A stretch of DNA of 64,000 nucleotides from Bacillus sp. REN16 (GTDB lineage: Bacteria; Bacillota; Bacilli; Bacillales; Bacillaceae_L). The notes under the pieces are model-generated. The model ran no database searches. It was not told the origin of the DNA and worked only from the letters and a program-made list of their open reading frames with translations. Of this stretch, positions 1-64,000 are shown one piece after another; position 1 is the first letter of the stretch, and the number at the start of each line of letters is the position of its first letter. The translations under genes and the position numbers were made by a program. The DNA lies in contig NZ_JAJFZK010000009.1 of assembly GCF_020731355.1 (NCBI RefSeq), positions 1-64,000 on the forward strand, read 5' to 3'.

Positions 1-92
1 ATACTTATCTCAAGTATTGCCATTTTGGAGGTGTTTTATATTGTCTCACTATTTTAGGTTAGTCCAGCTCCCTGTGGAAACACCCTCATTTT

Positions 93-1352
93 TTAGTATT
101 TAATCAAGAAGTATTTTTTCTTGCCGCGACGGATTACTGTAAATTGACCTTCGATTCGATGCTGCTCTGCAAGAACTGCATCTGCCTCTTGGATTCTCTC
201 ACCATTTACAGAAATGGCTCCATTGCCAATATCCTCACGCGCCTGGCGCTTTGATGGTGATATTTTACTCATGACTAGTAAATCAACTAAGCTAATCTCA
301 GCTTCCCCATTAAATTCATAAGAAGGGACATCTTTAAACCCTTGCTTAATCTCCTCAACACTTAATTCACTAATCGAACCACTGAATAATGCCGCAGAAA
401 TCTTCACCGCTTGCTCCAGGGCAGCCTCTCCGTGAACTAGTTTTGTTACCTCTTCTGCCAACGTCTTTTGTGCTATGCGTTTTTCAGGCGCATTTTGGAT
501 TTCTACTTCAAGATTTTCAATTTCCTCTTGTGAAAGGAATGTAAAATATTTTAAATAACGAACAACATCACGGTCATCTGTGTTAATCCAGAATTGATAA
601 AACTCATATGGTGACGTTTTTTCCTTATCTAACCAAATGGTTCCACCTTCTGTTTTACCAAATTTCGTTCCATCTGACTTTGTAACAAGCGGAATGGTTA
701 GACCAAATGCTTTTGCATCCTCGACTGACTTACGAATTAATTCTAGTCCTGCTGTGATATTTCCCCATTGATCACTTCCGCCGATTTGAAGTCGACACCC
801 TTCATTTTCATAAAGTTTTAGAAAGTCGTAGGATTGCAAAATCATATAGCTAAACTCTGTAAATGAGATGCCAGCATCTATACGTGATTGGACAGAGTCT
901 TTAGCAAGCATATAATTTAATCCAAAACTCTTACCGATATCGCGTAAGAAAGTGATTAAGTCTAAGCTCCCGATCCAATCATAGTTATTTGCAATTTCTG
1001 CTGGATTCCCTTCCGCTTCAAAATCTAAAAAGCGAGAAAGCTGTTCCTTGATGCTATTGCTGTATTGCACAACAACCTCTTTCGGATTCAGCGTTCTTTC
1101 CGCTTTTTTTCCACTTGGGTCACCGATTAGCCCGGTTGCGCCTCCAACTAAAGCAATTGGTTGATGTCCAGCTAACTGAAATCTTCTCAAAGTCAAAATC
1201 CCCACTAGATGTCCAATATGTAAGCTATCTGCGGTCGGATCAAATCCACAATATAATTTTATCTTTTCATTTGCTAAAACATGCTGTAAACCCTCTTCAT
1301 CGGTTACTTGATTGATAAGGCCCCTATATGTCAAATCCTGAATAACATCCAT
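93..1352 (-). CDS. tyrS: Tyrosyl-tRNA synthetase
   Basis: This class I aminoacyl-tRNA synthetase charges tRNA-Tyr with tyrosine in the cytoplasm. The 419 residues match the usual bacterial TyrRS length. The Rossmann-fold catalytic domain has HIGH at residues 45-48 and the KMSKS-type loop KFGKT at 230-234, and the C-terminal ~70 residues look like an S4 RNA-binding domain (SPSKRQAREDIGNGAISVNG). The ATG is preceded by AAAAGGAGA at good spacing. It is divergent from the penicillin-binding protein gene, with only about 150 bp between. That gap is too short for the T-box leader that controls tyrS in B. subtilis, and no T-box motif is visible there, so control may differ. Identification is very secure. 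Confidence 0.97.
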   Translation of the reverse strand: MDVIQDLTYRGLINQVTDEEGLQHVLANEKIKLYCGFDPTADSLHIGHLVGILTLRRFQLAGHQPIALVGGATGLIGDPSGKKAERTLNPKEVVVQYSNSIKEQLSRFLDFEAEGNPAEIANNYDWIGSLDLITFLRDIGKSFGLNYMLAKDSVQSRIDAGISFTEFSYMILQSYDFLKLYENEGCRLQIGGSDQWGNITAGLELIRKSVEDAKAFGLTIPLVTKSDGTKFGKTEGGTIWLDKEKTSPYEFYQFWINTDDRDVVRYLKYFTFLSQEEIENLEVEIQNAPEKRIAQKTLAEEVTKLVHGEAALEQAVKISAALFSGSISELSVEEIKQGFKDVPSYEFNGEAEISLVDLLVMSKISPSKRQAREDIGNGAISVNGERIQEADAVLAEQHRIEGQFTVIRRGKKKYFLIKY

Positions 1353-1389
1353 TAAATTTCAATTCTCCTTTTTAGCATATAATAAGGTT

Positions 1390-1419
1390 TTTCTATCACA
1401 CTTTGTCTAATATTGTCAA
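1390..1419 (-). promoter_or_regulatory. Candidate sigma-A promoter of tyrS
   Basis: On the minus strand a perfect TTGACA (-35) lies at 1414-1419. A weak -10 (TAGAAA/ATAGAA) follows 17-18 bp later at about 1390-1396. The -10 is poor, so only the -35 is convincing. Confidence 0.35.
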
Positions 1420-1467
1420 ATTAAAAACTGGAAATTCATAAAATAATACTAAATCCGCCATGGTATA

Positions 1468-1476
1468 TGCTATAAT
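1468..1476 (+). promoter_or_regulatory. Extended -10 promoter of the class A PBP gene
   Basis: TGCTATAAT (TGn plus a perfect TATAAT at 1471-1476) lies 27 bp before the preferred start codon. No clear -35 is seen, which fits an extended -10 promoter. Confidence 0.5.
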
Positions 1477-1502
1477 AAACTTGGATTTTTAGGGGGATGA
1501 TT

Positions 1503-4424
1503 ATGAATTTTAATAGATCACAGATATTTGAAAAAATTAGCTCTTTTTGGCAAAGAGTCACTTCGAATAAAGTAGTTAAAGCAATGGCAGGAAAGAAAAC
1601 CCGTAAAAGTGTAAGAGTTACTTACGGTGTTGTATGGAATTTATTATTGATTTTCTTTATCATTGCGATACTTGGAATTGGCTTTGCCGGAGGGGCAGGT
1701 GCTGGATACTTTGCCTCCCTAGTAAAGGACGAACCAGTTCGAAGCTATGATAGTTTGCAGAAAGACATCTATAATTACGAAGAAAATACAGAAGTATACT
1801 TTTCAAACGAAGTCTACCTTGGTCAGTTGCGGGCAGACCTTCAACGTGAAGAGGTATCACTTAATGATATATCTCAATATATCAAGGATGCTGTAATTGC
1901 AACCGAAGATCAGTACTTTTATAAGCATGATGGTGTTGTTCCTAAATCAATTTTACGTGCGATTGTCCAGGATGTAACAAGTTCACCAATTCAAACTGGA
2001 GGAAGTACACTTACACAACAATTGATTAAGAATCAAATTCTAACAAATGAAGTTTCGTTCGATCGTAAGGCAAAGGAAATCTTAATTGCATTACGACTTG
2101 AAAAGTTTTTTGATAAGGATGAAATACTAGAAGCATATCTAAACATCATACCTTATGGCCGTAATTCATCAGGTCGAAATATTGCTGGTGTACAAACCGC
2201 AGCAAAAGGGATTTTTGGAGTAGATGCGAAAGATTTAAACCTGCCGCAAGCAGCTTATATTGCTGGTCTGCCTCAAAACCCATATGTATATACTCCTTTC
2301 TCCAATCAGGGAGGAAAGGTAAAAGAAAACTTAGAACCAGGACTTAATCGAATGAAAACGGTCTTGGAGCGCATGCTTACAGGTGGCTTCATCACTCAGC
2401 AACAATATGAGGAAGCACTCGCGTATGACATTCCGGCAAACTTTGCACCACCTAAGTCTGAACCTACTGAGAAATATCCTTGGCTGACTGCTGAAGTAGA
2501 AAAACGTGCCACTGATATTTTAATGAAAAAATTAGCTGAAGACGATGGCTACGAAGAAAAGGATCTTGAAGAAAACGAGGATCTAGAAAGTCATTACTGG
2601 GAACTAGCTGATAAAAACCTTCGTCAAAATGGCTATAAGATCCATACCACAATTGACAAAGAAATTTTTGACACCATGCAAGAGGTGGTAAAAAACTATC
2701 AATATTATGGTCCAGATCAACCTGAAACAAAGGTTATTGATACCGAAACAGGTGAAAAAGGAAAGGTAATGGAACCAGAAGAGACGGGTTCAGTTCTAAT
2801 TGAAAATAGTACAGGAAAAATTATTAGTTTTACAGGTGGACGTGATTTCGAGCGTGAACAAACAAACCATGCTATAAGTCCTCGTCCAAATGGTTCGACC
2901 ATGAAGCCTTTATTGGACTATGCCCCGGCAATGGAATTAGGATTAGTACAACCTGGAAGTGTCATAGCCGATGTAAAATTCACGTATGGGAATTACACTC
3001 CACAGAACGTTGGTGGTAAATACGACTTCGATGGGCTAATGACTGCTAGACACGCTTTAAAGATTTCAAAAAATATACCGGCAATCAAAACTTATTTAAA
3101 AGCGTTTGATCAACGTCCAATTACGTTTTTAGAGAAAATGGGATTCACTTCCTTAGATGAAAGGGATTATCACGCACCCTCACTCGCCATTGGCGGGATG
3201 ACATATGGTGTTTCTGTTGAAGAGAATACGAATGCCTTTGCAACGTTTGCGAACGAGGGTAAATTTATAGATGCTTATATGATTGAAAAGATTGTTACAA
3301 ATGACGGTGAAGTTGTATATGAACATGAAGCTAAGCCAGTGGAAGTATTTTCACCACAGACTGCATATTTAACGATTGATATGATGCGCGATGTTATTAA
3401 TGGCGGTACTGCTGCATCCCTAAATGGTTATTTAAAGTTTAATGCAGACTGGGCAGGTAAAACAGGTACAACTAACTATGTTAATGATGTATGGTTTGTT
3501 GCGACGAACCCTAATGTAACATTCGGTATTTGGATGGGGTATGATACACCTAAGTCTATCCCACCATCTTATAAGGGATTATCTTATTCAAGAAGAAGTA
3601 TTCTTCTATGGGCTCAACAAATGAACGCTGTCTATGATATTAAGCCAGAACTTGTTCAGCCAAATGAGAACTTTAAAATGCCAGGTGGTATCGTATCACG
3701 TTCGTACTGTGGTATTTCCGGCTTACTTCCATCTGATTTATGTCGTGAAGCTGGTCTAGTACAATCTGACATTTATAATGCAAAATATGTTCCTACAAAG
3801 GTTGATGACAATCTTGTCAAAGGTAAGTATATAGAAGTAGACGGCAAAGCCTATCGTGTTCCAGCAAGTGCCCCTCAGGAATTTGTCCAGGAAGGCATTA
3901 TGATCAAGAAGGAATTTCTGGAGGAGCATGACTTGAAAGATTCTAGTGCTATTGCGCAGTTACTTCCAAAAAATAGTCGTTGGAGCAATCTAGTCATTAC
4001 GGAAACAGCAGAACTTAATGACAATGGCTCGGTTCCTTCCCAGGTTCAAGGTGCTTCGATTTCTTCAGGCATATTGAAATGGGCAAAACATGAACACAAC
4101 GATGTGATTGGTTATCGAATTTATAGTGCGGCTAATTTCACCACAGATTTCAAGAAGATTGGAAGTATACCTGCTACAAAGGATTTACAATTTAATGTTG
4201 GAAATGCCGTAGCAGCCTATTATGTCACTGCTGTTGATGTCACTGGTAAAGAAACACCTCTTGGAAATTCAACATTAATTAAGAGTGGCGACTATAAACC
4301 AGAGAAGGAAGTTGTTACTCCTCCACCACCAGCTCCTCCAGCAGATGGAGGAAATGAAAATGGAAATAATGGTAACAATGGGAATAACGGAAATGGTAAG
4401 GACAAAGAAAACGGTGGAAATTAG
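1503..4424 (+). CDS. Class A penicillin-binding protein (bifunctional transglycosylase/transpeptidase)
   Basis: A membrane-anchored enzyme that polymerises and cross-links peptidoglycan. A basic cytoplasmic N-terminus leads to one membrane segment (about 44-72). A GT51 transglycosylase domain follows, with catalytic Glu in EDQYFYKHDG (from 135) and TGGSTLTQQ. The transpeptidase domain has STMK (465-468, nucleophile Ser), SKN (522-524) and KTGT (653-656). A fibronectin-like region (about 865-945) and an Asn/Gly-rich tail end the protein. ATG 1497 abuts the GGGGG Shine-Dalgarno, so ATG 1503 (6-nt spacing, 973 aa) is preferred. It belongs to the PBP1A/pbpF-pbpG type; which paralogue it is cannot be settled from the sequence alone. 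Confidence 0.93.
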   Translation: MNFNRSQIFEKISSFWQRVTSNKVVKAMAGKKTRKSVRVTYGVVWNLLLIFFIIAILGIGFAGGAGAGYFASLVKDEPVRSYDSLQKDIYNYEENTEVYFSNEVYLGQLRADLQREEVSLNDISQYIKDAVIATEDQYFYKHDGVVPKSILRAIVQDVTSSPIQTGGSTLTQQLIKNQILTNEVSFDRKAKEILIALRLEKFFDKDEILEAYLNIIPYGRNSSGRNIAGVQTAAKGIFGVDAKDLNLPQAAYIAGLPQNPYVYTPFSNQGGKVKENLEPGLNRMKTVLERMLTGGFITQQQYEEALAYDIPANFAPPKSEPTEKYPWLTAEVEKRATDILMKKLAEDDGYEEKDLEENEDLESHYWELADKNLRQNGYKIHTTIDKEIFDTMQEVVKNYQYYGPDQPETKVIDTETGEKGKVMEPEETGSVLIENSTGKIISFTGGRDFEREQTNHAISPRPNGSTMKPLLDYAPAMELGLVQPGSVIADVKFTYGNYTPQNVGGKYDFDGLMTARHALKISKNIPAIKTYLKAFDQRPITFLEKMGFTSLDERDYHAPSLAIGGMTYGVSVEENTNAFATFANEGKFIDAYMIEKIVTNDGEVVYEHEAKPVEVFSPQTAYLTIDMMRDVINGGTAASLNGYLKFNADWAGKTGTTNYVNDVWFVATNPNVTFGIWMGYDTPKSIPPSYKGLSYSRRSILLWAQQMNAVYDIKPELVQPNENFKMPGGIVSRSYCGISGLLPSDLCREAGLVQSDIYNAKYVPTKVDDNLVKGKYIEVDGKAYRVPASAPQEFVQEGIMIKKEFLEEHDLKDSSAIAQLLPKNSRWSNLVITETAELNDNGSVPSQVQGASISSGILKWAKHEHNDVIGYRIYSAANFTTDFKKIGSIPATKDLQFNVGNAVAAYYVTAVDVTGKETPLGNSTLIKSGDYKPEKEVVTPPPPAPPADGGNENGNNGNNGNNGNGKDKENGGN

Positions 4425-4426
4425 AG

Positions 4427-4470
4427 GAAAGAAAAAGAGGTGGTCCATTTGGATCACCTCTTTTCTTTAT
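4427..4470 (+). terminator. Rho-independent terminator after the PBP gene
   Basis: The arms AAAGAAAAAGAGGTG and CACCTCTTTTCTTT flank a short loop, and the right arm is T-rich. It begins directly after the stop codon. Confidence 0.8.
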
Positions 4471-4656
4471 GTCTAGCTCCAGGCACCATCGGCTCGAGGT
4501 CACATGCCAATCGCTTCTGAAGGCAAAGAGCGCCTTCTGTCAGCGCTTTTCTTGTGCTTGACTTGCACAGGAAGTGCTGACATCGACGTTCGCCACAGGA
4601 CGTGGCGGTAGTTAGTCGATGTTCCTCAATCCGGGCGCCTTGCACTTTTCTTGTTA
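4471..4656. repeat. Dispersed intergenic repeat, family A (long copy)
   Basis: This 186-bp block between convergent genes starts GTCTAGCTCCAGG and has CTCGAGGTCA, GCGCCTTCTGTCAGCGC, CTTTTCTTGTGCTTG and a closing GGGCGCCTTGCACTTTTCT. The same ordered modules occur in inverted orientation at 63441-63570. This copy has an extra palindromic part (CATCGAC ... GTCGATG, with GCCACAGGACGTGGC inside). It is more GC-rich than its surroundings and has no coding capacity of note. Confidence 0.75.
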
Positions 4657-4660
4657 GGTT

Positions 4661-6379
4661 TTAATTTTCCATTGTGGAAAGGTCACCGGTTGGCAAATCA
4701 AGCTCCCATGCTTTAAGAACACGTCTCATGATTTTCCCGCTGCGAGTTTTTGGAAGTTTATCCTTAAACTCAATTTCACGAGGTGCAGCATGTGCAGCTA
4801 ATCCCTTTTTCACAAAATCTCGAATTTCTTCTTTTAATTCTTCAGTCGCTTCATAGCCGTCGATTAACGCCACGAAAGCCTTGATGATTTCTCCTCGTAC
4901 AGGGTCCGGCTTTCCGATCACACCTGCTTCAGCGATGGCTGGGTGCTCTACGAGTTTACTTTCCACTTCAAATGGACCAACACGCTCACCAGACGTCATA
5001 ATCACATCATCCACACGGCCTTGGAACCAGAAATAACCTTCTTCGTCCATATAGGCTGAATCCCCTGATACATACCAATCACCAGGCATAAAATAAGATT
5101 CATATTTAGCTGGATTATTCCAAATTTGATACATCATGGACGGCCAGCCTTTTTTAATCGCCAAGTTCCCCATTCGATTAGGAGGTAATTCATTGCCCTG
5201 ATCGTCAACAATGGCTGCTTGGATTCCTGGGAATGGTTTACCCATTGATCCTGGCTTAATTTCCATACATGGATAATTACTAATCAGTTGTGCTCCAGTT
5301 TCCGTCATCCACCAGTTATCATGAATACGTAAATTGAAGACCTTTACGCCCCAACGGACAACTTCAGGGTTCAGAGGCTCACCAACACTTAATACATGGC
5401 GTAAAGAACGTAAATCAAATTGTTTTACTAATTCGTCTCCAGCACCCATTAACATTCTAAATGCAGTTGGCGCGCTATACCATACGGTGATTCCATAATC
5501 CTCAATTGTTTGATACCAGTTTTCCGGTCTAAAACGCCCTCCTACGATGACGTTAGAAGCTCCATTTAGCCAAGGACCGAAAATACCATACGAGGTTCCT
5601 GTTACCCAACCAGGGTCAGCCGTACACCAATAAATGTCATCCTCTTTTAAATCGAGAATCCATTTTGCTGTTTGATATTGTTGTATCATCGCATTATGAA
5701 CATGCAAGACTCCCTTTGGCTTACCAGTAGAACCAGAAGTATAGTGTAAGAGCATGCCATCCGTTCTTTCGACCCACTCAATTTCTAGTTCCTTACTTGC
5801 TGTTTTTAATCGACTGAGAAAATCAATAAACGTGCCATCCTCTGTTACATTTTCCCCAACTAAGACAATATGCTTTAGTGCAGGTAATTCATTAAAAGGA
5901 ATGCGGTCTACTAAGTCTGGTGTTGTGACAATCACTTTCGCTTCACTATCCTCCAGACGATCACGTACAGCTCCTTCCATGAATGCTTCAAATAATGGGC
6001 CAACAATTGCCCCTAATTTAATCGCTCCTAATACTGTAAAATACAATTCAGGAGAACGAGGCATAAACACAAATACGCGGTCCCCTTTTTCAACATCAGC
6101 AGCCTGCTTTAGGACGTTAGCTGCACGGTTTGTATATTCTTTCATTTCCTTAAATGTATACTTCTCATCACGTTCCGGATCACGATAATAAAGGGCAATT
6201 TTATTTTTCCTTACACCCTCAGCATGGCGGTCAATCGCTTCATAGGCAATATTTACTCTACCTGTTTCGGACCAAGAAAAATTCGTTTCTACCTCCGCCC
6301 AATCAAAATTCGCATATGCTTCATCATAATCTTTTAAATTATAATTACCTTTTGTTGCTGGCAGCGCTTCCACTTTCAC
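4661..6379 (-). CDS. acsA: Acetyl-CoA synthetase (AMP-forming)
   Basis: Converts acetate, ATP and CoA to acetyl-CoA through acetyl-AMP. The 572 residues equal the B. subtilis AcsA length. The adenylate-forming core motif YTSGSTGKPKGV is at 213-224, and the GRVDD hinge lies in the C-terminal third. PKTRSGK near the end places the catalytic lysine at 549, the residue known to be acetylated by AcuA in B. subtilis. The start is GTG, supported by AAAGGGG upstream; the only nearby ATG is followed at once by a stop. It is divergent from acuABC, as in B. subtilis. Expression is expected to be under carbon catabolite control. Confidence 0.97.
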   Translation of the reverse strand: MKVEALPATKGNYNLKDYDEAYANFDWAEVETNFSWSETGRVNIAYEAIDRHAEGVRKNKIALYYRDPERDEKYTFKEMKEYTNRAANVLKQAADVEKGDRVFVFMPRSPELYFTVLGAIKLGAIVGPLFEAFMEGAVRDRLEDSEAKVIVTTPDLVDRIPFNELPALKHIVLVGENVTEDGTFIDFLSRLKTASKELEIEWVERTDGMLLHYTSGSTGKPKGVLHVHNAMIQQYQTAKWILDLKEDDIYWCTADPGWVTGTSYGIFGPWLNGASNVIVGGRFRPENWYQTIEDYGITVWYSAPTAFRMLMGAGDELVKQFDLRSLRHVLSVGEPLNPEVVRWGVKVFNLRIHDNWWMTETGAQLISNYPCMEIKPGSMGKPFPGIQAAIVDDQGNELPPNRMGNLAIKKGWPSMMYQIWNNPAKYESYFMPGDWYVSGDSAYMDEEGYFWFQGRVDDVIMTSGERVGPFEVESKLVEHPAIAEAGVIGKPDPVRGEIIKAFVALIDGYEATEELKEEIRDFVKKGLAAHAAPREIEFKDKLPKTRSGKIMRRVLKAWELDLPTGDLSTMEN

Positions 6380-6416
6380 TCTACATTTCCCCTTTATGTA
6401 AGTTATTTACTATTCT

Positions 6417-6445
6417 ATTATAAAATAAAACTCATCTATTCTCAA
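6417..6445 (-). promoter_or_regulatory. Sigma-A promoter of acsA
   Basis: On the minus strand TTGAGA (6440-6445) and a perfect TATAAT (6417-6422) are separated by exactly 17 bp, about 30 bp upstream of the GTG start. Confidence 0.7.
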
Positions 6446-6507
6446 TTTTTTAAATTTTATTTATATATTATTTTTCTGTAAAATTGTATAATAAGTGTAA
6501 CAATAGC

Positions 6508-6521
6508 TGAAAACGCTTCAT
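6508..6521. promoter_or_regulatory. cre-like CcpA site between acsA and acuA
   Basis: TGAAAACGCTTCA is one base short of the ideal palindromic cre TGAAAGCGCTTTCA. It sits in the divergent acsA-acuA control region, where B. subtilis has CcpA sites. It lies just downstream of one TATAAT (6487-6492) and upstream of another (6538-6543). Confidence 0.5.
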
Positions 6522-6535
6522 TTTTCCTAGATTCA

Positions 6536-6543
6536 TGTATAAT
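6536..6543 (+). promoter_or_regulatory. Candidate -10 of acuABC
   Basis: TGTATAAT at 6536-6543 lies 35 bp before the acuA start codon. A second TATAAT at 6487-6492 is an alternative, and in that case the cre-like site would fall in the early transcribed region. Confidence 0.4.
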
Positions 6544-6577
6544 AAATGATAGTGAATTTAAGTATGGTGGTGACATT

Positions 6578-7210
6578 GTGGAGCATAAGAAAACGTATAA
6601 CGCTAAGGAACTTAAAACCCCTTATGGTACGCTCATTATCGAAGGTCCCATAACTGGAGAGGCCATTAAAAGCCATGAATTTCACGAGGACCTAGTCGCT
6701 TTTCGTACCCCAAACCAGCAACATAAGGCATTGATTGAAATTGCCGATCTGCCAGAAGGAAGAATTATTATTGCAAGAGAGCATAACACGATTGTTGGGT
6801 ATGTTACATATCTTTATCCAGATCCACTTGAACGCTGGTCTGAGGGAAAAATAGATAATTTAATAGAGTTAGGTGCAATAGAAGTGATTCCAAAGTTTCG
6901 GGGCAGCCGAGTAGGTAAAAATCTATTACTTGTCTCAATGATGGATGAGTGGATGGAAAACTATCTGATCATTACCACTGAATATTATTGGCATTGGGAC
7001 TTAAAAGGAACAGGATTGAATGTTTGGGAATATCGAAAGGTCATGGAAAAAATGATGAGTGCTGGCGGACTTGAATGGTTTGCAACTGATGATCCTGAAA
7101 TTAGTTCACATCCCGCCAATTGTTTAATGGCACGAATTGGAAAAGGAGTTAACCAGGATACGATTGAAAGGTTTGACAGGCTGCGCTTTATGAATCGTTT
7201 CATGTATTAA
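6578..7210 (+). CDS. acuA: Protein N-acetyltransferase AcuA
   Basis: A GNAT-family acetyltransferase that acetylates and inactivates acetyl-CoA synthetase in B. subtilis. The 210-residue length fits the family. The acyl-CoA binding region is around IPKFRGSRVGKNLL (about 105-120). The start is GTG with GGTGGTG upstream. It is first in acuABC and divergent from its target acsA. Function is assigned from family and context, both of which match B. subtilis exactly. Confidence 0.93.
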   Translation: MEHKKTYNAKELKTPYGTLIIEGPITGEAIKSHEFHEDLVAFRTPNQQHKALIEIADLPEGRIIIAREHNTIVGYVTYLYPDPLERWSEGKIDNLIELGAIEVIPKFRGSRVGKNLLLVSMMDEWMENYLIITTEYYWHWDLKGTGLNVWEYRKVMEKMMSAGGLEWFATDDPEISSHPANCLMARIGKGVNQDTIERFDRLRFMNRFMY

Positions 7211-7229
7211 GTGGACTAGGGGGATCTAC

Positions 7230-7874
7230 ATGATTGTTGAAGAGATAATGAAAAGAACTGTAACCACTTTATCGGCTGATGATACCATTTCAACTGCGAT
7301 AAAACTAATGGACGAAAAAAAGATTCGTCATATTCCCATCATAGATTCAAGTCAACGAGTGATTGGGCTTATAAGTGACCGTGATATTCGTGATGCAAAG
7401 CCCTCTATCCTAGACTTTACCAACGAAGATAAAACCCTTGAGTCACCGATTAAAAAGATTATGGTACAAGATGTGATAACCGGTCATCCTCTAGATTTTG
7501 TTGAAGAAATCACTGCTGTCTTTTCTCAGCATCGGATTGGCTGCATGCCGATAGAATCAAATGGAAAATTGGTAGGAATCATTACCGAAACGGATCTGCT
7601 TCACACCTTTGCACAATTAACCGGTGCCAATCAACCTGGCTCCCAGCTTGAAATTAAGGTACAAAATCGGGCAGGTACGCTTGCAGAAGTTGTCAACGTC
7701 ATTAAAAACCATAAAGTTAATATTCACAGTATTCTCGTGTATCCTGATAAGGATGACCAATATAAAATACTTGTATTGCGAGTTCAAACAATGAATCCGA
7801 ATAAAATCATTACAAATCTAAAAAATGAAGGCTACACTGTGCTGTGGCCAACACTACCAGGGCTGTTATCATGA
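7230..7874 (+). CDS. acuB: AcuB, CBS-pair and ACT domain protein
   Basis: A 214-residue soluble protein with two CBS domains (about 1-60 and 75-135, with ISDRDIRD and ITETDLLH) followed by an ACT domain (about 138-210). Such modules bind adenylates or amino acids and act as sensors. Its exact role in acetoin/acetate metabolism is not known. The ribosome site AGGGGGATCTAC precedes the ATG. The stop codon overlaps the acuC start, which indicates translational coupling. Confidence 0.92.
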   Translation: MIVEEIMKRTVTTLSADDTISTAIKLMDEKKIRHIPIIDSSQRVIGLISDRDIRDAKPSILDFTNEDKTLESPIKKIMVQDVITGHPLDFVEEITAVFSQHRIGCMPIESNGKLVGIITETDLLHTFAQLTGANQPGSQLEIKVQNRAGTLAEVVNVIKNHKVNIHSILVYPDKDDQYKILVLRVQTMNPNKIITNLKNEGYTVLWPTLPGLLS

Positions 7875-9025
7875 CGAAAGAATCAGTTTTTGTCTATTCA
7901 GATCAATTGTTAAACTATCGTTTTAGTCATGACCATCCCTTTAATCAAACAAGGGTAAAGCTTACATACGATCTACTTAAAAGTTTGAACTCGTTAGATG
8001 ACTCGGATATCATACCACCTAGAATTGCAACCGACGAAGAATTGGAACTTGTCCATGACCCCAGATTCATCGAGGCGGTTAGATTAGCTGGGGAAGGAAA
8101 GCTCTCCGAAGAAGTGGGACAGAGTTATGGTATCGGCACTGAGGACACCCCTATTTTTCCAGGGATGCACGAGGCAAGTGCCTTATTAGTTGGTGCTACT
8201 CTTTCTGCGGTTGACCATGTCATGTCTGGTAAGTCAAAGCATGCTCTTAATCTTGGTGGCGGTTTACATCATGGATTCCGTGGGAAAGCCTCCGGTTTTT
8301 GTGTGTATAATGACAGTGCTGTTGCAATTCGCTATATGCAAAAGAAATATAATGTAAAAGTACTTTATGTTGATACAGATGCACATCATGGTGATGGTGT
8401 TCAATGGACGTTTTATGATGATCCTGATGTATGCACACTTTCCATTCATGAGACAGGAAGATATCTGTTTCCTGGTACAGGAAACGTGACTGAGAGGGGC
8501 TCAGGCAAAGGCTATGGCTTTTCCTTTAATGTACCCTTAGATGCATTCACCGAGGATGAATCATGGTTACACGCCTATACTGCTGCTTTTACAGAGGTAA
8601 CAGAATTTTTCAAGCCGGATGTCATCTTAACACAAAACGGGGTCGACTCCCATTACTATGATCCATTAACCCACTTGTCTGCAACAATGAAAATCTATCG
8701 GGAAATTCCCAAGCTTGCCCACAAGCTCGCTCATCAATTTTGTAATGGTCGGTGGATTGCAGTTGGCGGCGGTGGATATGATATTTGGAGAGTTGTACCA
8801 AGGGCATGGTCTTTGATTTGGCTTGAAATGATTGAAAAATCGGAGATAAATGGTCCTCTTCCAATCGATTGGATTAATAAATGGCAGCCGAAGGCAAAAT
8901 TGACACTGCCTGCATTTTGGGATGATGAACCTGCTATTTATCCGCCGATTCCTAGAAAATCAGAAATTGAGGAAAAAAATGCACTAACCGTTAAAAAAGC
9001 CCTTTATCCGATTCGGAATCAATAG
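7871..9025 (+). CDS. acuC: AcuC, class I deacetylase acting on acetyl-CoA synthetase
   Basis: A histone-deacetylase-fold zinc enzyme that removes the acetyl group put on AcsA by AcuA. The family signatures are GGGLHHG, DTDAHHGDG (metal Asp/His and catalytic His-His pair) and the glycine-rich GGGGYD. I chose the ATG at 7871, which overlaps the acuB stop as ATGA and gives 384 aa beginning MTKESVF, close to B. subtilis AcuC. An earlier in-frame start at 7844 would lie inside acuB without a ribosome site. It is the last gene of the operon. Confidence 0.95.
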   Translation: MTKESVFVYSDQLLNYRFSHDHPFNQTRVKLTYDLLKSLNSLDDSDIIPPRIATDEELELVHDPRFIEAVRLAGEGKLSEEVGQSYGIGTEDTPIFPGMHEASALLVGATLSAVDHVMSGKSKHALNLGGGLHHGFRGKASGFCVYNDSAVAIRYMQKKYNVKVLYVDTDAHHGDGVQWTFYDDPDVCTLSIHETGRYLFPGTGNVTERGSGKGYGFSFNVPLDAFTEDESWLHAYTAAFTEVTEFFKPDVILTQNGVDSHYYDPLTHLSATMKIYREIPKLAHKLAHQFCNGRWIAVGGGGYDIWRVVPRAWSLIWLEMIEKSEINGPLPIDWINKWQPKAKLTLPAFWDDEPAIYPPIPRKSEIEEKNALTVKKALYPIRNQ

Positions 9026-9053
9026 AAAAACACGGCAGACGCCGTGTTTTTTA
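9026..9053. terminator. Bidirectional terminator between acuC and ccpA
   Basis: CACGGC-AGAC-GCCGTG is flanked by AAAAA and TTTTTT, so it can end both convergent transcripts. Confidence 0.85.
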
Positions 9054-9055
9054 CC

Positions 9056-10057
9056 CTATTGTTTCGTTGAGTTTCTAAATTCAATACGATGTGGTAATAC
9101 AACGATTTGTTCATCTACATTTTCTTTGTTCATGAACTTCGTTAATAATCTCATTGCAACAGCACCAATGTCATACATTGGCTGAACTACTGACGTAAGC
9201 TGTGGACGTACCATCAGAGCTAAACGTGTATTATCAAAGCCAATTACTTCAATATCATCAGGAATTGAATAGCCCAAATCTTGTGCACTATGGATAACAC
9301 CTAATGCCATTTCATCTGAACCAACAAAAACAGCTGTTGGCTTATCAGCTAATTCATGTATTTTCTCGAAACCTTCAATACCTGAATCATATGAGTAATC
9401 ACCTTCGATTACATATTCTTCATTGAACGAAAGTTCTGCATCTTCAATTGCACGTTTATAGCCAGCTAATTTCTTTTCACCATTGATTGGTTCAGTTAAT
9501 AGCCCGCTGATAAAGGCAATTTTCTTATGGCCCTTTTTCGTTAATTCAGTCACCGCATCATAGGATGCCTGTTCAACATCAATTGTAACAGCTGGGACCG
9601 AATTTGTGTTTTCCACTGAGGCAGCTAAAACAATTGGCACAGGAGATTTTTCGAACTCCTGAACATGTTCATCTGTTATATTTCCGCTCATAAAAACGAT
9701 ACCGTCAACCTGCTTACCAAGCATTGTATTTAAAAGATGAAATTCTTTTTCCTTATTTTGGTCCGAGTTGCTAAGGATAATATTATATTTATACATTGTC
9801 GCAATATCTTCAATCCCACGAGCTAGCTCCGAATAAAAAATATTTGAGATATCTGGAATAATAACTCCGACTGTTGTCGTTTTTTTACTAGCTAGTCCAC
9901 GAGCCACAGCATTTGGGCGATAGCCTAACCGTTCAATTGCTTCTTGTACTTTTTTTCTGGTAGTTGGTTTTACATTTGGGTTACCATTTACAACACGGGA
10001 TACCGTTGCCATGGACACATTGGCTTCCCTTGCTACATCATAAATTGTCACATTCAT
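9056..10057 (-). CDS. ccpA: Catabolite control protein A
   Basis: LacI/GalR-family master regulator of carbon catabolite control; with HPr-Ser-P it binds cre sites. The helix-turn-helix is at about 3-24 ([19 protein letters not shown]), followed by the hinge LASKKTTT and a periplasmic-binding-protein-like core. The first in-frame GTG at 10066 overlaps the AGGAG site, so ATG 10057 (AGGAG, 8-nt spacing, 333 aa) is the real start. Likely targets in this window are the cre-like sites at acsA/acuA (6508) and upstream of the amylopullulanase (59100 and 59166). Confidence 0.97.
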
Positions 10058-10148
10058 TGACAGCACTCCTTATTTCAAGTTACCACTTATATGTAGTATG
10101 AACTTTTTTATACAAACAAATGTCAAATTTGCTTACTTTATGTAGATT

Positions 10149-10177
10149 ATCATACGCTACTTAGTTTATTAGGGCAA
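10149..10177 (-). promoter_or_regulatory. Candidate sigma-A promoter of ccpA
   Basis: On the minus strand TTGCCC (10172-10177) and TATGAT (10149-10154) are spaced by 17 bp. A second TTGACA nearer the gene has no good -10 at the right distance. Confidence 0.4.
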
Positions 10178-10220
10178 TTACTTTGTGTAATTATTAACAA
10201 ATTCGCAACAAAAAGCCTTC

Positions 10221-10254
10221 AAAAAACCTCCCACTATATTAGTAGGAGGTTTTT
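10221..10254 (-). terminator. Terminator of aroA
   Basis: The arms AAAACCTCC and GGAGGTTTT flank a 14-nt interval just after the aroA stop. On the minus strand the stem ends in a T run. Confidence 0.8.
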
Positions 10255-10261
10255 ATGAAAA

Positions 10262-11341
10262 CTATACACGAACAGCTTGAGATGCTTTTAGTTCTGTAAT
10301 CCATTTTTCAAATTGATCAAAATCCATTTGCTGTGCTGAGTCAGATAAAGCAACTGCAGGATCTGGATGTACCTCCGCCATGACACCATCTGCTCCAATA
10401 GCAAGAGCGGCTTTTGCACATGGCAATAATAAATCACGACGTCCAGTTGAGTGTGTTACGTCAACAAATACTGGTAAGTGTGTTTCCTGTTTTAAGATTG
10501 GAACTGCAGAAATATCTAAAGTATTACGAGTTGCTCTTTCGTAAGTACGGATACCTCTTTCGCAAAGAATGATCTGGTCATTCCCTTGTGATATGATATA
10601 CTCAGCTGCATTTACAAACTCATCAAGCGTAGCAGCCAAACCACGTTTTAATAATACAGGCTTCTTAACTGAACCTGCTGCTTTTAATAATTCAAAGTTC
10701 TGCATGTTACGTGCACCGATTTGAATCACGTCGATGTATTCACAAGCAACATCAATATCAGCTGGGTTGACAATTTCACTGATAACAGCCATGTCAAACT
10801 CATCAGCAACACGTTTTAAAATTTGTAATCCTTCAAGTCCTAAACCTTGGAAGTCATAAGGTGAAGTTCTTGGTTTGAAGGCACCGCCGCGAAGTAAACG
10901 TAATCCATATTTCTTCGCCTCTGCCGCAACGGCAGCCGTTTGCTCATAGCTTTCAACTGCGCATGGCCCAACGATAAATTGCTGTGCGCCATTTCCAATT
11001 TTAACACCTTTCACATCTACAATTGTATCTTCAGGCTTTTTCTTACGTGAAACAAGCAGAGCTTTACGATGATCATCCTCTTGAATCTCAAGACCTGCTT
11101 TAAAGATTTCTTTAAAGATATGTTGAATAGTTGATGTTTCAAAAGGTCCTTCATTATGTTCTAAAATGTTATTTAACATTGTTCTCTCACGTACTGGATC
11201 ATAGCGATTAACACCTTGTGTTTCTTTTACTTTTCCAATTTCTTGAACCAATTTACCGCGTTCACTAATAAGTTTAAGAATTTCAAGATTAATTTCTTCC
11301 ACTCTGTCGCGAAGGTTATCTAATTCTACTGCTTTACTCAT
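10262..11341 (-). CDS. aroA: Bifunctional chorismate mutase / DAHP synthase
   Basis: Makes 3-deoxy-D-arabino-heptulosonate 7-phosphate from phosphoenolpyruvate and erythrose 4-phosphate, the first shikimate-pathway step. Residues 1-85 form an AroQ-type chorismate mutase domain that senses chorismate/prephenate for feedback inhibition. Residues ~105-355 are the KDO8P-type synthase barrel ([19 protein letters not shown], and [11 protein letters not shown] near the C-terminus). At 359 aa it matches B. subtilis AroA(G). The ATG has AGGAAAGGAAG upstream. It lies upstream of ccpA, the conserved Bacillus order, but has its own terminator. Confidence 0.97.
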
Positions 11342-11422
11342 CTCTCTCTTCCTTTCCTACTATAAGCTTTAAGTTGTCGCAATTTAACCGAAAATATGAT
11401 ACATTTCAAGTAATTAGAATTC

Positions 11423-11451
11423 ATTATAAACGAATTTATTTAATATGTCAC
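11423..11451 (-). promoter_or_regulatory. Sigma-A promoter of aroA
   Basis: On the minus strand GTGACA (11446-11451) and TATAAT (11423-11428) are separated by exactly 17 bp. Confidence 0.6.
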
Positions 11452-11526
11452 TAAATTTTTTATTACTTAAACGCTTTTAAGCAATAAAGTAATCTTTTAT
11501 TCCTGAAAACATAGGTGAATAACACA

Positions 11527-13677
11527 ATGGAAAAAAATCCAACAATTTTTGCACTTGATATTGGTACACGTTCTGTCGTCGGACTTATTGTAAGACAAAC
11601 GGGTTCTTCTTATAAAATAATCGACATCGTCATTCGTGAACATAAGGAAAGAGCCATGGTCGATGGTCAAATTCACGATGTTATTGCTGTCTCTAATGTA
11701 ATACGTGAAATAAAGGAAACGCTAGAGGAAAAGCATGGTAAATTAACTAAAGCCGCTGTTGCCGCTGCAGGAAGAGCCTTAAAAACGGAACGTTCAAATG
11801 AAACCATTCAGATCTCCTCAAAGCCCCTGATTCAAAAAGAGGACATTTTACATTTAGAATTAAGCGCTGTTCAAAAAGCTCAATATGCATTAGCTGAAAA
11901 AAATCAATCAGAAAAAAGCTATGATTACTACTGTGTGGGCTATTCTGTTATCCATTACTACTTAGACAATCAAGAAATAGGCAATCTAATCGAACAACAA
12001 GGAAATGAAGTCAGTGTTGAGATTATCTCGACTTTCCTTCCAAAGGTTGTCGTCGAATCATTAATTTCTGCTTTGCACCGAGCCGGCCTTGAAATGCAGG
12101 CCTTAACCCTTGAGCCAATTGCCGCAATCAATGTCCTCATTCCACAATCAATGCGGAGATTAAACGTGGCATTAGTTGATATTGGGGCAGGGACTTCTGA
12201 CATCGCTATTACAGATGAAGGAACTGTTGTTGCATATGGCATGGTACCTATTGCGGGGGACGAAATTACGGAAGCAATTAGTGACCATCTTCTCCTTGAC
12301 TTTCCACTGGCCGAGCAAGCAAAGCGTGATTTATTAGCAAATGATACCATTCAGGTTGTCGATATTCTTGGCTTTGAAACTGAAATAGGCAAGCAAGAAG
12401 TAATAGACAATATTTGTGACTCAATTGATAGATTAGCAGAATCGATTCGAGATGAAATTCTAAGTTTAAATAAAAATAAATCACCAAAAGCTGTTATGCT
12501 CGTTGGTGGGGGCAGTTTAACTCCCCAACTTCCAAAACGGCTCGCAGCCTTACTGGATTTACCTGAAAACCGTGTTGCGATTCGCGGAATTGATGCAATT
12601 AATCAAGTTGAAATGACCGAAGATATTCAAAGCGGGCCTGAACTCGTTACACCAATTGGTATTGCCATTGCATCAAGTCAATCACCTGTTCATTACGTCA
12701 ATGTAACAGTCAATCAAAAATCAGTGAGACTTTTCGAAATGAAGCGTCTTACTGTTGGAGATAGTTTACTTGCAGCTGGTATTAAAATGTACAAGCTTTA
12801 TGGAAAACCAGGGATGGCGATGATTGTGAAGGTGAACAATCAATCCATCACAATACCTGGTGGACAAGGGGAATCCCCTATTCTATTAAGAAATGGCGAG
12901 CCATGTTCATTTGAAACTGAAATTACAAATGGGGATGAGATCATTGTTAGCAAAGGAAGAGACGGTGCCAAAGCAACTGTGAGAGTTAAAGAACTAATTG
13001 ATGATATCCCTCAAAAAAAGATTTACGTAAACGGCGAAGAAATGGTTATAACTGCCATTATCAAGCAAAATCATCAACTGGCTGACCTAGAAAATTTTGT
13101 TCATGATCATGATGAAATCACATTTTATTTTCCTGAAAGAATCGACGAAATCATTCAAACGAGCACTTTTCCATTACGTGATGAGATCATAAACGAATTT
13201 ACCCTTTCTTTAAATGAGCAAACCTTTCAACTAGAACAGTTTTCTGCCAAATTACTGAAAAATGGAGCTAAGGTTTCCAAACATACACCTATTCAAGATC
13301 AGGATTCCTTTGAAATTGTTCTGGGGACTGCTCCTACTTTACGTCTGTTTGCAGACTCTCAAAAACTTAAGCTGGACTATTCAATCCAGGTATTCTTTCA
13401 GGAGAAAATGATATCCCTCAATAAGCCATTATATGAATTTTATCGAAATGGTGAAATACTTCATGAGGATGATCATCTTAAACATGGAGATAAGCTTCAA
13501 CTGAAAAGAAATGAAGTGGAGCCGTTTATTTTTCAGGATTTATTTCGCTTTGTCGATATTCAATTACCTACCGCTTCAGCTGGCAGATTCATGCTCTTGA
13601 AAAATGGTGAGGAATGCACATTTTTTGATGTCCTTTCACCAGGGGATCATTTAGATATTATTTGGCCAAAAAGGTAA
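11527..13677 (+). CDS. FtsA-like actin-fold ATPase with long C-terminal extension
   Basis: The N-terminal ~380 residues are an FtsA/PilM-type actin-like ATPase. They have DIGTRSVVG (11-19), DIGAGTSDI (218-226) and adenosine motif GGGS (327-330). True FtsA is about 420-440 aa; this protein is 716. The extra ~320 residues hold short beta-rich stretches that read like repeated small domains (for example VNGEEMVIT, KNGAKVSK, RNGEILHEDD). No membrane segment and no C-terminal amphipathic FtsA anchor are evident. ATG 11527, with AGGTGA upstream, is preferred over GTG 11515. The genuine ftsA belongs with ftsZ elsewhere, so this is a paralogue of unknown role. Confidence 0.85.
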   Translation: MEKNPTIFALDIGTRSVVGLIVRQTGSSYKIIDIVIREHKERAMVDGQIHDVIAVSNVIREIKETLEEKHGKLTKAAVAAAGRALKTERSNETIQISSKPLIQKEDILHLELSAVQKAQYALAEKNQSEKSYDYYCVGYSVIHYYLDNQEIGNLIEQQGNEVSVEIISTFLPKVVVESLISALHRAGLEMQALTLEPIAAINVLIPQSMRRLNVALVDIGAGTSDIAITDEGTVVAYGMVPIAGDEITEAISDHLLLDFPLAEQAKRDLLANDTIQVVDILGFETEIGKQEVIDNICDSIDRLAESIRDEILSLNKNKSPKAVMLVGGGSLTPQLPKRLAALLDLPENRVAIRGIDAINQVEMTEDIQSGPELVTPIGIAIASSQSPVHYVNVTVNQKSVRLFEMKRLTVGDSLLAAGIKMYKLYGKPGMAMIVKVNNQSITIPGGQGESPILLRNGEPCSFETEITNGDEIIVSKGRDGAKATVRVKELIDDIPQKKIYVNGEEMVITAIIKQNHQLADLENFVHDHDEITFYFPERIDEIIQTSTFPLRDEIINEFTLSLNEQTFQLEQFSAKLLKNGAKVSKHTPIQDQDSFEIVLGTAPTLRLFADSQKLKLDYSIQVFFQEKMISLNKPLYEFYRNGEILHEDDHLKHGDKLQLKRNEVEPFIFQDLFRFVDIQLPTASAGRFMLLKNGEECTFFDVLSPGDHLDIIWPKR

Positions 13678-13688
13678 TATCATAGATC

Positions 13689-13728
13689 GAAAAAGTCCAT
13701 GGTGGGTTGCCATGGACTAATTTTTTAT
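13689..13728. terminator. Bidirectional terminator between the FtsA-like gene and ytxJ
   Basis: The arms AGTCCATGG and CCATGGACT flank a 7-nt loop, with an A run before and TTTTTT after. It serves both convergent units. Confidence 0.85.
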
Positions 13729-14051
13729 TTACCTGCTGTAACTAATGATTCTTTTGTAATGCTTCTATGTGAGGCATTCCATTTGACCTTACCATCGTCA
13801 AACAGAAGTGCCTGTGGTGATTCATGTTTAATTTCGAAGTGTTCCGCAATATGGTTAGAGAGTTCCCTCGCCTCTTGAACATAAAGATAGTAAGTTGGTA
13901 CATCTTGATGTTCCGCTACAAATTGCTCATATTCATCAAATGCAGCTTTACTGATTGGACATGTTAAACTGTGTTTAATTAATATAAAGTGATTCTCTTT
14001 TTCAAGAACTTGGTTAAATTCTTCAATTGTTTCAACTTTTACTTTCCCCAT
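13725..14051 (-). CDS. ytxJ: YtxJ, bacilliredoxin-like monothiol protein
   Basis: A 108-residue thioredoxin-fold protein with TCPIS around residue 30, the single-cysteine centre typical of the YtxJ bacillithiol-linked family. The likely role is bacillithiol-dependent thiol redox chemistry. ATG 14060 lies only 2 nt from the AGGAG site, so the ATG three codons later (14051) is preferred. It is the last gene of ytxG-ytxH-ytxJ, a general-stress operon in B. subtilis. Confidence 0.85.
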   Translation of the reverse strand: MGKVKVETIEEFNQVLEKENHFILIKHSLTCPISKAAFDEYEQFVAEHQDVPTYYLYVQEARELSNHIAEHFEIKHESPQALLFDDGKVKWNASHRSITKESLVTAGK

Positions 14052-14065
14052 GTTTTCCATCTCTC

Positions 14066-14476
14066 CTATGAATTCGTTGTTTGTGTACTTTTTTCTGCTT
14101 CTGTTAAAGCTTGCTGTGCTTCGGCTAGCTTTTCCTGGAATAATTCTTTATTTTCAGCATGGTCCTCAAGATTAGTTTCTGTAGGTGCGGCAGTAGAATC
14201 ATCGGCTTCTAGTTCTTGGTTGACTTGTCCTAAATCAGGCTCATTTTGACCAGCAGGAGCTTTAAAATCTTTTACTTTTGTTAAAATTTGATTAGACTGG
14301 TCAGAAATAGTTTTAGTTAACGTATTTGTTTTTTCCTTTACAACAGAAGCTTGATCATTAATCTGCTTACGTAAATCCTGACCTGTTTTTGGTGCTAGAA
14401 ATAGTGCTGTTGCAGCTCCTACCGCAGCACCTACGATTGTACCAAGTATAAAATTTGATCCGCTATTTTTTCCCAT
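14066..14476 (-). CDS. ytxH: YtxH-family membrane-associated stress protein
   Basis: A 136-residue protein with one N-terminal Gly/Ala-rich membrane segment (FILGTIVGAAVGAATALFLA, about 9-28) followed by the conserved PKTGQDLRKQI and a hydrophilic, Gln/Glu/Thr-rich helical tail. This is the standard YtxH layout. The molecular function is unknown. It sits between ytxG and ytxJ with short gaps, indicating one operon. Confidence 0.9.
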   Translation of the reverse strand: MGKNSGSNFILGTIVGAAVGAATALFLAPKTGQDLRKQINDQASVVKEKTNTLTKTISDQSNQILTKVKDFKAPAGQNEPDLGQVNQELEADDSTAAPTETNLEDHAENKELFQEKLAEAQQALTEAEKSTQTTNS

Positions 14477-14491
14477 TGTAATCCCCTTTCA

Positions 14492-14929
14492 TTAATTAGA
14501 AATTTCTTTGTCATGCTTTTGTTTCTTATCTTTCCATTTATCCCACATCTCTATTACAGCATTGCCTACTTGAACTACCTGTGAGATTTTGGTTTTGTTT
14601 TTCTCCAATTGTACAGCAACCTCTTCTGTCACATTTCCTACTGATTGATTAAAGCGTTGCAATGATGTTCCAACATCCTTAACAGCGTAAACGACTGTAT
14701 TCAAACTTTCGGACTTCTGCTGAATATCTTCTGCAAGCTTATTTGTTTTATGCAAAAGTGCCGTCGTTTCACTTGTTACACCCTCCATCTGTTTTTCTAA
14801 CCCAGATAAAGTTCCCGCCACATTGTCCAATGTTATTTGAAGAGAACGAAGTGTTCTTGAGAGATAAATTACTAAAATTAAAAATGCCACGGCAATGACT
14901 GCAACGCTTATGTATACGATAAGAATCAT
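14492..14929 (-). CDS. ytxG: YtxG, DUF948 membrane protein
   Basis: A 145-residue protein with an N-terminal membrane segment ([20 protein letters not shown]) and a long coiled-coil region, matching DUF948. The longer reading frame to 14971 is rejected because a strong AAGGAGGTG lies 8 nt before the ATG at 14929. It is first in the ytxGHJ operon, known in B. subtilis as a sigma-B/sigma-H stress operon. Function is unknown. Confidence 0.88.
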
Positions 14930-14981
14930 CGTGATGCACCTCCTTCTATCTTTCTTACCCGATTTTACCATTATTAATCAT

Positions 14982-15006
14982 ATACCCCTATTGTTTTACT
15001 TTCGAC
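14982..15006 (-). promoter_or_regulatory. Candidate sigma-B promoter of ytxGHJ
   Basis: On the minus strand GTCGAA (15001-15006) and GGGTAT (14982-14987) are separated by 13 bp. This resembles the sigma-B consensus GTTTAA-N12-15-GGGTAT and agrees with the known stress control of the operon in B. subtilis. Confidence 0.5.
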
Positions 15007-15120
15007 ATTTTCTATTGAATTCCTTCACAGAATTTGACTCATATATAATTAGTAAACAATTTTCTTGTATTAGGTTACAATAAGATTGTACATAAGCAAA
15101 GGATATGGAGGCAATAAATC

Positions 15121-16236
15121 ATGAAAGATCAGCGTATTGAAACACTTGCTCGAAATTTAATTAATTATTCTGTACGCCTTCAAGAAGGTGAAAAAGTACT
15201 AATTGAAAACTTTGGTTTACAGCGTGAACTTGTCATCGCGTTAGTTAATGAAGCATATAAAGCGGGTGGGTATCCATTTGTATCGTTAAAGGACCATCAG
15301 GTTGACCGCGCCCTCTTGCTTGGGGCACAGGAAAAGCAATTTGAAATGAAAGCGGATTTCGAAGCAAAAGTCATGAGTAAGATGGATGCTTATATCGGCT
15401 TACGTTCAGGTGATAATATCAATGAATTTGCAGATATACCAGACGATAAAATGAAGATTGAAGGAAATACAGTCGGTAAAAAGGTTCATCGTGAAATTCG
15501 TGTTCCAAAGACAAAATGGGTCGTACTACGTTATCCAAATTCTTCAATGGCCCAGCTTGCAAAAATGAGCACAGAAGCATTTGAAGATTTTTATTTTGAT
15601 GTTTGTAATTTAGACTATGGAAAAATGAGCAACGCTATGGATGCTCTAGTTGAACTAATGGATAAGACAGATAAGGTTCGCCTTACTGGTCAAGGTACTG
15701 ACCTTACTTTTTCGATTAAAGGAATCAAAGCAATTAAATGTGCTGGTGAGATGAATATACCAGACGGTGAGGTATATACAGCACCTGTTCGTGATTCAAT
15801 CAATGGTACCTTAACCTATAATACACCTTCACCATATCAAGGCTTTACGTTTGAAAATGTTTCACTTACCTTTAAGGATGGAAAAATTGTGGAAGCGACT
15901 TCGAACGATAATGAGCGTATTAATAAGATTCTTGATACAGATGAAGGGGCACGTTATATCGGTGAGTTTGCAATTGGTGTAAACCCATATATCCAGCATC
16001 CAATGCAGGATATACTATTTGATGAAAAAATCGATGGCAGCTTCCACTTTACACCTGGGCAAGCATATGATGATGCCTACAACGGAAATAATTCAAATAT
16101 CCACTGGGATATGGTGAATATCCAACGACCGGAATATGGCGGTGGAGAAATCTATTTTGATGATGTGCTGATTCGGAAAGATGGCCGTTTCGTCATCACT
16201 GAACTTGAGCCATTAAATCCGGAAAACCTAAAATGA
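15121..16236 (+). CDS. ampS: Aminopeptidase, M29 family
   Basis: A 371-residue cytoplasmic leucyl/arginyl-type aminopeptidase of the thermophilic metalloaminopeptidase family. Conserved metal ligands are recognisable: Glu in CAGEMN, Glu in YIGEFAIG, His/Tyr in FHFTPGQAY, and His/Asp in NIHWDMV. The ATG has TGGAGG at 9-nt spacing. The gene stands alone, with a strong terminator downstream, convergent with murC. In B. subtilis ampS lies elsewhere, so this is a local difference in order. Confidence 0.93.
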   Translation: MKDQRIETLARNLINYSVRLQEGEKVLIENFGLQRELVIALVNEAYKAGGYPFVSLKDHQVDRALLLGAQEKQFEMKADFEAKVMSKMDAYIGLRSGDNINEFADIPDDKMKIEGNTVGKKVHREIRVPKTKWVVLRYPNSSMAQLAKMSTEAFEDFYFDVCNLDYGKMSNAMDALVELMDKTDKVRLTGQGTDLTFSIKGIKAIKCAGEMNIPDGEVYTAPVRDSINGTLTYNTPSPYQGFTFENVSLTFKDGKIVEATSNDNERINKILDTDEGARYIGEFAIGVNPYIQHPMQDILFDEKIDGSFHFTPGQAYDDAYNGNNSNIHWDMVNIQRPEYGGGEIYFDDVLIRKDGRFVITELEPLNPENLK

Positions 16237-16239
16237 TTG

Positions 16240-16279
16240 AAAAAGGACCTTTGCGAGTTATTCGCAAGGTCCCTTTTGA
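16240..16279. terminator. Bidirectional terminator between ampS and murC
   Basis: AAAAGGACCTTTGCGA pairs with TTCGCAAGGTCCCTTTT across a 4-nt loop; it is T-rich on one side and A-rich on the other. Confidence 0.85.
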
Positions 16280-16282
16280 CTC

Positions 16283-17581
16283 TTAAACTAAAGCTTCTTC
16301 GTATGCTTTTTGAAATTTTTGAATGTCTCCTGCTCCCATAAAGATCAACACACTGTTCTCATGTTTTTTAAGTACAGACGTATTGTCCTCCTTAATTAAT
16401 TCGGCTCCAGGGATTTTACCTTGCAGGTCAACGATGGAAAGTTCCCCTTTATTCTCACGCGCTGAGCCAAAAATATCACAAAGGTATACTTGATCCGCTT
16501 TTGCCAAGCTTGCAGCAAAGTCATCTAAAAATGTTTGTGTTCTTGTAAACGTATGTGGTTGGAAAATCGCGACGATTTCACGGTCAGGGTATTTTTGCCG
16601 TGCTGCTTCAATGGTTGCATTGATTTCGGTTGGATGATGTGCATAATCATCAATAATTATTTGATCTCCAACCCGCTTCTCAGAGAATCTGCGCTTCACA
16701 CCTTGGAAGCTTAATAAACGATCTTGAATGATGGACACATCAATATTTTCATAATGGCAAAGTGTAATCACACCCAATGCATTTAACACATTATGATTTC
16801 CGTATCCATGGATAGAAAAAGTTGCAAAAAAAGTATTACGTACAAACACATCGAAGGTCGTACCTTCCGTGCTTTTTTGAATATTACGTGCCTGGAAATC
16901 ATTTTCTTCACCGAATCCATAGAAAACAACAGGAACCTTTGCCTGAATACTTTGAAGATACTCATCATCTCCGCAAGCAATAATTCCCTTTTTCACCTGA
17001 AGGGCCATTTCCTGGAAGGCATTGAAGACATCGTCAACATTTGCAAAATAATCCGGATGATCAAAATCGATATTTGTCATAACGCAATAGTCAGGGTGAT
17101 AACTTAGGAAATGACGTCGGTATTCACATGCCTCAAACACAAAGTTCTTATTATTCTCAGAACCCCTCCCACTTCCATCCCCGATTAAATAGGAAGTAGG
17201 CTCAGCTCCCTGCAGGACATGTGCAAGTAAGCCTGTCGTCGACGTTTTTCCGTGGGAGCCTGTTACGGCAACACTCGTATATTTCTTCATAAATTCACCT
17301 AAGAAACGGTGATATCGAATAACAGGTAGCCCCATTTCATTCGCTTTTGCTATTTCTTCATGAGTATCAGGATAGGCGTTCCCGGCAATTACAGTCAGAC
17401 CTTCATGAATATTGTCCTTATCAAAGGGCAAAATCTTTATTCCTCTTTCCTCTAAGGGCTTTTGTGTGAAATAAAATTTTTCATGATCAGACCCTTGAAC
17501 TTCATAATTCATATCATGAAGTATCTGTGCCAATGAACTCATGCCAGTACCTTTGATTCCAACGAAGTGGTAAACTGTCAT
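16283..17581 (-). CDS. murC: UDP-N-acetylmuramate--L-alanine ligase
   Basis: Adds L-alanine to UDP-MurNAc, the first peptide step of peptidoglycan precursor synthesis. The 432 residues fit the family. The UDP-binding N-terminus has [10 protein letters not shown] (7-16), the ATP loop [10 protein letters not shown] is at 107-116, and the central domain has [11 protein letters not shown] 17581, with GGAGG at 8-nt spacing, is chosen over an earlier start at 17599. The next gene upstream on the strand is sftA, as in B. subtilis. Confidence 0.96.
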
Positions 17582-17936
17582 ATAAAGAACCTCCAACAAT
17601 GTCTATCTGTAAGACAGTATATGAAATTCATCTAGTTTTGATAATTGTACCCATGATTTTGAGATTGGTGCCAATGAATTTTTATGTATATATACAATCA
17701 TCTCACATTTTTTCATTATAGCACTAATCATTGGTGAAGACCATTACGAAAAAATGACTAGAGTTTTCTTGAAAGTTATGTAGTATGTCCCAGAATCTAA
17801 AGAATTGAAATGGGATGAGTTATCCTTATTATGAACGTAGGACCATAGAAATAACCTTTGCTAAGTTGATTTTGTCCCGTTTAACCGTGATAGGTCTTTT
17901 TGACTATCTATATAAAAAAGCCGATAACAAATGTTA
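17582..17936. other. 355-bp gap upstream of murC
   Basis: AT-rich, with no convincing gene. It should hold the murC promoter on the minus strand, but I cannot pick a single clear -35/-10 pair. Its right end contains the sftA terminator. Confidence 0.5.
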
Positions 17937-17942
17937 TCAGCC
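17914..17942 (-). terminator. Terminator of sftA overlapping its stop codon
   Basis: The plus strand reads GCCGATAACA-AA-TGTTATCAGCC preceded by AAAAAA, so on the minus strand it is a hairpin followed by a T run. The sftA stop codon lies within the stem. Confidence 0.8.
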
Positions 17943-20450
17943 TTCATGCAGATCTGCTAAGTCTTCTTCGGTTATTAGAACTTCACGTGGTTTACTTCCA
18001 CGTGATTCAGAAATAATCCCCTGTTCCTCCATCATATCAATAAGGCGAGCTGCACGATTATAGCCAATTCTAAAACGTCGTTGAACACTTGAGGTAGACG
18101 CTCCTCCATGCCCTAAAACAAACTCACATGCCTCTAAAAATAACTCATCCTCATCATTTGAAATGGAAGATTTCTTTAAAAGCTCTTCTTGTTCAAACAT
18201 ATAGCTTGGTTTCATTTCATCTTTTACAAAATCAACAACAGCTTCGATTTCATCATCCGAAACAAAATTTCCTTGAACACGGAATGGCTTTGAAGAGCCA
18301 TTTTCAAGGAAAAGCATATCCCCTTTACCAAGCAGCTTCTCTGCTCCACTTGAATCGATGATTGTTCTGGAATCAACCTGTGATGACACTGAAAATGCAA
18401 TACGAGTAGGAATATTGGCCTTGATTAATCCTGTGATGACATCAACCGATGGTCGTTGAGTTGCTAGAATTAAGTGGATTCCGCACGCTCTTGCTTTCTG
18501 TGCAATTCGACAGATTGAATCCTCCACATCACCTGGTGCAACCATCATCAAGTCAGCTAACTCATCAATGATAATGACGAGATATGGAAGCTTACCACTT
18601 TTTTCATCATGCTTTTTCACCATTTCATTATATCTGCCAATATCACGAACTCCGGTATGGGCAAATAATTCATATCGTCTTTCCATTTCCTCAACTGCCC
18701 ACTTAAGAGCAGCCGTTGCAGCCTTCACGTCTGTTATAACAGGACTTACAAGATGCGGGATATGATTATATGGCGCAAGCTCTACCATTTTTGGATCAAT
18801 CAACAGTAACTTCACTTCATCTGGAGAAGCCTTATAAAGTAAACTAACTAGCATTGCATTAATACATACACTTTTACCTGAGCCAGTAGCACCGGCGATC
18901 AATCCATGTGGCATCTTTTGCAAATCCGTTACAATTGGCTTTCCTGAAATATCAAGACCCATTGCCACAGTTAGAGGTGATTTATTCGATATAAATTCTG
19001 AACTTTTGATAATTTCCTTTAAAAGTACAGGCTTGCTTTGTTTATTTGGCACTTCGATTCCAATTGTGTTTTTACCGGGAATTGGCGCTTCAATTCGAAT
19101 ATCCTTAGCAGCCAAACTTAATTTTATATCATCTGATAAGTTGGTAATTTTATTTACTTTCACTCCAGGTTCGGGATGCACTTCAAATCTAGTAACTGCA
19201 GGCCCCTGGGTTACATTCACAACTTTTGCACGCACTTTAAAATTCCGTAAGGTTTGGTCTAATATATGTCGCTGTTCTATAAGCCACTGACTATCATCAA
19301 GCTGCTCATCGGGTGGTGCATTTAAAAATGATAGACCGGGGAACGTATATCCTGGGAGCAGCTTTTCTTCATCGATAAGCAATTCTAATTCCTGCTTCTT
19401 TGGTTGTTCCTGTTGTTTAGTTGTTTCCTGGGGTAGCATTTGTTCCTGTTTTTCCTCAGATTTAACCGGTATTGTAGAAGCTGGTTGACTTAATTGTTTC
19501 GTATCCTTTTGTGACAATTTCTGTTTATCCTTTTTAAACATTAATACATTAAAAGGAATATTTGATCTTCTCGGCTTCGGCCTTGTCTCTTCTGGTTTTT
19601 GTGTCTGTTCAACCTGAGGAGCGAGATTTTTAACGGAGTCTTCATTGATTTCCGCCACCGAATCCACATTTACTTCAACATTATCAATTTCATCAGTCGA
19701 TTGTTGGAGTGATTCTGCAATCACATTTTCTGGCTGTTTTGTATCCTGTTCTATCAAATTTGGTTCTGGTTCAATCGAAACCACGGGCTCTTCTATCCTA
19801 ATAACTTGTATAGGCATTTCCTCAGTAGTAGAGTCTAAGGAAAATGGCTCAGTAATAACGGGTTCTTCCTTAGGTGATTCTTCTTCCCAGATTAACTGAT
19901 TTACGAAGCTAGCAACCTTTTCCTGGCTTTCTTCATCAGAAATTCCCTGAAGTTTCAGTTCAACTTCCTCATTTAGTAGAATTGCAGGGGCAACCTCTTC
20001 ATGCGCTTCTTTCCATGCCCTAGCAATTGATTCTGTATCCGTGATAGGTGTTGCAGGAAGTTCAAACTCAATAATTTCATGAGGCTTCGGCTTACTTAAA
20101 CCATATACGGGAGATGGCGTTTCTGTCGGGCGAAAAGGTTGTTTCTCTTGTAACTTAACAACAGGTTTTGGATTTGAACTCTTTTTTGGTTGTGAAGTTC
20201 TTGTAGGCTGCGTAATTCTTGTTTCCTGAGTAGATCTCGTTTGCCGAGTACGCCCCGTTTTTATATTTTCCTTTTTTCTGATTTCCTTATCCTGATCTGG
20301 AATGACTGGAAATCGGAAATTCCCTTTTGGGTACTCATATGTAACTCTCGCCTCAATATGTTTTTGTTGTCGGATTTGAGTCGTTTTTATTTCAATTGGA
20401 TCATCCTCGTCCGTCTGTAAAAAATGCAGTAATTTTTTTATCCAATTCAC
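17937..20450 (-). CDS. sftA: SftA, soluble FtsK/SpoIIIE-family DNA translocase
   Basis: A hexameric ATPase that moves DNA away from the closing septum in vegetative cells. The first ~360 residues are Pro/Gln/Glu-rich and disordered, with no membrane segments, which separates SftA from SpoIIIE. The alpha/beta motor follows, with Walker A GATGSGKS at 520-527, Walker [11 protein letters not shown] and LATQRPS. The C-terminal ~65 residues are a winged-helix gamma domain for oriented DNA. GTG 20450 (GGAAG at 10 nt) is preferred over GTG 20459, which is too close to that site. At 837 aa it is shorter than B. subtilis SftA, the difference being in the linker. Confidence 0.93.
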
Positions 20451-20491
20451 AACTATCACTCTTCCATTTTGATTCTAAACCTTATTGTAAC

Positions 20492-20523
20492 AAAAAAGCC
20501 GCTAGATTTCCTAGCGACTTTTG
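20492..20523 (-). terminator. Terminator of ytpQ
   Basis: On the minus strand AAAGTCGCTAG and CTAGCGGCTTTTTT form a hairpin with a T run just downstream of ytpQ. Confidence 0.8.
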
Positions 20524-20535
20524 GGTAAAGTATAT

Positions 20536-21357
20536 TTAATTTCGTGGTCGATTTTTCCCAAGGATAAAAATAGGTTCAAGTTTACCATCTTCATAAAGAA
20601 ATGATAATGCTGTAATCGGTACACGTCCACTTGCAAAAAAGCTCATTGTCATCTGTGCAAGAATGTCATACCCTGTGTCATTCTGAATATCAACTAAAAT
20701 CAGGACATCCTGATGTGGAACAGCCACTGCCATAGTCCCTTTCATTTGCTGGCTCATTTTTTGTAAAAATGAATCATTCAGAATACGGCTAGCATCATAC
20801 CCATCATTTTTATTGATAAAATAAAAAGTATTTCCTGCAACCTCGTCCGTTTTATATGTAACATCTAATGAACGAAGATTGAATCTTGCAATTTCACGGA
20901 TTCGTTCAAACTTCCATTTTTCTTTTTCAAGCAATTTCTGATCAATCAATCGGTACGTTGTTCCTAAATCAAGCGCATAATAAATTCTTGTTTCTGCCGT
21001 ATGATCATCGTATACTAAATCATTTCCATCATTTGATTGAGTCGGAAACGATGTTGAACGAATAACAGGAAAAATATTCTTTTCTTTTCCTTCAAGTTCA
21101 AGTTCACTATTCATTACCATTAAGGATTCTTCAATATAGTAGATGACTTCATCAATACTAGCTGGACCCTCTTCCTGATATTTCGCAACAATTCCCGGAA
21201 GTGTCACTGTCATTCCTTTTTTCGTTTCCTTATCCTCAATACGCAGTGTATCCTTTTTGGGATCGAAGGAAAAATGCCAATTATGCTTTGAAAGTTTATC
21301 TTGAATAATTTTCTTTATTTTTTTCGAGTCCATTTTCCTGCTATTTTTTGAGTCCAT
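20536..21357 (-). CDS. ytpQ: YtpQ, DUF1444 family protein
   Basis: A 273-residue soluble protein of the DUF1444/YtpQ family. It starts with a lysine-rich segment, then continues with the conserved [12 protein letters not shown], and ends in GKNRPRN. Biochemical function is not known. The ATG has GAGGAG at 9-nt spacing. It lies directly downstream of the thioredoxin-like ytpP and upstream of sftA, the B. subtilis order. Confidence 0.87.
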
Positions 21358-21386
21358 ACGATCATTCTCCTCTCTTTTCTTTGTTC

Positions 21387-21701
21387 TTAAGAGAGCCCAT
21401 TAATGAATTTTTCAATTTCTTCCTTTGTTTTACGGTCTTTACTTACAAATCGGCCCGATTCTTTTCCATCCTTATATGCCACAAAGCTAGGAATACCAAA
21501 AACACTTAGAGTCGAACATAAATCGATAAATTCATCTCGGTCTACATAGTAAAATGTAAAGTCAGGGAATGAGCTTTCAATTTCGGGTAAGAATGGGTCG
21601 ATAAAACGACAATCTGGACACCAATCGGCCGAAAACATTAGAATGTTCTTTCCGTTTTGGATAATCTCTTGGTATTGATCTATATGTTCAAGTTTCTTCA
21701 T
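21387..21701 (-). CDS. ytpP: YtpP, thioredoxin-like protein
   Basis: A 104-residue thioredoxin-fold protein with active site WCPDC at 27-31 in place of WCGPC. The cis-proline loop is at FGIPSFV. It probably acts as a thiol reductase in the cytoplasm. ATG 21701 (GGAGG, 8-nt spacing) is clearly better than the earlier frame opening at 21749. It is cotranscribed with ytpQ across a ~30-bp gap. Confidence 0.88.
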
Positions 21702-21761
21702 GTTCATAACCTCCAAATTTCGTATGCACTCATTATCATATATTCTCATTCGAAAAACAAA

Positions 21762-21792
21762 TAAAAGCCCCTAGTATGTAGCAGGGCTTTGG
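21762..21792 (-). terminator. Terminator of the lipoprotein gene
   Basis: On the minus strand AAAGCCCTG and CTAGGGGCTTTTAT pair around a central loop and end in a T-rich stretch. Confidence 0.7.
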
Positions 21793-21799
21793 TTTACGT

Positions 21800-22297
21800 T
21801 TAATATTGAACGGATGAAACGATTTTCATCATTTCTGAAGCACTTTCTGACATCTCGGCTAACTTCACTTCTGTTGTCATTTTTATGCCGCCAATTCCAA
21901 CCGTTACAAGGTAAAGCTTGTCCTCGATTTCAAATGCTTTCACATATCCATACCGCTCGTTGTCAGTATAGGTTTCGTCGACCGCAAACTTTTCTGCTGC
22001 TATTGACTTATACTCGACATCACTACTGCGTTCTTCAATTGGATTCACAAATAAAATAAAGGTTTGATTCCCTTTTTGAAGGATTACGTTATTTTCATCC
22101 TTCTTCTCTATTTTCATAGTAGATGGAAGATAAAAGGATACTTCTCCATTTTCACTATTTGTTTTTTCTGGTTGGGCCTTAAATGCTGTTTCTACAGATG
22201 TAACCGTTTCCTTAGATACATCTTCAACAGACGCACAACCAGTCAAAAGTCCTACTGTTAACAGTAAGGTTAGAAAAAGGATCTTCCCTAGTTTCAT
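21800..22297 (-). CDS. Small predicted lipoprotein
   Basis: A 165-residue secreted lipoprotein. The signal peptide MKLGKILFLTLLLTVGLLTGC ends in lipobox LTGC, so Cys21 would be lipidated and the mature part held on the outer face of the membrane. The rest is mixed alpha/beta with no motif I recognise; the FYLPSTMKIE...FILFVNP pattern recalls small Bacillus lipoproteins of unknown role. The ribosome site is AAGGGGTGAG. It is a single gene with its own terminator. Confidence 0.8.
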   Translation of the reverse strand: MKLGKILFLTLLLTVGLLTGCASVEDVSKETVTSVETAFKAQPEKTNSENGEVSFYLPSTMKIEKKDENNVILQKGNQTFILFVNPIEERSSDVEYKSIAAEKFAVDETYTDNERYGYVKAFEIEDKLYLVTVGIGGIKMTTEVKLAEMSESASEMMKIVSSVQY

Positions 22298-22423
22298 TTT
22301 CTCTCACCCCTTATTAAGAAGGTTGAATCTACTTCTATTACTCTATTTTCTATAATAAACCTATTAATTTCTAGGTTGCAAGACTTATCTTTTAAAATTA
22401 GTAAATATGAAATAAGTACCATT

Positions 22424-22945
22424 TTATTTCAGGTGTTTTTTCTTGTATGTATATTGACCGACAAGAAGCTTTACAACATGTGTAAACATGTCATTTCGGT
22501 TCACATAATGATTGGTGAAGATTCCGATTGCTCCCTCAGCCTTGCCAATGTTTTTTTGTTTTGTGAATTCCTCCATTACGTCCCCAAGCTCAATTCCTTT
22601 TTTTAATTCCATAGTAATTTCATCTGGTAACAAAATTCTGGCTCCACCTGCTATGACCGTCTCATTGTCCCTGTCAAGGATTGCACCCCAATTACATAAA
22701 AACATCCCATATTCAGTTTCCGCGACCCCACCCTCAAGTCCAATCCCAAGGTCTGCAACAACATGTTCAAGAGCAGATTTAGCACGATTGATTGCACCTC
22801 GAATCGTTTCCTCGTCTGAAAAAGGCTGTGCAGATACACCCGAGGATACGGATAAAGGCAAAAAGTTTGCTTCAACACCAGCAAAACCATTTATGATTGC
22901 ATCTACTTTTGCAGGATTTTTCGTACCAATTGCGATATGTAACAT
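22424..22945 (-). CDS. DUF84 family inosine/xanthosine triphosphatase
   Basis: A 173-residue protein like E. coli YjjX, which hydrolyses non-canonical purine triphosphates (ITP, XTP) to protect DNA and RNA. It starts with IAIGTKNPAKVDAI, the phosphate-contacting segment of the HAM1/YjjX fold. SGVSAQPFSDEETIRGAINRA and GIGLEGGV are further family hallmarks. The ATG has AGAGGGTGG upstream. Substrate is inferred from the family. Identification is good; the precise symbol in this organism is uncertain. Confidence 0.87.
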   Translation of the reverse strand: MLHIAIGTKNPAKVDAIINGFAGVEANFLPLSVSSGVSAQPFSDEETIRGAINRAKSALEHVVADLGIGLEGGVAETEYGMFLCNWGAILDRDNETVIAGGARILLPDEITMELKKGIELGDVMEEFTKQKNIGKAEGAIGIFTNHYVNRNDMFTHVVKLLVGQYTYKKKHLK

Positions 22946-22965
22946 GTAAAACCACCCTCTTATGC

Positions 22966-23056
22966 AAAATGAATGCTCGGCAAATGCCGAGCACGTTTAT
23001 TAATCAAATACACCGAGGCGTTTTTACGCCCGTTTTTTTTCGAGCTTGCCTCGTAA
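22966..23056. repeat. Intergenic repeat, family B, with hairpin
   Basis: It begins with the perfect hairpin GCTCGGC-AAAT-GCCGAGC (22975-22992). Then comes AATCAAATACACCGAGGCG, a poly-T tract, TACGCCCG and CGAGCTTGCCTCG. The second part matches 32738-32800 almost base for base. The GAGGC and GCCTC arms could also terminate the ytoP transcript. Confidence 0.65.
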
Positions 23057-23064
23057 AATTTTAA

Positions 23065-24144
23065 TTACCCATTTTGACGAATGGAATCTACTGTTGTCCG
23101 GTCAGAGGACTTTACAAGTTTAACAAGTAATTCTTTTGCAGCCGCATAGTCGTCAACATGAATAATGGAAGCATGTGTATGAATATAACGAGAACAAATA
23201 CCAATAACTGCTGATGGTACCCCTTCATTTGAAAGATGAACTTGACCAGCATCTGTTCCACCTTGAGAAACAAAATATTGATACTTAATGTTATTGGATT
23301 CTGCAGTATCTAGAACGAATTCACGCATGCCACGATGCGTAACCATAGAACGGTCAAAAATTCGAAGTAAAGCGCCGTGTCCAAGTTTTCCAAATGCATT
23401 TTTATCACCTGACATGTCATTAGCTGGACTTGCATCAAGCGCATAGAAAATATCCGGTTTGATCATAGTCGCGGAAGTTCGCGCTCCTCTTAGACCAACC
23501 TCTTCTTGGACTGTTGCTCCGGAATAAAGAGTATTCGGCAGTGCAGTACCTTGTAATTCCTTTAATAGTTCAATTGATAGTCCACAGCCATACCGGTTAT
23601 CCCATGCTTTGGCTAAAATTTTCTTTTCATTTGCCATTGGTGTAAATGGACAAATCGGCACAACTTGCTGACCAGGTTTGACTCCAATACGGATTGCATC
23701 TTCACGGTCATCAGCGCCAATATCAATTAACATGTTCTTAATATCCATTGGTTTATTCCGTTGGCTTTCTTCTAAAAGATGGGGCGGGATGGAACCAATT
23801 ACCCCGATTACAGGTCCATTATCTGTAATAATTTGTACTCGTTGCGCTAGAAGCACTTGACTCCACCAGCCACCAATTGTTTGAAAACGCAGCATTCCAT
23901 TGTCAGTGATGGAAGTGATCATGAATCCAACTTCGTCCATGTGGCCAGCGACCATAACAGTTGGACCATTAACGTCACCCTGGCGTACTCCAAAAATACT
24001 GCCTAATCCATCTTGTACAACCTCATCTGAGTATTTTTCAAGCTGTGAGCGCATAAACTTTCTTACCTGGTGTTCGTTCCCTGAAGTTCCAGGGAGCTCG
24101 GTTAATGTTTTAAAAAGTTCAAGTGTATCCTGTTTCAATGTCAT
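23065..24144 (-). CDS. ytoP: M42 family aminopeptidase YtoP
   Basis: A 359-residue dinuclear-metal aminopeptidase of the glutamyl/deblocking M42 family, forming tetrahedral cytoplasmic particles. Metal ligands are His68 in AGHMDE, Asp in KAWDNR, Glu pair in QEEVG, Asp in ALDAS and His in YIHTH. The ATG has GGAAGGAGAAT upstream. A second M42 member lies at 41595-42644 in this window. Confidence 0.92.
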
Positions 24145-24302
24145 TCTCCTTCCAAGTTAAAAACACGCCGTTTTTTTAATACTATTTATGTACATTATTT
24201 AGTATATCGAAATTGTTTTTTTGTTACCATAGCGAATATAGCGATTTTTTAAAAATCAGTTATACTTGTAAATAGGAATTAAGTTCGTTTAGGAGGGATA
24301 AT

Positions 24303-24611
24303 ATGAGCTGGAATAAGTTTTTACTTGGTTTTGGTGTCGGTTTTGCAAGTGCTCTTCTCTTAAAAGAAGCATTAAGTGACAGTACGATTCCCGGTGATAA
24401 GGCCTTAAAATTAGCAAAAGACGCTTTTAAAAAAAATGGACCCATTGATGGTTCCTGGATTCAAATGAATCCTGAAGATTACTCAAAATCAGGAATTCAG
24501 TATCAAGTATACAAAGGTGGCATTTCCCGTAAAATAAATCAGGAAAGCCACCAATACGAATTCGTAATGGATGCAAAAACAGGTTCCATATTAGAGGTGA
24601 ACCCGTTATAA
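24303..24611 (+). CDS. ytzB: YtzB, PepSY-domain small protein
   Basis: A 102-residue protein with a short N-terminal hydrophobic stretch (FLLGFGVGFASALLL, about 6-20) and a single PepSY domain (about 30-100, ending DAKTGSILEV). PepSY domains often inhibit proteases. The AGGAGGG site lies 6 nt before the ATG. It is monocistronic and flanked by terminators. Confidence 0.85.
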   Translation: MSWNKFLLGFGVGFASALLLKEALSDSTIPGDKALKLAKDAFKKNGPIDGSWIQMNPEDYSKSGIQYQVYKGGISRKINQESHQYEFVMDAKTGSILEVNPL

Positions 24612-24618
24612 GGAATTC

Positions 24619-24652
24619 AGCTTATAAGATAATTCTTATAGGCTATTTTTTT
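24619..24652. terminator. Terminator of ytzB
   Basis: AGCTTATAAGA and TCTTATAGGCT form a stem followed by ATTTTTTTA. It reaches the stop codon of convergent ytnP. Confidence 0.8.
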
Positions 24653-25496
24653 ATTCACGTACCTTTTTTAAGGAATCAATCATTTCTCCGGCTTGATTCC
24701 ATTTAATTGCTCGATAATAGGCATCATGATAAAAAACATACCACGCTTCTTTTTCAAGTCCTTCACCCATCCATTTCTGCTTTTGTTCAATGGATGTCAT
24801 CGGATAATCATCATACGCCATTACCCACAACACATTTTGATGTGCATGTGTTGGCATGATATCGGCCATATGGATGGCCCGTTCATTTTGGCTTTCAACT
24901 AATAGGATGGAATGTCCTGCACTATGCCCACCTGTATGTATCATCGTAATTCCTTCGGTAACTTCAAGCTTTTCCTCGAAAGTCTTCACTTGATGTTCGA
25001 TTGCTTCCCAATTTTCCTTCCAGTATGTGGATTTTGAACGGATATTTGGATTTCTCATTTCTTCCCATTCAACATTAGATGCATAAATGACAGCATTCTC
25101 AAATGTAGGAACCAACTGATCATGATCCCATTTCGTAAGACCACAAGCATGATCAAAATGAAGATGAGTCATTAGGACCATGTCAATATCGCGTGTTGTA
25201 AGTCCTAGTTCCGCCAGTGATTGATCAATAGAAGATTCCTCTTGAACCCCAAAATTTCGTTTTAGTTTATCCGTTAGTTTCCCATTGCCAATCCCAGATT
25301 CAATTAGAATATTTTTTGTGCCTGCTTTGACAAGGATTGGATCTGTTCGAAGCTCGATTTGATTTTTTTCATTATGCGGATATTTTCTTGACCATAATGG
25401 TTTTGGGACAACGCCAAACATAGCTCCTCCATCTAAATTTGTAACTCCCCCATTAAGCCAAGTAAGGGTAATATCACCAATTGTAAGCTGCTCCAT
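24651..25496 (-). CDS. ytnP: YtnP, metallo-beta-lactamase-fold lactonase
   Basis: A 281-residue MBL-fold hydrolase. The zinc motif HLHFDH is at 111-116 and the later ligands are in HTGGHSAGH and HMADIMP. B. subtilis YtnP is a quorum-quenching lactonase that disturbs streptomycete signalling. ATG 25496 is chosen because the earlier in-frame GTG at 25514 lies within the GAGGGGTGGG ribosome site. It is located between ytzB and trmB. Confidence 0.88.
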
Positions 25497-25556
25497 TCTT
25501 TTCCCACCCCTCACTCAATATGGATTCATTTTATCATTATTAAGAATATTTATAAA

Positions 25557-25590
25557 ACAAAAAAACCATAAACCCAATGGCTTATGGAAA
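25557..25590 (-). terminator. Terminator of trmB
   Basis: On the minus strand CCATAAGCC...GGGTTTATGG is followed by TTTTTTTG. Confidence 0.75.
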
Positions 25591-25599
25591 AATACAGCT

Positions 25600-26244
25600 T
25601 TACTTATTCTGATAGCGAACTTCAGAGCGATAAATGGGATGACCCATTTCAGAAAACTTTTCTTCATACTCCGTCATGATATTTCCTTCGAAATCAGATT
25701 TATGCAAGTCAAGACTTACAAATGTTAACAGGAGACCATATTCAGAAAAACTTCTTAGGGAATATTCAAATAACCCGCGATTATCAGTTTTAAAATGGAT
25801 TTCTCCCCCATCAACCAGAATGTCTTCATACATTTTAAGAAACGTTTTGTAGGTTAATCGGCGTTTATCATGTCTTGTTTTTGGCCAAGGATCGCTAAAA
25901 TTCAGATATACCCTGTCTATTTCACCTTTTTCAAAAAAGTCCCTAAGGTTAACGGCATTTTGATTTAATAATTTGATATTGGGAATTTCTGCCTCAATCA
26001 CAAGGTCTAAAGCTGAGACGATTACACTCTCATATACTTCGATCCCTATATAATTAATTTCAGGATGAGCTTTTGCCATTTCCGTTACAAATCTGCCTTT
26101 TCCGGTACCTACTTCTATATGAATCGGATTATTGTTTCCAAAAATTTGATTCCAGTTTCCTTTTTGTTCAACTGGATTTTCAATTACGTATTGTGGGTAT
26201 GACGCTAATTTTTCCTTTGCCCACGGTTTATTGCGTAAACGCAT
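25600..26244 (-). CDS. trmB: tRNA (guanine-N7-)-methyltransferase
   Basis: Methylates G46 in the variable loop of tRNAs using SAM. The 214 residues match TrmB. The SAM motif EVGTGKGRF is at 44-52, and [17 protein letters not shown], the family signature, contacts the guanine. ATG 26244 with GAGGTGG is preferred to the upstream opening at 26298. Neighbours ytnP, ytzH and ytmP are those of B. subtilis. Confidence 0.96.
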
Positions 26245-26327
26245 GATTGCCACCTCATTTACATTGTATCGCACAAAAGAATAACATGTCCTTACCATTC
26301 GTGCAAGGCTCTATTTGATTTATATTC

Positions 26328-26358
26328 CATAAAAGAAACCCACCAATTGGTGAGTTTC
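26328..26358 (-). terminator. Hairpin behind ytzH, possible distal terminator for ytmP
   Basis: GAAACCCACC-AATT-GGTGAGTTTC is a 10-bp stem. On the minus strand it is followed by CTTTTAT. No gene on this strand ends nearby except ytmP, 350 bp upstream, across antisense ytzH. Confidence 0.45.
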
Positions 26359-26435
26359 CAGTTTTACGCCGTATAAAAAGAAGTGTTTCATGGAAATGTA
26401 GTATATAGACAACATCAAAAAGGAAGTGTTTTAAA

Positions 26436-26714
26436 ATGCCTCTAGATCATACACACCAAATGGATATTTTAAAGGATATATTGTCCAATCATCAGATGGA
26501 TTGCTGTGGTACCGTTTCTGAATGTGAGCAATTAGGCAGATTAATTCAATCTCTAATTGCAAATCCAAATATTGACCAAAGTGTAAAACAGGTATTAACC
26601 GACGTCTATTCTTATAGTCAACAAGGTCAATATACCCAGCATCTTGATAACCATATTGAATCCCACCAAAATCAAATCAGTCAGTGGATATCTGATATTG
26701 ATCAATACTCATAA
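26436..26714 (+). CDS. ytzH: YtzH-like protein
   Basis: A 92-residue hydrophilic, Gln/His/Asp-rich helical protein with a conserved pair of cysteines (MDCCGTVSEC). It corresponds in position and size to B. subtilis ytzH. Function is unknown. AAAAGGAAGTG precedes the ATG. Its stop codon overlaps that of convergent ytmP by six bases, with no terminator between them. Confidence 0.8.
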   Translation: MPLDHTHQMDILKDILSNHQMDCCGTVSECEQLGRLIQSLIANPNIDQSVKQVLTDVYSYSQQGQYTQHLDNHIESHQNQISQWISDIDQYS

Positions 26715-27509
26715 TAACTTCTCTAAATATTGAAGCCAATGAAGAACTTCTTTATCCTTCTTTTTTAACTGGTACAAAGCTAAGAGATTCAAGGATTGTG
26801 CAACCACATACCATTTCATACGGAGAAGTAAATGATCCGTTAATTCCATTCCGTAAAGACTGATCCATTTTGGCCAGTCTTCTTTTTTTATGTACCAATG
26901 CAGGAGCATCCCGATATCAACAGCCGGATCTGCAATCATTGCTCCATCCCAATCAATTAAGTAGAGCTCGTCATCATCGTCTGATAATAACCAATTATTA
27001 TGATTGACATCTGAATGGCAAACAACGGTATGGTCTGTTTTAATATAATCCTGTTCTTGCTCTAAGAACTTGATTGCTCTGTTTACAATATTGATTTTTA
27101 ATAGATCAGGATGTAATTTCTGGACAACATCTTGCAAAACATCCCTAGCTTCTATGGGCTTCTTTCCTAAACGTCTTAGCATTTCTAAAAGTTCATTTGA
27201 CTGGTGAATTTTTTTTAGCAAACCTGCTACATTTTCACCATTCATGTCCGCTGGTTTGAGTTCTCTGCCACTTAACCATTGTTGTGCAGTCACAACATCG
27301 CCATTTTCCAGGCGTTTTGTCCAAATTAACTTCGGTACAATACCCTCTGCCGAAAGAACAGCCAGAAAAGGGGATGAATTTCTCTTTAGAAATATCTTTT
27401 TATCATTTAATTGGGCAAAATACGCGTCTCCCGTTGCACCACCCGCCGGGGAGAATTCCCACTCGTTGCCTAATACGTATGTAAGCCAGTTTATCTCCAA
27501 TTTCAACAC
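26709..27509 (-). CDS. ytmP: YtmP, aminoglycoside-phosphotransferase-fold kinase
   Basis: A 266-residue protein of the APH/choline kinase fold. It has the catalytic loop HSDVNHNNW and the metal site LIDWDGA, and starts with EFSPAGGATGDAY like B. subtilis YtmP. The natural small-molecule substrate is unknown. The open frame reaches 27566, but the AGGA site and homology point to GTG 27509 (or TTG 27506). It overlaps ytzH at its 3' end. Confidence 0.85.
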   Translation of the reverse strand: MLKLEINWLTYVLGNEWEFSPAGGATGDAYFAQLNDKKIFLKRNSSPFLAVLSAEGIVPKLIWTKRLENGDVVTAQQWLSGRELKPADMNGENVAGLLKKIHQSNELLEMLRRLGKKPIEARDVLQDVVQKLHPDLLKINIVNRAIKFLEQEQDYIKTDHTVVCHSDVNHNNWLLSDDDDELYLIDWDGAMIADPAVDIGMLLHWYIKKEDWPKWISLYGMELTDHLLLRMKWYVVAQSLNLLALYQLKKKDKEVLHWLQYLEKLL

Positions 27510-27532
27510 AACATTTCCTATATTATAGACAA

Positions 27533-27575
27533 TAAAAAAGACAGCTATTGATGATCTATATAACAATAGCTATCT
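27533..27575 (-). terminator. Terminator of the lipid kinase gene
   Basis: The arms AGCTATTG and CAATAGCT are followed on the minus strand by GTCTTTTTTA. It lies about 100 nt after the ytlR stop and just upstream of ytmP. Confidence 0.65.
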
Positions 27576-27675
27576 TACTAAATTTTAGCGTTCATTTACA
27601 ATTAAAGTCAAGAAAAAGTAGCAATTAGGGTTTAAAAAATAGGTAAAATAACTCTAGAAAGTATTACCAACTGGA

Positions 27676-28611
27676 CTATTTTACCAAAAGGAGGAGTTTT
27701 CGATGTTGGACCTCCACCTGTACAGGGTTTTGGCCAATTAATTCACCATCAACATGCACTAACATTTTCTGATCCGACTCAACCTTAATGCTTGCCCCTT
27801 TATGCTGGGCAATTTCCTTAAACTTTGTATGAGCTCCTAAAAACACCGTTACAAATATGAATAAAAGTTTGATCCTTGAAAGATTATAAACGACGGTTAT
27901 ATCAAAGAAACCGTCCGTTGTGTTAGCTTTTGGGGCTATTTTCATCCCCCCGCCATAATAAGGTTGATTCGATATTGTAACAAACCAAACATTCTCATAT
28001 TGAAAGTCTTTTCCATCTATGTGTAACGATACATTTGTAAGGCGATAGGTAAATAGAAGGCGGACTAGAGCACCCACATAGGCTAAGGAACCCAAATGAA
28101 TTTTATTTAAATACTTCTTCATTTTCGATTCATTTGTTAGCTTCGAAACTGCTGCATCAAAGCCAGTGCCTAAGCTGCTCACAAAATATGAGCTACTCGA
28201 TTTACCTCCAACTTTGCATTTTCCCATATCAAACAATTTTCCCTTACTTGCCCTGTTTCGAAGGATAAAGGAAAGTGCGTCTATTGGCGACTTTGCAACT
28301 TTAAATCCTCTTGAAAAATCATTTCCAGAACCGGCAGGGATATAGGCGACTTTTACGTTTGGATAATGTACCATGCCGCTCACAACCTCATTGATCGTTC
28401 CATCCCCACCAACCGCGACAACGGCATCAATTTTCTCATCAAACATAGAACCTATTTGACGCGCCAATTCCTGCGCATGATTTGGGTATTTTGTGAAGAA
28501 TGAGCGATAATAGATTTTTTTCTTTTCAAGCTCTTCCTTAAGCTTGTTCCAAACCTTTAACCCATTTCCATTCCCTGCCTTTTGATTAACAATAAAAATT
28601 AATAGTTTCAT
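27676..28611 (-). CDS. ytlR: Diacylglycerol kinase-family lipid kinase YtlR
   Basis: A 311-residue member of the DAGK catalytic family (DgkB/YegS/BmrU type). It has GGDGT at 68-72, PAGSGNDFSR, and the C-terminal beta-sandwich ending VHVDGELIG. It would phosphorylate a lipid alcohol at the membrane; the substrate is not known. The AGAGGA site lies before the ATG. Position matches B. subtilis ytlR. Confidence 0.88.
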   Translation of the reverse strand: MKLLIFIVNQKAGNGNGLKVWNKLKEELEKKKIYYRSFFTKYPNHAQELARQIGSMFDEKIDAVVAVGGDGTINEVVSGMVHYPNVKVAYIPAGSGNDFSRGFKVAKSPIDALSFILRNRASKGKLFDMGKCKVGGKSSSSYFVSSLGTGFDAAVSKLTNESKMKKYLNKIHLGSLAYVGALVRLLFTYRLTNVSLHIDGKDFQYENVWFVTISNQPYYGGGMKIAPKANTTDGFFDITVVYNLSRIKLLFIFVTVFLGAHTKFKEIAQHKGASIKVESDQKMLVHVDGELIGQNPVQVEVQHRKLLLLVK

Positions 28612-28703
28612 AGTTTATCCTCTAGACAATTCGACATTCATGCTTTAATAGTATTTTATTTTATAGAAGTTAGCAATAACTAAAAAAGGGCACAACTTGC
28701 ACC

Positions 28704-29447
28704 CTAATCCATTCTGCGAACACAGATTGTCTGACAGTATTGCAGTAACGCATTGCCTGCCTTTAATTGCATATGTTTTAATGGAGAACTCATATTTCTT
28801 AAAGAAGAAAACCACTCTTCATAATTTCTCTTTTCAACTAATTCTACATCATAAGGAACGAGTGGAAAGTCAAAGTAACCAGTTCGATTCAAAATCACCT
28901 TTCGGATAGGCAGGTCGATCCCATATAAAGAATAAATCGTTCGGATAATTCCATCCATTCGATCAAGTTCAATCAACGGTGATAACACTTTTTTATCATG
29001 ACTCCCGCTTTTTTCAGTCCAAAACCGTTCATTTGAGCCTAAAAACACACTGTTTTCTTTGCCCTCCAAGATCGTAATAAGCCAGGTTGCTGTCGGGCTA
29101 ATGATTATGATTTCCGCCTCAATAGGTGCATTTTTCAATTTAAAGATTGGTCTATATAGGACAAGGTAGGTATCTGGAAATCGTTGAAGAAAATATTTTA
29201 AATTCGGATCACGATAAAACACCTTGTCTACATACGATTTTTCGCGAACCGTTGAACTTGCCCACTTCATCTGAAATTCAAATATATAGTCAAGAAATTG
29301 CTGCTTGCTTTCATCTCTAGTGTCTGGTCTTTTTTCTATTGTCTTATCCCATTGTCGTTTTTTTTGGCGGATAAACTGTCCGGGATACCGAAACATATCA
29401 ACCTCATATCGAGAAACATAATCCTGCAGTTTTATTAATTGTCCCAA
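28704..29447 (-). CDS. ytlQ: YtlQ-like conserved protein
   Basis: A 247-residue soluble protein with no motif I can name securely. The central part (IEAEIIIISPTATWLITILEG...) has the alternating strand pattern of a NERD/nuclease-like fold, but key residues are not clear. It begins with TTG, supported by GGGGTG at 8-nt spacing. Placement next to ytlR and before the cidAB/lrgAB-like pair suggests B. subtilis ytlQ. Confidence 0.7.
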   Translation of the reverse strand: MGQLIKLQDYVSRYEVDMFRYPGQFIRQKKRQWDKTIEKRPDTRDESKQQFLDYIFEFQMKWASSTVREKSYVDKVFYRDPNLKYFLQRFPDTYLVLYRPIFKLKNAPIEAEIIIISPTATWLITILEGKENSVFLGSNERFWTEKSGSHDKKVLSPLIELDRMDGIIRTIYSLYGIDLPIRKVILNRTGYFDFPLVPYDVELVEKRNYEEWFSSLRNMSSPLKHMQLKAGNALLQYCQTICVRRMD

Positions 29448-29462
29448 CTCTATAACACCCCA

Positions 29463-30149
29463 TTATAAAAAAAGAGAAACCAACACCGGCAACATGATCG
29501 ACGTATAAACGGCGCTTAAGATCATTGCGATTGAGCTTATTGCCCCTTCATGTGTTCCTATTTCCAGCGCTCTAGAAGTACCAATTCCATGTGACGCAGT
29601 CCCAAAGCCTAAACCAACTCCTACAAAATGATCGACCTTCACCATTTTTAAAAGCAATGGACCAAACATGGCACCTGATATTCCAGCTATCATCACATAC
29701 ACAGCTGCAAGCGCTGGAACTCCACCTGTGACACTTGCGATATCCATTGCAACCGGTGTCGTCACAGATTTTGGGGCAATTGAAAGGATAATTTTAGGAT
29801 CGATTGCTAATACCTTTGAAAAATAAAACCCCGTCGCAATCCCGATCGTTGAACCTGCAAAGACACCTATGATAATTGGCATGAAAAACTCTTGTAACGA
29901 TTTGCGATTTTGATATAAAGGATAGGCTAATGCGACAACAGCAGGACCAAGTAGCTCATCAATCCATTTGCCGCCAAACATATATGTTTCATATGGTATC
30001 GAGAAAATGAGTAAGAAGACTAGTATGACAAATGTTGTTGTCGCAATCGGCACTAGTAACGGGTGAGTAATTCGTTTATACAACCTTGTCATCATAAGGA
30101 AAATAACAATCGTACAAACGATGGAAGCTATTGTAAAAACAATATTCAT
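29463..30149 (-). CDS. LrgB/CidB family membrane protein
   Basis: A 228-residue polytopic membrane protein with six to eight hydrophobic helices. It has the LrgB signature APKSVTTPVAM and the conserved GTASHGIGTSRA. These proteins pair with LrgA/CidA in control of murein hydrolases, and in Bacillus relatives in pyruvate or glycolate-type transport. The ATG overlaps the lrgA-like stop by 4 bp, so they are translationally coupled. Confidence 0.9.
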   Translation of the reverse strand: MNIVFTIASIVCTIVIFLMMTRLYKRITHPLLVPIATTTFVILVFLLIFSIPYETYMFGGKWIDELLGPAVVALAYPLYQNRKSLQEFFMPIIIGVFAGSTIGIATGFYFSKVLAIDPKIILSIAPKSVTTPVAMDIASVTGGVPALAAVYVMIAGISGAMFGPLLLKMVKVDHFVGVGLGFGTASHGIGTSRALEIGTHEGAISSIAMILSAVYTSIMLPVLVSLFL

Positions 30150-30535
30150 GCTCCGTATTCCTCCCCCATATTCTTGCTTTGCTTTTTCCTGGTCGCCATT
30201 TTTTCACCAACTATACCTGAAATAAACATGACAAGAAATGTACTCACTAACACAATGGCTACCGTAATAATGCCCCCCCCATTAAAATAGGGCAGGTAGT
30301 CTATAATCCCAACAGTTGCCGGCACAAAGAGAAGTGCTAAATAGGTGAGTAAAAATTGTGCCCCCTCCCCTAACCATTTTTCTTTGATCATTTTTGTTTG
30401 TAATAATAAAAACAATAAAATCATTCCGATAATACTTCCCGGTATGGATGTGTGTAAAAGCCCCTTTATCAAGGTTCCCACCCAATAGATTAGATATAAG
30501 ATTGCGATTTGAATACAAATCTTAACAGATCTCAT
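30146..30535 (-). CDS. LrgA/CidA family holin-like protein
   Basis: A 129-residue membrane protein with four predicted helices and the family segment IPGSIIGMILLFLLL. The basic C-terminus is Arg/Lys-rich. It is the partner of the downstream LrgB-like protein. Start ATG 30535 is preceded by GAAGGGGAATAG. Whether it is a holin/antiholin or part of a transporter cannot be told from the sequence. Confidence 0.88.
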   Translation of the reverse strand: MRSVKICIQIAILYLIYWVGTLIKGLLHTSIPGSIIGMILLFLLLQTKMIKEKWLGEGAQFLLTYLALLFVPATVGIIDYLPYFNGGGIITVAIVLVSTFLVMFISGIVGEKMATRKKQSKNMGEEYGA

Positions 30536-30550
30536 TGACTATTCCCCTTC

Positions 30551-31120
30551 TTAACTCAGTGAAAAAATAGAAAGCGGCTGATACTTTGGTGTTCGGTTCA
30601 GGTGGGTTTGATATAACACAAAGTGCTCAGCTTTAAAAACAGATTTATCTTCATTAGGCTGTACGATATCCGTTAATTGTGACGGCAAAAATGGGCGATC
30701 CGATTTCCATTTCCTCGCCATTGTGATATGCGGAGAAAACGGCCGCTTATCAAGTGAAAAGCCAAAGTCTGTGCACGCTTCATAAACATCGTTTCTTAGC
30801 GCATGTAAAGATTCGCTAACCTCTACTCCCGCCCATAAAATACGTGGAGAATCTGATTTTCCAAACGTTCCTAGTCCATTTAATTGCAGCGTAAATTTTT
30901 CGTGCTGCTTGGCAATGTCAGGCATTTGCCTTTTGATTGCAGTTATCTGATTAAAAGATGCCTGCCCTCCTAAAAAAGCAAGCGTTATATGCAAATCCTC
31001 TGGATGAATCCAAGACTTAAACGGCAGCCTTGGTTCCAGCAATTCTCTCCATTTTGATAACAGCTCTTTTGTTTCGGCAGGAAGTGCCAGCGCCAGAAAA
31101 TAATGGGTTTGATGCTCCAT
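30551..31120 (-). CDS. thpR: RNA 2',3'-cyclic phosphodiesterase
   Basis: A 189-residue 2H phosphoesterase that opens 2',3'-cyclic phosphates on RNA (formerly 2'-5' RNA ligase; B. subtilis YtlP). Both HxTx motifs are present: HITL followed by AFLGG, and HITM in the C-terminal half. ATG 31120, with AAAGGGGC upstream, is preferred over the opening at 31186. Confidence 0.9.
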   Translation of the reverse strand: MEHQTHYFLALALPAETKELLSKWRELLEPRLPFKSWIHPEDLHITLAFLGGQASFNQITAIKRQMPDIAKQHEKFTLQLNGLGTFGKSDSPRILWAGVEVSESLHALRNDVYEACTDFGFSLDKRPFSPHITMARKWKSDRPFLPSQLTDIVQPNEDKSVFKAEHFVLYQTHLNRTPKYQPLSIFSLS

Positions 31121-31260
31121 GTGAAAGCCCCTTTTAACTTTATTAGTAGTAGTTCTCAAATACACCATGGCGAGTTTGATTGACATTTGTTATTCAATTA
31201 TTTTAGCAAACTTTATTGGAAAGGGAAACTTAGGCTGGAACTAGCGTTAGCAAAATCCAG

Positions 31261-31288
31261 CAGAAAAGCCCGCCATCCTTGGCAGGCC
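31261..31288 (-). terminator. Terminator of pepV
   Basis: On the minus strand GGCCTGCC-AAGGA-TGGCGGGC is followed by TTTTCTG, 15 nt after the pepV stop. Confidence 0.7.
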
Positions 31289-31302
31289 ACTAACTTCCTA
31301 TT

Positions 31303-32712
31303 TTATTTTGCTAATTCATATATGGCTTGAGCGTAGATGGCGGTTGCTTTCACTAGGTCATCCACTAATATAAATTCGTCCTTTTGGTGGGCAACATCAG
31401 GTCGGCCTGGGAACAATGGTCCAAAGGCAACACCTGCTTCTAATGATCTTGCATAAGTACCTCCACCAATTGACACTAAAGTCGCTTCTTCGCCTGTCTG
31501 TTCTTCATATACTTTTTGCAGTGTTTGAATCAGTGGATGATGCTTATCCACATGATGTGGTGCCGAATTGCTGTAATTCACAAGTTCGAAACCAGTTCCC
31601 TCACATATATCTTCAATTTTCTTTTTTGTACCATCCATTTCATTTGTTACTGGGTAACGCAGGTTTAACCCAAGTCGCCCACCTTCTTCTATGGTATAAG
31701 AAAGCTTTCCAACATTGATGGTTAAATCTCCAGTAATATCATCGCTGTAAGCCACACCAAGATTTTTCCCCCTTGAATCACCTACAAAATATTCATTTAC
31801 AAAACTTAAATAATGCTTTGCTTTTTCATCTAATGAATAACCTAGTAAAAAGGTTGCCAAATACAGGCCTGCATTTTTCCCATGATCTGGCTCCATTCCA
31901 TGTGCGGATACCCCTTCTAGTTGAAAAATTACAGTATCCTCATCACAAATGCCGCGACCCATTAATGAGTTTTTGTCTATAAACTCCTGAAAATCATTGA
32001 CCATTGCTAGAAGATTACCATTCCCTTCAAGCTTAGCCTCGGCAAAATCCGGAACCATGTTATAGCGTCTGCCAGAAGTAAATGACTCTAAGCGAAGCAC
32101 GCCATCTGAAGTGGCTTGAGATTTTTGAACAAGATCAAAATCCGCAATTCCTTTTTCAGCATAAATGATTGGAAAATCTGCATCTGGCGCAAAGCCCATT
32201 GTTGGCATTTCTTCATGTTTGAAATAATGGTCAACACAACGCCAATCACTTTCTTCATCCGTTCCAATTATCATTCGAACACGCTTGGAAAGAGGAAGAT
32301 TTAATTCCTTAATGATTTTCATCGCGTAATATGCAGCCATTGTTGGTCCTTTATCGTCTAATGAACCCCTTGCAATGAGTTTCCCGTCATGAATTTCTGC
32401 ACCATATGGATCACTGGACCAGCCATCTCCTTCTGGTACAACATCGATGTGACATAATATCCCGATTAATTCCTCGCCGGAGCCCATTTCGAGATGCCCC
32501 GCATACCCATCAAGGTTTTTAGAGGTAAAACCATCCTCACTTCCTTTGTCCAATAAATAGTGAAGTGCCTCATCAATTCCTGCTCCAAAAGGTGCAGTCG
32601 GAGTACCGTTTTCTTCATCAAGGACACTTTTTATTTTCAAGAAATCCTGAGTATCTTTTATTAATTGATCTTTACGTTTTTCTATTTCTTCTATCCAGTT
32701 GATCTGTTCCAT
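31303..32712 (-). CDS. pepV: Dipeptidase PepV
   Basis: A 469-residue M20 family zinc dipeptidase cutting dipeptides in the cytoplasm. Zinc and catalytic sites are CHIDVVPEGDGW (His and Asp), GSLDDKGP (bridging Asp), GTDEESDW (catalytic Glu pair), DADFP and a C-terminal AHQKDE. The AAGGAG site is at 7 nt. The name in B. subtilis is ytjP. Confidence 0.94.
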   Translation of the reverse strand: MEQINWIEEIEKRKDQLIKDTQDFLKIKSVLDEENGTPTAPFGAGIDEALHYLLDKGSEDGFTSKNLDGYAGHLEMGSGEELIGILCHIDVVPEGDGWSSDPYGAEIHDGKLIARGSLDDKGPTMAAYYAMKIIKELNLPLSKRVRMIIGTDEESDWRCVDHYFKHEEMPTMGFAPDADFPIIYAEKGIADFDLVQKSQATSDGVLRLESFTSGRRYNMVPDFAEAKLEGNGNLLAMVNDFQEFIDKNSLMGRGICDEDTVIFQLEGVSAHGMEPDHGKNAGLYLATFLLGYSLDEKAKHYLSFVNEYFVGDSRGKNLGVAYSDDITGDLTINVGKLSYTIEEGGRLGLNLRYPVTNEMDGTKKKIEDICEGTGFELVNYSNSAPHHVDKHHPLIQTLQKVYEEQTGEEATLVSIGGGTYARSLEAGVAFGPLFPGRPDVAHQKDEFILVDDLVKATAIYAQAIYELAK

Positions 32713-32737
32713 CTGAATTCTCCTTACAAAATAATCA

Positions 32738-32920
32738 CTAAATCAAATACGCCTTGGCGTATTTGCGCCCGATTTTTTTCGAGCTTGACTCGAAAAACTA
32801 CCTTTGAAAAATCGTGGCATCCGCCGGAGGCTTTAATTTTATTCAGCCAAGGGTGACCTTCACTTTTAATACATTCAACAAACCACCATAAAAGTAACGG
32901 ACTTCAGCTGAATAAAATTA
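32738..32920. repeat. Intergenic repeat, family B (long copy) with 14-bp inverted repeat
   Basis: The first part (AATCAAATACGCC, GCGCCCG, TTTTTTTCGAGCTTG, ACTCG) repeats 22995-23056. The second part is enclosed by the perfect inverted repeat TAATTTTATTCAGC (32834-32847) and GCTGAATAAAATTA (32907-32920). The right arm supplies the last codons and stop of ythQ. No gene is seen inside. Confidence 0.7.
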
Positions 32921-34046
32921 GTACTAGTCCCACTATTGATATTACAGGAAACGAAATGAAATTCACAATATAGTGTTCCGCCTGAATCCGAATAATATCA
33001 TCTTTTCTTACGTTCACGATAAAATGGTTTGACAACATCCGATTACAAACATTCTTTACCCACATTCTAAGTATGATTATAAAGCCAAAAAAGATTAGAC
33101 ATTTGATCCAAATCGGGGGAATGACCAGCAATGCTACCGTTGTAATACTTGTGATTTGAAAACATTGAAACAAATACGTTCTGTTGCGGAAAAATACTTT
33201 CATACATAATTCTTGCAAACTCTTCTTACGATTGCGTTTTTTATAGATTCGTTTAGAGTTTCGATAAAAGAGAGGACTTCTTTTCTTTTGGCTCGGTACT
33301 TTTTCCACGTATTCGGAAAAGGCAAAAATACTTTTTACATATACAAGCTTTGCCTGTTTCTCTATCTCCACATCGGTTGAAAATGTTGTAAGCCTATTTA
33401 TTCTTTTAGAAGAGTTCAATAAAAATAAAAGCCATTGTAAGATACTGATGATCAATAGAAATAGGACAGAGGTATCAAGAGCCCAAATGACTAATGTTAT
33501 GGAGAAAGCCCAAAATCCAATAAAAAGCAGAATTGTGTAAAACCCCTTTTTCCACGTTGAAACAATGCCATCTAAGTACTGTTTCCAGCCAAGAATAAGT
33601 GCCTTTAAGCTGATAAAATAAATCGATAATCCAAGAATTTCACTCAAGGTCAAATTGTATTGATTTAAGAAAAAGGGTATCAAAATGGCTATTAGAAATA
33701 GGATTCCAGCACTATATCCAGTCACATAAAGATTTCTAGTCCATTTCTTTAAAGCTACAATAAAAGAACGTTTTTGCAATAAAAATAATTGGTCCGCTTC
33801 CTCTAAAAACGTCCGAATCCTGCCTTGCCAGCAAAACAAATATAGTAAACCAAATATAAATGAAAGTGGAAAGCCATTAAACCAACCCGGAATGTCGGAC
33901 CACCATGTATAGTAATGGTAACCGCCAATCACAATGACAGGAATAAATAAATATAGAAAAATCGTCCAGTCTACTACACTTCTAAATACTCCCCACTGAT
34001 AGGCTACTTCCTTACGAAAACGAGTTTTAAAAAGACTTTTATTCAT
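32904..34046 (-). CDS. ythQ: ABC exporter permease, EcsB-like
   Basis: A 380-residue membrane protein with about eight hydrophobic helices and a long cytoplasmic basic loop (KKRSPLFYRNSKRIYKKRNRKK pattern). The layout matches EcsB/YthQ. It would form an exporter with the ATPase YthP encoded just upstream; the cargo is unknown. ATG 34046 (AGGGTG) overlaps the ythP stop by 8 bp. The C-terminal five residues (LILFS) are encoded inside a dispersed repeat. Confidence 0.85.
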   Translation of the reverse strand: MNKSLFKTRFRKEVAYQWGVFRSVVDWTIFLYLFIPVIVIGGYHYYTWWSDIPGWFNGFPLSFIFGLLYLFCWQGRIRTFLEEADQLFLLQKRSFIVALKKWTRNLYVTGYSAGILFLIAILIPFFLNQYNLTLSEILGLSIYFISLKALILGWKQYLDGIVSTWKKGFYTILLFIGFWAFSITLVIWALDTSVLFLLIISILQWLLFLLNSSKRINRLTTFSTDVEIEKQAKLVYVKSIFAFSEYVEKVPSQKKRSPLFYRNSKRIYKKRNRKKSLQELCMKVFFRNRTYLFQCFQITSITTVALLVIPPIWIKCLIFFGFIIILRMWVKNVCNRMLSNHFIVNVRKDDIIRIQAEHYIVNFISFPVISIVGLVLILFS

Positions 34047-34761
34047 GTAAAGACACACCCTGAACAATTTGATTAAAACAATGGAGGAGTGAGCCTTCAT
34101 GGAGATTTGCCTTCACTTGGATGTCCTGAAGATTTCCCTGAGCTTTAAGCTTACCTCCTGCTACCAGCAGGAAACGATCACATACTTTTTCTGCTGTATC
34201 AAGCACATGTGTACTCATTAAGATTCCCGCACCACGCTGTTTTTCCAACTCAATAAGCGTTAAAAAATCCTGCATGGCCATCGGGTCTAAACCAACAAAT
34301 GGTTCATCAATAATATATATATCCGGTTTTATGAGAAAAGCCGTAATAAGCATAACCTTCTGCTGCATCCCTTTAGAAAACGTACTTGGAAGCTTATGAA
34401 TCACTTTTTCCATATGGAAAAGGTTAACTAATTTCATCGCCCTTTCATTAAAGTGAGCATCATCAATCTCCATTACCCCAGCTGCCAAATCGAGGTGCTC
34501 CCATAAAGTCAATTCATCGTAAAATATCGGTCTCTCCGGAATATACGCATATGTATGGTTATTGATAAAATCAATTTTTCCATTGGTGTTTTCTAATAAT
34601 CCAAGAATTGTTTTGATCGTTGTACTTTTCCCAGCACCATTTGGTCCAATAAGTCCAACGATTTCCCCTTGGTTAATTGAAAACGAAAGGTCTTCTATAA
34701 TTTTATTATTTTCTTCATAGCCTGAATTCTGTATTAAGACTTCCAATAATGTCTGCTGCAT
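34039..34761 (-). CDS. ythP: ABC transporter ATP-binding protein, EcsA-like
   Basis: A 240-residue ATPase. Walker A GPNGAGKST is at 39-47, the signature region reads FSKGMQQK, Walker B is YIIDEPFVGLDP, and the switch His is in STHVLD. It partners the downstream YthQ permease. ATG 34761 has GGAGGG at 7 nt; GTG 34779 would overlap this site and is rejected. Confidence 0.92.
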   Translation of the reverse strand: MQQTLLEVLIQNSGYEENNKIIEDLSFSINQGEIVGLIGPNGAGKSTTIKTILGLLENTNGKIDFINNHTYAYIPERPIFYDELTLWEHLDLAAGVMEIDDAHFNERAMKLVNLFHMEKVIHKLPSTFSKGMQQKVMLITAFLIKPDIYIIDEPFVGLDPMAMQDFLTLIELEKQRGAGILMSTHVLDTAEKVCDRFLLVAGGKLKAQGNLQDIQVKANLHEGSLLHCFNQIVQGVSLHE

Positions 34762-35120
34762 AAATAATCCCTCCACCACTACATACGAATATTCCAGAAA
34801 AAGGTTTCCGTATTTTGGGCAAGCTTTATGAAAATGTAATAAAAATGTAAAAAACAGAATAGTAGAAATAATTTATGATTATAATAGAAGTATAATGTTG
34901 ATTTTTGAAATTTTATGTAGAAATAGTCATACTATTCAGATACAACTATATATATATATAGCAAACGCACCTAGACAAAATAATGAGGTGATATGGACAT
35001 ATATATACGATTATTTGCTTGAAATATGAAAACCCGTTACAAATAGTTATTTTTGGATATCAATTAAAAGGTACGACTGAGGCATGTTGATCATGTACAA
35101 AAATGATAAGGAGTGGTTTT
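34762..35120. other. 359-bp divergent gap between ythP and ytzE
   Basis: Very AT-rich. Two perfect TATAAT boxes on the plus strand (34880-34885 and 34891-34896) could be -10 elements for ytzE with a long leader, though no good -35 fits. An (AT)n run lies at about 34946-34960. No supported gene. Confidence 0.4.
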
Positions 35121-35339
35121 TTGAAGCCTTCAACAAACCGTATGTTAACTCGTATCAAATCAGTCTACATGTTTATTAACGAAAAAGGGACTGTAACGAC
35201 ACAGGAGCTTGTGGATGAATTTGGAATTACATCAAGAACCATTCAACGTGATTTGAATGTGTTAGCATATAATGATTTGGTTCGCAGCCCGAGCCGAGGA
35301 AAATGGACCATTACAAAGAAGAAAGTCAAAATATCGTAG
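35121..35339 (+). CDS. ytzE: YtzE, small DeoR-type helix-turn-helix protein
   Basis: A 72-residue protein made almost only of a DeoR-like winged helix-turn-helix (TTQELVDEFGITSRTIQRDL), without the sugar-sensing domain of full DeoR regulators. It probably binds DNA; the target is unknown. TTG 35121 is chosen, with AAGGAG 7 nt upstream; the ATG at 35103 lies before that site. It ends in a Lys-rich tail. Confidence 0.88.
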   Translation: MKPSTNRMLTRIKSVYMFINEKGTVTTQELVDEFGITSRTIQRDLNVLAYNDLVRSPSRGKWTITKKKVKIS

Positions 35340-35433
35340 CAACATACATTTGGGGCTTATTTAGAAGGCAACAGATAACTTTACAATAGAAGGCCTATTC
35401 ATACAGATACATATGGAGAAATTAGATTTCGAT

Positions 35434-35476
35434 AAAAAAGGGGCTGTTACACCAAGACAGCCCTTGTTAATTTTTT
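35434..35476. terminator. Bidirectional terminator between ytzE and ytzG
   Basis: GGGCTGT and ACAGCCC pair around a 9-nt loop, with A and T runs on opposite sides. It overlaps the ytzG stop. Confidence 0.75.
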
Positions 35477-36186
35477 GTATGATTTTTTAATAGCATTATT
35501 TCTTCATTGGTGAGCTCGCGATATTCACCAAGCTCGAGTGTTTCATCTAGTGGCAATGGTCCCATTTTCATTCTTTTCAAATAGATAACTCGCTTACCGA
35601 CTGCTTCAAACATTCGTTTTACTTGATGGAATTTTCCCTCTTCGATTATGACTTCAATTTCAGAACGTAAGCCACTGCTTATAATTGTAAGCTCAGCTGG
35701 CATCGTTTCATAACCATCATCAAGAGTTACCCCGTTTCGAAATGCTTCTACATCCGTGGCAGTTACCTCGCCTTCAATAATGGCTAAATACGTTTTTGGA
35801 ACATGTTTTTTGGGAGAAAGCAATTGATGTGCAAGTTGCCCATCATTCGTTAAAAGCAGCAACCCTTCCGTATCCTTGTCCAAGCGCCCCACAGGAAAAG
35901 GCTTGTAGACCGTATCTTCCATTTCCAGCAGATCCAAGACTGTATCATGAAGATTATCCTCCGTTGCGGAAATGACCCCTTGAGGTTTATTCAACATTAA
36001 GTAGATGAATTCCTTATAATCAATCACTTCACCATGAACGGTGACCGTATCTGATTCGACTTTTACATGCTTACTCGAATCCTTAACCGGAACCCCATTG
36101 ATTTGAACGGCTCCTGATTTTAATAAGCTTTTAACCTCTTTACGACTTCCGAAGCCCCGATTAGCAAGTAATTTATCAATTCGCAT
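35467..36186 (-). CDS. ytzG: Pseudouridine synthase, RsuA family
   Basis: A 239-residue enzyme converting a uridine in rRNA to pseudouridine. An S4 domain (1-60) precedes the catalytic domain, whose motif GRLDKDTEGLLLLTND places the catalytic Asp at 103. ATG 36186 has AAAGGAGG at 6 nt; the frame is open to 36309 but without support. The 16S or 23S target is likely but not determined by sequence. Confidence 0.92.
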   Translation of the reverse strand: MRIDKLLANRGFGSRKEVKSLLKSGAVQINGVPVKDSSKHVKVESDTVTVHGEVIDYKEFIYLMLNKPQGVISATEDNLHDTVLDLLEMEDTVYKPFPVGRLDKDTEGLLLLTNDGQLAHQLLSPKKHVPKTYLAIIEGEVTATDVEAFRNGVTLDDGYETMPAELTIISSGLRSEIEVIIEEGKFHQVKRMFEAVGKRVIYLKRMKMGPLPLDETLELGEYRELTNEEIMLLKNHTKN

Positions 36187-36310
36187 TGCAATTCCTCCTT
36201 TACCTATGCCAACACCCATCTTTATAAGAATAGGCGTTTTATTCATTGCACAAACGCCCTTATTACATAGACTGTTACTGTAATTTAAAAAGATAAGGAG
36301 CGATACCACT

Positions 36311-36514
36311 ATGTATTATTATGATTATCGTCAACAACCACAGGGCTTTTTCCCTGGATTTCCTGGGTTTCCAGGAGGTGGCGGCGGAAACGTAGACCGT
36401 CGTATTGAGCGCCTCGAGCGCCAAATGCAAAGACTAGAAAATCAGATTGATCGTTTAGACCGCCGTGTAGACCGCATTGAGCGCCGTTTAGGATTTGGCA
36501 CTTTCCAAGGCTAA
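36311..36514 (+). CDS. 67-residue Gly/Phe-rich and heptad-repeat protein
   Basis: The N-terminal half is Tyr/Gln/Gly/Phe/Pro-rich (MYYYDYRQQPQGFFPGFPGF, then GGGGG). The C-terminal half is a strict four-heptad coiled coil in which each heptad starts Arg-Leu/Ile-Glu/Asp (residues about 31-61). AAGGAG lies 10 nt upstream of the ATG. I do not know a function; composition is like small spore-coat or coat-associated proteins. It is divergent from ytzG by 125 bp. Confidence 0.7.
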   Translation: MYYYDYRQQPQGFFPGFPGFPGGGGGNVDRRIERLERQMQRLENQIDRLDRRVDRIERRLGFGTFQG

Positions 36515-36570
36515 CACATTAATTACCTTCTAACTCCCGGGAATGAATAACCGAACCTCTCACATTAGAA

Positions 36571-36603
36571 AAAAAAAGGCTGGCACTTATTGCTCAGCCT
36601 TTT
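36571..36603 (-). terminator. Terminator of ytgP overlapping its stop
   Basis: On the minus strand AGGCTGA...CCAGCCT is followed by TTTTTTTTTCT. The ytgP stop codon sits in the hairpin. Confidence 0.75.
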
Positions 36604-38224
36604 GTCTATTCCTTGATAAAAATCCAAACCGATTGCCAATTAGAACCTCCAACAGGCGCGAACGATATGCTAAAAATAGGTACGTAACAGCACCAAAAGC
36701 CACCCCAACTAATAAAACAAAGACCGACTGAACCCTGCCATTCTCGTAACCAACAATAAAGGATAATAGCCATTCAATCAAGAAAATCGCCAATGCCATC
36801 ACTGTCGCAAAAATAGCCATTAATAGCGACCTTCTTGCAAACAACGAATAACTGTATCCGGCATGTCTTGAAATCATCCAGAAGCAATACGCAATGGCTA
36901 CTGTGTAACCTAAAGCAGTTGCAAGAACCGAACCAATCTCACCAAACCAGGTAATAAACAGACTGTTGAAACTCATTTTAAGAATAAGTCCCATAAACAA
37001 GCTCACAACCGCAAATTTCTGCTTATTAATACCTTGTAAAATAGCTGCTGAAATCGAATAAAATGAAAAGAGAATCGCAACCGGCGCATACCATCGTAAA
37101 ATTCTGCCACCCGCTTCACTCATTTCAAATAACGCATTGAAGGCAGGATAAGCTAAGGCTGATAAACCAACAACTGCCGGTAAAACTAACAGGACACAAA
37201 TTTGAAAAGTCTTATCGATTTGGCTTCTTAGCAATTTAAAATCACCAGATGTAAACGAATTTGTAATCGTTGGAACAAGTGTTAAGCTAAATGCCGTGGC
37301 TAAAGACACAGGAATCATAACCAATTTTGGAACCATAAATGTTACATATGAGAATAAACCTTCTGATACATCCTTACCGATTCCGTTTTCCATCATCGTT
37401 CGGTTAAAAGTTAATTGATCAACGTATTGATAAAGAGGAATCGCTAATCCCACTAAGACAAATGGACCTGCATAGGAAAAGAGCTCTTTGAACATTTCTG
37501 TTGTGGTCATTTCCGTTTGCGGACGACTTTTTGCAAGCATTTCGTTTAAATATGGTTTTCGTTTAAACCAATACCAAAGAAGTATCACGAGTCCGCCAAG
37601 TGCTCCGATAAATGCCCCGAATGTGGCTAATCCGACCGCAAAGACTCTTTCACCATTAATAACATTCATCACAATAAAGGTAGCAGCAAGAACAAATAGA
37701 ATTCGGACAACCTGTTCCACCACCTGTGAAACAGCAGTCGGTCCCATTGATTGATGCCCTTGGAAAAATCCTCGTTGAATACTCATAATTGGAACAACGA
37801 GTAACGCAAAACTTACCATTCGAATGACATATGTAACATCTTCAACCGTATTTCCTGCCTCTCCTCCTCCACCGAGAACAATTGGTGCAATAATCGGTGC
37901 AAGTAAATTGAGGATTGTAAAGCCTAATAGACCGGTAAGTCCCATTACAATAAGCCCAGATCTATACATTCTCATCCCAGTATGATAATCACCCAGTGAA
38001 TTATATTTCGAAACAAATTTAGATACAGCAGCTGGAATTCCCGCTGTTGATATAAATAAAAAGATTGTATATTGCGCATATCCGTATGAATAAAGGGCAG
38101 AACCAATTTTTCCAACTAAATAAACGAAAGGAAAAACATAGATCATTCCAAGTATTCTAGAAGTATATGTAGCAAGAGTTAAGACAAACGTCCCGCGCAG
38201 TAATTTCGAATTCGAATCTGACAT
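36587..38224 (-). CDS. ytgP: YtgP, MOP-family lipid II flippase-like transporter
   Basis: A 545-residue integral membrane protein with about 14 helices of the polysaccharide/MurJ-like (MVF/PST) exporter family. B. subtilis YtgP is a MurJ-type protein for lipid II export. GFFQGHQSMGPTAVSQVVEQ is a typical conserved loop. The start ATG has TTGGGGAT upstream. Several paralogues exist in Bacillus, so the lipid II role is by position and family. Confidence 0.88.
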   Translation of the reverse strand: MSDSNSKLLRGTFVLTLATYTSRILGMIYVFPFVYLVGKIGSALYSYGYAQYTIFLFISTAGIPAAVSKFVSKYNSLGDYHTGMRMYRSGLIVMGLTGLLGFTILNLLAPIIAPIVLGGGGEAGNTVEDVTYVIRMVSFALLVVPIMSIQRGFFQGHQSMGPTAVSQVVEQVVRILFVLAATFIVMNVINGERVFAVGLATFGAFIGALGGLVILLWYWFKRKPYLNEMLAKSRPQTEMTTTEMFKELFSYAGPFVLVGLAIPLYQYVDQLTFNRTMMENGIGKDVSEGLFSYVTFMVPKLVMIPVSLATAFSLTLVPTITNSFTSGDFKLLRSQIDKTFQICVLLVLPAVVGLSALAYPAFNALFEMSEAGGRILRWYAPVAILFSFYSISAAILQGINKQKFAVVSLFMGLILKMSFNSLFITWFGEIGSVLATALGYTVAIAYCFWMISRHAGYSYSLFARRSLLMAIFATVMALAIFLIEWLLSFIVGYENGRVQSVFVLLVGVAFGAVTYLFLAYRSRLLEVLIGNRFGFLSRNRQKAEQ

Positions 38225-38441
38225 ATTAAATCCCCAATCTTAATTTTTGAAGACTAACTAATCAAGTTTATCACATTTATAAAAATTATTAACCTGCAAT
38301 TTTTTGTCTATTTCATGACACATTGTCATTATCCGCTTTGTCATGTATAGTTTAGACTTGTTGGATTTGAAATTCAATGATATTCCGTGCACCATTCCCA
38401 TGATATGATATAGATAAGGAAACAATAGGAGTGTGTAAGCC

Positions 38442-38834
38442 ATGACTCATATAATCTTGTTTGATGGCGTTTGTAATTTTTGCAACAGCAGTGTGCAATT
38501 TATTCTGAAACGAGATTCTCAACAAATATACCGTTTTGCATCTCTTCAAGGAGAAGCTGGAAAGGCATTGTTGAAAAGATACAGTATTCCCGAGAACATG
38601 AACAGTTTTGTATTAATTGAAGATGATCGTTATTTCACAAAATCAAGTGCTGCGCTTAGGGTTTGTCGGAATCTGAAAGGCCCCTACCGCATACTTTATC
38701 TATTTAGATTTATTCCAGCACCAATTCGGGATATATTTTATCATGTAATTGCCAATAATCGTTATAAATGGTTTGGAAAGCAGGAAAGCTGTGTGCTTCC
38801 TCCTCCAGAGGTTCGTAAACGATTTTTAGATTGA
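38442..38834 (+). CDS. DUF393 (DCC) thiol-disulfide oxidoreductase family protein
   Basis: A 130-residue protein starting with the family hallmark FDGVCNFC (Asp-x-x-Cys-x-x-Cys, Cys11 and Cys14), followed by RFASLQGEAG. It is probably a small redox protein. The GGAGTG site precedes the ATG. It is followed after 17 bp by ytfP on the same strand, so cotranscription is likely. Confidence 0.88.
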   Translation: MTHIILFDGVCNFCNSSVQFILKRDSQQIYRFASLQGEAGKALLKRYSIPENMNSFVLIEDDRYFTKSSAALRVCRNLKGPYRILYLFRFIPAPIRDIFYHVIANNRYKWFGKQESCVLPPPEVRKRFLD

Positions 38835-38851
38835 CGTAAGGAGTGTTTTAT

Positions 38852-40117
38852 TTGCAGTATGATGTAGTTGTAATTGGAGGGGGGCCTTCGGGCTTAATGG
38901 CTGCGATTGCCGCTGGTGAGCAAGGGGCGAAGGTTCTTCTTTTAGATAAAGGGAATAAGCTTGGAAGAAAGCTTGCGATTTCAGGCGGAGGGCGCTGTAA
39001 TGTCACAAACCGGCTCCCAATTGATGAAATCATTAAGCATATTCCAGGAAACGGACGCTTTTTATATAGTGCATTTTCTGTTTTTAATAATGAAGACATA
39101 ATTTCTTTCTTTGAAAAATTAGGGATTCAACTTAAGGAAGAGGATCACGGCAGAATGTTTCCAACAACCAATAAAGCCCAATCTGTCGTTGATGCTTTGT
39201 TAACGAGACTCAACGCTTTAGATGTTCATATCGAATCAAACACGCCTGTTGCGAAGCTTGAATATAAAGATGGGCATGTTGCAGGTGTTCATTTAAGAAA
39301 TGGTCAATACGCAGAAGCGAACTGTATCGTGGTTGCAGTCGGCGGGAAATCTGTTCCGCAAACAGGATCGACCGGTGATGGGTATGCTTGGGCAGAAGCG
39401 GCCGGTCATACCATCACAGATCTTTTTCCAACAGAAGTTCCAGTTACATCTGACGAGGAATTCATCAAAAATAAAACCTTACAGGGTTTAGCATTACGTG
39501 ACGTTGCAGTTAGTGTCTTAAATCCAAAAGGAAAAACAGTAATCACCCATCAAATGGACATGCTGTTTACGCATTTTGGCATTTCAGGTCCCGCTGTTTT
39601 GCGTTGTAGTCAATTTGTTGTAAAAACAATGAAGAAGTTTAAAGTAGACCGTGTAGTTATAAGTATTGATGCCATTCCATCAATGAACGAGGAACAAATC
39701 TTTCAGCAAATAGTAAAACTAACAAAAGAAGAGCCAAAGAAAGCTTTTAAAAATATCGTTAAAGGGTTTTTACCAGAACGGTATCTCCTATTTCTAGTAG
39801 AGAAAAATGAGATCGACCCGCAGGTTACAAATGCAAATTTGTCTCATGACAGCATACGTGCGTTCGCTAAGGATTGCAAACAATTTCAGTTCACAGTTAA
39901 TGGGACACTGCCAATCGAAAAAGCATTTGTAACAGGTGGCGGCGTTTCAATAAAAGAAATTCACCCAAAGGAAATGGAATCAAAGTTCATGAAGGGACTC
40001 TTTTTCTGCGGGGAAATCCTTGATATTCACGGATATACGGGGGGCTATAATATCACATCAGCCTTAGTGACAGGAAGATTAGCCGGAGAAAACGCAGGAA
40101 TACAAGCAACCCTATAA
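38852..40117 (+). CDS. ytfP: NAD(P)/FAD-dependent oxidoreductase, HI0933/BaiN family
   Basis: A 421-residue flavoprotein. The FAD dinucleotide fold is at the N-terminus ([21 protein letters not shown]), followed by [16 protein letters not shown], and the second nucleotide site near the end reads [16 protein letters not shown]. The substrate is not established. The TTG start at 38852 has AAGGAG at 8 nt and puts the FAD loop at the very N-terminus; GTG 38843 is too close to that site. Confidence 0.9.
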
Positions 40118-40121
40118 AAGT

Positions 40122-40165
40122 GCAGAGCCTAACCCCCTAGAAATTGTGGGCTAGGCTCTATATAT
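40122..40165. terminator. Weak hairpin after ytfP
   Basis: AGAGCCTA and TAGGCTCT form an 8-bp stem without a clear T run. It overlaps the cse60 stop codon. Confidence 0.4.
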
Positions 40166-40336
40166 AATCATCGCAGAGAAACAAAAAATTTGCTCATCGT
40201 CTTGGTCACAGGAAACCCCAACTTGGAATTTTACCTCTACAACATCATGTTCATCCACTTTTTCAAAAAATCGATTCATCTTATGCTCTAAATCTTCTTC
40301 ATGTTCTTCATCAAAAATCTTCACTTTTAACGCCAT
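40151..40336 (-). CDS. cse60: Sporulation protein Cse60
   Basis: A 61-residue acidic protein beginning MALKVKIFDEEHEEDLEHKMN, like the product of the sigma-E-controlled cse60 (yteV) gene of B. subtilis, expressed in the mother cell. Function is unknown. ATG 40336, with GGAGG at 8 nt, is chosen over 40354. Confidence 0.85.
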   Translation of the reverse strand: MALKVKIFDEEHEEDLEHKMNRFFEKVDEHDVVEVKFQVGVSCDQDDEQIFCFSAMIIYRA

Positions 40337-40446
40337 ACACTCCACCTCCATCACTAGTATTGACAGAGTTTTAGAATGTTAAGCTTATAATCTAGGTTTT
40401 TTAATTCTTTTGTGGATCATGAATCCTAAAGGTTGCAGTGAAGGAA

Positions 40447-40980
40447 TCAATAATGAACTTCTTTTCTTTCAAACAATCCTGTAAATAAGAAGCAAGTTAT
40501 AAAAGCTACTAATGTAACTGTAATGCCCATGACGAGACCGATAAATGCCATAAATGTATCGTCTCCTAGAAATTGTGGTTCAAGCGTTACAATCATGTAG
40601 GTAAAAACAAGCGTGAGTATTAAATAAAAGCTGCTCCCGATAAACCCTCTTATAATCCGCCCCTTCTTACCACCATACCATGCATTTAAAAAAATAAACC
40701 ATAAAACCAAACTTAAAATAACAGCCCCCACCATAATCAATAAATGGATGTAAGGAATCATTAAAAAACCTGATCCATAAAGTATGAGTAAAGTTGTTCC
40801 AAATAAAACTGCATTTAATACAAATAAAAATAACCCGCTAAGCCATGGGTTTTGGAACCACCAATAGCTTGATAGCTTTTTGACTAGCCGATTATTGGGA
40901 CCGCTAAAATTCATTAATTTATTTCGATTCATCCCTACAATAATTAATAACAAAATGCCGAGCAGTAAAAAAAGTGTCAT
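40447..40980 (-). CDS. Conserved integral membrane protein
   Basis: A 177-residue protein with five hydrophobic helices (about 1-16, 45-68, 74-100, 112-132 and 143-168) and few charged residues between. There is no known domain I can name. In B. subtilis the membrane protein gene yteU lies beside cse60 (yteV), and this may be the same gene. AAGGAGG lies close before the ATG. Confidence 0.7.
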   Translation of the reverse strand: MTLFLLLGILLLIIVGMNRNKLMNFSGPNNRLVKKLSSYWWFQNPWLSGLFLFVLNAVLFGTTLLILYGSGFLMIPYIHLLIMVGAVILSLVLWFIFLNAWYGGKKGRIIRGFIGSSFYLILTLVFTYMIVTLEPQFLGDDTFMAFIGLVMGITVTLVAFITCFLFTGLFERKEVHY

Positions 40981-41091
40981 TTTTTCCTCCTTAACCCTTT
41001 CATTTATAACATGATAATATTTTACCTGAAATTTTATTGTTATTCAATAAATTATTATTCATCTTTAATACATAATTGTTGTTTAACAAAA

Positions 41092-41124
41092 TAAAAAACG
41101 TGAATTCGTATGAGAATTCACGCT
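41092..41124 (-). terminator. Terminator of ytwF
   Basis: CGTGAATTC and GAATTCACG form a perfect 9-bp stem, followed on the minus strand by TTTTTTATTTTG. Confidence 0.85.
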
Positions 41125-41138
41125 AAGGTTCTGTTATG

Positions 41139-41438
41139 TTATTCCGTTTCACCCGTCCAATTCATCATGCCACCGACCATGTTACGGACTTTGTAGCCTT
41201 GGTCATCCAGATACGCGCAGACATTGAAGCTTCTGCCACCGGACCGGCAAATAATGATGTATTCTGTATCTTTATCAAAATAATCAAGGTTATTAGGAAT
41301 TTCCATCATTTTTATATGCTTTGCACCAGGAATCATGCCCCCTGCTACTTCCTCATCTTCACGAACATCGACAAGCTCTAATTTTTCACCATTCTCAAGC
41401 TTTTGTTTCAGTTCGTCTGTTGTGATTTCTTCAATCAT
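41139..41438 (-). CDS. ytwF: Rhodanese-like sulfurtransferase YtwF
   Basis: A 99-residue single-domain rhodanese with the active-site loop CRSGGRS (Cys64) and LVDVREDEEVAGG. It moves persulfide sulfur in the cytoplasm. The start is set at ATG 41438 (AAAGG, 9 nt). The alternative ATG at 41447 lies against the ribosome site. Confidence 0.9.
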   Translation of the reverse strand: MIEEITTDELKQKLENGEKLELVDVREDEEVAGGMIPGAKHIKMMEIPNNLDYFDKDTEYIIICRSGGRSFNVCAYLDDQGYKVRNMVGGMMNWTGETE

Positions 41439-41594
41439 TAGCTTCATCCTTTCACGTTCGTCTCGACCATTATAACAAAGACAAAATACGGAATACAATT
41501 TTGCAAACCTTGATTTTTCATGTTTTGTGAAACTAGAATTTCACTATAAAAAGGAGTATGCTATAACTAGCTTAAAATCAAGGGGGAAATGAAG

Positions 41595-42644
41595 TTGGCA
41601 TATCCGAATACTGACGAAACCATTCAACTTATAAAAGAACTCGTTTCGATTCCAAGTCCATCTGGAAACACAAATGAAGTCATTACATATGTAGAAAAGC
41701 TTCTTGCAGAAGCAAACGTGGATACATACAGAAATCGCAAAGGTGGTTTAATCGCTACACTTCCTGGAAAAGACACACAAAAGCACCGTATGCTCACTGC
41801 CCATGTTGATACATTAGGAGCTATTGTGAAAGAAATCAAGCCAAGTGGCCGCTTAAAGCTCGATCTTATCGGCGGTTTTAAGTATAACTCCATCGAAGGC
41901 GAATATTGCCGAATCGAGACTTCAACCGGAAGTTTCTATACGGGTACAATCCTGATGCATCAGCAATCTGTTCATGTATACAAGGATGCAGGTAAAGCTG
42001 AGCGTAACCAAGAAAATATGGAAGTCCGTATCGATGAAAAAGTCAAAAATGCGGACGAGGTTCGAGCGCTTGGAATTGAGGTTGGTGACTTTGTTTCATT
42101 TGATCCACGCGTAGAGGTTACCGGAAACGGTTTTATTAAGTCACGCCATTTGGATGACAAAGCAAGTGTGGGGATTCTGCTACAATTAATCAAACAAGTC
42201 AAAGCTGAAAAAATTGAACTTCCATATACAACTCATTTTCTTATTTCAAATAATGAGGAAATCGGCTATGGTGGTAACTCCAATATCACCCCTGAAACTG
42301 TAGAGTATCTAGCGGTTGATATGGGGGCAATGGGTGATGGTCAATCAACGGATGAATATACGGTTTCAATCTGCGTAAAAGACGCAAGTGGGCCCTATCA
42401 TTATGCATTACGCAAAAAGCTGTTCCAGCTAGCTGAAAAGCATGAGATCGGGTATAAGTTAGACATCTACCCTTATTATGGCTCTGATGCATCTGCTGCG
42501 ATTCGTTCTGGACATGATATTATCCATGGATTAATCGGTCCTGGAATCGACTCTTCTCACGCATTTGAACGTACACATAAGGATTCAATTGAAAATACGA
42601 CAAAACTCATTTATCATTACCTGCAGTCTGAAATGGTTGAATGA
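41595..42644 (+). CDS. M42 family metallopeptidase (second copy)
   Basis: A dinuclear-metal aminopeptidase of about 349 residues. Metal and catalytic residues are in AHVDTLGA, HLDDKAS, NNEEIGYG, DMGAMG, and SSHAFERTH near the end. AGGGGG lies 2 nt before ATG 41589 and 8 nt before TTG 41595, so TTG is preferred. It is only distantly similar to YtoP at 23065-24144, so the two probably differ in substrate. Confidence 0.9.
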   Translation: MAYPNTDETIQLIKELVSIPSPSGNTNEVITYVEKLLAEANVDTYRNRKGGLIATLPGKDTQKHRMLTAHVDTLGAIVKEIKPSGRLKLDLIGGFKYNSIEGEYCRIETSTGSFYTGTILMHQQSVHVYKDAGKAERNQENMEVRIDEKVKNADEVRALGIEVGDFVSFDPRVEVTGNGFIKSRHLDDKASVGILLQLIKQVKAEKIELPYTTHFLISNNEEIGYGGNSNITPETVEYLAVDMGAMGDGQSTDEYTVSICVKDASGPYHYALRKKLFQLAEKHEIGYKLDIYPYYGSDASAAIRSGHDIIHGLIGPGIDSSHAFERTHKDSIENTTKLIYHYLQSEMVE

Positions 42645-42650
42645 ATTAAG

Positions 42651-42681
42651 TAGGATACTCCAAAGGGGTATCCTCTTTTTG
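42651..42681 (+). terminator. Terminator of the M42 peptidase gene
   Basis: GGATACTCC-AAA-GGGGTATCC is followed by TCTTTTTG. Confidence 0.85.
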
Positions 42682-42700
42682 TGAAAAAAAGATGTCAATT

Positions 42701-42800
42701 TTTTTGTTAGTGATAGTATTTTTAAAATAACGACAGTAAATTTGAGTTATTGACTGTATTTCTGATTTAGTGACAGTATTTCCGGATTAGTGACAGTATT
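42701..42800. repeat. Five tandem units of a degenerate 20-bp repeat
   Basis: The decamers at 42711, 42731, 42751, 42771 and 42791 are TGATAGTATT, CGACAGTAAA, TGACTGTATT, TGACAGTATT and TGACAGTATT, spaced by exactly 20 bp. The other half of each unit is T-rich and mostly ends TTAG or TTAT. The last two units are the most alike. The tract lies between the terminators of two convergent genes. Confidence 0.75.
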
Positions 42801-42823
42801 CTAAGAATGTTGGAAATAACTAA

Positions 42824-42858
42824 CCAAAAAAATAGCCCCCACAAAATGTGAGGGACTA
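42824..42858 (-). terminator. Terminator of leuS
   Basis: TAGCCCCCACA-AAA-TGTGAGGGACTA; on the minus strand the stem is followed by TTTTTTTGG. Confidence 0.85.
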
Positions 42859-42864
42859 CACTTA

Positions 42865-45282
42865 TTAATTCGCTACAATATTTACAAGCTTTCCTGGTAC
42901 CGCAATGACTTTACGAACTGTTTTGCCTTCGATTTGTTCTTTGATTGGGTCTGCACCCATTGCGATTTGTTCAAGTACTTCTTTCGAAGCGTCTGCTGGA
43001 ACATGAAGCTTCGCTTTTACTTTTCCGTTCACTTGAATAACAATCTCAATTTCAGACTCCACTAATTTAGCTTCATCAAATGCCGGCCATGATTCATAAG
43101 CAATTGACCCTGTATTTCCAAGCTTCTCCCAAAGCTCTTCAGCAAGATGCGGAACTACTGGAGAAAGAAGTTTTACAAATCCTTCAATGAATGGCTTTGG
43201 TAATTCAGATGCCTTATATGCATCATTGATGAACACCATTAATTGTGAGATCGCAGTGTTAAAATGTAGAGCTTCGTAATCCTCTGTCACTTTTTTCACT
43301 GTTTGGTGATACACACGCTCAAGTGAAGTATCGTTTGAATCGGCTTTTACTTTTGGTGAGATTTTGCCATTGTCATCGACAAGTAAGCGCCAAATTCGAT
43401 CCAAGAAACGACGAGAACCATCAAGGCCATTTGTTGACCAAGCGATGGAAGCATCTAATGGTCCCATGAACATTTCATACAAGCGAAGAGTATCTGCACC
43501 ATGAGAATCAATAATGTCATCAGGATTTACAACATTTCCTTTAGACTTACTCATTTTTTCGTTGCCTTCCCCAAGAATCATTCCTTGGTTGAAAAGCTTT
43601 TGGAATGGTTCCTTTGTTGTAACGACGCCAATATCGTATAATACCTTGTGCCAGAATCTTGCGTATAACAAGTGAAGTACCGCATGCTCTGCCCCACCGA
43701 TATAAATATCAACTGGCAACCATTCTTTTAATTTTTCCGGATCTGCTAAAGCTTCTTCATTATGCGGATCGATATAACGTAAATAGTACCAGCAGCTGCC
43801 TGCCCATTGTGGCATTGTGTTTGTCTCACGACGACCTTTTTTACCCGTCTTCTCGTCAACCACATTTACCCATTCCGTTATATTTGCTAGTGGTGATTCA
43901 CCAGTGCCTGAAGGCTTAATTTCAGTTGTTTTTGGAAGCATAAGTGGAAGCTCCTCCACTGGAACGGTAGTCATTGTTCCATCTTCCCATTGAATGACTG
44001 GGATCGGTTCTCCCCAATAACGCTGACGGCTGAATAACCAGTCACGCAGCTTGTAGGTAATTTCTTTTTTACCAAGCTTATTTTCTTCGAGCCAAGCAAT
44101 CATTTTCGTAATGGCTTCTTCTTTATTTAATCCATCTAGGAAATCTGAATTAACATGCTCTCCATCGCCAGTATATGCTTCTTTAGAAACATCTCCGCCA
44201 GCAACGACTTCTTTAATCGGTAATTCAAATTTCACGGCAAATTCATAGTCACGCTCATCATGGGCTGGAACTGCCATAATCGCACCTGTTCCATAACTCA
44301 TTAGGACATAATCGGCAATCCAGATTGGCATTTTTTCCTGGTTCACAGGATTAATCGCGTATGCCCCTGTAAATACTCCTGTTTTATCTTTTGCTAGATC
44401 TGTACGCTCAAGATCACTCTTACTCTTGATTTTATCTAAGTAAGCAGCAACTGCTTCTTTTTGTTCAGGAGTTGTGATTTTATCAACAAATGGATGCTCA
44501 GGAGCAAGTACTGCATAAGTAGCACCAAATAACGTATCCGGACGAGTTGTGAAAACAGTGAACGTTTCATCATGGCCATCAATGGCAAATGTGACATGTG
44601 CTCCTTCAGAACGGCCAATCCAGTTACGCTGCATCTCCTTTAAGCTCTCTGGCCAATCTAGTTCTTCTAAATCTTCAAGTAAACGCTCAGCATATGCCGT
44701 AATTTTGAGTACCCATTGTCTCATTGGGCGTCTTTCGACAGGATGGCCTCCACGTTCACTTTTTCCATCGATTACTTCTTCGTTTGCAAGTACTGTTCCT
44801 AATGCGGGACACCAGTTTACAGGGATTTCATCAACATATGCTAACCCTTTTTCAAATAGCTTTGTGAAAATCCATTGTGTCCATTTATAGTAAGATGGGT
44901 CAGTTGTGTTCACTTCACGATCCCAATCATATGAAAATCCAAGTTCCTTAATTTGACGGCGGAAAGTATTGATATTTTTCTCAGTGAATTCAGCAGGGTC
45001 GTTTCCAGTATCCAGCGCGTATTGCTCAGCTGGTAACCCGAAAGCATCCCATCCCATTGGATGTAGAACATTGTACCCTTGCATTCTCTTCATTCTTGCT
45101 AAAATATCCGTAGCCGTATATCCTTCCGGGTGACCAACATGTAGTCCTGCACCCGAAGGATATGGAAACATGTCTAGCGCATAAAATTTACGCTTCCCTT
45201 TGTCTTCAGTTGTCTTAAATGTCTTGTTCTGTTCCCAGTGCTGCTGCCATTTTTTCTCGATCTGTTGGTGATTAAAACTCAT
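42865..45282 (-). CDS. leuS: Leucyl-tRNA synthetase
   Basis: An 805-residue class I synthetase charging tRNA-Leu. It has the HIGH-type motif HVGH at 48-51, a CP1 editing domain that removes mischarged amino acids ([23 protein letters not shown]), KMSKSKGN in the C-terminal half, and an anticodon-binding end. The ATG has AAGGAGG at 8 nt. Upstream lies a full T-box leader, so transcription responds to uncharged tRNA-Leu. Confidence 0.98.
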
Positions 45283-45322
45283 AAGACTGCCTCCTTAAAT
45301 AATCCTTATAAACTTATAAAAA

Positions 45323-45580
45323 AACAAAAAACCCCTCATCCCAAAAGGGACGAGAGGATATGTATTCTTCCCGCGGTACCACCCACATTAGTGACAAAAT
45401 TCTGCACTCACTTCATTCATCCTTAACGCGGACCAGACGATAAGCACTAATTTGCTGCTTAGCATTTCATGCTTATTGCTCAAAGGCGAGTTCATGTTCA
45501 TCAACGATTGACTTGCACCACCCGTCAACTCTCTAAAACGTATATAGAACATTACTATTCCTTCTCATCGCTTCACTTTT
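45323..45580 (-). promoter_or_regulatory. T-box riboswitch (tRNA-Leu) upstream of leuS
   Basis: On the minus strand the T-box sequence GGGTGGTACCGCGG is at about 45371-45384, inside the antiterminator. It is followed by the terminator hairpin (CGTCCC-TTTT-GGGATG, poly-T) at 45323-45356. In the Stem I region, GAACTC gives the specifier CTC (Leu) at 45488-45490. Low leucyl-tRNA charging would favour readthrough into leuS. Confidence 0.92.
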
Positions 45581-45585
45581 TATTG

Positions 45586-45591
45586 ATTATA
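45586..45591 (-). promoter_or_regulatory. -10 of the leuS leader transcript
   Basis: A perfect TATAAT on the minus strand lies just upstream of the T-box. The -35 is weak (TTCACA at 19 bp). Confidence 0.5.
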
Positions 45592-45900
45592 TTCAGTATT
45601 GTATAGAATTTGTGAAAGAACTGCAAGTAAAATAGGAAAAATTGGGCTTTTCCTCCACCATTATTCCCGCATTAGCTTACTCTATACAATTGAAGTTAAT
45701 TTTTTCTGGATTAGCTAGCATACCCTTCTAATGTCTAAAGAATGATTCATTAAAGACAAACATTCTTCAGGAAAAACCGGCCAACATTATGGCAAATTTT
45801 TGACCAAAAACATCGCTTAGAAAGCGTTTAAACCCTTATCACTATTGAAACCATGTTAATATGCTCACCATTTCACAAAGTATACACAGATTATGCTGAA
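45592..45900. other. Gene-free gap upstream of the nirK operator
   Basis: About 300 bp of AT-rich DNA with no supported gene. AGAAAGCGTTTAAA near 45817-45830 resembles a cre with two mismatches. GCAAATTTTTGACCAAAAAC is not explained. Confidence 0.4.
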
Positions 45901-45922
45901 AAACGTGATTTATATCACGTTT
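45901..45922. promoter_or_regulatory. Fnr/CRP-family operator of the nirK-nos operon
   Basis: AAACGTGAT-TTAT-ATCACGTTT is a perfect 9+9 palindrome containing GTGA-N6-TCAC, the core of the Fnr/CRP recognition site. Its centre (45911.5) lies 41.5 bp upstream of the start point expected from the -10 below, the class II activator position. Confidence 0.8.
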
Positions 45923-45940
45923 GTAGTACCTCCCCCCGAA

Positions 45941-45946
45941 TATGAT
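45941..45946 (+). promoter_or_regulatory. -10 element of the nirK-nos operon
   Basis: TATGAT with no -35 match, as expected for an activator-dependent promoter. The inferred start is about 45953. Confidence 0.65.
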
Positions 45947-45992
45947 GAAGGTGTAGAAAGTAATTAAAAAATTATCCAAGGGGGTAATATTC

Positions 45993-47054
45993 ATGAACAA
46001 AAAAATCAAATTGCTAATTGCTTCATTAGTTGGAACTTCAATCGTTTTATCTGGATGTGGAAGTCAAGAAAAAGTATCTGAGAAAAAAGTAGAGACTCAA
46101 ACAGCACCAGCAGAGTCAAACAGTGGTGAAGTCATTGCACCGCACAAAGACCTTAACCAAGAGCCTGTACCTTTAAAAATTGAAAGAATATCAGAAAATG
46201 AAGTAAACGTTGAAATGACATCTCAAATCACAGATATTGAAATTGACAAAGGTTTCATTTACAAGGCTTGGACCTTTAATGGTGAAGCACCTGGGCCACT
46301 TATCATAGTAAATGAAGGAGACACTATTAACTTTACAATGAAAAATATGGATCCTGCAATCCCACACAGCATGGACTTTCATGCAGTACATGCAGCACCT
46401 TCAAAGGATTTCATTGATGTAATGCCTAACGAAACTGGAACATTCACATATCCAGCAAACAAGCCAGGAGTATTCATGTATCACTGTGCTACACCACCAG
46501 TTCTTACGCATATTGCGAACGGTATGCATGGAACAATTATTGTAAAACCAAAAAATGGGTATCCAAATGACAATGAGATCGACAGAGAATTCGTTATTAT
46601 ACAAAACGAATGGTATAAATACAATGATCTAGATGACATGACGAACGGAGTACCTAGCCAAGTCGTATTCTCTACAAAAGCTCTTAAAGAAGGGGACAGA
46701 AATACAAATGGAGATACCTTCACCCTAAAGGATGAGCCATTACTTGCTAAAGTCGGTGACCGTATAAGACTTTATGTAAACAATGTCGGGCCAAATGAAG
46801 TTAGCTCATTCCATGTGATAGGAACTATATTTGACGATGTGTACATCGACGGTAACCCCTACAATCATATGCAAGGCCTGCAAACTGTGATGCTTCCTGC
46901 AAGCGGCGGAGTAGTTGTTGAATTTACTGTAACAAAAGAAGGAACATACCCTTTCGTTACTCACCAATTTAACCATGCAACAAAAGGAGCAGTTGGTAAT
47001 ATTAAGGTAACGGCAGATGGAAAAGATGACGGCAGTGCAGTCGGAGGACACTAG
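45993..47054 (+). CDS. nirK: Copper-containing nitrite reductase, lipoprotein form
   Basis: Reduces nitrite to nitric oxide in denitrification, on the outer face of the membrane. The signal peptide ends in lipobox LSGC (Cys22). It has two cupredoxin domains (about 65-190 and 195-340). Type 1 copper ligands are His125, Cys165, His173 and Met178; type 2 ligands are His130, His164 and His324; catalytic Asp128 and His274 are present. The Cys-to-His spacing of eight matches the Geobacillus-type NirK loop. AAGGGGG precedes the ATG. It is first in an operon with nosDLYF, behind an Fnr-type promoter. A laccase is excluded by the two-domain layout and ligand pattern. Confidence 0.93.
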   Translation: MNKKIKLLIASLVGTSIVLSGCGSQEKVSEKKVETQTAPAESNSGEVIAPHKDLNQEPVPLKIERISENEVNVEMTSQITDIEIDKGFIYKAWTFNGEAPGPLIIVNEGDTINFTMKNMDPAIPHSMDFHAVHAAPSKDFIDVMPNETGTFTYPANKPGVFMYHCATPPVLTHIANGMHGTIIVKPKNGYPNDNEIDREFVIIQNEWYKYNDLDDMTNGVPSQVVFSTKALKEGDRNTNGDTFTLKDEPLLAKVGDRIRLYVNNVGPNEVSSFHVIGTIFDDVYIDGNPYNHMQGLQTVMLPASGGVVVEFTVTKEGTYPFVTHQFNHATKGAVGNIKVTADGKDDGSAVGGH

Positions 47055-47089
47055 AAAAAAAAGAATCCTTGTTTAATGGGGTGATCATA

Positions 47090-48454
47090 ATGAGGAGAAA
47101 AGTACTATTCTTTCTCCTTTTCTTCTTGTTATTGGGGCAAAATGATGTTTGGGCAAATGAACGAATCGTTACTTCTTCCCTTGAGCTAAAGGATGCGATT
47201 CAGTTATCACAGCCTGGAGATACGATTATTCTAGAAGAAGGAACCTATGAAGATGCGTTTGTTATCAATAAATCTATCATACTACGGGGGAAACCCGGAG
47301 CCATAATAAACGGGCCAACAAGTGGATACCCCATAACAATTGAAGCGGAAAATGTCACAATTGAAAACCTCCAAATCGAGGGCGGTGGCTCTCAAAATGC
47401 GGGAATATATATAAAAACAAACCACGCACAAATCACCAATAACATTATAAAAAACGTGTTTCATGGAGTTTATATTAAAGATGGCTACGGTAATGTAATT
47501 GAAAATAATGAGATCACAAGTGTTGAGGGTGTAGAAAACAATAAAGGATTTGGAGTCTATCTAGTAGATGCTCCATATACAAGAATTAGTGGTAACTATT
47601 TTCATCATTTACAAGATGGCATTTATGTATCTTTCTCAGATTACTGTGCCGTCAGCAACAATCTAATTGAACATGCTAGATATGGCATCCACACGATGGA
47701 TTCAAAAACGGTTACAATTGCAAAAAATGAGATCAATAACAGTCATAATGGCTTAATGATTATGCAAAGTGATGAATTATATATTACAGAAAATTATTTA
47801 CATTCAAATACGACAATTGATGGTGCTGGCATGTTTATCTTTGACACGTTTGACTCAGTCATTAAAGCAAATGTGGTGAAAGAGAATTTTAAAGGAATCT
47901 ATTTTGAAAATGCAAAACGAAACATCGTTGAATTTAATGCTTTCATCCAAAATGACATTGGCTTTGATCTTGCAAAGGATACAACCAATAATGTTATATC
48001 ATTAAATAATTTTATTAAAAATACAAAACAAGTAATTTCAAGACCGGAAAACATGAATTTATTTACCAAAGACGGATATGGAAACTATTGGGATGACCAA
48101 CGTATGATCAATTTAGATGAAGATTCATTTATTGATTTTCCTTATAAGGGTGGAGATATTTTCTTCAATATGACAGCAGATGAACCACTTTTACAAATTT
48201 TCTTCCAAAGTCCAGCCGTTTACTTATGGAATCAAATTGAAGCATTTACACCAATACCAACAAAACATTTCATTGTTGATGAACATCCACTTATCAAAGC
48301 AGCACCGATTTCATTAGGGAATACAGACCCAGCTGAATCTAATGAAGAGAATAAGAAAGACCATCACTCTTTTCAAATTTTTTTACTTGTATTTTTTGTA
48401 TCGGGTAGTGGTTTCATCCTATGGAAAACAAGGAGGGGCAAGGATGAAGTTTAA
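47090..48454 (+). CDS. nosD: NosD-like periplasmic/surface beta-helix protein
   Basis: A 454-residue exported protein. A signal peptide (about 1-20, ending DVWANE) is followed by a right-handed beta-helix of many NosD/CASH repeats (patterns such as N-x-I-x-x-N, GIYI, GVYI, GIHT). A C-terminal membrane segment (about 427-446) comes before a basic tail. NosD works with NosF and NosY in copper-site assembly of nitrous oxide reductase. ATG 47090 (GGGGTG, 6 nt) is preferred to TTG 47069. Its end overlaps nosL. Confidence 0.9.
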   Translation: MRRKVLFFLLFFLLLGQNDVWANERIVTSSLELKDAIQLSQPGDTIILEEGTYEDAFVINKSIILRGKPGAIINGPTSGYPITIEAENVTIENLQIEGGGSQNAGIYIKTNHAQITNNIIKNVFHGVYIKDGYGNVIENNEITSVEGVENNKGFGVYLVDAPYTRISGNYFHHLQDGIYVSFSDYCAVSNNLIEHARYGIHTMDSKTVTIAKNEINNSHNGLMIMQSDELYITENYLHSNTTIDGAGMFIFDTFDSVIKANVVKENFKGIYFENAKRNIVEFNAFIQNDIGFDLAKDTTNNVISLNNFIKNTKQVISRPENMNLFTKDGYGNYWDDQRMINLDEDSFIDFPYKGGDIFFNMTADEPLLQIFFQSPAVYLWNQIEAFTPIPTKHFIVDEHPLIKAAPISLGNTDPAESNEENKKDHHSFQIFLLVFFVSGSGFILWKTRRGKDEV

Positions 48455-48917
48455 GATACTTATTACAATATTATTGATTTTTATATTAGGAGCATGTGGA
48501 AATGATCATTTTGAGCCAGCAAAGATCAACGTTAATGTTGATTCCTGTTTTACTTGTAGCATGGGAATCCAGGATGAGCAAGCATCTGCACAGACAATAG
48601 ATACAGATGGTACACCAAATAAATTTGATGACATCGGTTGTATGATGACCTATTTTCAGGAAAATAAAGATCAAATCAAAATAGGATATGTGCACGATCA
48701 TGATACGAAAGAATGGATTGAATTAGATACGGCTTTTTTTGTTCAGTCTTCAGAAAATGTAACGCCAATGAGCTATGGATTAATCGCATTCTCATCTGAA
48801 TCAGCTGCAAAAGAATGGCAAGAGAAAAATGGTGGAGATCTGTATTCAACAGACCAACTCTTACAACAAGATGTGAAAAGCTTTAAGAAGAATATGAACG
48901 AATCACATCATCATTAA
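48444..48917 (+). CDS. nosL: NosL copper-chaperone lipoprotein
   Basis: A 157-residue lipoprotein (lipobox LGAC, Cys18). It carries the metal-binding motif CFTCSM (Cys35, Cys38, Met40) and a second thiol site in DDIGCMM (Cys66), then the NosL-typical TPMSYGLIAF. It ends in His-His-His. NosL delivers Cu(I) for NosZ assembly in other bacteria; here the client is open. GGAGGGG precedes ATG 48444, which overlaps the nosD end by 11 bp. Confidence 0.9.
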   Translation: MKFKILITILLIFILGACGNDHFEPAKINVNVDSCFTCSMGIQDEQASAQTIDTDGTPNKFDDIGCMMTYFQENKDQIKIGYVHDHDTKEWIELDTAFFVQSSENVTPMSYGLIAFSSESAAKEWQEKNGGDLYSTDQLLQQDVKSFKKNMNESHHH

Positions 48918-48940
48918 TGGAGGAATAGGAGGTAAAGCGA

Positions 48941-49891
48941 ATGAAGATAACTGTTCTTCCAAAAATGATAAAATACGAGCTCATTCTATTAGTAAGAAGT
49001 AAATGGTTGCTTAGTTTTACTGTTCTATTTATGCTCCTTGCATCATTACTCTATTTCTATGGTATCCAGTCTCTAAGTACTAATCCTACCGAGGTTACCT
49101 ATGGTATTGATGGGGTATCGAATACAATTGCGAAGCCTGGACGAGGAATGGATCCATCTTATTTTGGTCTTAAACCGATTGAAAAAGACATCGCCAACGA
49201 AGATATTCAAGCTGGCTACAATCGTGCGATTGCAATGCTAATGAATTTAGCATTATGGATTTTACCTATCATTTGTTTAATTCTAGGTGTCACATCGATC
49301 GTTTCGGATAAGGAGAACAGCAGACTAGCCCTCTATAAGACCTATCAGATTCCATATACTCACTATCTAATTAGTAAATTTGTTGCTTTAGCTGTTTCTC
49401 TAACCGTCTCACTTGGACTTTCTTACGGAATCGGAGGACTCATTTTAGCTATCACTGGACATTCGTTTGAAGCAAATATTTATTCCATGTTTATCGTTTT
49501 ACATCTCTTGGTAATCCTAGTCTTTACTGGGGCATCACTTGTTATTGGCTCATTGAGTTCAACAAGAATGCAGGGCTTGTCATTTTCATTCTTTTTTTGG
49601 AGCTTTGTCCTATTTATTTATGAGTTTCTCATTTTTTCAGTGATTGACTTGATTCCTTATGCTTATAAACTAAAAGGGTTACTCGCATTAATCTTGGTCA
49701 ATCCAATTGAATCAATTCGTATCTGGGCGATCAGCCGTTTACAAGCTGGCTACGTCTTTGGACCCGAATATTTAATATTACAGGATGGAAATACTGCAAA
49801 TCATTTAACCCTTTATCTGGTACTTTCAATCTTTATTATTTTAGGGCTTAACATTCTCTTTTCTAATCAAATTATGAAAAGGAAGGGATGA
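48941..49891 (+). CDS. nosY: NosY-like ABC transporter permease
   Basis: A 316-residue membrane protein with six predicted helices. It has the ABC-2 type layout of NosY, with a long extracytoplasmic loop after the first helix (about 42-88). VTSIVSDKENSRLALYKTYQI is the conserved coupling segment seen in NosY. It pairs with NosF encoded directly downstream. AGGAGG is at 8 nt. Confidence 0.88.
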   Translation: MKITVLPKMIKYELILLVRSKWLLSFTVLFMLLASLLYFYGIQSLSTNPTEVTYGIDGVSNTIAKPGRGMDPSYFGLKPIEKDIANEDIQAGYNRAIAMLMNLALWILPIICLILGVTSIVSDKENSRLALYKTYQIPYTHYLISKFVALAVSLTVSLGLSYGIGGLILAITGHSFEANIYSMFIVLHLLVILVFTGASLVIGSLSSTRMQGLSFSFFFWSFVLFIYEFLIFSVIDLIPYAYKLKGLLALILVNPIESIRIWAISRLQAGYVFGPEYLILQDGNTANHLTLYLVLSIFIILGLNILFSNQIMKRKG

Positions 49892-49896
49892 TTTAA

Positions 49897-50613
49897 GTGA
49901 ATACAGCTATTCTTGATGTTCGCGATATTTCAAAATCATATAAAAAGAAACAAGTTCTTCAGGAATCAAGTTTTGATGTAAAAAAAGGAGATTGTATCGT
50001 TTTATGTGGAGGTAATGGTGCTGGTAAAAGTACGATTATCAAAATGCTAACAGGAATTGAGAAACCGTCTACCGGAAAAATCACTTATCATACAACCAAA
50101 AAGAAAAACTTTGGATATATGCCAGACCAAATGGTATTTCCGAAAGAACAAACACCCATTGAGATTTTAAGCTATTATGGAAGTTTCTTAGGTTCAACAA
50201 AAGAAAAAATACACGAAGTCATAAAAATAGTGGGTCTCTGGAACGAACGAAATCAGAAAGTAGGATCCTTTTCAAAAGGGATGTCACAACGGGTTAATCT
50301 TGCCCAGTGTTTACTTGCTGATGCAGATATTTATATATTGGATGAGCCGACCAATGGTTTGGACCCCTATTGGGTTATAATTTTCAAAAAAATCATAAAT
50401 GATCTCAAGCAAGAAGGCAAGACAGTTATACTAAGCAGTCATATTATGAGAGACATTGTTGATATTGCGGATGAGATCCTGCTAATTTTCAAAGGAAAAA
50501 TATGTGGAAAAGGAAACCCCGATGAGCTATATGAGCATTTTGAATGTAAAAGTCTTGAGGAAATCTTTCTATTGCTTCATGAACAAAATACAAAACTACC
50601 GGTATCCATTTGA
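49897..50613 (+). CDS. nosF: NosF-like ABC transporter ATP-binding protein
   Basis: A 238-residue ATPase: Walker A GGNGAGKST (38-46), signature region FSKGMSQR (125-132), Walker B YILDEPTNGLDP (146-157) and a switch His in SSHIMRD. It powers NosY and, in known systems, acts on the NosD scaffold. The GTG start has AAGGGA at 8 nt and follows nosY by 5 bp. It is the last gene of the operon; a hairpin overlaps the stop. Confidence 0.92.
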   Translation: MNTAILDVRDISKSYKKKQVLQESSFDVKKGDCIVLCGGNGAGKSTIIKMLTGIEKPSTGKITYHTTKKKNFGYMPDQMVFPKEQTPIEILSYYGSFLGSTKEKIHEVIKIVGLWNERNQKVGSFSKGMSQRVNLAQCLLADADIYILDEPTNGLDPYWVIIFKKIINDLKQEGKTVILSSHIMRDIVDIADEILLIFKGKICGKGNPDELYEHFECKSLEEIFLLLHEQNTKLPVSI

Positions 50614-50636
50614 ATCCGGTAGTTTTGTGTTTATAT
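50592..50636. terminator. Bidirectional terminator after nosF
   Basis: AAAACTACCGG and CCGGTAGTTTT pair across 13 nt that include the nosF stop. It can serve the convergent dehydrogenase gene too. Confidence 0.75.
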
Positions 50637-51412
50637 TATTGAGCAGTGTACCCCCCATCAATCACACAGGCCTGACCTGTAATTCCCTTTGCATGCTCAC
50701 TAGCTAAAAATAGAGCGTAATTCGCAATCTCATCAACAGCTAACAGGCGTTTTTGCGGCACAAGCGGATAAATTACCTCTTCTAAAACCTTCTCCAAACC
50801 AACATTTCTCGTCTTCGCTAAATCTGCTAACTGGTTTCTAACAAGCGGGGTATCGACATATCCGGGACACACTGCATTTACCGTAATTCCATGTTCTGCT
50901 CCCTCTAATGCTGCAACCTTCGTTAAACCTATGACACCATGCTTTGCACTGTTATATGCTGCTTTTCCAGCAAAACCAATCAAACCATTAATCGATGCCA
51001 TATTAATAATCCGGCCAAATTTCTGCTGTTTCATTATCGGAAACACATGTTTGATTGTAATAAATGGAGCGGTGAGCATAACGGATAATAACAGTTCATA
51101 CTTTTCCTTTGGAAAATCTTCAATTGGAGACACATGCTGCAGCCCCGCATTATTAATTAAGCAATCAATTTTTCCGTATGTTGAAACAGTTTGGTGAATC
51201 ACATCAATTATTTCATTCTCATTTGTGACATTACATTTTAAGCCAATTGCTTCATAACCAGATTGTTGGAGCTTGAATGCCGCATTTTTCACTCCAGCTT
51301 CATCCATATCCGTTAACACCACACGTCCGCCATTTTCTGCGAAACTTTTTCCAATTTCAAATCCGATTCCACGTGCTGCGCCAGTAATTAAGATTACCTG
51401 ATTTGTAACCAT
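50636..51412 (-). CDS. 3-hydroxybutyrate dehydrogenase-like SDR
   Basis: A 258-residue short-chain dehydrogenase. NAD-binding GAARGIG is at 11-17, and the catalytic Ser140, Tyr153 and Lys157 lie in MASINGLIGFAGKAAYNSAK. The C-terminal helices with TPLVRNQLADLAKTR and VDEIANYALFLAS are the pattern of D-3-hydroxybutyrate dehydrogenase (BdhA). It would link acetoacetate and 3-hydroxybutyrate. ATG 51412 follows AAGGAGG; TTG 51430 lies before that site. Confidence 0.87.
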   Translation of the reverse strand: MVTNQVILITGAARGIGFEIGKSFAENGGRVVLTDMDEAGVKNAAFKLQQSGYEAIGLKCNVTNENEIIDVIHQTVSTYGKIDCLINNAGLQHVSPIEDFPKEKYELLLSVMLTAPFITIKHVFPIMKQQKFGRIINMASINGLIGFAGKAAYNSAKHGVIGLTKVAALEGAEHGITVNAVCPGYVDTPLVRNQLADLAKTRNVGLEKVLEEVIYPLVPQKRLLAVDEIANYALFLASEHAKGITGQACVIDGGYTAQ

Positions 51413-51496
51413 AGATTCCTCCTTTTTCAATTGTTTTCAATACCTACTAATATCTTTCATCATACCATCTGTATAGAGGTTCATTAAAGAGGATAA

Positions 51497-51535
51497 AAAA
51501 AAGAAGACCCGATCCACAAACTGGGTATCAGGCCT
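51497..51535 (-). terminator. Terminator of the MFS gene
   Basis: On the minus strand CCTGATACCCAG...TGGATCGGG is followed by TCTTCTTTTTTTT. It overlaps the end of the gene. Confidence 0.65.
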
Positions 51536-52718
51536 TCGCACTTAGTACGATATTGCTTTTTTCTTTTAGTTTTTTATCATAGATGACAGTTGTAAAAATG
51601 GAGACGATTAATAGCACGGCTAGGACTGTAAATAACATGCTCATTCCCCATAAATCAACGAGTAATCCACCGAGTACTGGTCCAATCATTCTGCCTCCTG
51701 TTGCAGTACTGTTAACGATTCCTTGATAAAAACCTTCTCTTCCTTTAGGCGCGAGATCATTTGCAATCGTTGGAACAGCTGGCCAAACAAACATTTCACC
51801 AACTGTTAAAATAATCATAGCCACTAAAAATCCCCTAAATGATCCTGCTGTCGACACAATGAGAAAAGAACAAATAAATATAAGGATTCCAATGATAATT
51901 TGTTTTTTCAAGGATTTAGCAAAATATTTCACCGCCATGTTCAGTAAAGGCTGTCCGAGAACAATTAAGCCACCATTCACTGTCCATAATAGGCTATATT
52001 GTTTTAATGTAATTCCGATGTCCTGTGTATAGCTTGAAATCGTAGCCTGCCACTGTACATAGGCAACCCAACACAAAACATATCCGATACAAAGAATGAA
52101 TAATGCAGTCAATTTTGAACGATTTTTTACGGTTTTAGATTGATCAAGCATGCTTGTTTGTGTTCCTTTTTCCGCATGAATGCCACGATAACCGAATAAT
52201 GCCACTAGGAAGAACAAGACATACATGAATGTATTCGCCATAAATATATAATCAAATGAATATGAAGCAACAAATCCACCTAGGCCTGAGCCTATCGCTA
52301 CACCAAGGTTCTGCGCGACATAAACAGCATTAAATGACCTTCTTCCACCCTCTGGCCATACAGCACCTGCCATCGCGAACATGGCTGGAAACACCATTCC
52401 AGTGCCCAGACCAATGATTGTAAGGAAGATAACATAATGTGGCCAGCCATGATAGAAGGTCAATCCTGTAAGTGCCACTAATGAAATGAGGATTCCTGTC
52501 AGGATTGATTTGTAGCCGCCAATTTTATCGAAAAGGGCGCCGCCCACTAAATTCCCAATAACGGTTGCACCCGCATTCACCATTAATATAAGACCTGCAA
52601 CAGATAAAGATTTTCCTAAATGTCCATGAATATAAATGGCATTTAACGGCCATAAAAATGATGAACCAGTGACATTAATAACCATTCCAATGATGATCAT
52701 CCAAAGCGTTCTCGGCAT
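51528..52718 (-). CDS. MFS transporter, DHA1-like (YttB type)
   Basis: A 396-residue major facilitator with 12 helices. The loop 2-3 motif is GGALFDKIGGYKS, and the family motif APKGREGFYQGIVNS lies in the C-terminal half. It is likely a drug or metabolite exporter, similar in type to B. subtilis YttB. ATG 52718 has AAGGAGG at 8 nt and replaces GTG 52727. No cargo can be assigned. Confidence 0.85.
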   Translation of the reverse strand: MPRTLWMIIIGMVINVTGSSFLWPLNAIYIHGHLGKSLSVAGLILMVNAGATVIGNLVGGALFDKIGGYKSILTGILISLVALTGLTFYHGWPHYVIFLTIIGLGTGMVFPAMFAMAGAVWPEGGRRSFNAVYVAQNLGVAIGSGLGGFVASYSFDYIFMANTFMYVLFFLVALFGYRGIHAEKGTQTSMLDQSKTVKNRSKLTALFILCIGYVLCWVAYVQWQATISSYTQDIGITLKQYSLLWTVNGGLIVLGQPLLNMAVKYFAKSLKKQIIIGILIFICSFLIVSTAGSFRGFLVAMIILTVGEMFVWPAVPTIANDLAPKGREGFYQGIVNSTATGGRMIGPVLGGLLVDLWGMSMLFTVLAVLLIVSIFTTVIYDKKLKEKSNIVLSAKA

Positions 52719-52837
52719 TACGGGCACCTCCTTTTTTACTTTTTAAATCCATATCAAAACAATTCTATTCCCTGCTGCACATTTAATCAATTTAAAAAAG
52801 TATTCCGAAAAGTGGACGAGTATAAATGCATAGAAAA

Positions 52838-52880
52838 ATGGAAAGGGTGATATCTCCGCACGAGGTATCACCCTTTCTTT
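52838..52880 (-). terminator. Terminator of the amylopullulanase gene
   Basis: GAAAGGGTGATA and TATCACCCTTTC form a 12-bp stem with a 13-nt loop, flanked by T-rich sequence. Confidence 0.8.
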
Positions 52881-52883
52881 CTA

Positions 52884-55800
52884 TTATTTCCTCATAACTT
52901 GTCTTCGCTTTTGTAAAACAATAAACACTACACCAAATAGAATTAACGCTGCACCTACTGCTAACCAATTATAAAAATCATTTGCCGTTGCAGGGAGTTT
53001 AGAGCCATTCTTCCCAGTTTTAGGATTTGTCACATCAGAGTTACCTGGCTTATCTCCTGGGTTTTGACTTGGATTTTTTCCAGGGGCGTCACTCGGATCT
53101 TTTCCGGGATCTTTCCCAGGTTCTTTTCCAGGATCTTTCCCTGGATCTTTTCCGGGATCTTTTCCTGGCTCTTCACCCGGATTTTCACCTGGGTCATCCT
53201 GAACCAATGCCAGGATAACAGCACCGCCATCATCCTTAGAAGGTATGTCAACATGTACTTGCTTGTTCTCATCAACAATAATCTCTTTATTATTATACAA
53301 GTCAGTTAATACCGTGTTTGGCTCGAAATTGACTGTAAATGTTACCTGTTTGCTCTTTGATGTTGTATTTAGACCTACTACTAGTCTCTCATCTTGATAT
53401 TCTCTGGCAAATACCAAATACTGATCAGCGTCACCGCCTGCTATTTTCTCGCGACTGCCCTTTGAGAATACTAATGAGTAATCTTTACGAATATTTAGCA
53501 ATGTCGAATAGTGTTTGTGTAAAGCAGTTGCTGTTGGATCATTATTATCTAGCAACTCCCATGGCATATCGCCACGATTTTGTCCAAATGCAACTACCGT
53601 TTCTCCATCTTTTTCCCAATCAGATTTTCCTGATTTCCCTAGTTCCTCACCGTAGTAAATAACAGGTTGACCTTTAGATGTAATTTGCAGTGCAGATGCC
53701 ACTTTTAATTTACCAACATCACCGTTTACATACTCTGATAAGAACCCATTTTGGTCATGACTGCTTAGAAATTGACCTAATGTTGCTGTATTTGAAAGTT
53801 GATTATTACGATTTTGTAGGTATTCTTCAACACTATCAATGTTTCCATCCACGAATGACTTTGCCTTTTCCTTAAAATCAAAGTCTAAAAGTGAATCCAT
53901 TTGTCCAGTACCTAAGTACCCACCATCGTCAATAACACTTGCGCCCCATAATTCACCAATCATCTTAAAATTAGGGTCTATCTTTGTAATCTCATTTTTA
54001 AGTGCCTGCCATGTCGCTGGTTCTACATGCTTTACAGTGTCAATACGGAAGAAGTCAATTGTATCTCCACGGTCTGTTCTCGCTCTTTCTAACCATGCCG
54101 TTTGCCATTCAATAATTTGCTTCCGAACTTCTGAATCCTCAGTCTTAAGGTCAGGAAGATGATCAAGCTCTCCCCTTACAGTTGGATCTTCATCAACGGT
54201 TCTGAACATACCATCAAATTTCGCTATTTCTTCTTCAGTTGGCAGGTTTGAAGAATCAGCCTTCCAGGCCTCATTAAATTCACCGTTCATCCCATAGCCC
54301 GCATGATTTACAACAACATCAAGCATAATCTTGATTCCACGATCATGCGCTTTTTCAATGAGCTTTTGGAATGTTTTTATATCACCCAAATGTTCATCAA
54401 GCTTAGTGAAATCCTTTGCCCAATAACCATGATAGCCATACTGCTTAGCTTTAAGTCCATCCACGGTTGTAAAGTCCAACCCTTTATTAAAATCAATATT
54501 ATCTACAATTGGTGTAATCCAAATTGTGTTGATTCCTAGGTCTTCTATATAATCTAACTTATCAATGATTCCTTGGAAGTCACCACCATGATATGCTTCT
54601 GCATGATTTGGATCATACTCTTCTCCACCATTATTTGATGGATCTCCATCTTTAAAACGGTCAGTTAAAAGGAAATAAATACGCGCTTCATCCCAATCAA
54701 AGTCTAGTTTGTCGCCTACTATTTGTTCCGGTTTCACTGTAAGTGTAACTGTTTTTGTATGCGTATTTCCATACTCATCAATCGCTGTGATAACAATTTC
54801 CTTTTCCCCAGCTGTTACTGATTCATCAACAGAAAAACTTACTGCTCCCACGGATGGATCAATCACAGCCTTTTCCTTACCGCCTAAAGGTGAAAGATTA
54901 ACAGAAAGTTCACGTATTGTAACGCCTTCCTCTGATGTTGCCTTGGCTGTAAGAACAGTACTCTCATCATAGGTAATCTCATTAGGTGACACCGAAGCTT
55001 CTATTGTTACATTTGGACGATTATACGTTATTGTTGATTTCCCATTTTTGGTATTCTTAGGGTCAGTCACTTCTACAGTTTCCCCATCCTTTGTTATTAA
55101 GAAGCTATATTCATGTGTACCTTCAGGAATATTTTCTAATTTATAAGAGAAATACTCATTTTGTTCACTATACTCCATCGGATATTCTTTATCATTGATT
55201 TTGACAGATACAGCATCAATTTTATGCATTTCATCTGTTGCAAACAACTCTTCGTCTCTATAGTAGAATGTGACATCTCCATTTTCTAAGACAGGTCCTT
55301 TCACGTTTGGAACGATTGTTTGCCCTGGAACACCTGTTAAAACTGTTACCTTAGTCAAAATGGCTTGACGATCCATTTTAATCGTATGATCATCGCTATC
55401 TGGTGAAATCTTTGCTGTATTCCAATCTGTACCTCGTCGGACTAAAAAGCCAATCGATTCCGTCTCAGGTGCAATTTCAACATTAGCAATTGCGGTATCT
55501 CCTTCAATCGATTCAAAATCGATTTGATCATTTTTCACACCTGTATTCCATACCCATAGATTCCAATCACCTTGTTCCGTTTTGAAATCACCTTCTGGCC
55601 GTACATATTTAATTCGAACATATCGTTTTACATTCTTTTTTATTTCCATGTCATGTTTTCCTACTGCACCTCCAGACTTCGCTGTAATTGTTACAAAGCC
55701 TGATTTAACACCAGTTACTTTACCAGCACTGTCCACTTTTGCAGTTGTTTGATCTGAGGATGACCAAGCAACCTTTGCACCAAGCATATCCTGACCATAT

Positions 55801-58800
55801 TGGTCCTTAACTAGTGACGTTAACTGCGTAGAATATGTTTCAAATACAGACTCATAACCAGAAATTTGAATCGTATTTGGCACTAAGTTGTCAACTGTAA
55901 CTTGGATTTCGGCTGTACTATTTCCTGCTTTTGCAGTTACTGTTGCTTTCCCTTTTGCAATACCAACTATTTTGCCATTATCAACAGTAGCAATTTCATC
56001 ATTAGATGAAGACCATTCAATTTCTTCACCTAGCATCATTCTACCTTTTTGATCTCTTACATAAGCAGTGATCATTTTCGAATCACTTGGATTAATTGCA
56101 ACGAAACTTGGATTAACTGCTATAGTTGTCGGAACTGGAGTGTATGCCTCCTCAGCGTCATCATATACGACCATCATTGATAGACCTTCAACAGAAACTT
56201 TATTTGAATGAATCGTGCGGATTGTTTCTGTTCCCGCAGTTGTGTGATCAACTACAATCTTCCATTCAGTCGTTGTTGGAAGGGTTACTTCCTGAGCAGT
56301 CTTATTGGCATTATATATCACGACAATGTTTTTCCAGGTATCATTATTTGCGTAATCTTTTAATTGATAGGCTACAACATTATCATTCTCTTTAAGAACT
56401 TCTAAATGATTCTCAATATCTGCTTTTTCATCCATTCTAAAAGCAGAGTGAGATTTTCTAAGGTCAATTAACCCTTTATAATAATTATAGACTGATTGAT
56501 ATTCATCTTTTAATTCCCAACGAATTTTATTAATTGAGTCAGAGCTCTTATAGCTGTTATGGACACCGTATTTACTTCTTAGCATCTCCTCTCCTGCATG
56601 GAGGAACGGAATACCTTGAGATGTTAGCACAATGCCATTTGCCAAAAGACTACGTTTAACCCATTCATTATCTAATACGTTTTCTTCTGTGATAACAGCA
56701 TGTGGGTCATAGTCGGGGTTAGTATGGTTTGAATCTGTACCCGCTACCCTCATTAATTTGTCCCATAAATTCAAATTGTCATGAGCCGTAACATAGTTAA
56801 TAGTCTCCGAGGAACGATTTGTAAAGTCATAAATTGCTCCCTGTACTCCTTTAATAATGTCAGCTTCCTTACCGGCTGCACCAGTAGCAAATCCTGTCCC
56901 TGCACCATCACTATCACCTTTAATTGCTCCACGAATATGATCGTTAAAAACAGCATACCCTTGGTCTTTTTGTGTACCCTTTACATGTTGAAGGGCTGCC
57001 GGTAAACTTGTAGAACCGCCTGTCCACGGCTCACCATAAATTAAAATATTTGGGTCGACCTTAGTTGTTAGTTCCTTTGTTATTTCTTGCATTGTTTGCT
57101 TATCAATTAAGCCCATTAAGTCAAATCTGAACCCATCAATTCCATATTCAGTTGCCCAATAATGCACGGAGTCTTTAATATACTTACGCACCATCGGTCT
57201 TTCAGATGCAACCTCGTTTCCTGTTCCAGAACCATTCGTAATTTTCCCTGTATCATCCGTACGATAATAGTAGCCGGGAATAATTAGGTCAAAAGGTGAA
57301 CTTCCTTTAAGCTGCGTTGATTCATTCATATAAGTATGATTATATACAACATCCATTACAACGCGGATTCCTTGTTCGTGTAGTGCTTGGACCATTTGCT
57401 TATATTCTTTAATGCGATTTGTTGGATCTTGTGGATTAGTAGAATAAGAGCCTTCCGGTACATTAAAATGAACAGGATCATACCCCCAGTTAAACTTAGC
57501 TTCTGTAGAAGAAGGGTCATCGACTGTTAATTCATTCACTGAGCCAAAATCATAGGTTGGTAGTAGATGAACATAATTTACACCTAATTCCTTAAGTGAA
57601 TCTATACCCGTTTTCACACCATTAGGTCCTTTTGTCCCTTTCTCTGTAAACGCAAGGTATTTTCCTTTGTTCTTCATTCCTGATTGTTCATCAATTGAGA
57701 AATCTCTTACATGTAATTCATAGACAATTGCATCATTTGGTGAAACAATTGCCGGTTTATCATTTGGATCAAATCCAGTTGGATCTGTACTGCGTAAATC
57801 AACGATCGCTCCTCGCTGCCCATTTGCTGAAGTAGCACTTGCGTAAGGATCGACTGCATAATTCACTGTACCATCTGAAAATTCTAGTTTGTACATATAA
57901 AATTTATTCTTTAGATCTTGGGGAATTTCTACTGACCATACACCATTGTCTGCACGGTTCATTTCAGTTTCTTTGCCGTCTGTGTGGTCCGTAACGAATG
58001 CTCCTTTATAAGTGCCAGCATTGTCATAGATTGCTAGACTTACTTTAGTTGCAGTCGGTGCCCATAATTTAAAACTGGTTTTTTCAGATGTAAATGTGTA
58101 CCCTAAGTCATCTCCTTCATAGTAAAAGTGGTCGTCATTTAGTATATTACGCATTATTAGAGGTGTTCCCTCAGTTTCGTCTATTGAAACCTTATATTGT
58201 TTTCTTACATCAATTTCTTCATCCTCTGCTACCTTTAGGATAACTTTATAATCATCAATAACTTGTTTTGTTGTTGAAATTTTTTCATTAGTTTCTTGAT
58301 CAATGACAGTAAACTGCTGTTCTCCGTATGCTTTATTTGTAGTTACTAACATCTCAGTTGTTGAATCCATAAGGGCAGACTGTACTTTTGTTGGTTCCGG
58401 TGATTCAATAGTAAAGACTGAGTTACCATTTGCTGATTGTTTATTTAATGGGTCAGTAGTTGATTGGTCCCATGATCGGTTATTTAAAACAAACTTATAT
58501 TCATATCTCCCTGGTTTCAAATCCGAAAGGGTTGCAGAAAAAATGTCTCCATTCAATGTCATTTCTACTGCTGTTTCTAAATTCCAATCATTAAAGCTTC
58601 CAATTACATATGCCGCAGTTTCATCTGTCTTATTGTAATTAAATGTGACAGTTCCATCTTCATTGATGATAGGACTTTCAAGCATTGTAATTGAAAAAAA
58701 AGAATTTCCATCCTTTTGATTTGGGTTTAATGGGTCAGTTGTAGATTCATCCCAGGTACGGTTGTTTTTTACAAATTTATATTGATACTCCCCCGGTTTT

Positions 58801-59072
58801 AGATCATAGACCGTTACAGAGAAAATACCATCTTTCTCATTCATTTCAATTGCATCATTTAAGTTCCAATTGTTTGTAAAATTACCAATAAGAAATAATG
58901 CCTTTTCCCCCTGACCTGCATAATTGAATGAAACACTTCCGTCACCATTGATTACTGGACTGACAGATTCCGCATTTCCTGTTGCAGGTAAAACAACACC
59001 TGAAAACAACTGCAAAACAAGTGTGCAAATCATCAACATAGATAACGTTTTCATTTTTGATTTTTTTAACAT
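52884..59072 (-). CDS. Cell-wall-anchored bifunctional pullulanase / alpha-amylase
   Basis: A 2062-residue surface enzyme that should cut both alpha-1,6 and alpha-1,4 links of starch and pullulan. In order: signal peptide (1-34); two similar CBM48-like modules (about 36-128 and 132-222); a pullulanase N-domain (about 318-425); type I pullulanase GH13 with NWGYDP (528-533), nucleophile Asp651, acid/base Glu681 and Asp765; two Big_2 Ig-like domains (982-1060 and 1063-1145); a PUD/CBM41-like module (about 1150-1235); further beta-modules; an alpha-amylase GH13 with DVVVNH, Asp1678, Glu1707 and Asp1773; a Pro-Gly-Lys/Asp repeat linker (1960-2010); LPATA (2026-2030); a membrane helix and a basic tail. 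The ATG has AAGGGAGGGG. It is a single gene with CcpA/LacI-type operators upstream. Confidence 0.93.
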   Translation of the reverse strand: MLKKSKMKTLSMLMICTLVLQLFSGVVLPATGNAESVSPVINGDGSVSFNYAGQGEKALFLIGNFTNNWNLNDAIEMNEKDGIFSVTVYDLKPGEYQYKFVKNNRTWDESTTDPLNPNQKDGNSFFSITMLESPIINEDGTVTFNYNKTDETAAYVIGSFNDWNLETAVEMTLNGDIFSATLSDLKPGRYEYKFVLNNRSWDQSTTDPLNKQSANGNSVFTIESPEPTKVQSALMDSTTEMLVTTNKAYGEQQFTVIDQETNEKISTTKQVIDDYKVILKVAEDEEIDVRKQYKVSIDETEGTPLIMRNILNDDHFYYEGDDLGYTFTSEKTSFKLWAPTATKVSLAIYDNAGTYKGAFVTDHTDGKETEMNRADNGVWSVEIPQDLKNKFYMYKLEFSDGTVNYAVDPYASATSANGQRGAIVDLRSTDPTGFDPNDKPAIVSPNDAIVYELHVRDFSIDEQSGMKNKGKYLAFTEKGTKGPNGVKTGIDSLKELGVNYVHLLPTYDFGSVNELTVDDPSSTEAKFNWGYDPVHFNVPEGSYSTNPQDPTNRIKEYKQMVQALHEQGIRVVMDVVYNHTYMNESTQLKGSSPFDLIIPGYYYRTDDTGKITNGSGTGNEVASERPMVRKYIKDSVHYWATEYGIDGFRFDLMGLIDKQTMQEITKELTTKVDPNILIYGEPWTGGSTSLPAALQHVKGTQKDQGYAVFNDHIRGAIKGDSDGAGTGFATGAAGKEADIIKGVQGAIYDFTNRSSETINYVTAHDNLNLWDKLMRVAGTDSNHTNPDYDPHAVITEENVLDNEWVKRSLLANGIVLTSQGIPFLHAGEEMLRSKYGVHNSYKSSDSINKIRWELKDEYQSVYNYYKGLIDLRKSHSAFRMDEKADIENHLEVLKENDNVVAYQLKDYANNDTWKNIVVIYNANKTAQEVTLPTTTEWKIVVDHTTAGTETIRTIHSNKVSVEGLSMMVVYDDAEEAYTPVPTTIAVNPSFVAINPSDSKMITAYVRDQKGRMMLGEEIEWSSSNDEIATVDNGKIVGIAKGKATVTAKAGNSTAEIQVTVDNLVPNTIQISGYESVFETYSTQLTSLVKDQYGQDMLGAKVAWSSSDQTTAKVDSAGKVTGVKSGFVTITAKSGGAVGKHDMEIKKNVKRYVRIKYVRPEGDFKTEQGDWNLWVWNTGVKNDQIDFESIEGDTAIANVEIAPETESIGFLVRRGTDWNTAKISPDSDDHTIKMDRQAILTKVTVLTGVPGQTIVPNVKGPVLENGDVTFYYRDEELFATDEMHKIDAVSVKINDKEYPMEYSEQNEYFSYKLENIPEGTHEYSFLITKDGETVEVTDPKNTKNGKSTITYNRPNVTIEASVSPNEITYDESTVLTAKATSEEGVTIRELSVNLSPLGGKEKAVIDPSVGAVSFSVDESVTAGEKEIVITAIDEYGNTHTKTVTLTVKPEQIVGDKLDFDWDEARIYFLLTDRFKDGDPSNNGGEEYDPNHAEAYHGGDFQGIIDKLDYIEDLGINTIWITPIVDNIDFNKGLDFTTVDGLKAKQYGYHGYWAKDFTKLDEHLGDIKTFQKLIEKAHDRGIKIMLDVVVNHAGYGMNGEFNEAWKADSSNLPTEEEIAKFDGMFRTVDEDPTVRGELDHLPDLKTEDSEVRKQIIEWQTAWLERARTDRGDTIDFFRIDTVKHVEPATWQALKNEITKIDPNFKMIGELWGASVIDDGGYLGTGQMDSLLDFDFKEKAKSFVDGNIDSVEEYLQNRNNQLSNTATLGQFLSSHDQNGFLSEYVNGDVGKLKVASALQITSKGQPVIYYGEELGKSGKSDWEKDGETVVAFGQNRGDMPWELLDNNDPTATALHKHYSTLLNIRKDYSLVFSKGSREKIAGGDADQYLVFAREYQDERLVVGLNTTSKSKQVTFTVNFEPNTVLTDLYNNKEIIVDENKQVHVDIPSKDDGGAVILALVQDDPGENPGEEPGKDPGKDPGKDPGKEPGKDPGKDPSDAPGKNPSQNPGDKPGNSDVTNPKTGKNGSKLPATANDFYNWLAVGAALILFGVVFIVLQKRRQVMRK
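53040..53200 (-). repeat. Short tandem coding repeat (Pro-Gly-Lys/Asp linker)
   Basis: A 12-bp unit encoding Pro-Gly-Lys-Asp (variants Glu, Ser, Asn) is repeated about ten times. It forms the wall-spanning linker just before the sortase signal. The copy number is likely to vary between strains. Confidence 0.75.
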
Positions 59073-59092
59073 TAGCTTCCCCTCCCTTTACA

Positions 59093-59098
59093 ATTATA
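59093..59098 (-). promoter_or_regulatory. -10 element of the amylopullulanase gene
   Basis: A perfect TATAAT on the minus strand lies 21 bp before the ATG. The -35 region is poor (CATATT), and the spacer is occupied by the operator at 59099-59115. Confidence 0.6.
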
Positions 59099-59115
59099 GT
59101 GAAACCGTTTGCACA
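59099..59115. promoter_or_regulatory. cre-type operator overlapping the amylopullulanase promoter
   Basis: TGAAACCGTTTGCA fits the cre consensus TGNAANCGNWNNCW at every position. It lies in the -10/-35 spacer, so CcpA or another LacI-family protein would block transcription. Confidence 0.7.
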
Positions 59116-59163
59116 AATATGTAAAAAATGAAAGATACTTAGAATGTGATTATGATACACATG

Positions 59164-59181
59164 TATGCGCAAACGTTTGCA
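59164..59181. promoter_or_regulatory. Second LacI-family operator upstream of the amylopullulanase
   Basis: GCAAACGTTTGC is a perfect 12-bp palindrome within TGCGCAAACGTTTGCACT. This is the form bound by MalR-type maltose regulators and also close to a cre. Its centre lies about 65 bp from that of the first operator. Confidence 0.65.
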
Positions 59182-59280
59182 CTAGTCATTACTTAGTAAG
59201 GATAACATCTTTTTCAGTTAATTTGCAATAAGTAATAGGTTGTATTTTTAAAAAATTATGATTAATCAAACCCACCTAAC

Positions 59281-59318
59281 AAAAAACGACAAGTGGATTA
59301 GTACCACTTGTCGCTTTA
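59281..59318 (-). terminator. Terminator of the ytzC operon
   Basis: ACGACAAGTGG-ATTAGTA-CCACTTGTCG forms a perfect stem. On the minus strand it is followed by TTTTTTGTT. Confidence 0.88.
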
Positions 59319-59321
59319 TCC

Positions 59322-59483
59322 TTATTCAGGACGTTGTTTAGATTTAATAGGTTGTCCCTTTTCAAGATAATTTTGCTTTGATTTTTTAACAGGATCAAAA
59401 TCCTTTCCGAATTCCACATCATTGCTATTTATCCCGTTTTTCGTTTTTTGCTCGGGATTGTTTTGATCTGAACGCTTTTTCAT
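59322..59483 (-). CDS. 53-residue hydrophilic small protein
   Basis: A short frame running from ATG 59483 to TAA 59322. It reads MKKRSDQNNPEQKTKNG..., with GKDFDPVKKSKQNYLEKGQ in the second half and end KQRPE. It is highly charged, rich in Lys/Asn/Gln, with no hydrophobic core and probably unfolded. AGGGG lies 8 nt before the ATG. It follows ytzC by 11 bp, and the pair ends at a strong terminator, so it looks genuine. Function is unknown; small Bacillus spore-associated proteins have similar composition. Confidence 0.65.
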   Translation of the reverse strand: MKKRSDQNNPEQKTKNGINSNDVEFGKDFDPVKKSKQNYLEKGQPIKSKQRPE

Positions 59484-59494
59484 AGCCTCATCCC

Positions 59495-59779
59495 CTACAT
59501 CTTATACTGTTCAATGACATTCGCATCCAGCGTCATATCATTTTGGAGTTGTTGCAATTGAAGTCTCATTCGGTGCAGTTGCTCACGTTGCTGACCATTA
59601 CAACTCATCGCAAGCTTAGCCAATTCGTTTGTGACTTCCTCCAATTGCATTTGTGCATCCGTATATTCCGTTTCATTATAAGCTTCCTGTCTTCTGGCCG
59701 TGGTAATTTGTTCTTGGGCGTTACGAAGAGTATCTTCACAACGTTGCAAAAATGCCTCAACGGATTGTCGAGTAGCCAT
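59495..59779 (-). CDS. ytzC: YtzC, DUF2524 family protein
   Basis: A 94-residue, almost wholly helical protein rich in Gln and Glu, with heptad-like spacing (QMQLEEVTNELAKLAM, LHRMRLQLQQLQNDM). It matches the DUF2524/YtzC type. Function is unknown. GTAGGAGGGGG lies 4-5 nt before the ATG. It is followed by a 53-residue gene in one transcript. Confidence 0.83.
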   Translation of the reverse strand: MATRQSVEAFLQRCEDTLRNAQEQITTARRQEAYNETEYTDAQMQLEEVTNELAKLAMSCNGQQREQLHRMRLQLQQLQNDMTLDANVIEQYKM

Positions 59780-60025
59780 TCTTCCCCCTCCTACATTCGA
59801 AATGAGAAGCTAAAGCTTTCTCCTTTATAGTGTGTTCATCCGTGATTTCTTCTTTCAGTAAAGTTATTACCAATTTATGAGGCACGGCTGATGCGTTGCG
59901 TAAGACCAAGACATTAGAAAGCGGCGTTATTAGTTATTGATCGTTCTAGTTTTCATTTGAGTTCTTGAATGCCCACATGCTAAAATCTAATGTAGGAATT
60001 TTTTCATAGTTAGGAGGGGCAAAAA

Positions 60026-61557
<1,532 letters not shown>

Positions 61558-61560
61558 AGA

Positions 61561-61687
61561 CCAGACTGTTGAAAAACGCTCGCATACTTCGTTGCTTGCC
61601 TCCCTTGTCCGCTCATGAAGGCAACTTCTATTTGCGTCTTCGCTCGGCAGCGCGCCTTTTCTGACAAGCGTTTTCAAGTCAGTCTGG
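61561..61687. repeat. 127-bp element with terminal inverted repeats (MITE-like)
   Basis: The left end CCAGACTGTTGAAAAACGCT and the reverse complement of the right end (CCAGACTGACTTGAAAACGCT) match over about 20 bp with small gaps. The interior (CTCGCATACTTCGTTGC, TTGCGTCTTCGCTCGGC) is GC-richer than the surroundings and has no frame. It sits directly after ytqB. Confidence 0.65.
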
Positions 61688-61714
61688 AAGGATAATTCAA
61701 AGGTTATCCATAAA

Positions 61715-61750
61715 ATAAAGATAGAGCATCACCATTGCTCTATCTTTTTC
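61715..61750. terminator. Bidirectional terminator between ytqB and ytpB
   Basis: AAAGATAGAGCA and TGCTCTATCTTT form a 12-bp stem with a 7-nt loop, followed by TTC/T-rich sequence. Confidence 0.85.
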
Positions 61751-62815
61751 CTATCCAAATACATGTTGAAATTTACGGTACGCTCGTCCGTTTACATAAA
61801 AGAAAAAGGATGTCTTCCCGCCTAATTTAATCATTTTCTTAGCAATTTTTAAGACACTTCGCTGTGTGCGGACCTTTTCATCTGATAAATAGAGGCCTAA
61901 TAAGCCACGGTTAATCATTCGATGGAATTTCTCATTTGGCAGACCTGCTGTATGTTTATCAGCTTCGAGAATAAAATGCTTAAGCCGATCCACAAGTTCA
62001 TTTTCATGGGGATAGTAAAAACAGAAATTCAAGTCCCCGCCTTGACGATCCTCTTCTTGATCGATGAAATAATCAAGCAGGATGTGGAGACCTTGAATGT
62101 ATGGAAAATACCCATTTCGAACTTTAGCTGCAATTTCTTCTTTAAATTCTTCATGAAACGCATAGGCAACTAAACAAAAAATGCCTAATGTTGAGCCTGA
62201 ACAGGCTGAGAATTCATACCATTCCATTCTTGGCAGACGATCTTGATGGCTTTTAAACCAATTTTCAAGCCTTGGGACACGTTCTTCTACTTTGACATGC
62301 TTATGTATTTGCAGATCACAATAATAACTTGCTAACTCCTGTAAATAATCAGCTATTTTATCATAATGATTGATGTTTTCAAGAACACCCTGACAGGTTT
62401 TGACAAGACTTTCTAAGTAGCCGCCATCATTCTGCTCTTCACGAAATTGATAATAATTTTTAGTTGGCTGACCCGGTTGTAATGCATCTGGCATGGAACC
62501 ATGCAGAGAGCGAAAATCGTCAGGATCTAATGAGGTACTGCGATCACATAGATTATCTAGATAGTCACTAATTGTTTGATAAGCAACGATAAAACGGATA
62601 CACTCTTCCATTTTTCCTTCCGACAATAAGGCAAGTATAGATCCACCCTCACAGTGAAACGCTTTTGACTGAATACTTGCTAACGCCTGCTTTCGAAGCT
62701 CTTCGTTCGGGATCTCCTCCGCTTTCCGTTTCCAAACTGCTAATTCACGATGTACAATCGGAAATACCTCACGATATACTTTCTTCATTAGACTAATGGG
62801 TTGTGTAGGCACCAT
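61751..62815 (-). CDS. ytpB: Tetraprenyl-beta-curcumene synthase
   Basis: A 354-residue terpene cyclase of the YtpB family (DUF2600). It converts tetraprenyl diphosphate to tetraprenyl-beta-curcumene, the precursor of C35 sesquarterpenes found in spores. Asp-rich metal sites are visible: DYLDNLCD (84-91) and DYFIDQEED. ATG 62815 with GAGGTG at 6 nt replaces the GTG at 62824. Confidence 0.92.
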   Translation of the reverse strand: MVPTQPISLMKKVYREVFPIVHRELAVWKRKAEEIPNEELRKQALASIQSKAFHCEGGSILALLSEGKMEECIRFIVAYQTISDYLDNLCDRSTSLDPDDFRSLHGSMPDALQPGQPTKNYYQFREEQNDGGYLESLVKTCQGVLENINHYDKIADYLQELASYYCDLQIHKHVKVEERVPRLENWFKSHQDRLPRMEWYEFSACSGSTLGIFCLVAYAFHEEFKEEIAAKVRNGYFPYIQGLHILLDYFIDQEEDRQGGDLNFCFYYPHENELVDRLKHFILEADKHTAGLPNEKFHRMINRGLLGLYLSDEKVRTQRSVLKIAKKMIKLGGKTSFFFYVNGRAYRKFQHVFG

Positions 62816-62941
62816 AGATATCACCTCTACTTTAAAAACATCGAATATGTTGATTTACGATACTTGTGAATGTTGATACACTTACCTTAAATGAATTTAT
62901 TGCGAATATCAAATAATTAGGAAAGGATGTATGTAGCTATT

Positions 62942-63481
62942 ATGATTTATCCATACAAAGGGAAATATCCTGAAATTGCGGATTCTGTATTTATTGCGGA
63001 CTATGCAACTGTTACAGGTGATGTTAAAATTGGCGAGGAAACAAATATTTGGTTTAATACCGTAATTCGAGGTGATGTGGCACCGACAATCATTGGCAAA
63101 CGAGTGAGCATCCAGGATAATTCAACCTTGCACCAAAGTCCAAACAATCCATTGATCATTGAAGATGATGTCACAATTGGCCATCAGGTTATTTTACATA
63201 GCTCGATTATTCGTAAAAATGCCCTAATTGGAATGGGATCAATTATTCTGGATGGAGCTGAAATTGGCGAAGGTGCTTTCATTGGTGCTGGTAGCCTTGT
63301 TCCACAGGGTAAAAAGATTCCCCCCAACACACTAGCGTTTGGGCGACCAGCTAAAATAATCCGTGAACTTACTGAAGAAGATAAACAAGACATGGCTCGC
63401 ATTCGAAGAGAATATGTGGAAAAAGGGCAGCATTATAAAGAAGAAAAGCGCAAGCGCCTTGATCAGCCCCGACAAGCATAA
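62942..63481 (+). CDS. ytoA: Gamma-carbonic anhydrase-like hexapeptide-repeat protein
   Basis: A 179-residue left-handed beta-helix protein with hexapeptide repeats (VTGDVKIGEE, VIRGDVAPTIIG). It resembles gamma-carbonic anhydrases and ferripyochelin-binding proteins; metal His candidates are in LHQSP and IGHQVILHS. B. subtilis YtoA starts MIYPYK, so ATG 62942 is used, although the GGAAAGG site is 15 nt away; ATG 62927 touches that site. The last ~13 residues (EEKRKRLDQPRQA) are encoded by a dispersed repeat. Confidence 0.87.
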   Translation: MIYPYKGKYPEIADSVFIADYATVTGDVKIGEETNIWFNTVIRGDVAPTIIGKRVSIQDNSTLHQSPNNPLIIEDDVTIGHQVILHSSIIRKNALIGMGSIILDGAEIGEGAFIGAGSLVPQGKKIPPNTLAFGRPAKIIRELTEEDKQDMARIRREYVEKGQHYKEEKRKRLDQPRQA

Positions 63482-63570
63482 GAAAAGCAGGCGAGAAGGA
63501 TGCCTTTTATCCTTCTTGACGGATTTGCTTATGACCTCGAGGGGCTAGGCGCTGGAGCTAGACATCGAAA
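63441..63570. repeat. Dispersed intergenic repeat, family A (short copy), overlapping ytoA
   Basis: Read on the minus strand it starts GTCTAGCTCCAGCG and has CTCGAGGTCATAAGC, a central GAAGGATAAAAGGCATCCTTC hairpin, CTTTTCTTATGCTTG and AAGGCGCTTGCGCTTTTCT. These modules are in the same order as at 4471-4656. The first 41 bp on the plus strand code for the C-terminus of YtoA. Confidence 0.75.
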
Positions 63571-63572
63571 AC

Positions 63573-63625
63573 AAAATAAGACAGAAAAAGCCCGCCTAAT
63601 CGGCGAGCTTTTTCTGTCTTATTTT
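63573..63625. terminator. Bidirectional terminator between ytoA and metK
   Basis: The 19-bp perfect arms AAAATAAGACAGAAAAAGC (63573-63591) and GCTTTTTCTGTCTTATTTT (63607-63625) extend into CGCC/GGCG near the loop. The metK stop codon lies in the right arm. Confidence 0.85.
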
Positions 63626-64000
63626 GCAGCTTCAGCTTTAAGTGCTTCTGCTTTATCTGTACGTTCCCATGGCAAATCAAGATCGTTTCTGCCAAAGTGA
63701 CCATATGCAGCAGTTTGCTTATAAATTGGGCGACGAAGATCCAGCATCTTAATAATTCCAGCTGGACGCAAATCAAAGTTGTTTCGAACCAATTCTACAA
63801 GAACATCCTCAGATACTGTTCCAGTACCAAAAGTGTCAACAGATATAGAAACTGGTTGCGCTACACCAATTGCGTACGCAAGCTGTACTTCACATTTATC
63901 AGCTAAGCCAGCTGCTACAAGGTTTTTCGCAACATAACGTGCAGCATATGCAGCAGAACGGTCAACCTTAGTTGGATCCTTCCCTGAGAATGCACCACCA
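63619..64000 (-). CDS. metK: S-adenosylmethionine synthetase (C-terminal part)
   Basis: Only the last ~127 residues lie in the window; the gene runs off the right edge. The sequence reads [26 protein letters not shown] (given here in part), the phosphate-binding signature of MetK, and ends [18 protein letters not shown]-like before TAA. It makes SAM from methionine and ATP. Its position after ytoA matches B. subtilis. Any SAM riboswitch would lie outside this window. Confidence 0.95.

Follow-up and report, generated by a model that had tools for sequence, protein, structure and literature searches.

The nirK-nosDLYF operon of Bacillus sp. REN16 and a proposed role of NosDLYF in copper loading of NirK

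NosL has been described as specific for CuZ, with a CXM motif and a second methionine, absolutely conserved, as its likely copper ligands (available text of PMC6530538). CuZ is absent from NirK, which is a point against NosL serving this enzyme. The NirK of Neisseria needs the chaperone AccA, and copper is delivered against the favourable affinity gradient. According to the accessible part of the same source, AccA/PCuAC is not found in all NirK bacteria, those without it may need no chaperone, and how the energetic penalty of the transfer is met remains to be seen (PMC13006917). A NirK-NosL-NosD cluster is mentioned for G. stearothermophilus in the available portion of PMC13068155, and the idea that NosDLYF supplies copper to NirK is already in print as speculation (PMC3475470, PMC13068155). 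Here we compare with these systems a locus of Bacillus sp. REN16, found within a 64,000 nt stretch of DNA that was analysed as a whole (the window).

The nirK-nosDLYF operon

The initial annotation had nirK heading one operon with nosDLYF. The operon is intact, with five open frames on the + strand: nirK (45993-47054), nosD (47090-48454), nosL (48444-48917), nosY (48941-49891) and nosF (49897-50613), which carry the Pfam domains Cu-oxidase, NosD, PF05573, PF12679 (ABC2 membrane) and PF00005 (ABC_tran), respectively. The tight spacing was also as described, with an 11 bp overlap of nosD and nosL and 5 bp between nosY and nosF.

NirK is a copper nitrite reductase of the Geobacillus type (GtNiR), with a full-length match to Geobacillus NirK 3x1e (595 bits). 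Residues H125, C165, H173 and M178, which we take to be the T1 copper ligands, and H130, H164 and H324, taken as the T2 ligands, are identical in the aligned 3x1e. A residue check found D128 and H274, presumably catalytic, where they had been placed initially, and the enzyme is complete. Its score against TIGR02376 was 198 bits, under the cut-off of 296; given the full-length GtNiR match, this model therefore appears to be set for other NirK classes. NirK is also a probable lipoprotein, judging from Cys22 in a lipobox-like stretch seen by eye.

NosD, a beta-helix protein, falls within the TIGR04247 subfamily (303.2 bits, cut-off 300), and a profile of 16 sequences matched P. stutzeri NosD (7o0y) at 3.5e-47; a hydrophobic segment at its C-terminus was noted by eye. 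The copper-chaperone lipoprotein NosL carries C-x-x-C-x-M at residues 35-40 and P108-M109, with C38-x-M40 and M109 invariant in 16 aligned sequences, and its profile matched NosL 7osf at 1.4e-8. NosY, an ABC permease, matched the NosY chain of PDB 7o0y (7o0y_D) at 3.6e-6, while NosF, an ABC ATPase with the Walker A motif GGNGAGKST, was assigned by PF00005 only, no NosF-specific model being among the 25 shown. The set thus includes the TIGR04247 NosD, the CXM NosL with a further methionine, and the NosY permease and NosF ATPase that mark a NosDFYL maturation machinery; two other marks, a nosZ in the cluster or genome and a grouping of NosD with the NosZ-linked NosD of related bacteria, were absent. 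By their dN/dS, the four nos genes are under purifying selection (0.06-0.28 in eight pairs, wherever dS was finite, some dS values being saturated).

Upstream of nirK lies an Fnr/Crp-type palindrome, AAACGTGATTTATATCACGTTT (45901..45922, + strand), the single match in the window against 0.06 expected. If TATGAT at 45941-45946 sets the start, the center of the palindrome would be some 42 bp ahead of that start. When the window was taken together with 80 public loci, the box GTGA-N6-TCAC, to which we give the label Fnr as an assumption, preceded nirK by no more than 300 bp in 72 of the 81. The control rate, from regions upstream of other mechanical ORFs (150 aa or longer) in those public loci, was 58 of 985. 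An 11-bp inverted repeat with a 13-nt loop, AAAACTACCGG/CCGGTAGTTTT (50592..50626, + strand), was read from the sequence at the end of nosF and is a probable terminator common to nosF and the convergent SDR gene. A simple terminator scan, limited to loops of 8 or less, missed it, and the counts from the promoter and terminator scan were close to those of shuffled sequence (promoters, 25 vs 22.4; terminators, 3 vs 2.6). We infer that nirK-nosDLYF is made as one transcript.

Distribution of the set and its separation from NosZ

Of 114 confirmed nirK loci, 80 public ones were kept for comparison of their neighborhoods, with flanks that reach 10 kb where the contig allows. Whether the arrangement recurs had been posed as a question in the initial annotation; nosDLYF lies directly 3' of nirK in 20 of the 80, and recurrence of the same five-gene order removes chance arrangement as a concern. 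The nosD frame is irregular in two of these 20 (overlong in L022, split in L070), and none of the 80 loci has nosZ within the fetched flanks. nirK and nosDLYF are found together at several loci in several genera, flanked by leuS/SDR, uppP-like/CNNM-like or RND-like/prfC-like genes (the latter two pairs named by eye).

Among the eight closest loci, seven (L007-L013) lack nosDLYF behind a full-length nirK and one (L014) carries it; more widely, nirK is mostly full length where the set is missing. With the block absent from seven of eight, a strict requirement is improbable, and NirK probably does not strictly need nosDLYF. For the same reason the tight spacing, though correctly described, is a weak argument for one functional unit. 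Inspection by eye for an alternative copper chaperone behind nirK genes that lack nosDLYF turned up three lipoproteins of a kind recurring in Neobacillus, and these look like VanY-type peptidases.

The genome (4.64 Mb, 73 contigs, 100% complete) was searched for NosZ with TIGR04246, and only four partial matches to the cupredoxin part were found, all below cut-off and one of them NirK itself. Across the order, 27 of 348 genomes gave a NosZ above the cut-off of this model, including one from the same genus; PF18764, which gave no matches anywhere, controls included, was discarded as a probe in its favor. The reported absence of nosZ beside the operon holds, and no NosZ was found in the rest of the genome, so that a nosZ elsewhere, one of three options raised by the initial annotation, is not supported. 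The check for a second nosDFYL set, also suggested there, found the window's NosD to be the only NosD in the genome.

The clades of NosD agree closely with its genomic partners, the 4 labels needing 4 changes on the tree. The NirK-type NosD form one clade of 27 rows (100/100), made up of the linked copies and three unlinked ones, and both the NosZ-linked NosD and a third clade stand apart from it (clade supports 100/100 and 99/95). NosL is constant in NirK-type sets, whereas nosL was recognized in 2 of 13 NosZ clusters (a lower bound, obtained by BLAST to the window's NosL), and the gene order of the NirK-type clade differs from that of NosZ clusters. The third NosDLYF class is present in genomes without NosZ or NirK, and lies beside a NosL-like lipoprotein in 9 of 9 loci. 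With a relaxed pattern (control rate 75/985), an Fnr-like box was found upstream of nosD in all three unlinked NirK-type sets versus none of nine third-class sets.

NirK-type NosD occurs in 11 of the 348 genomes of the order, all 11 with nirK and 5 with NosZ; NirK itself occurs in 33, one of them only 43% identical. The hypergeometric association is 1e-12 by genome and 1.4e-6 by genus (7/7 vs 21/126), but neither value corrects for shared descent and both overstate independence, since linked genes travel together. Linkage to nirK is seen in 8 of the 11 genomes, and the other three, all of one GTDB family, also carry nirK (419 bp from a contig end in G213). In two overlapping draws, one of 348 genomes and one of 398, the clade was not seen without NirK; the order sample and the class draw have genomes in common, and several genomes reached through loci recur there as well (for example, L039, L053 and L036 are genomes G257, G210 and G188). 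The set is missing from 22 of the 33 nirK genomes of the order sample, from 28 of 50 reached through loci (one of which, L019, keeps a remnant), and, in the class draw, from every one of the 35 genomes with nirK that belong to other orders.

In the NirK tree, the placed linked copies are all on one side of one branch. Two genomes with unlinked NirK-type sets, those of S. azotoformans (L036) and Calidifontibacillus (L017), have a NirK that falls outside this group; co-inheritance of NirK and set is, on these trees, not strict, and the set may have been exchanged in the Schinkia group. On the tree alone (12 changes, at least 7 of them forced; 9 with three rows added), either gain by transfer or loss would fit the patchy distribution. 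A sister species has a deletion scar where the set stood. Loss is favored in such cases by the scars at L007 and L019, and by the placing of the window's NosD beside those of F. quinoae and G004. These comparisons give a patchy distribution, with loss in at least some cases.

A proposed role in copper loading, and its alternatives

The sequences themselves show how the genes are ordered, which clade NosD belongs to, that the set co-occurs with nirK and segregates from NosZ, and that it shares a regulatory motif, is under selection and has been lost in places. We think it probable that the operon joins NirK to a dedicated copper-loading machine for NirK, useful rather than essential; of the three options in the initial annotation, this supply of copper to NirK is the best supported, by comparative inference throughout. 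If the set works like the NosL-NosDFY machinery that serves NosZ in P. stutzeri, the lipoprotein NosL, outside the cell membrane, would bind Cu(I) and pass it to NosD, and ATP hydrolysis by NosF, relayed via NosY, would make NosD release copper into apo-NirK. In this proposal NirK is the presumed client, and both the path of the copper and the part played by ATP are likewise presumed. The set would belong to a NosDLYF clade specialized on NirK, apart from the NosZ-maturation clade, and would be made together with NirK, helping it without being essential, probably at scarce copper, with lineages able to do without it losing it. More tentatively, NosDFYL could be a family of client-specific, ATP-driven copper insertases with at least three clades in bacilli (NosZ, NirK and a third), in which ATP would pay for copper transfer against the gradient measured for the Neisseria chaperone pair.

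The set might instead load the CuA of CuA-type nitric oxide reductases (NORs), with nirK a neighbor only through shared denitrification. NirK genomes generally need a NOR, and two haem-copper subunits encoded in this genome lack the HPxVY motif and adjoin a CuA subunit each (C6 and C1). In Ornithinibacillus halophilus, where L039 and L130 of G257 are one stretch of one genome, the order is such an HCO, nirK, nosDLYF and a second nirK. The two candidate NORs, presumably a bNOR and an sNOR, were not named by NCBIfam and score far below the oxidase-model cut-offs. However, both are followed, by eye, by an SCO-like gene, SCO being the usual CuA assembly factor, and among the near neighbors listed a NOR-like gene adjoins nirK-nosDLYF only in L039; together with the linkage to nirK in 8 of 11 genomes, this makes a NOR client unlikely. 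A general role in copper or sulfur handling under anoxia, serving several exported cuproenzymes and no specific client, also seems improbable. It draws on an earlier suggestion of NosDFY as a sulfide supplier (available text of PMC6530538), on the view of a 'multicopy factory' that serves NosZ and perhaps further copper proteins (PMC3475470), on the third class in genomes without NosZ or NirK, and on the Schinkia group, where the set accompanies NirK of another branch. Yet the NirK-type clade was not seen without NirK in the overlapping draws, the clades match their partners, and a generalist would be expected to be more widespread.

It is very improbable that the set is left over, as a remnant or a spare, from a NosZ maturation cluster that lost its nosZ, even though its protein families are those of nos clusters and NosZ is missing here and from 11 of the 20 linked genomes. 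The separate NosD clade contradicts it, and the other gene order, constant NosL and purifying selection also stand against it. Among the 50 nirK genomes followed, NosZ shows no significant excess in those with the set (9/20) over those without it (9/30; Fisher p 0.37), and in 9 of 9 genomes with both nirK-nosDLYF and nosZ another nosD is kept beside nosZ. Given this co-existence and the separate NosD lineage (100/100), the remaining option of the initial annotation, that nosZ was lost from beside the set, is unlikely. We give as little credence to a chance operon of neighbors functionally unrelated to NirK: many nirK genes have no nosDLYF behind them, and some of these loci bear deletion scars, but the partners occur together at several loci in several genera, and unlinked sets keep both the box and the company of nirK.

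If copper loading of NirK is the function, NirK would have in its dedicated NosDLYF a second route of copper supply, one driven by ATP, and a machine described as specific to N2O reductase would have a wider role. nosD, nosL, nosF and nosY are unsafe as markers of N2O reduction, since the 11 nirK-nosDLYF genomes without nosZ are expected not to consume N2O. Natural pairs with and without the set at the same locus, such as strains of Thalassobacillus devorans (L052, L057), make the proposal directly testable.

Comparison with known systems

The set resembles P. stutzeri NosL-NosDFY (7o0y/7osf) in that three of its proteins, NosD, NosL and NosY, have matches among the solved structures and the fourth, NosF, is an ABC ATPase, and the H-x-M and M-Q-S stretches of NosD and the C-x-x-C-x-M of NosL are retained. 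It differs in having no NosZ, nirK as first gene and the order D-L-Y-F, and its NosD stands in a separate clade from the NosZ-linked NosD of bacilli. Cluster 5 of S. azotoformans (nosD5-L5-Y5, no nosZ; PMC3475470), matched by contig number and coordinates (G188:C120 is contig120 in the published table), belongs to the same NirK-type clade, but is not linked to nirK and lies in a genome with three nosZ.

No earlier report of the clade, segregation, co-regulation or loss evidence was found in one open-access library. For the NosLDFY of Parageobacillus thermoglucosidasius, which also lacks NosZ, the same proposal of copper for the copper nitrite reductase has been made; in the available part of that source it is a short, one-genome speculation without clade, co-occurrence, segregation, regulation or loss data (PMC13068155). 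Finally, AccA/PCuAC, which serves the NirK (AniA) of Neisseria, is likewise a dedicated envelope copper chaperone, conditional on low copper in the accessible part of PMC13006917, but is a single protein of another family with no ATPase, whereas the system here is an ABC machine with NosL.

Operon and source genome

The initial annotation had placed nirK, nosD, nosL, nosY and nosF correctly, and all five genes are intact. The window NirK resembles a Geobacillus-type lipoprotein and retains its copper ligands as well as the two catalytic residues. NosD narrowly passes its subfamily cut-off (303 vs 300 bits), and a profile of 16 NosD sequences matches the solved NosD of P. stutzeri at 3.5e-47. 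In NosL the C-x-x-C-x-M stretch is kept, as is a further invariant Met, NosY matches the solved NosY, and NosF is an ABC ATPase (Pfam). Upstream of nirK is a 22-bp palindrome, which we take to be of the Fnr/Crp kind, and an 11-bp inverted repeat, read from the sequence, lies at the end of the operon. The dN/dS values of the nos genes are 0.06–0.28 where finite (eight pairs), and the nosDLYF block, where present, is under purifying selection.

Searches of the whole genome (4.64 Mb, 73 contigs, 100% complete) found neither NosZ nor a NosD besides that of the window. Seven matches to haem-copper subunit I were retrieved, two of them A-type oxidase-like (HPEVY), one ba3 oxidase-like (HPLVY) and two weak. 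The other two lack HPxVY, adjoin genes for a CuA subunit and an SCO-like protein, and were read by eye as CuA-type nitric oxide reductases, presumably to be labelled bNOR/sNOR; NCBIfam gives these candidates no name. None of the seven looked like a full-length qNOR frame.

Recurrence of nirK-nosDLYF and the NosD clades

Species genomes were scanned with the window NirK, giving 114 confirmed relatives, of which 80 loci were kept. The possibility, raised initially, that the arrangement recurs was borne out: nosDLYF lies directly downstream of nirK, in the same order, in 20 of the 80 (linked loci), while 55 lack it, one has remnants (L019) and four end too early to judge. The nosD frame is irregular in two linked loci (overlong in L022, split in L070), and nosZ occurs within the fetched flanks of none of the 80. 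Records titled Pseudomonas, Arthrobacter and Paenibacillus (L030, L073, L027) carry a nirK of Bacillus type, with nosDLYF also present in L030 and L027, and are probably mislabelled or contaminated. In Ornithinibacillus halophilus (L039), one cluster holds a NOR-like HCO, nirK and nosDLYF together with a second nirK that has diverged (67%; 15087-16157); locus L130 (genome G257) is the same stretch, with the second nirK at 247-1407.

A tree of 56 NosD rows (52 different) resolves three clades: NosZ-linked (13 rows, support 99/95), a third class (16 rows, 100/97), and the NirK-type (27 rows, 100/100), which has a long stem and comprises 24 linked rows and three from sets elsewhere in nirK genomes (unlinked). 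For the NosZ-linked clade, the tree program warned of two long branches joining each other. NosZ clusters also differ in make-up, nosL being recognised in just 2/13 by BLAST with the window's NosL. Because the NirK-type clade is separate and NosZ clusters are differently composed, nosDLYF does not resemble a nosZ cluster minus nosZ, and the loss of nosZ from beside the window set, one explanation in the initial annotation, looks unlikely. The third class includes nosD sets unlinked to NosZ at nine loci (L131, L132, L133, L134, L135, L136, L137, L138, L139; e.g., L131:8803-13214), in some of which nosL, nosY or nosF was unrecognised. A lipoprotein of 195-240 aa with a NosL-like part adjoins the set in opposite orientation at all nine, some of which are closely related. 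In six third-class genomes (G039, G055, G082, G086, G094, G123) the searches found neither NosZ nor NirK.

Within 348 genomes of the window's order, the NosD profile gives a sharp split, with 11 at or above 490 bits and the next at 334. NirK is present in all 11, vs 33 of the 348 overall (one of these just 43% identical), and NosZ in five, vs 28 overall (27 above the cut-off, one broken). Hypergeometric probabilities for NirK-type NosD with NirK, which ignore descent, are 1e-12 by genome, 1.4e-6 by genus and 3.5e-4 for the three unlinked sets. The NirK-type nosD adjoins nirK in eight of the 11 and is on a separate contig in G032, G188 and G213; in G213, 419 bp separate nirK from the end of its contig. 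No additional NirK-type NosD turned up in 398 genomes drawn from the whole class, some of them shared with the order sample; NirK was found at E 1e-60 or better in 38, of which 35 are outside the order. Across both draws, this arrangement is restricted to a single order, and outside it NirK manages without nosDLYF. Also outside the order, G490 (L157) has nirK upstream of an ordinary nosZ - nosB-like - nosD-nosF-nosY cluster, a different arrangement. Fifty of the 80 nirK loci were traced to their genomes: nosZ is found in 9/20 linked genomes, always with another nosD beside it, vs 9/30 of the others, an excess that is not significant (p 0.37). Two of those 30 (behind L017 and L036) have an unlinked NirK-type set, and 28 have no full-length set.

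A GTGA-N6-TCAC box is found at most 300 bp upstream of nirK in 72/81 loci, vs 58/985 other upstream regions (starts taken by script). With a slightly relaxed pattern (control rate 75/985), it precedes nosD in all three unlinked NirK-type sets and the preceding gene in 9/13 NosZ clusters, and occurs in none of the nine third-class sets. Given its presence in the unlinked sets, NirK-type nosDLYF retains a denitrification-type box even away from nirK.

Loss and possible exchange

In the NirK tree (branch support by SH-aLRT only), a starred branch sets apart 46/80 rows that include all 21 carriers, with at least 12 changes, seven of them forced. Once NirK of G076, G004 and G312 are included, the starred set (49/83 rows; 12 changes, nine forced) takes in every one of the 24 linked carriers. 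Two genomes with unlinked NirK-type sets, those of S. azotoformans (L036) and Calidifontibacillus (L017), have NirK that fall outside the linked-carrier group but NosD that closely resemble the one in G076; here the set may have switched partners. The Schinkia group (L017 and L036 vs L156, from G076) has NirK-type NosD in common, and the NirK of G076 (linked) and S. azotoformans (unlinked) occupy different parts of the tree, a pattern that would be expected from the exchange of a nirK. The window NosD groups with those of F. quinoae and of G004; the latter belongs to a different genus in the family and has an identical gene order (leuS-like, nirK, nosDLYF, SDR).

Between nirK and SDR of B. sinesaloumensis (L007:11100-11200), what remains is the start of nosD, then the end of nosF with the terminator, and window positions 47141-50543 have no match in this locus: a deletion scar. 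Pieces of nosD and nosY are kept in C. firmus (L019), and in T. devorans the block is cleanly absent from L057 relative to L052, with 19 unmatched bases. These three cases indicate that nosDLYF was once present and was lost in at least some lines, and that nirK stayed.

NirK as the putative copper client

By analogy with the NosL-NosDFY relay (summarised in PMC13068155), NosL would pass Cu(I) to NosD, which, with ATP, would pass it on to a client. Because co-occurrence, linkage and regulation all indicate NirK, this is the most likely client. Counting against it, NosL has been described as CuZ-specific (PMC6530538), and PMC13006917 suggests that a chaperone is perhaps unneeded in NirK bacteria without AccA. 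That a NosZ-less nos set might supply copper to NirK has already been suggested in print: for the nos clusters without nosZ of B. azotoformans, which might supply NirK too (PMC3475470), and in PMC13068155, where copper nitrite reductase is proposed as the recipient of NosZ-less NosLDFY and one clustered case is mentioned. The parts covered of PMC11388526 and PMC13274427 do not mention nirK-nosDLYF, and the open-access literature searched yielded no paper with clade, segregation, regulation or loss evidence for the NirK-type set. The losses of nosDLYF suggest that its copper role would be conditional, which fits the case of Neisseria, where AccA, a chaperone of NirK that works against an affinity gradient, is dispensable once copper is added (PMC13006917).
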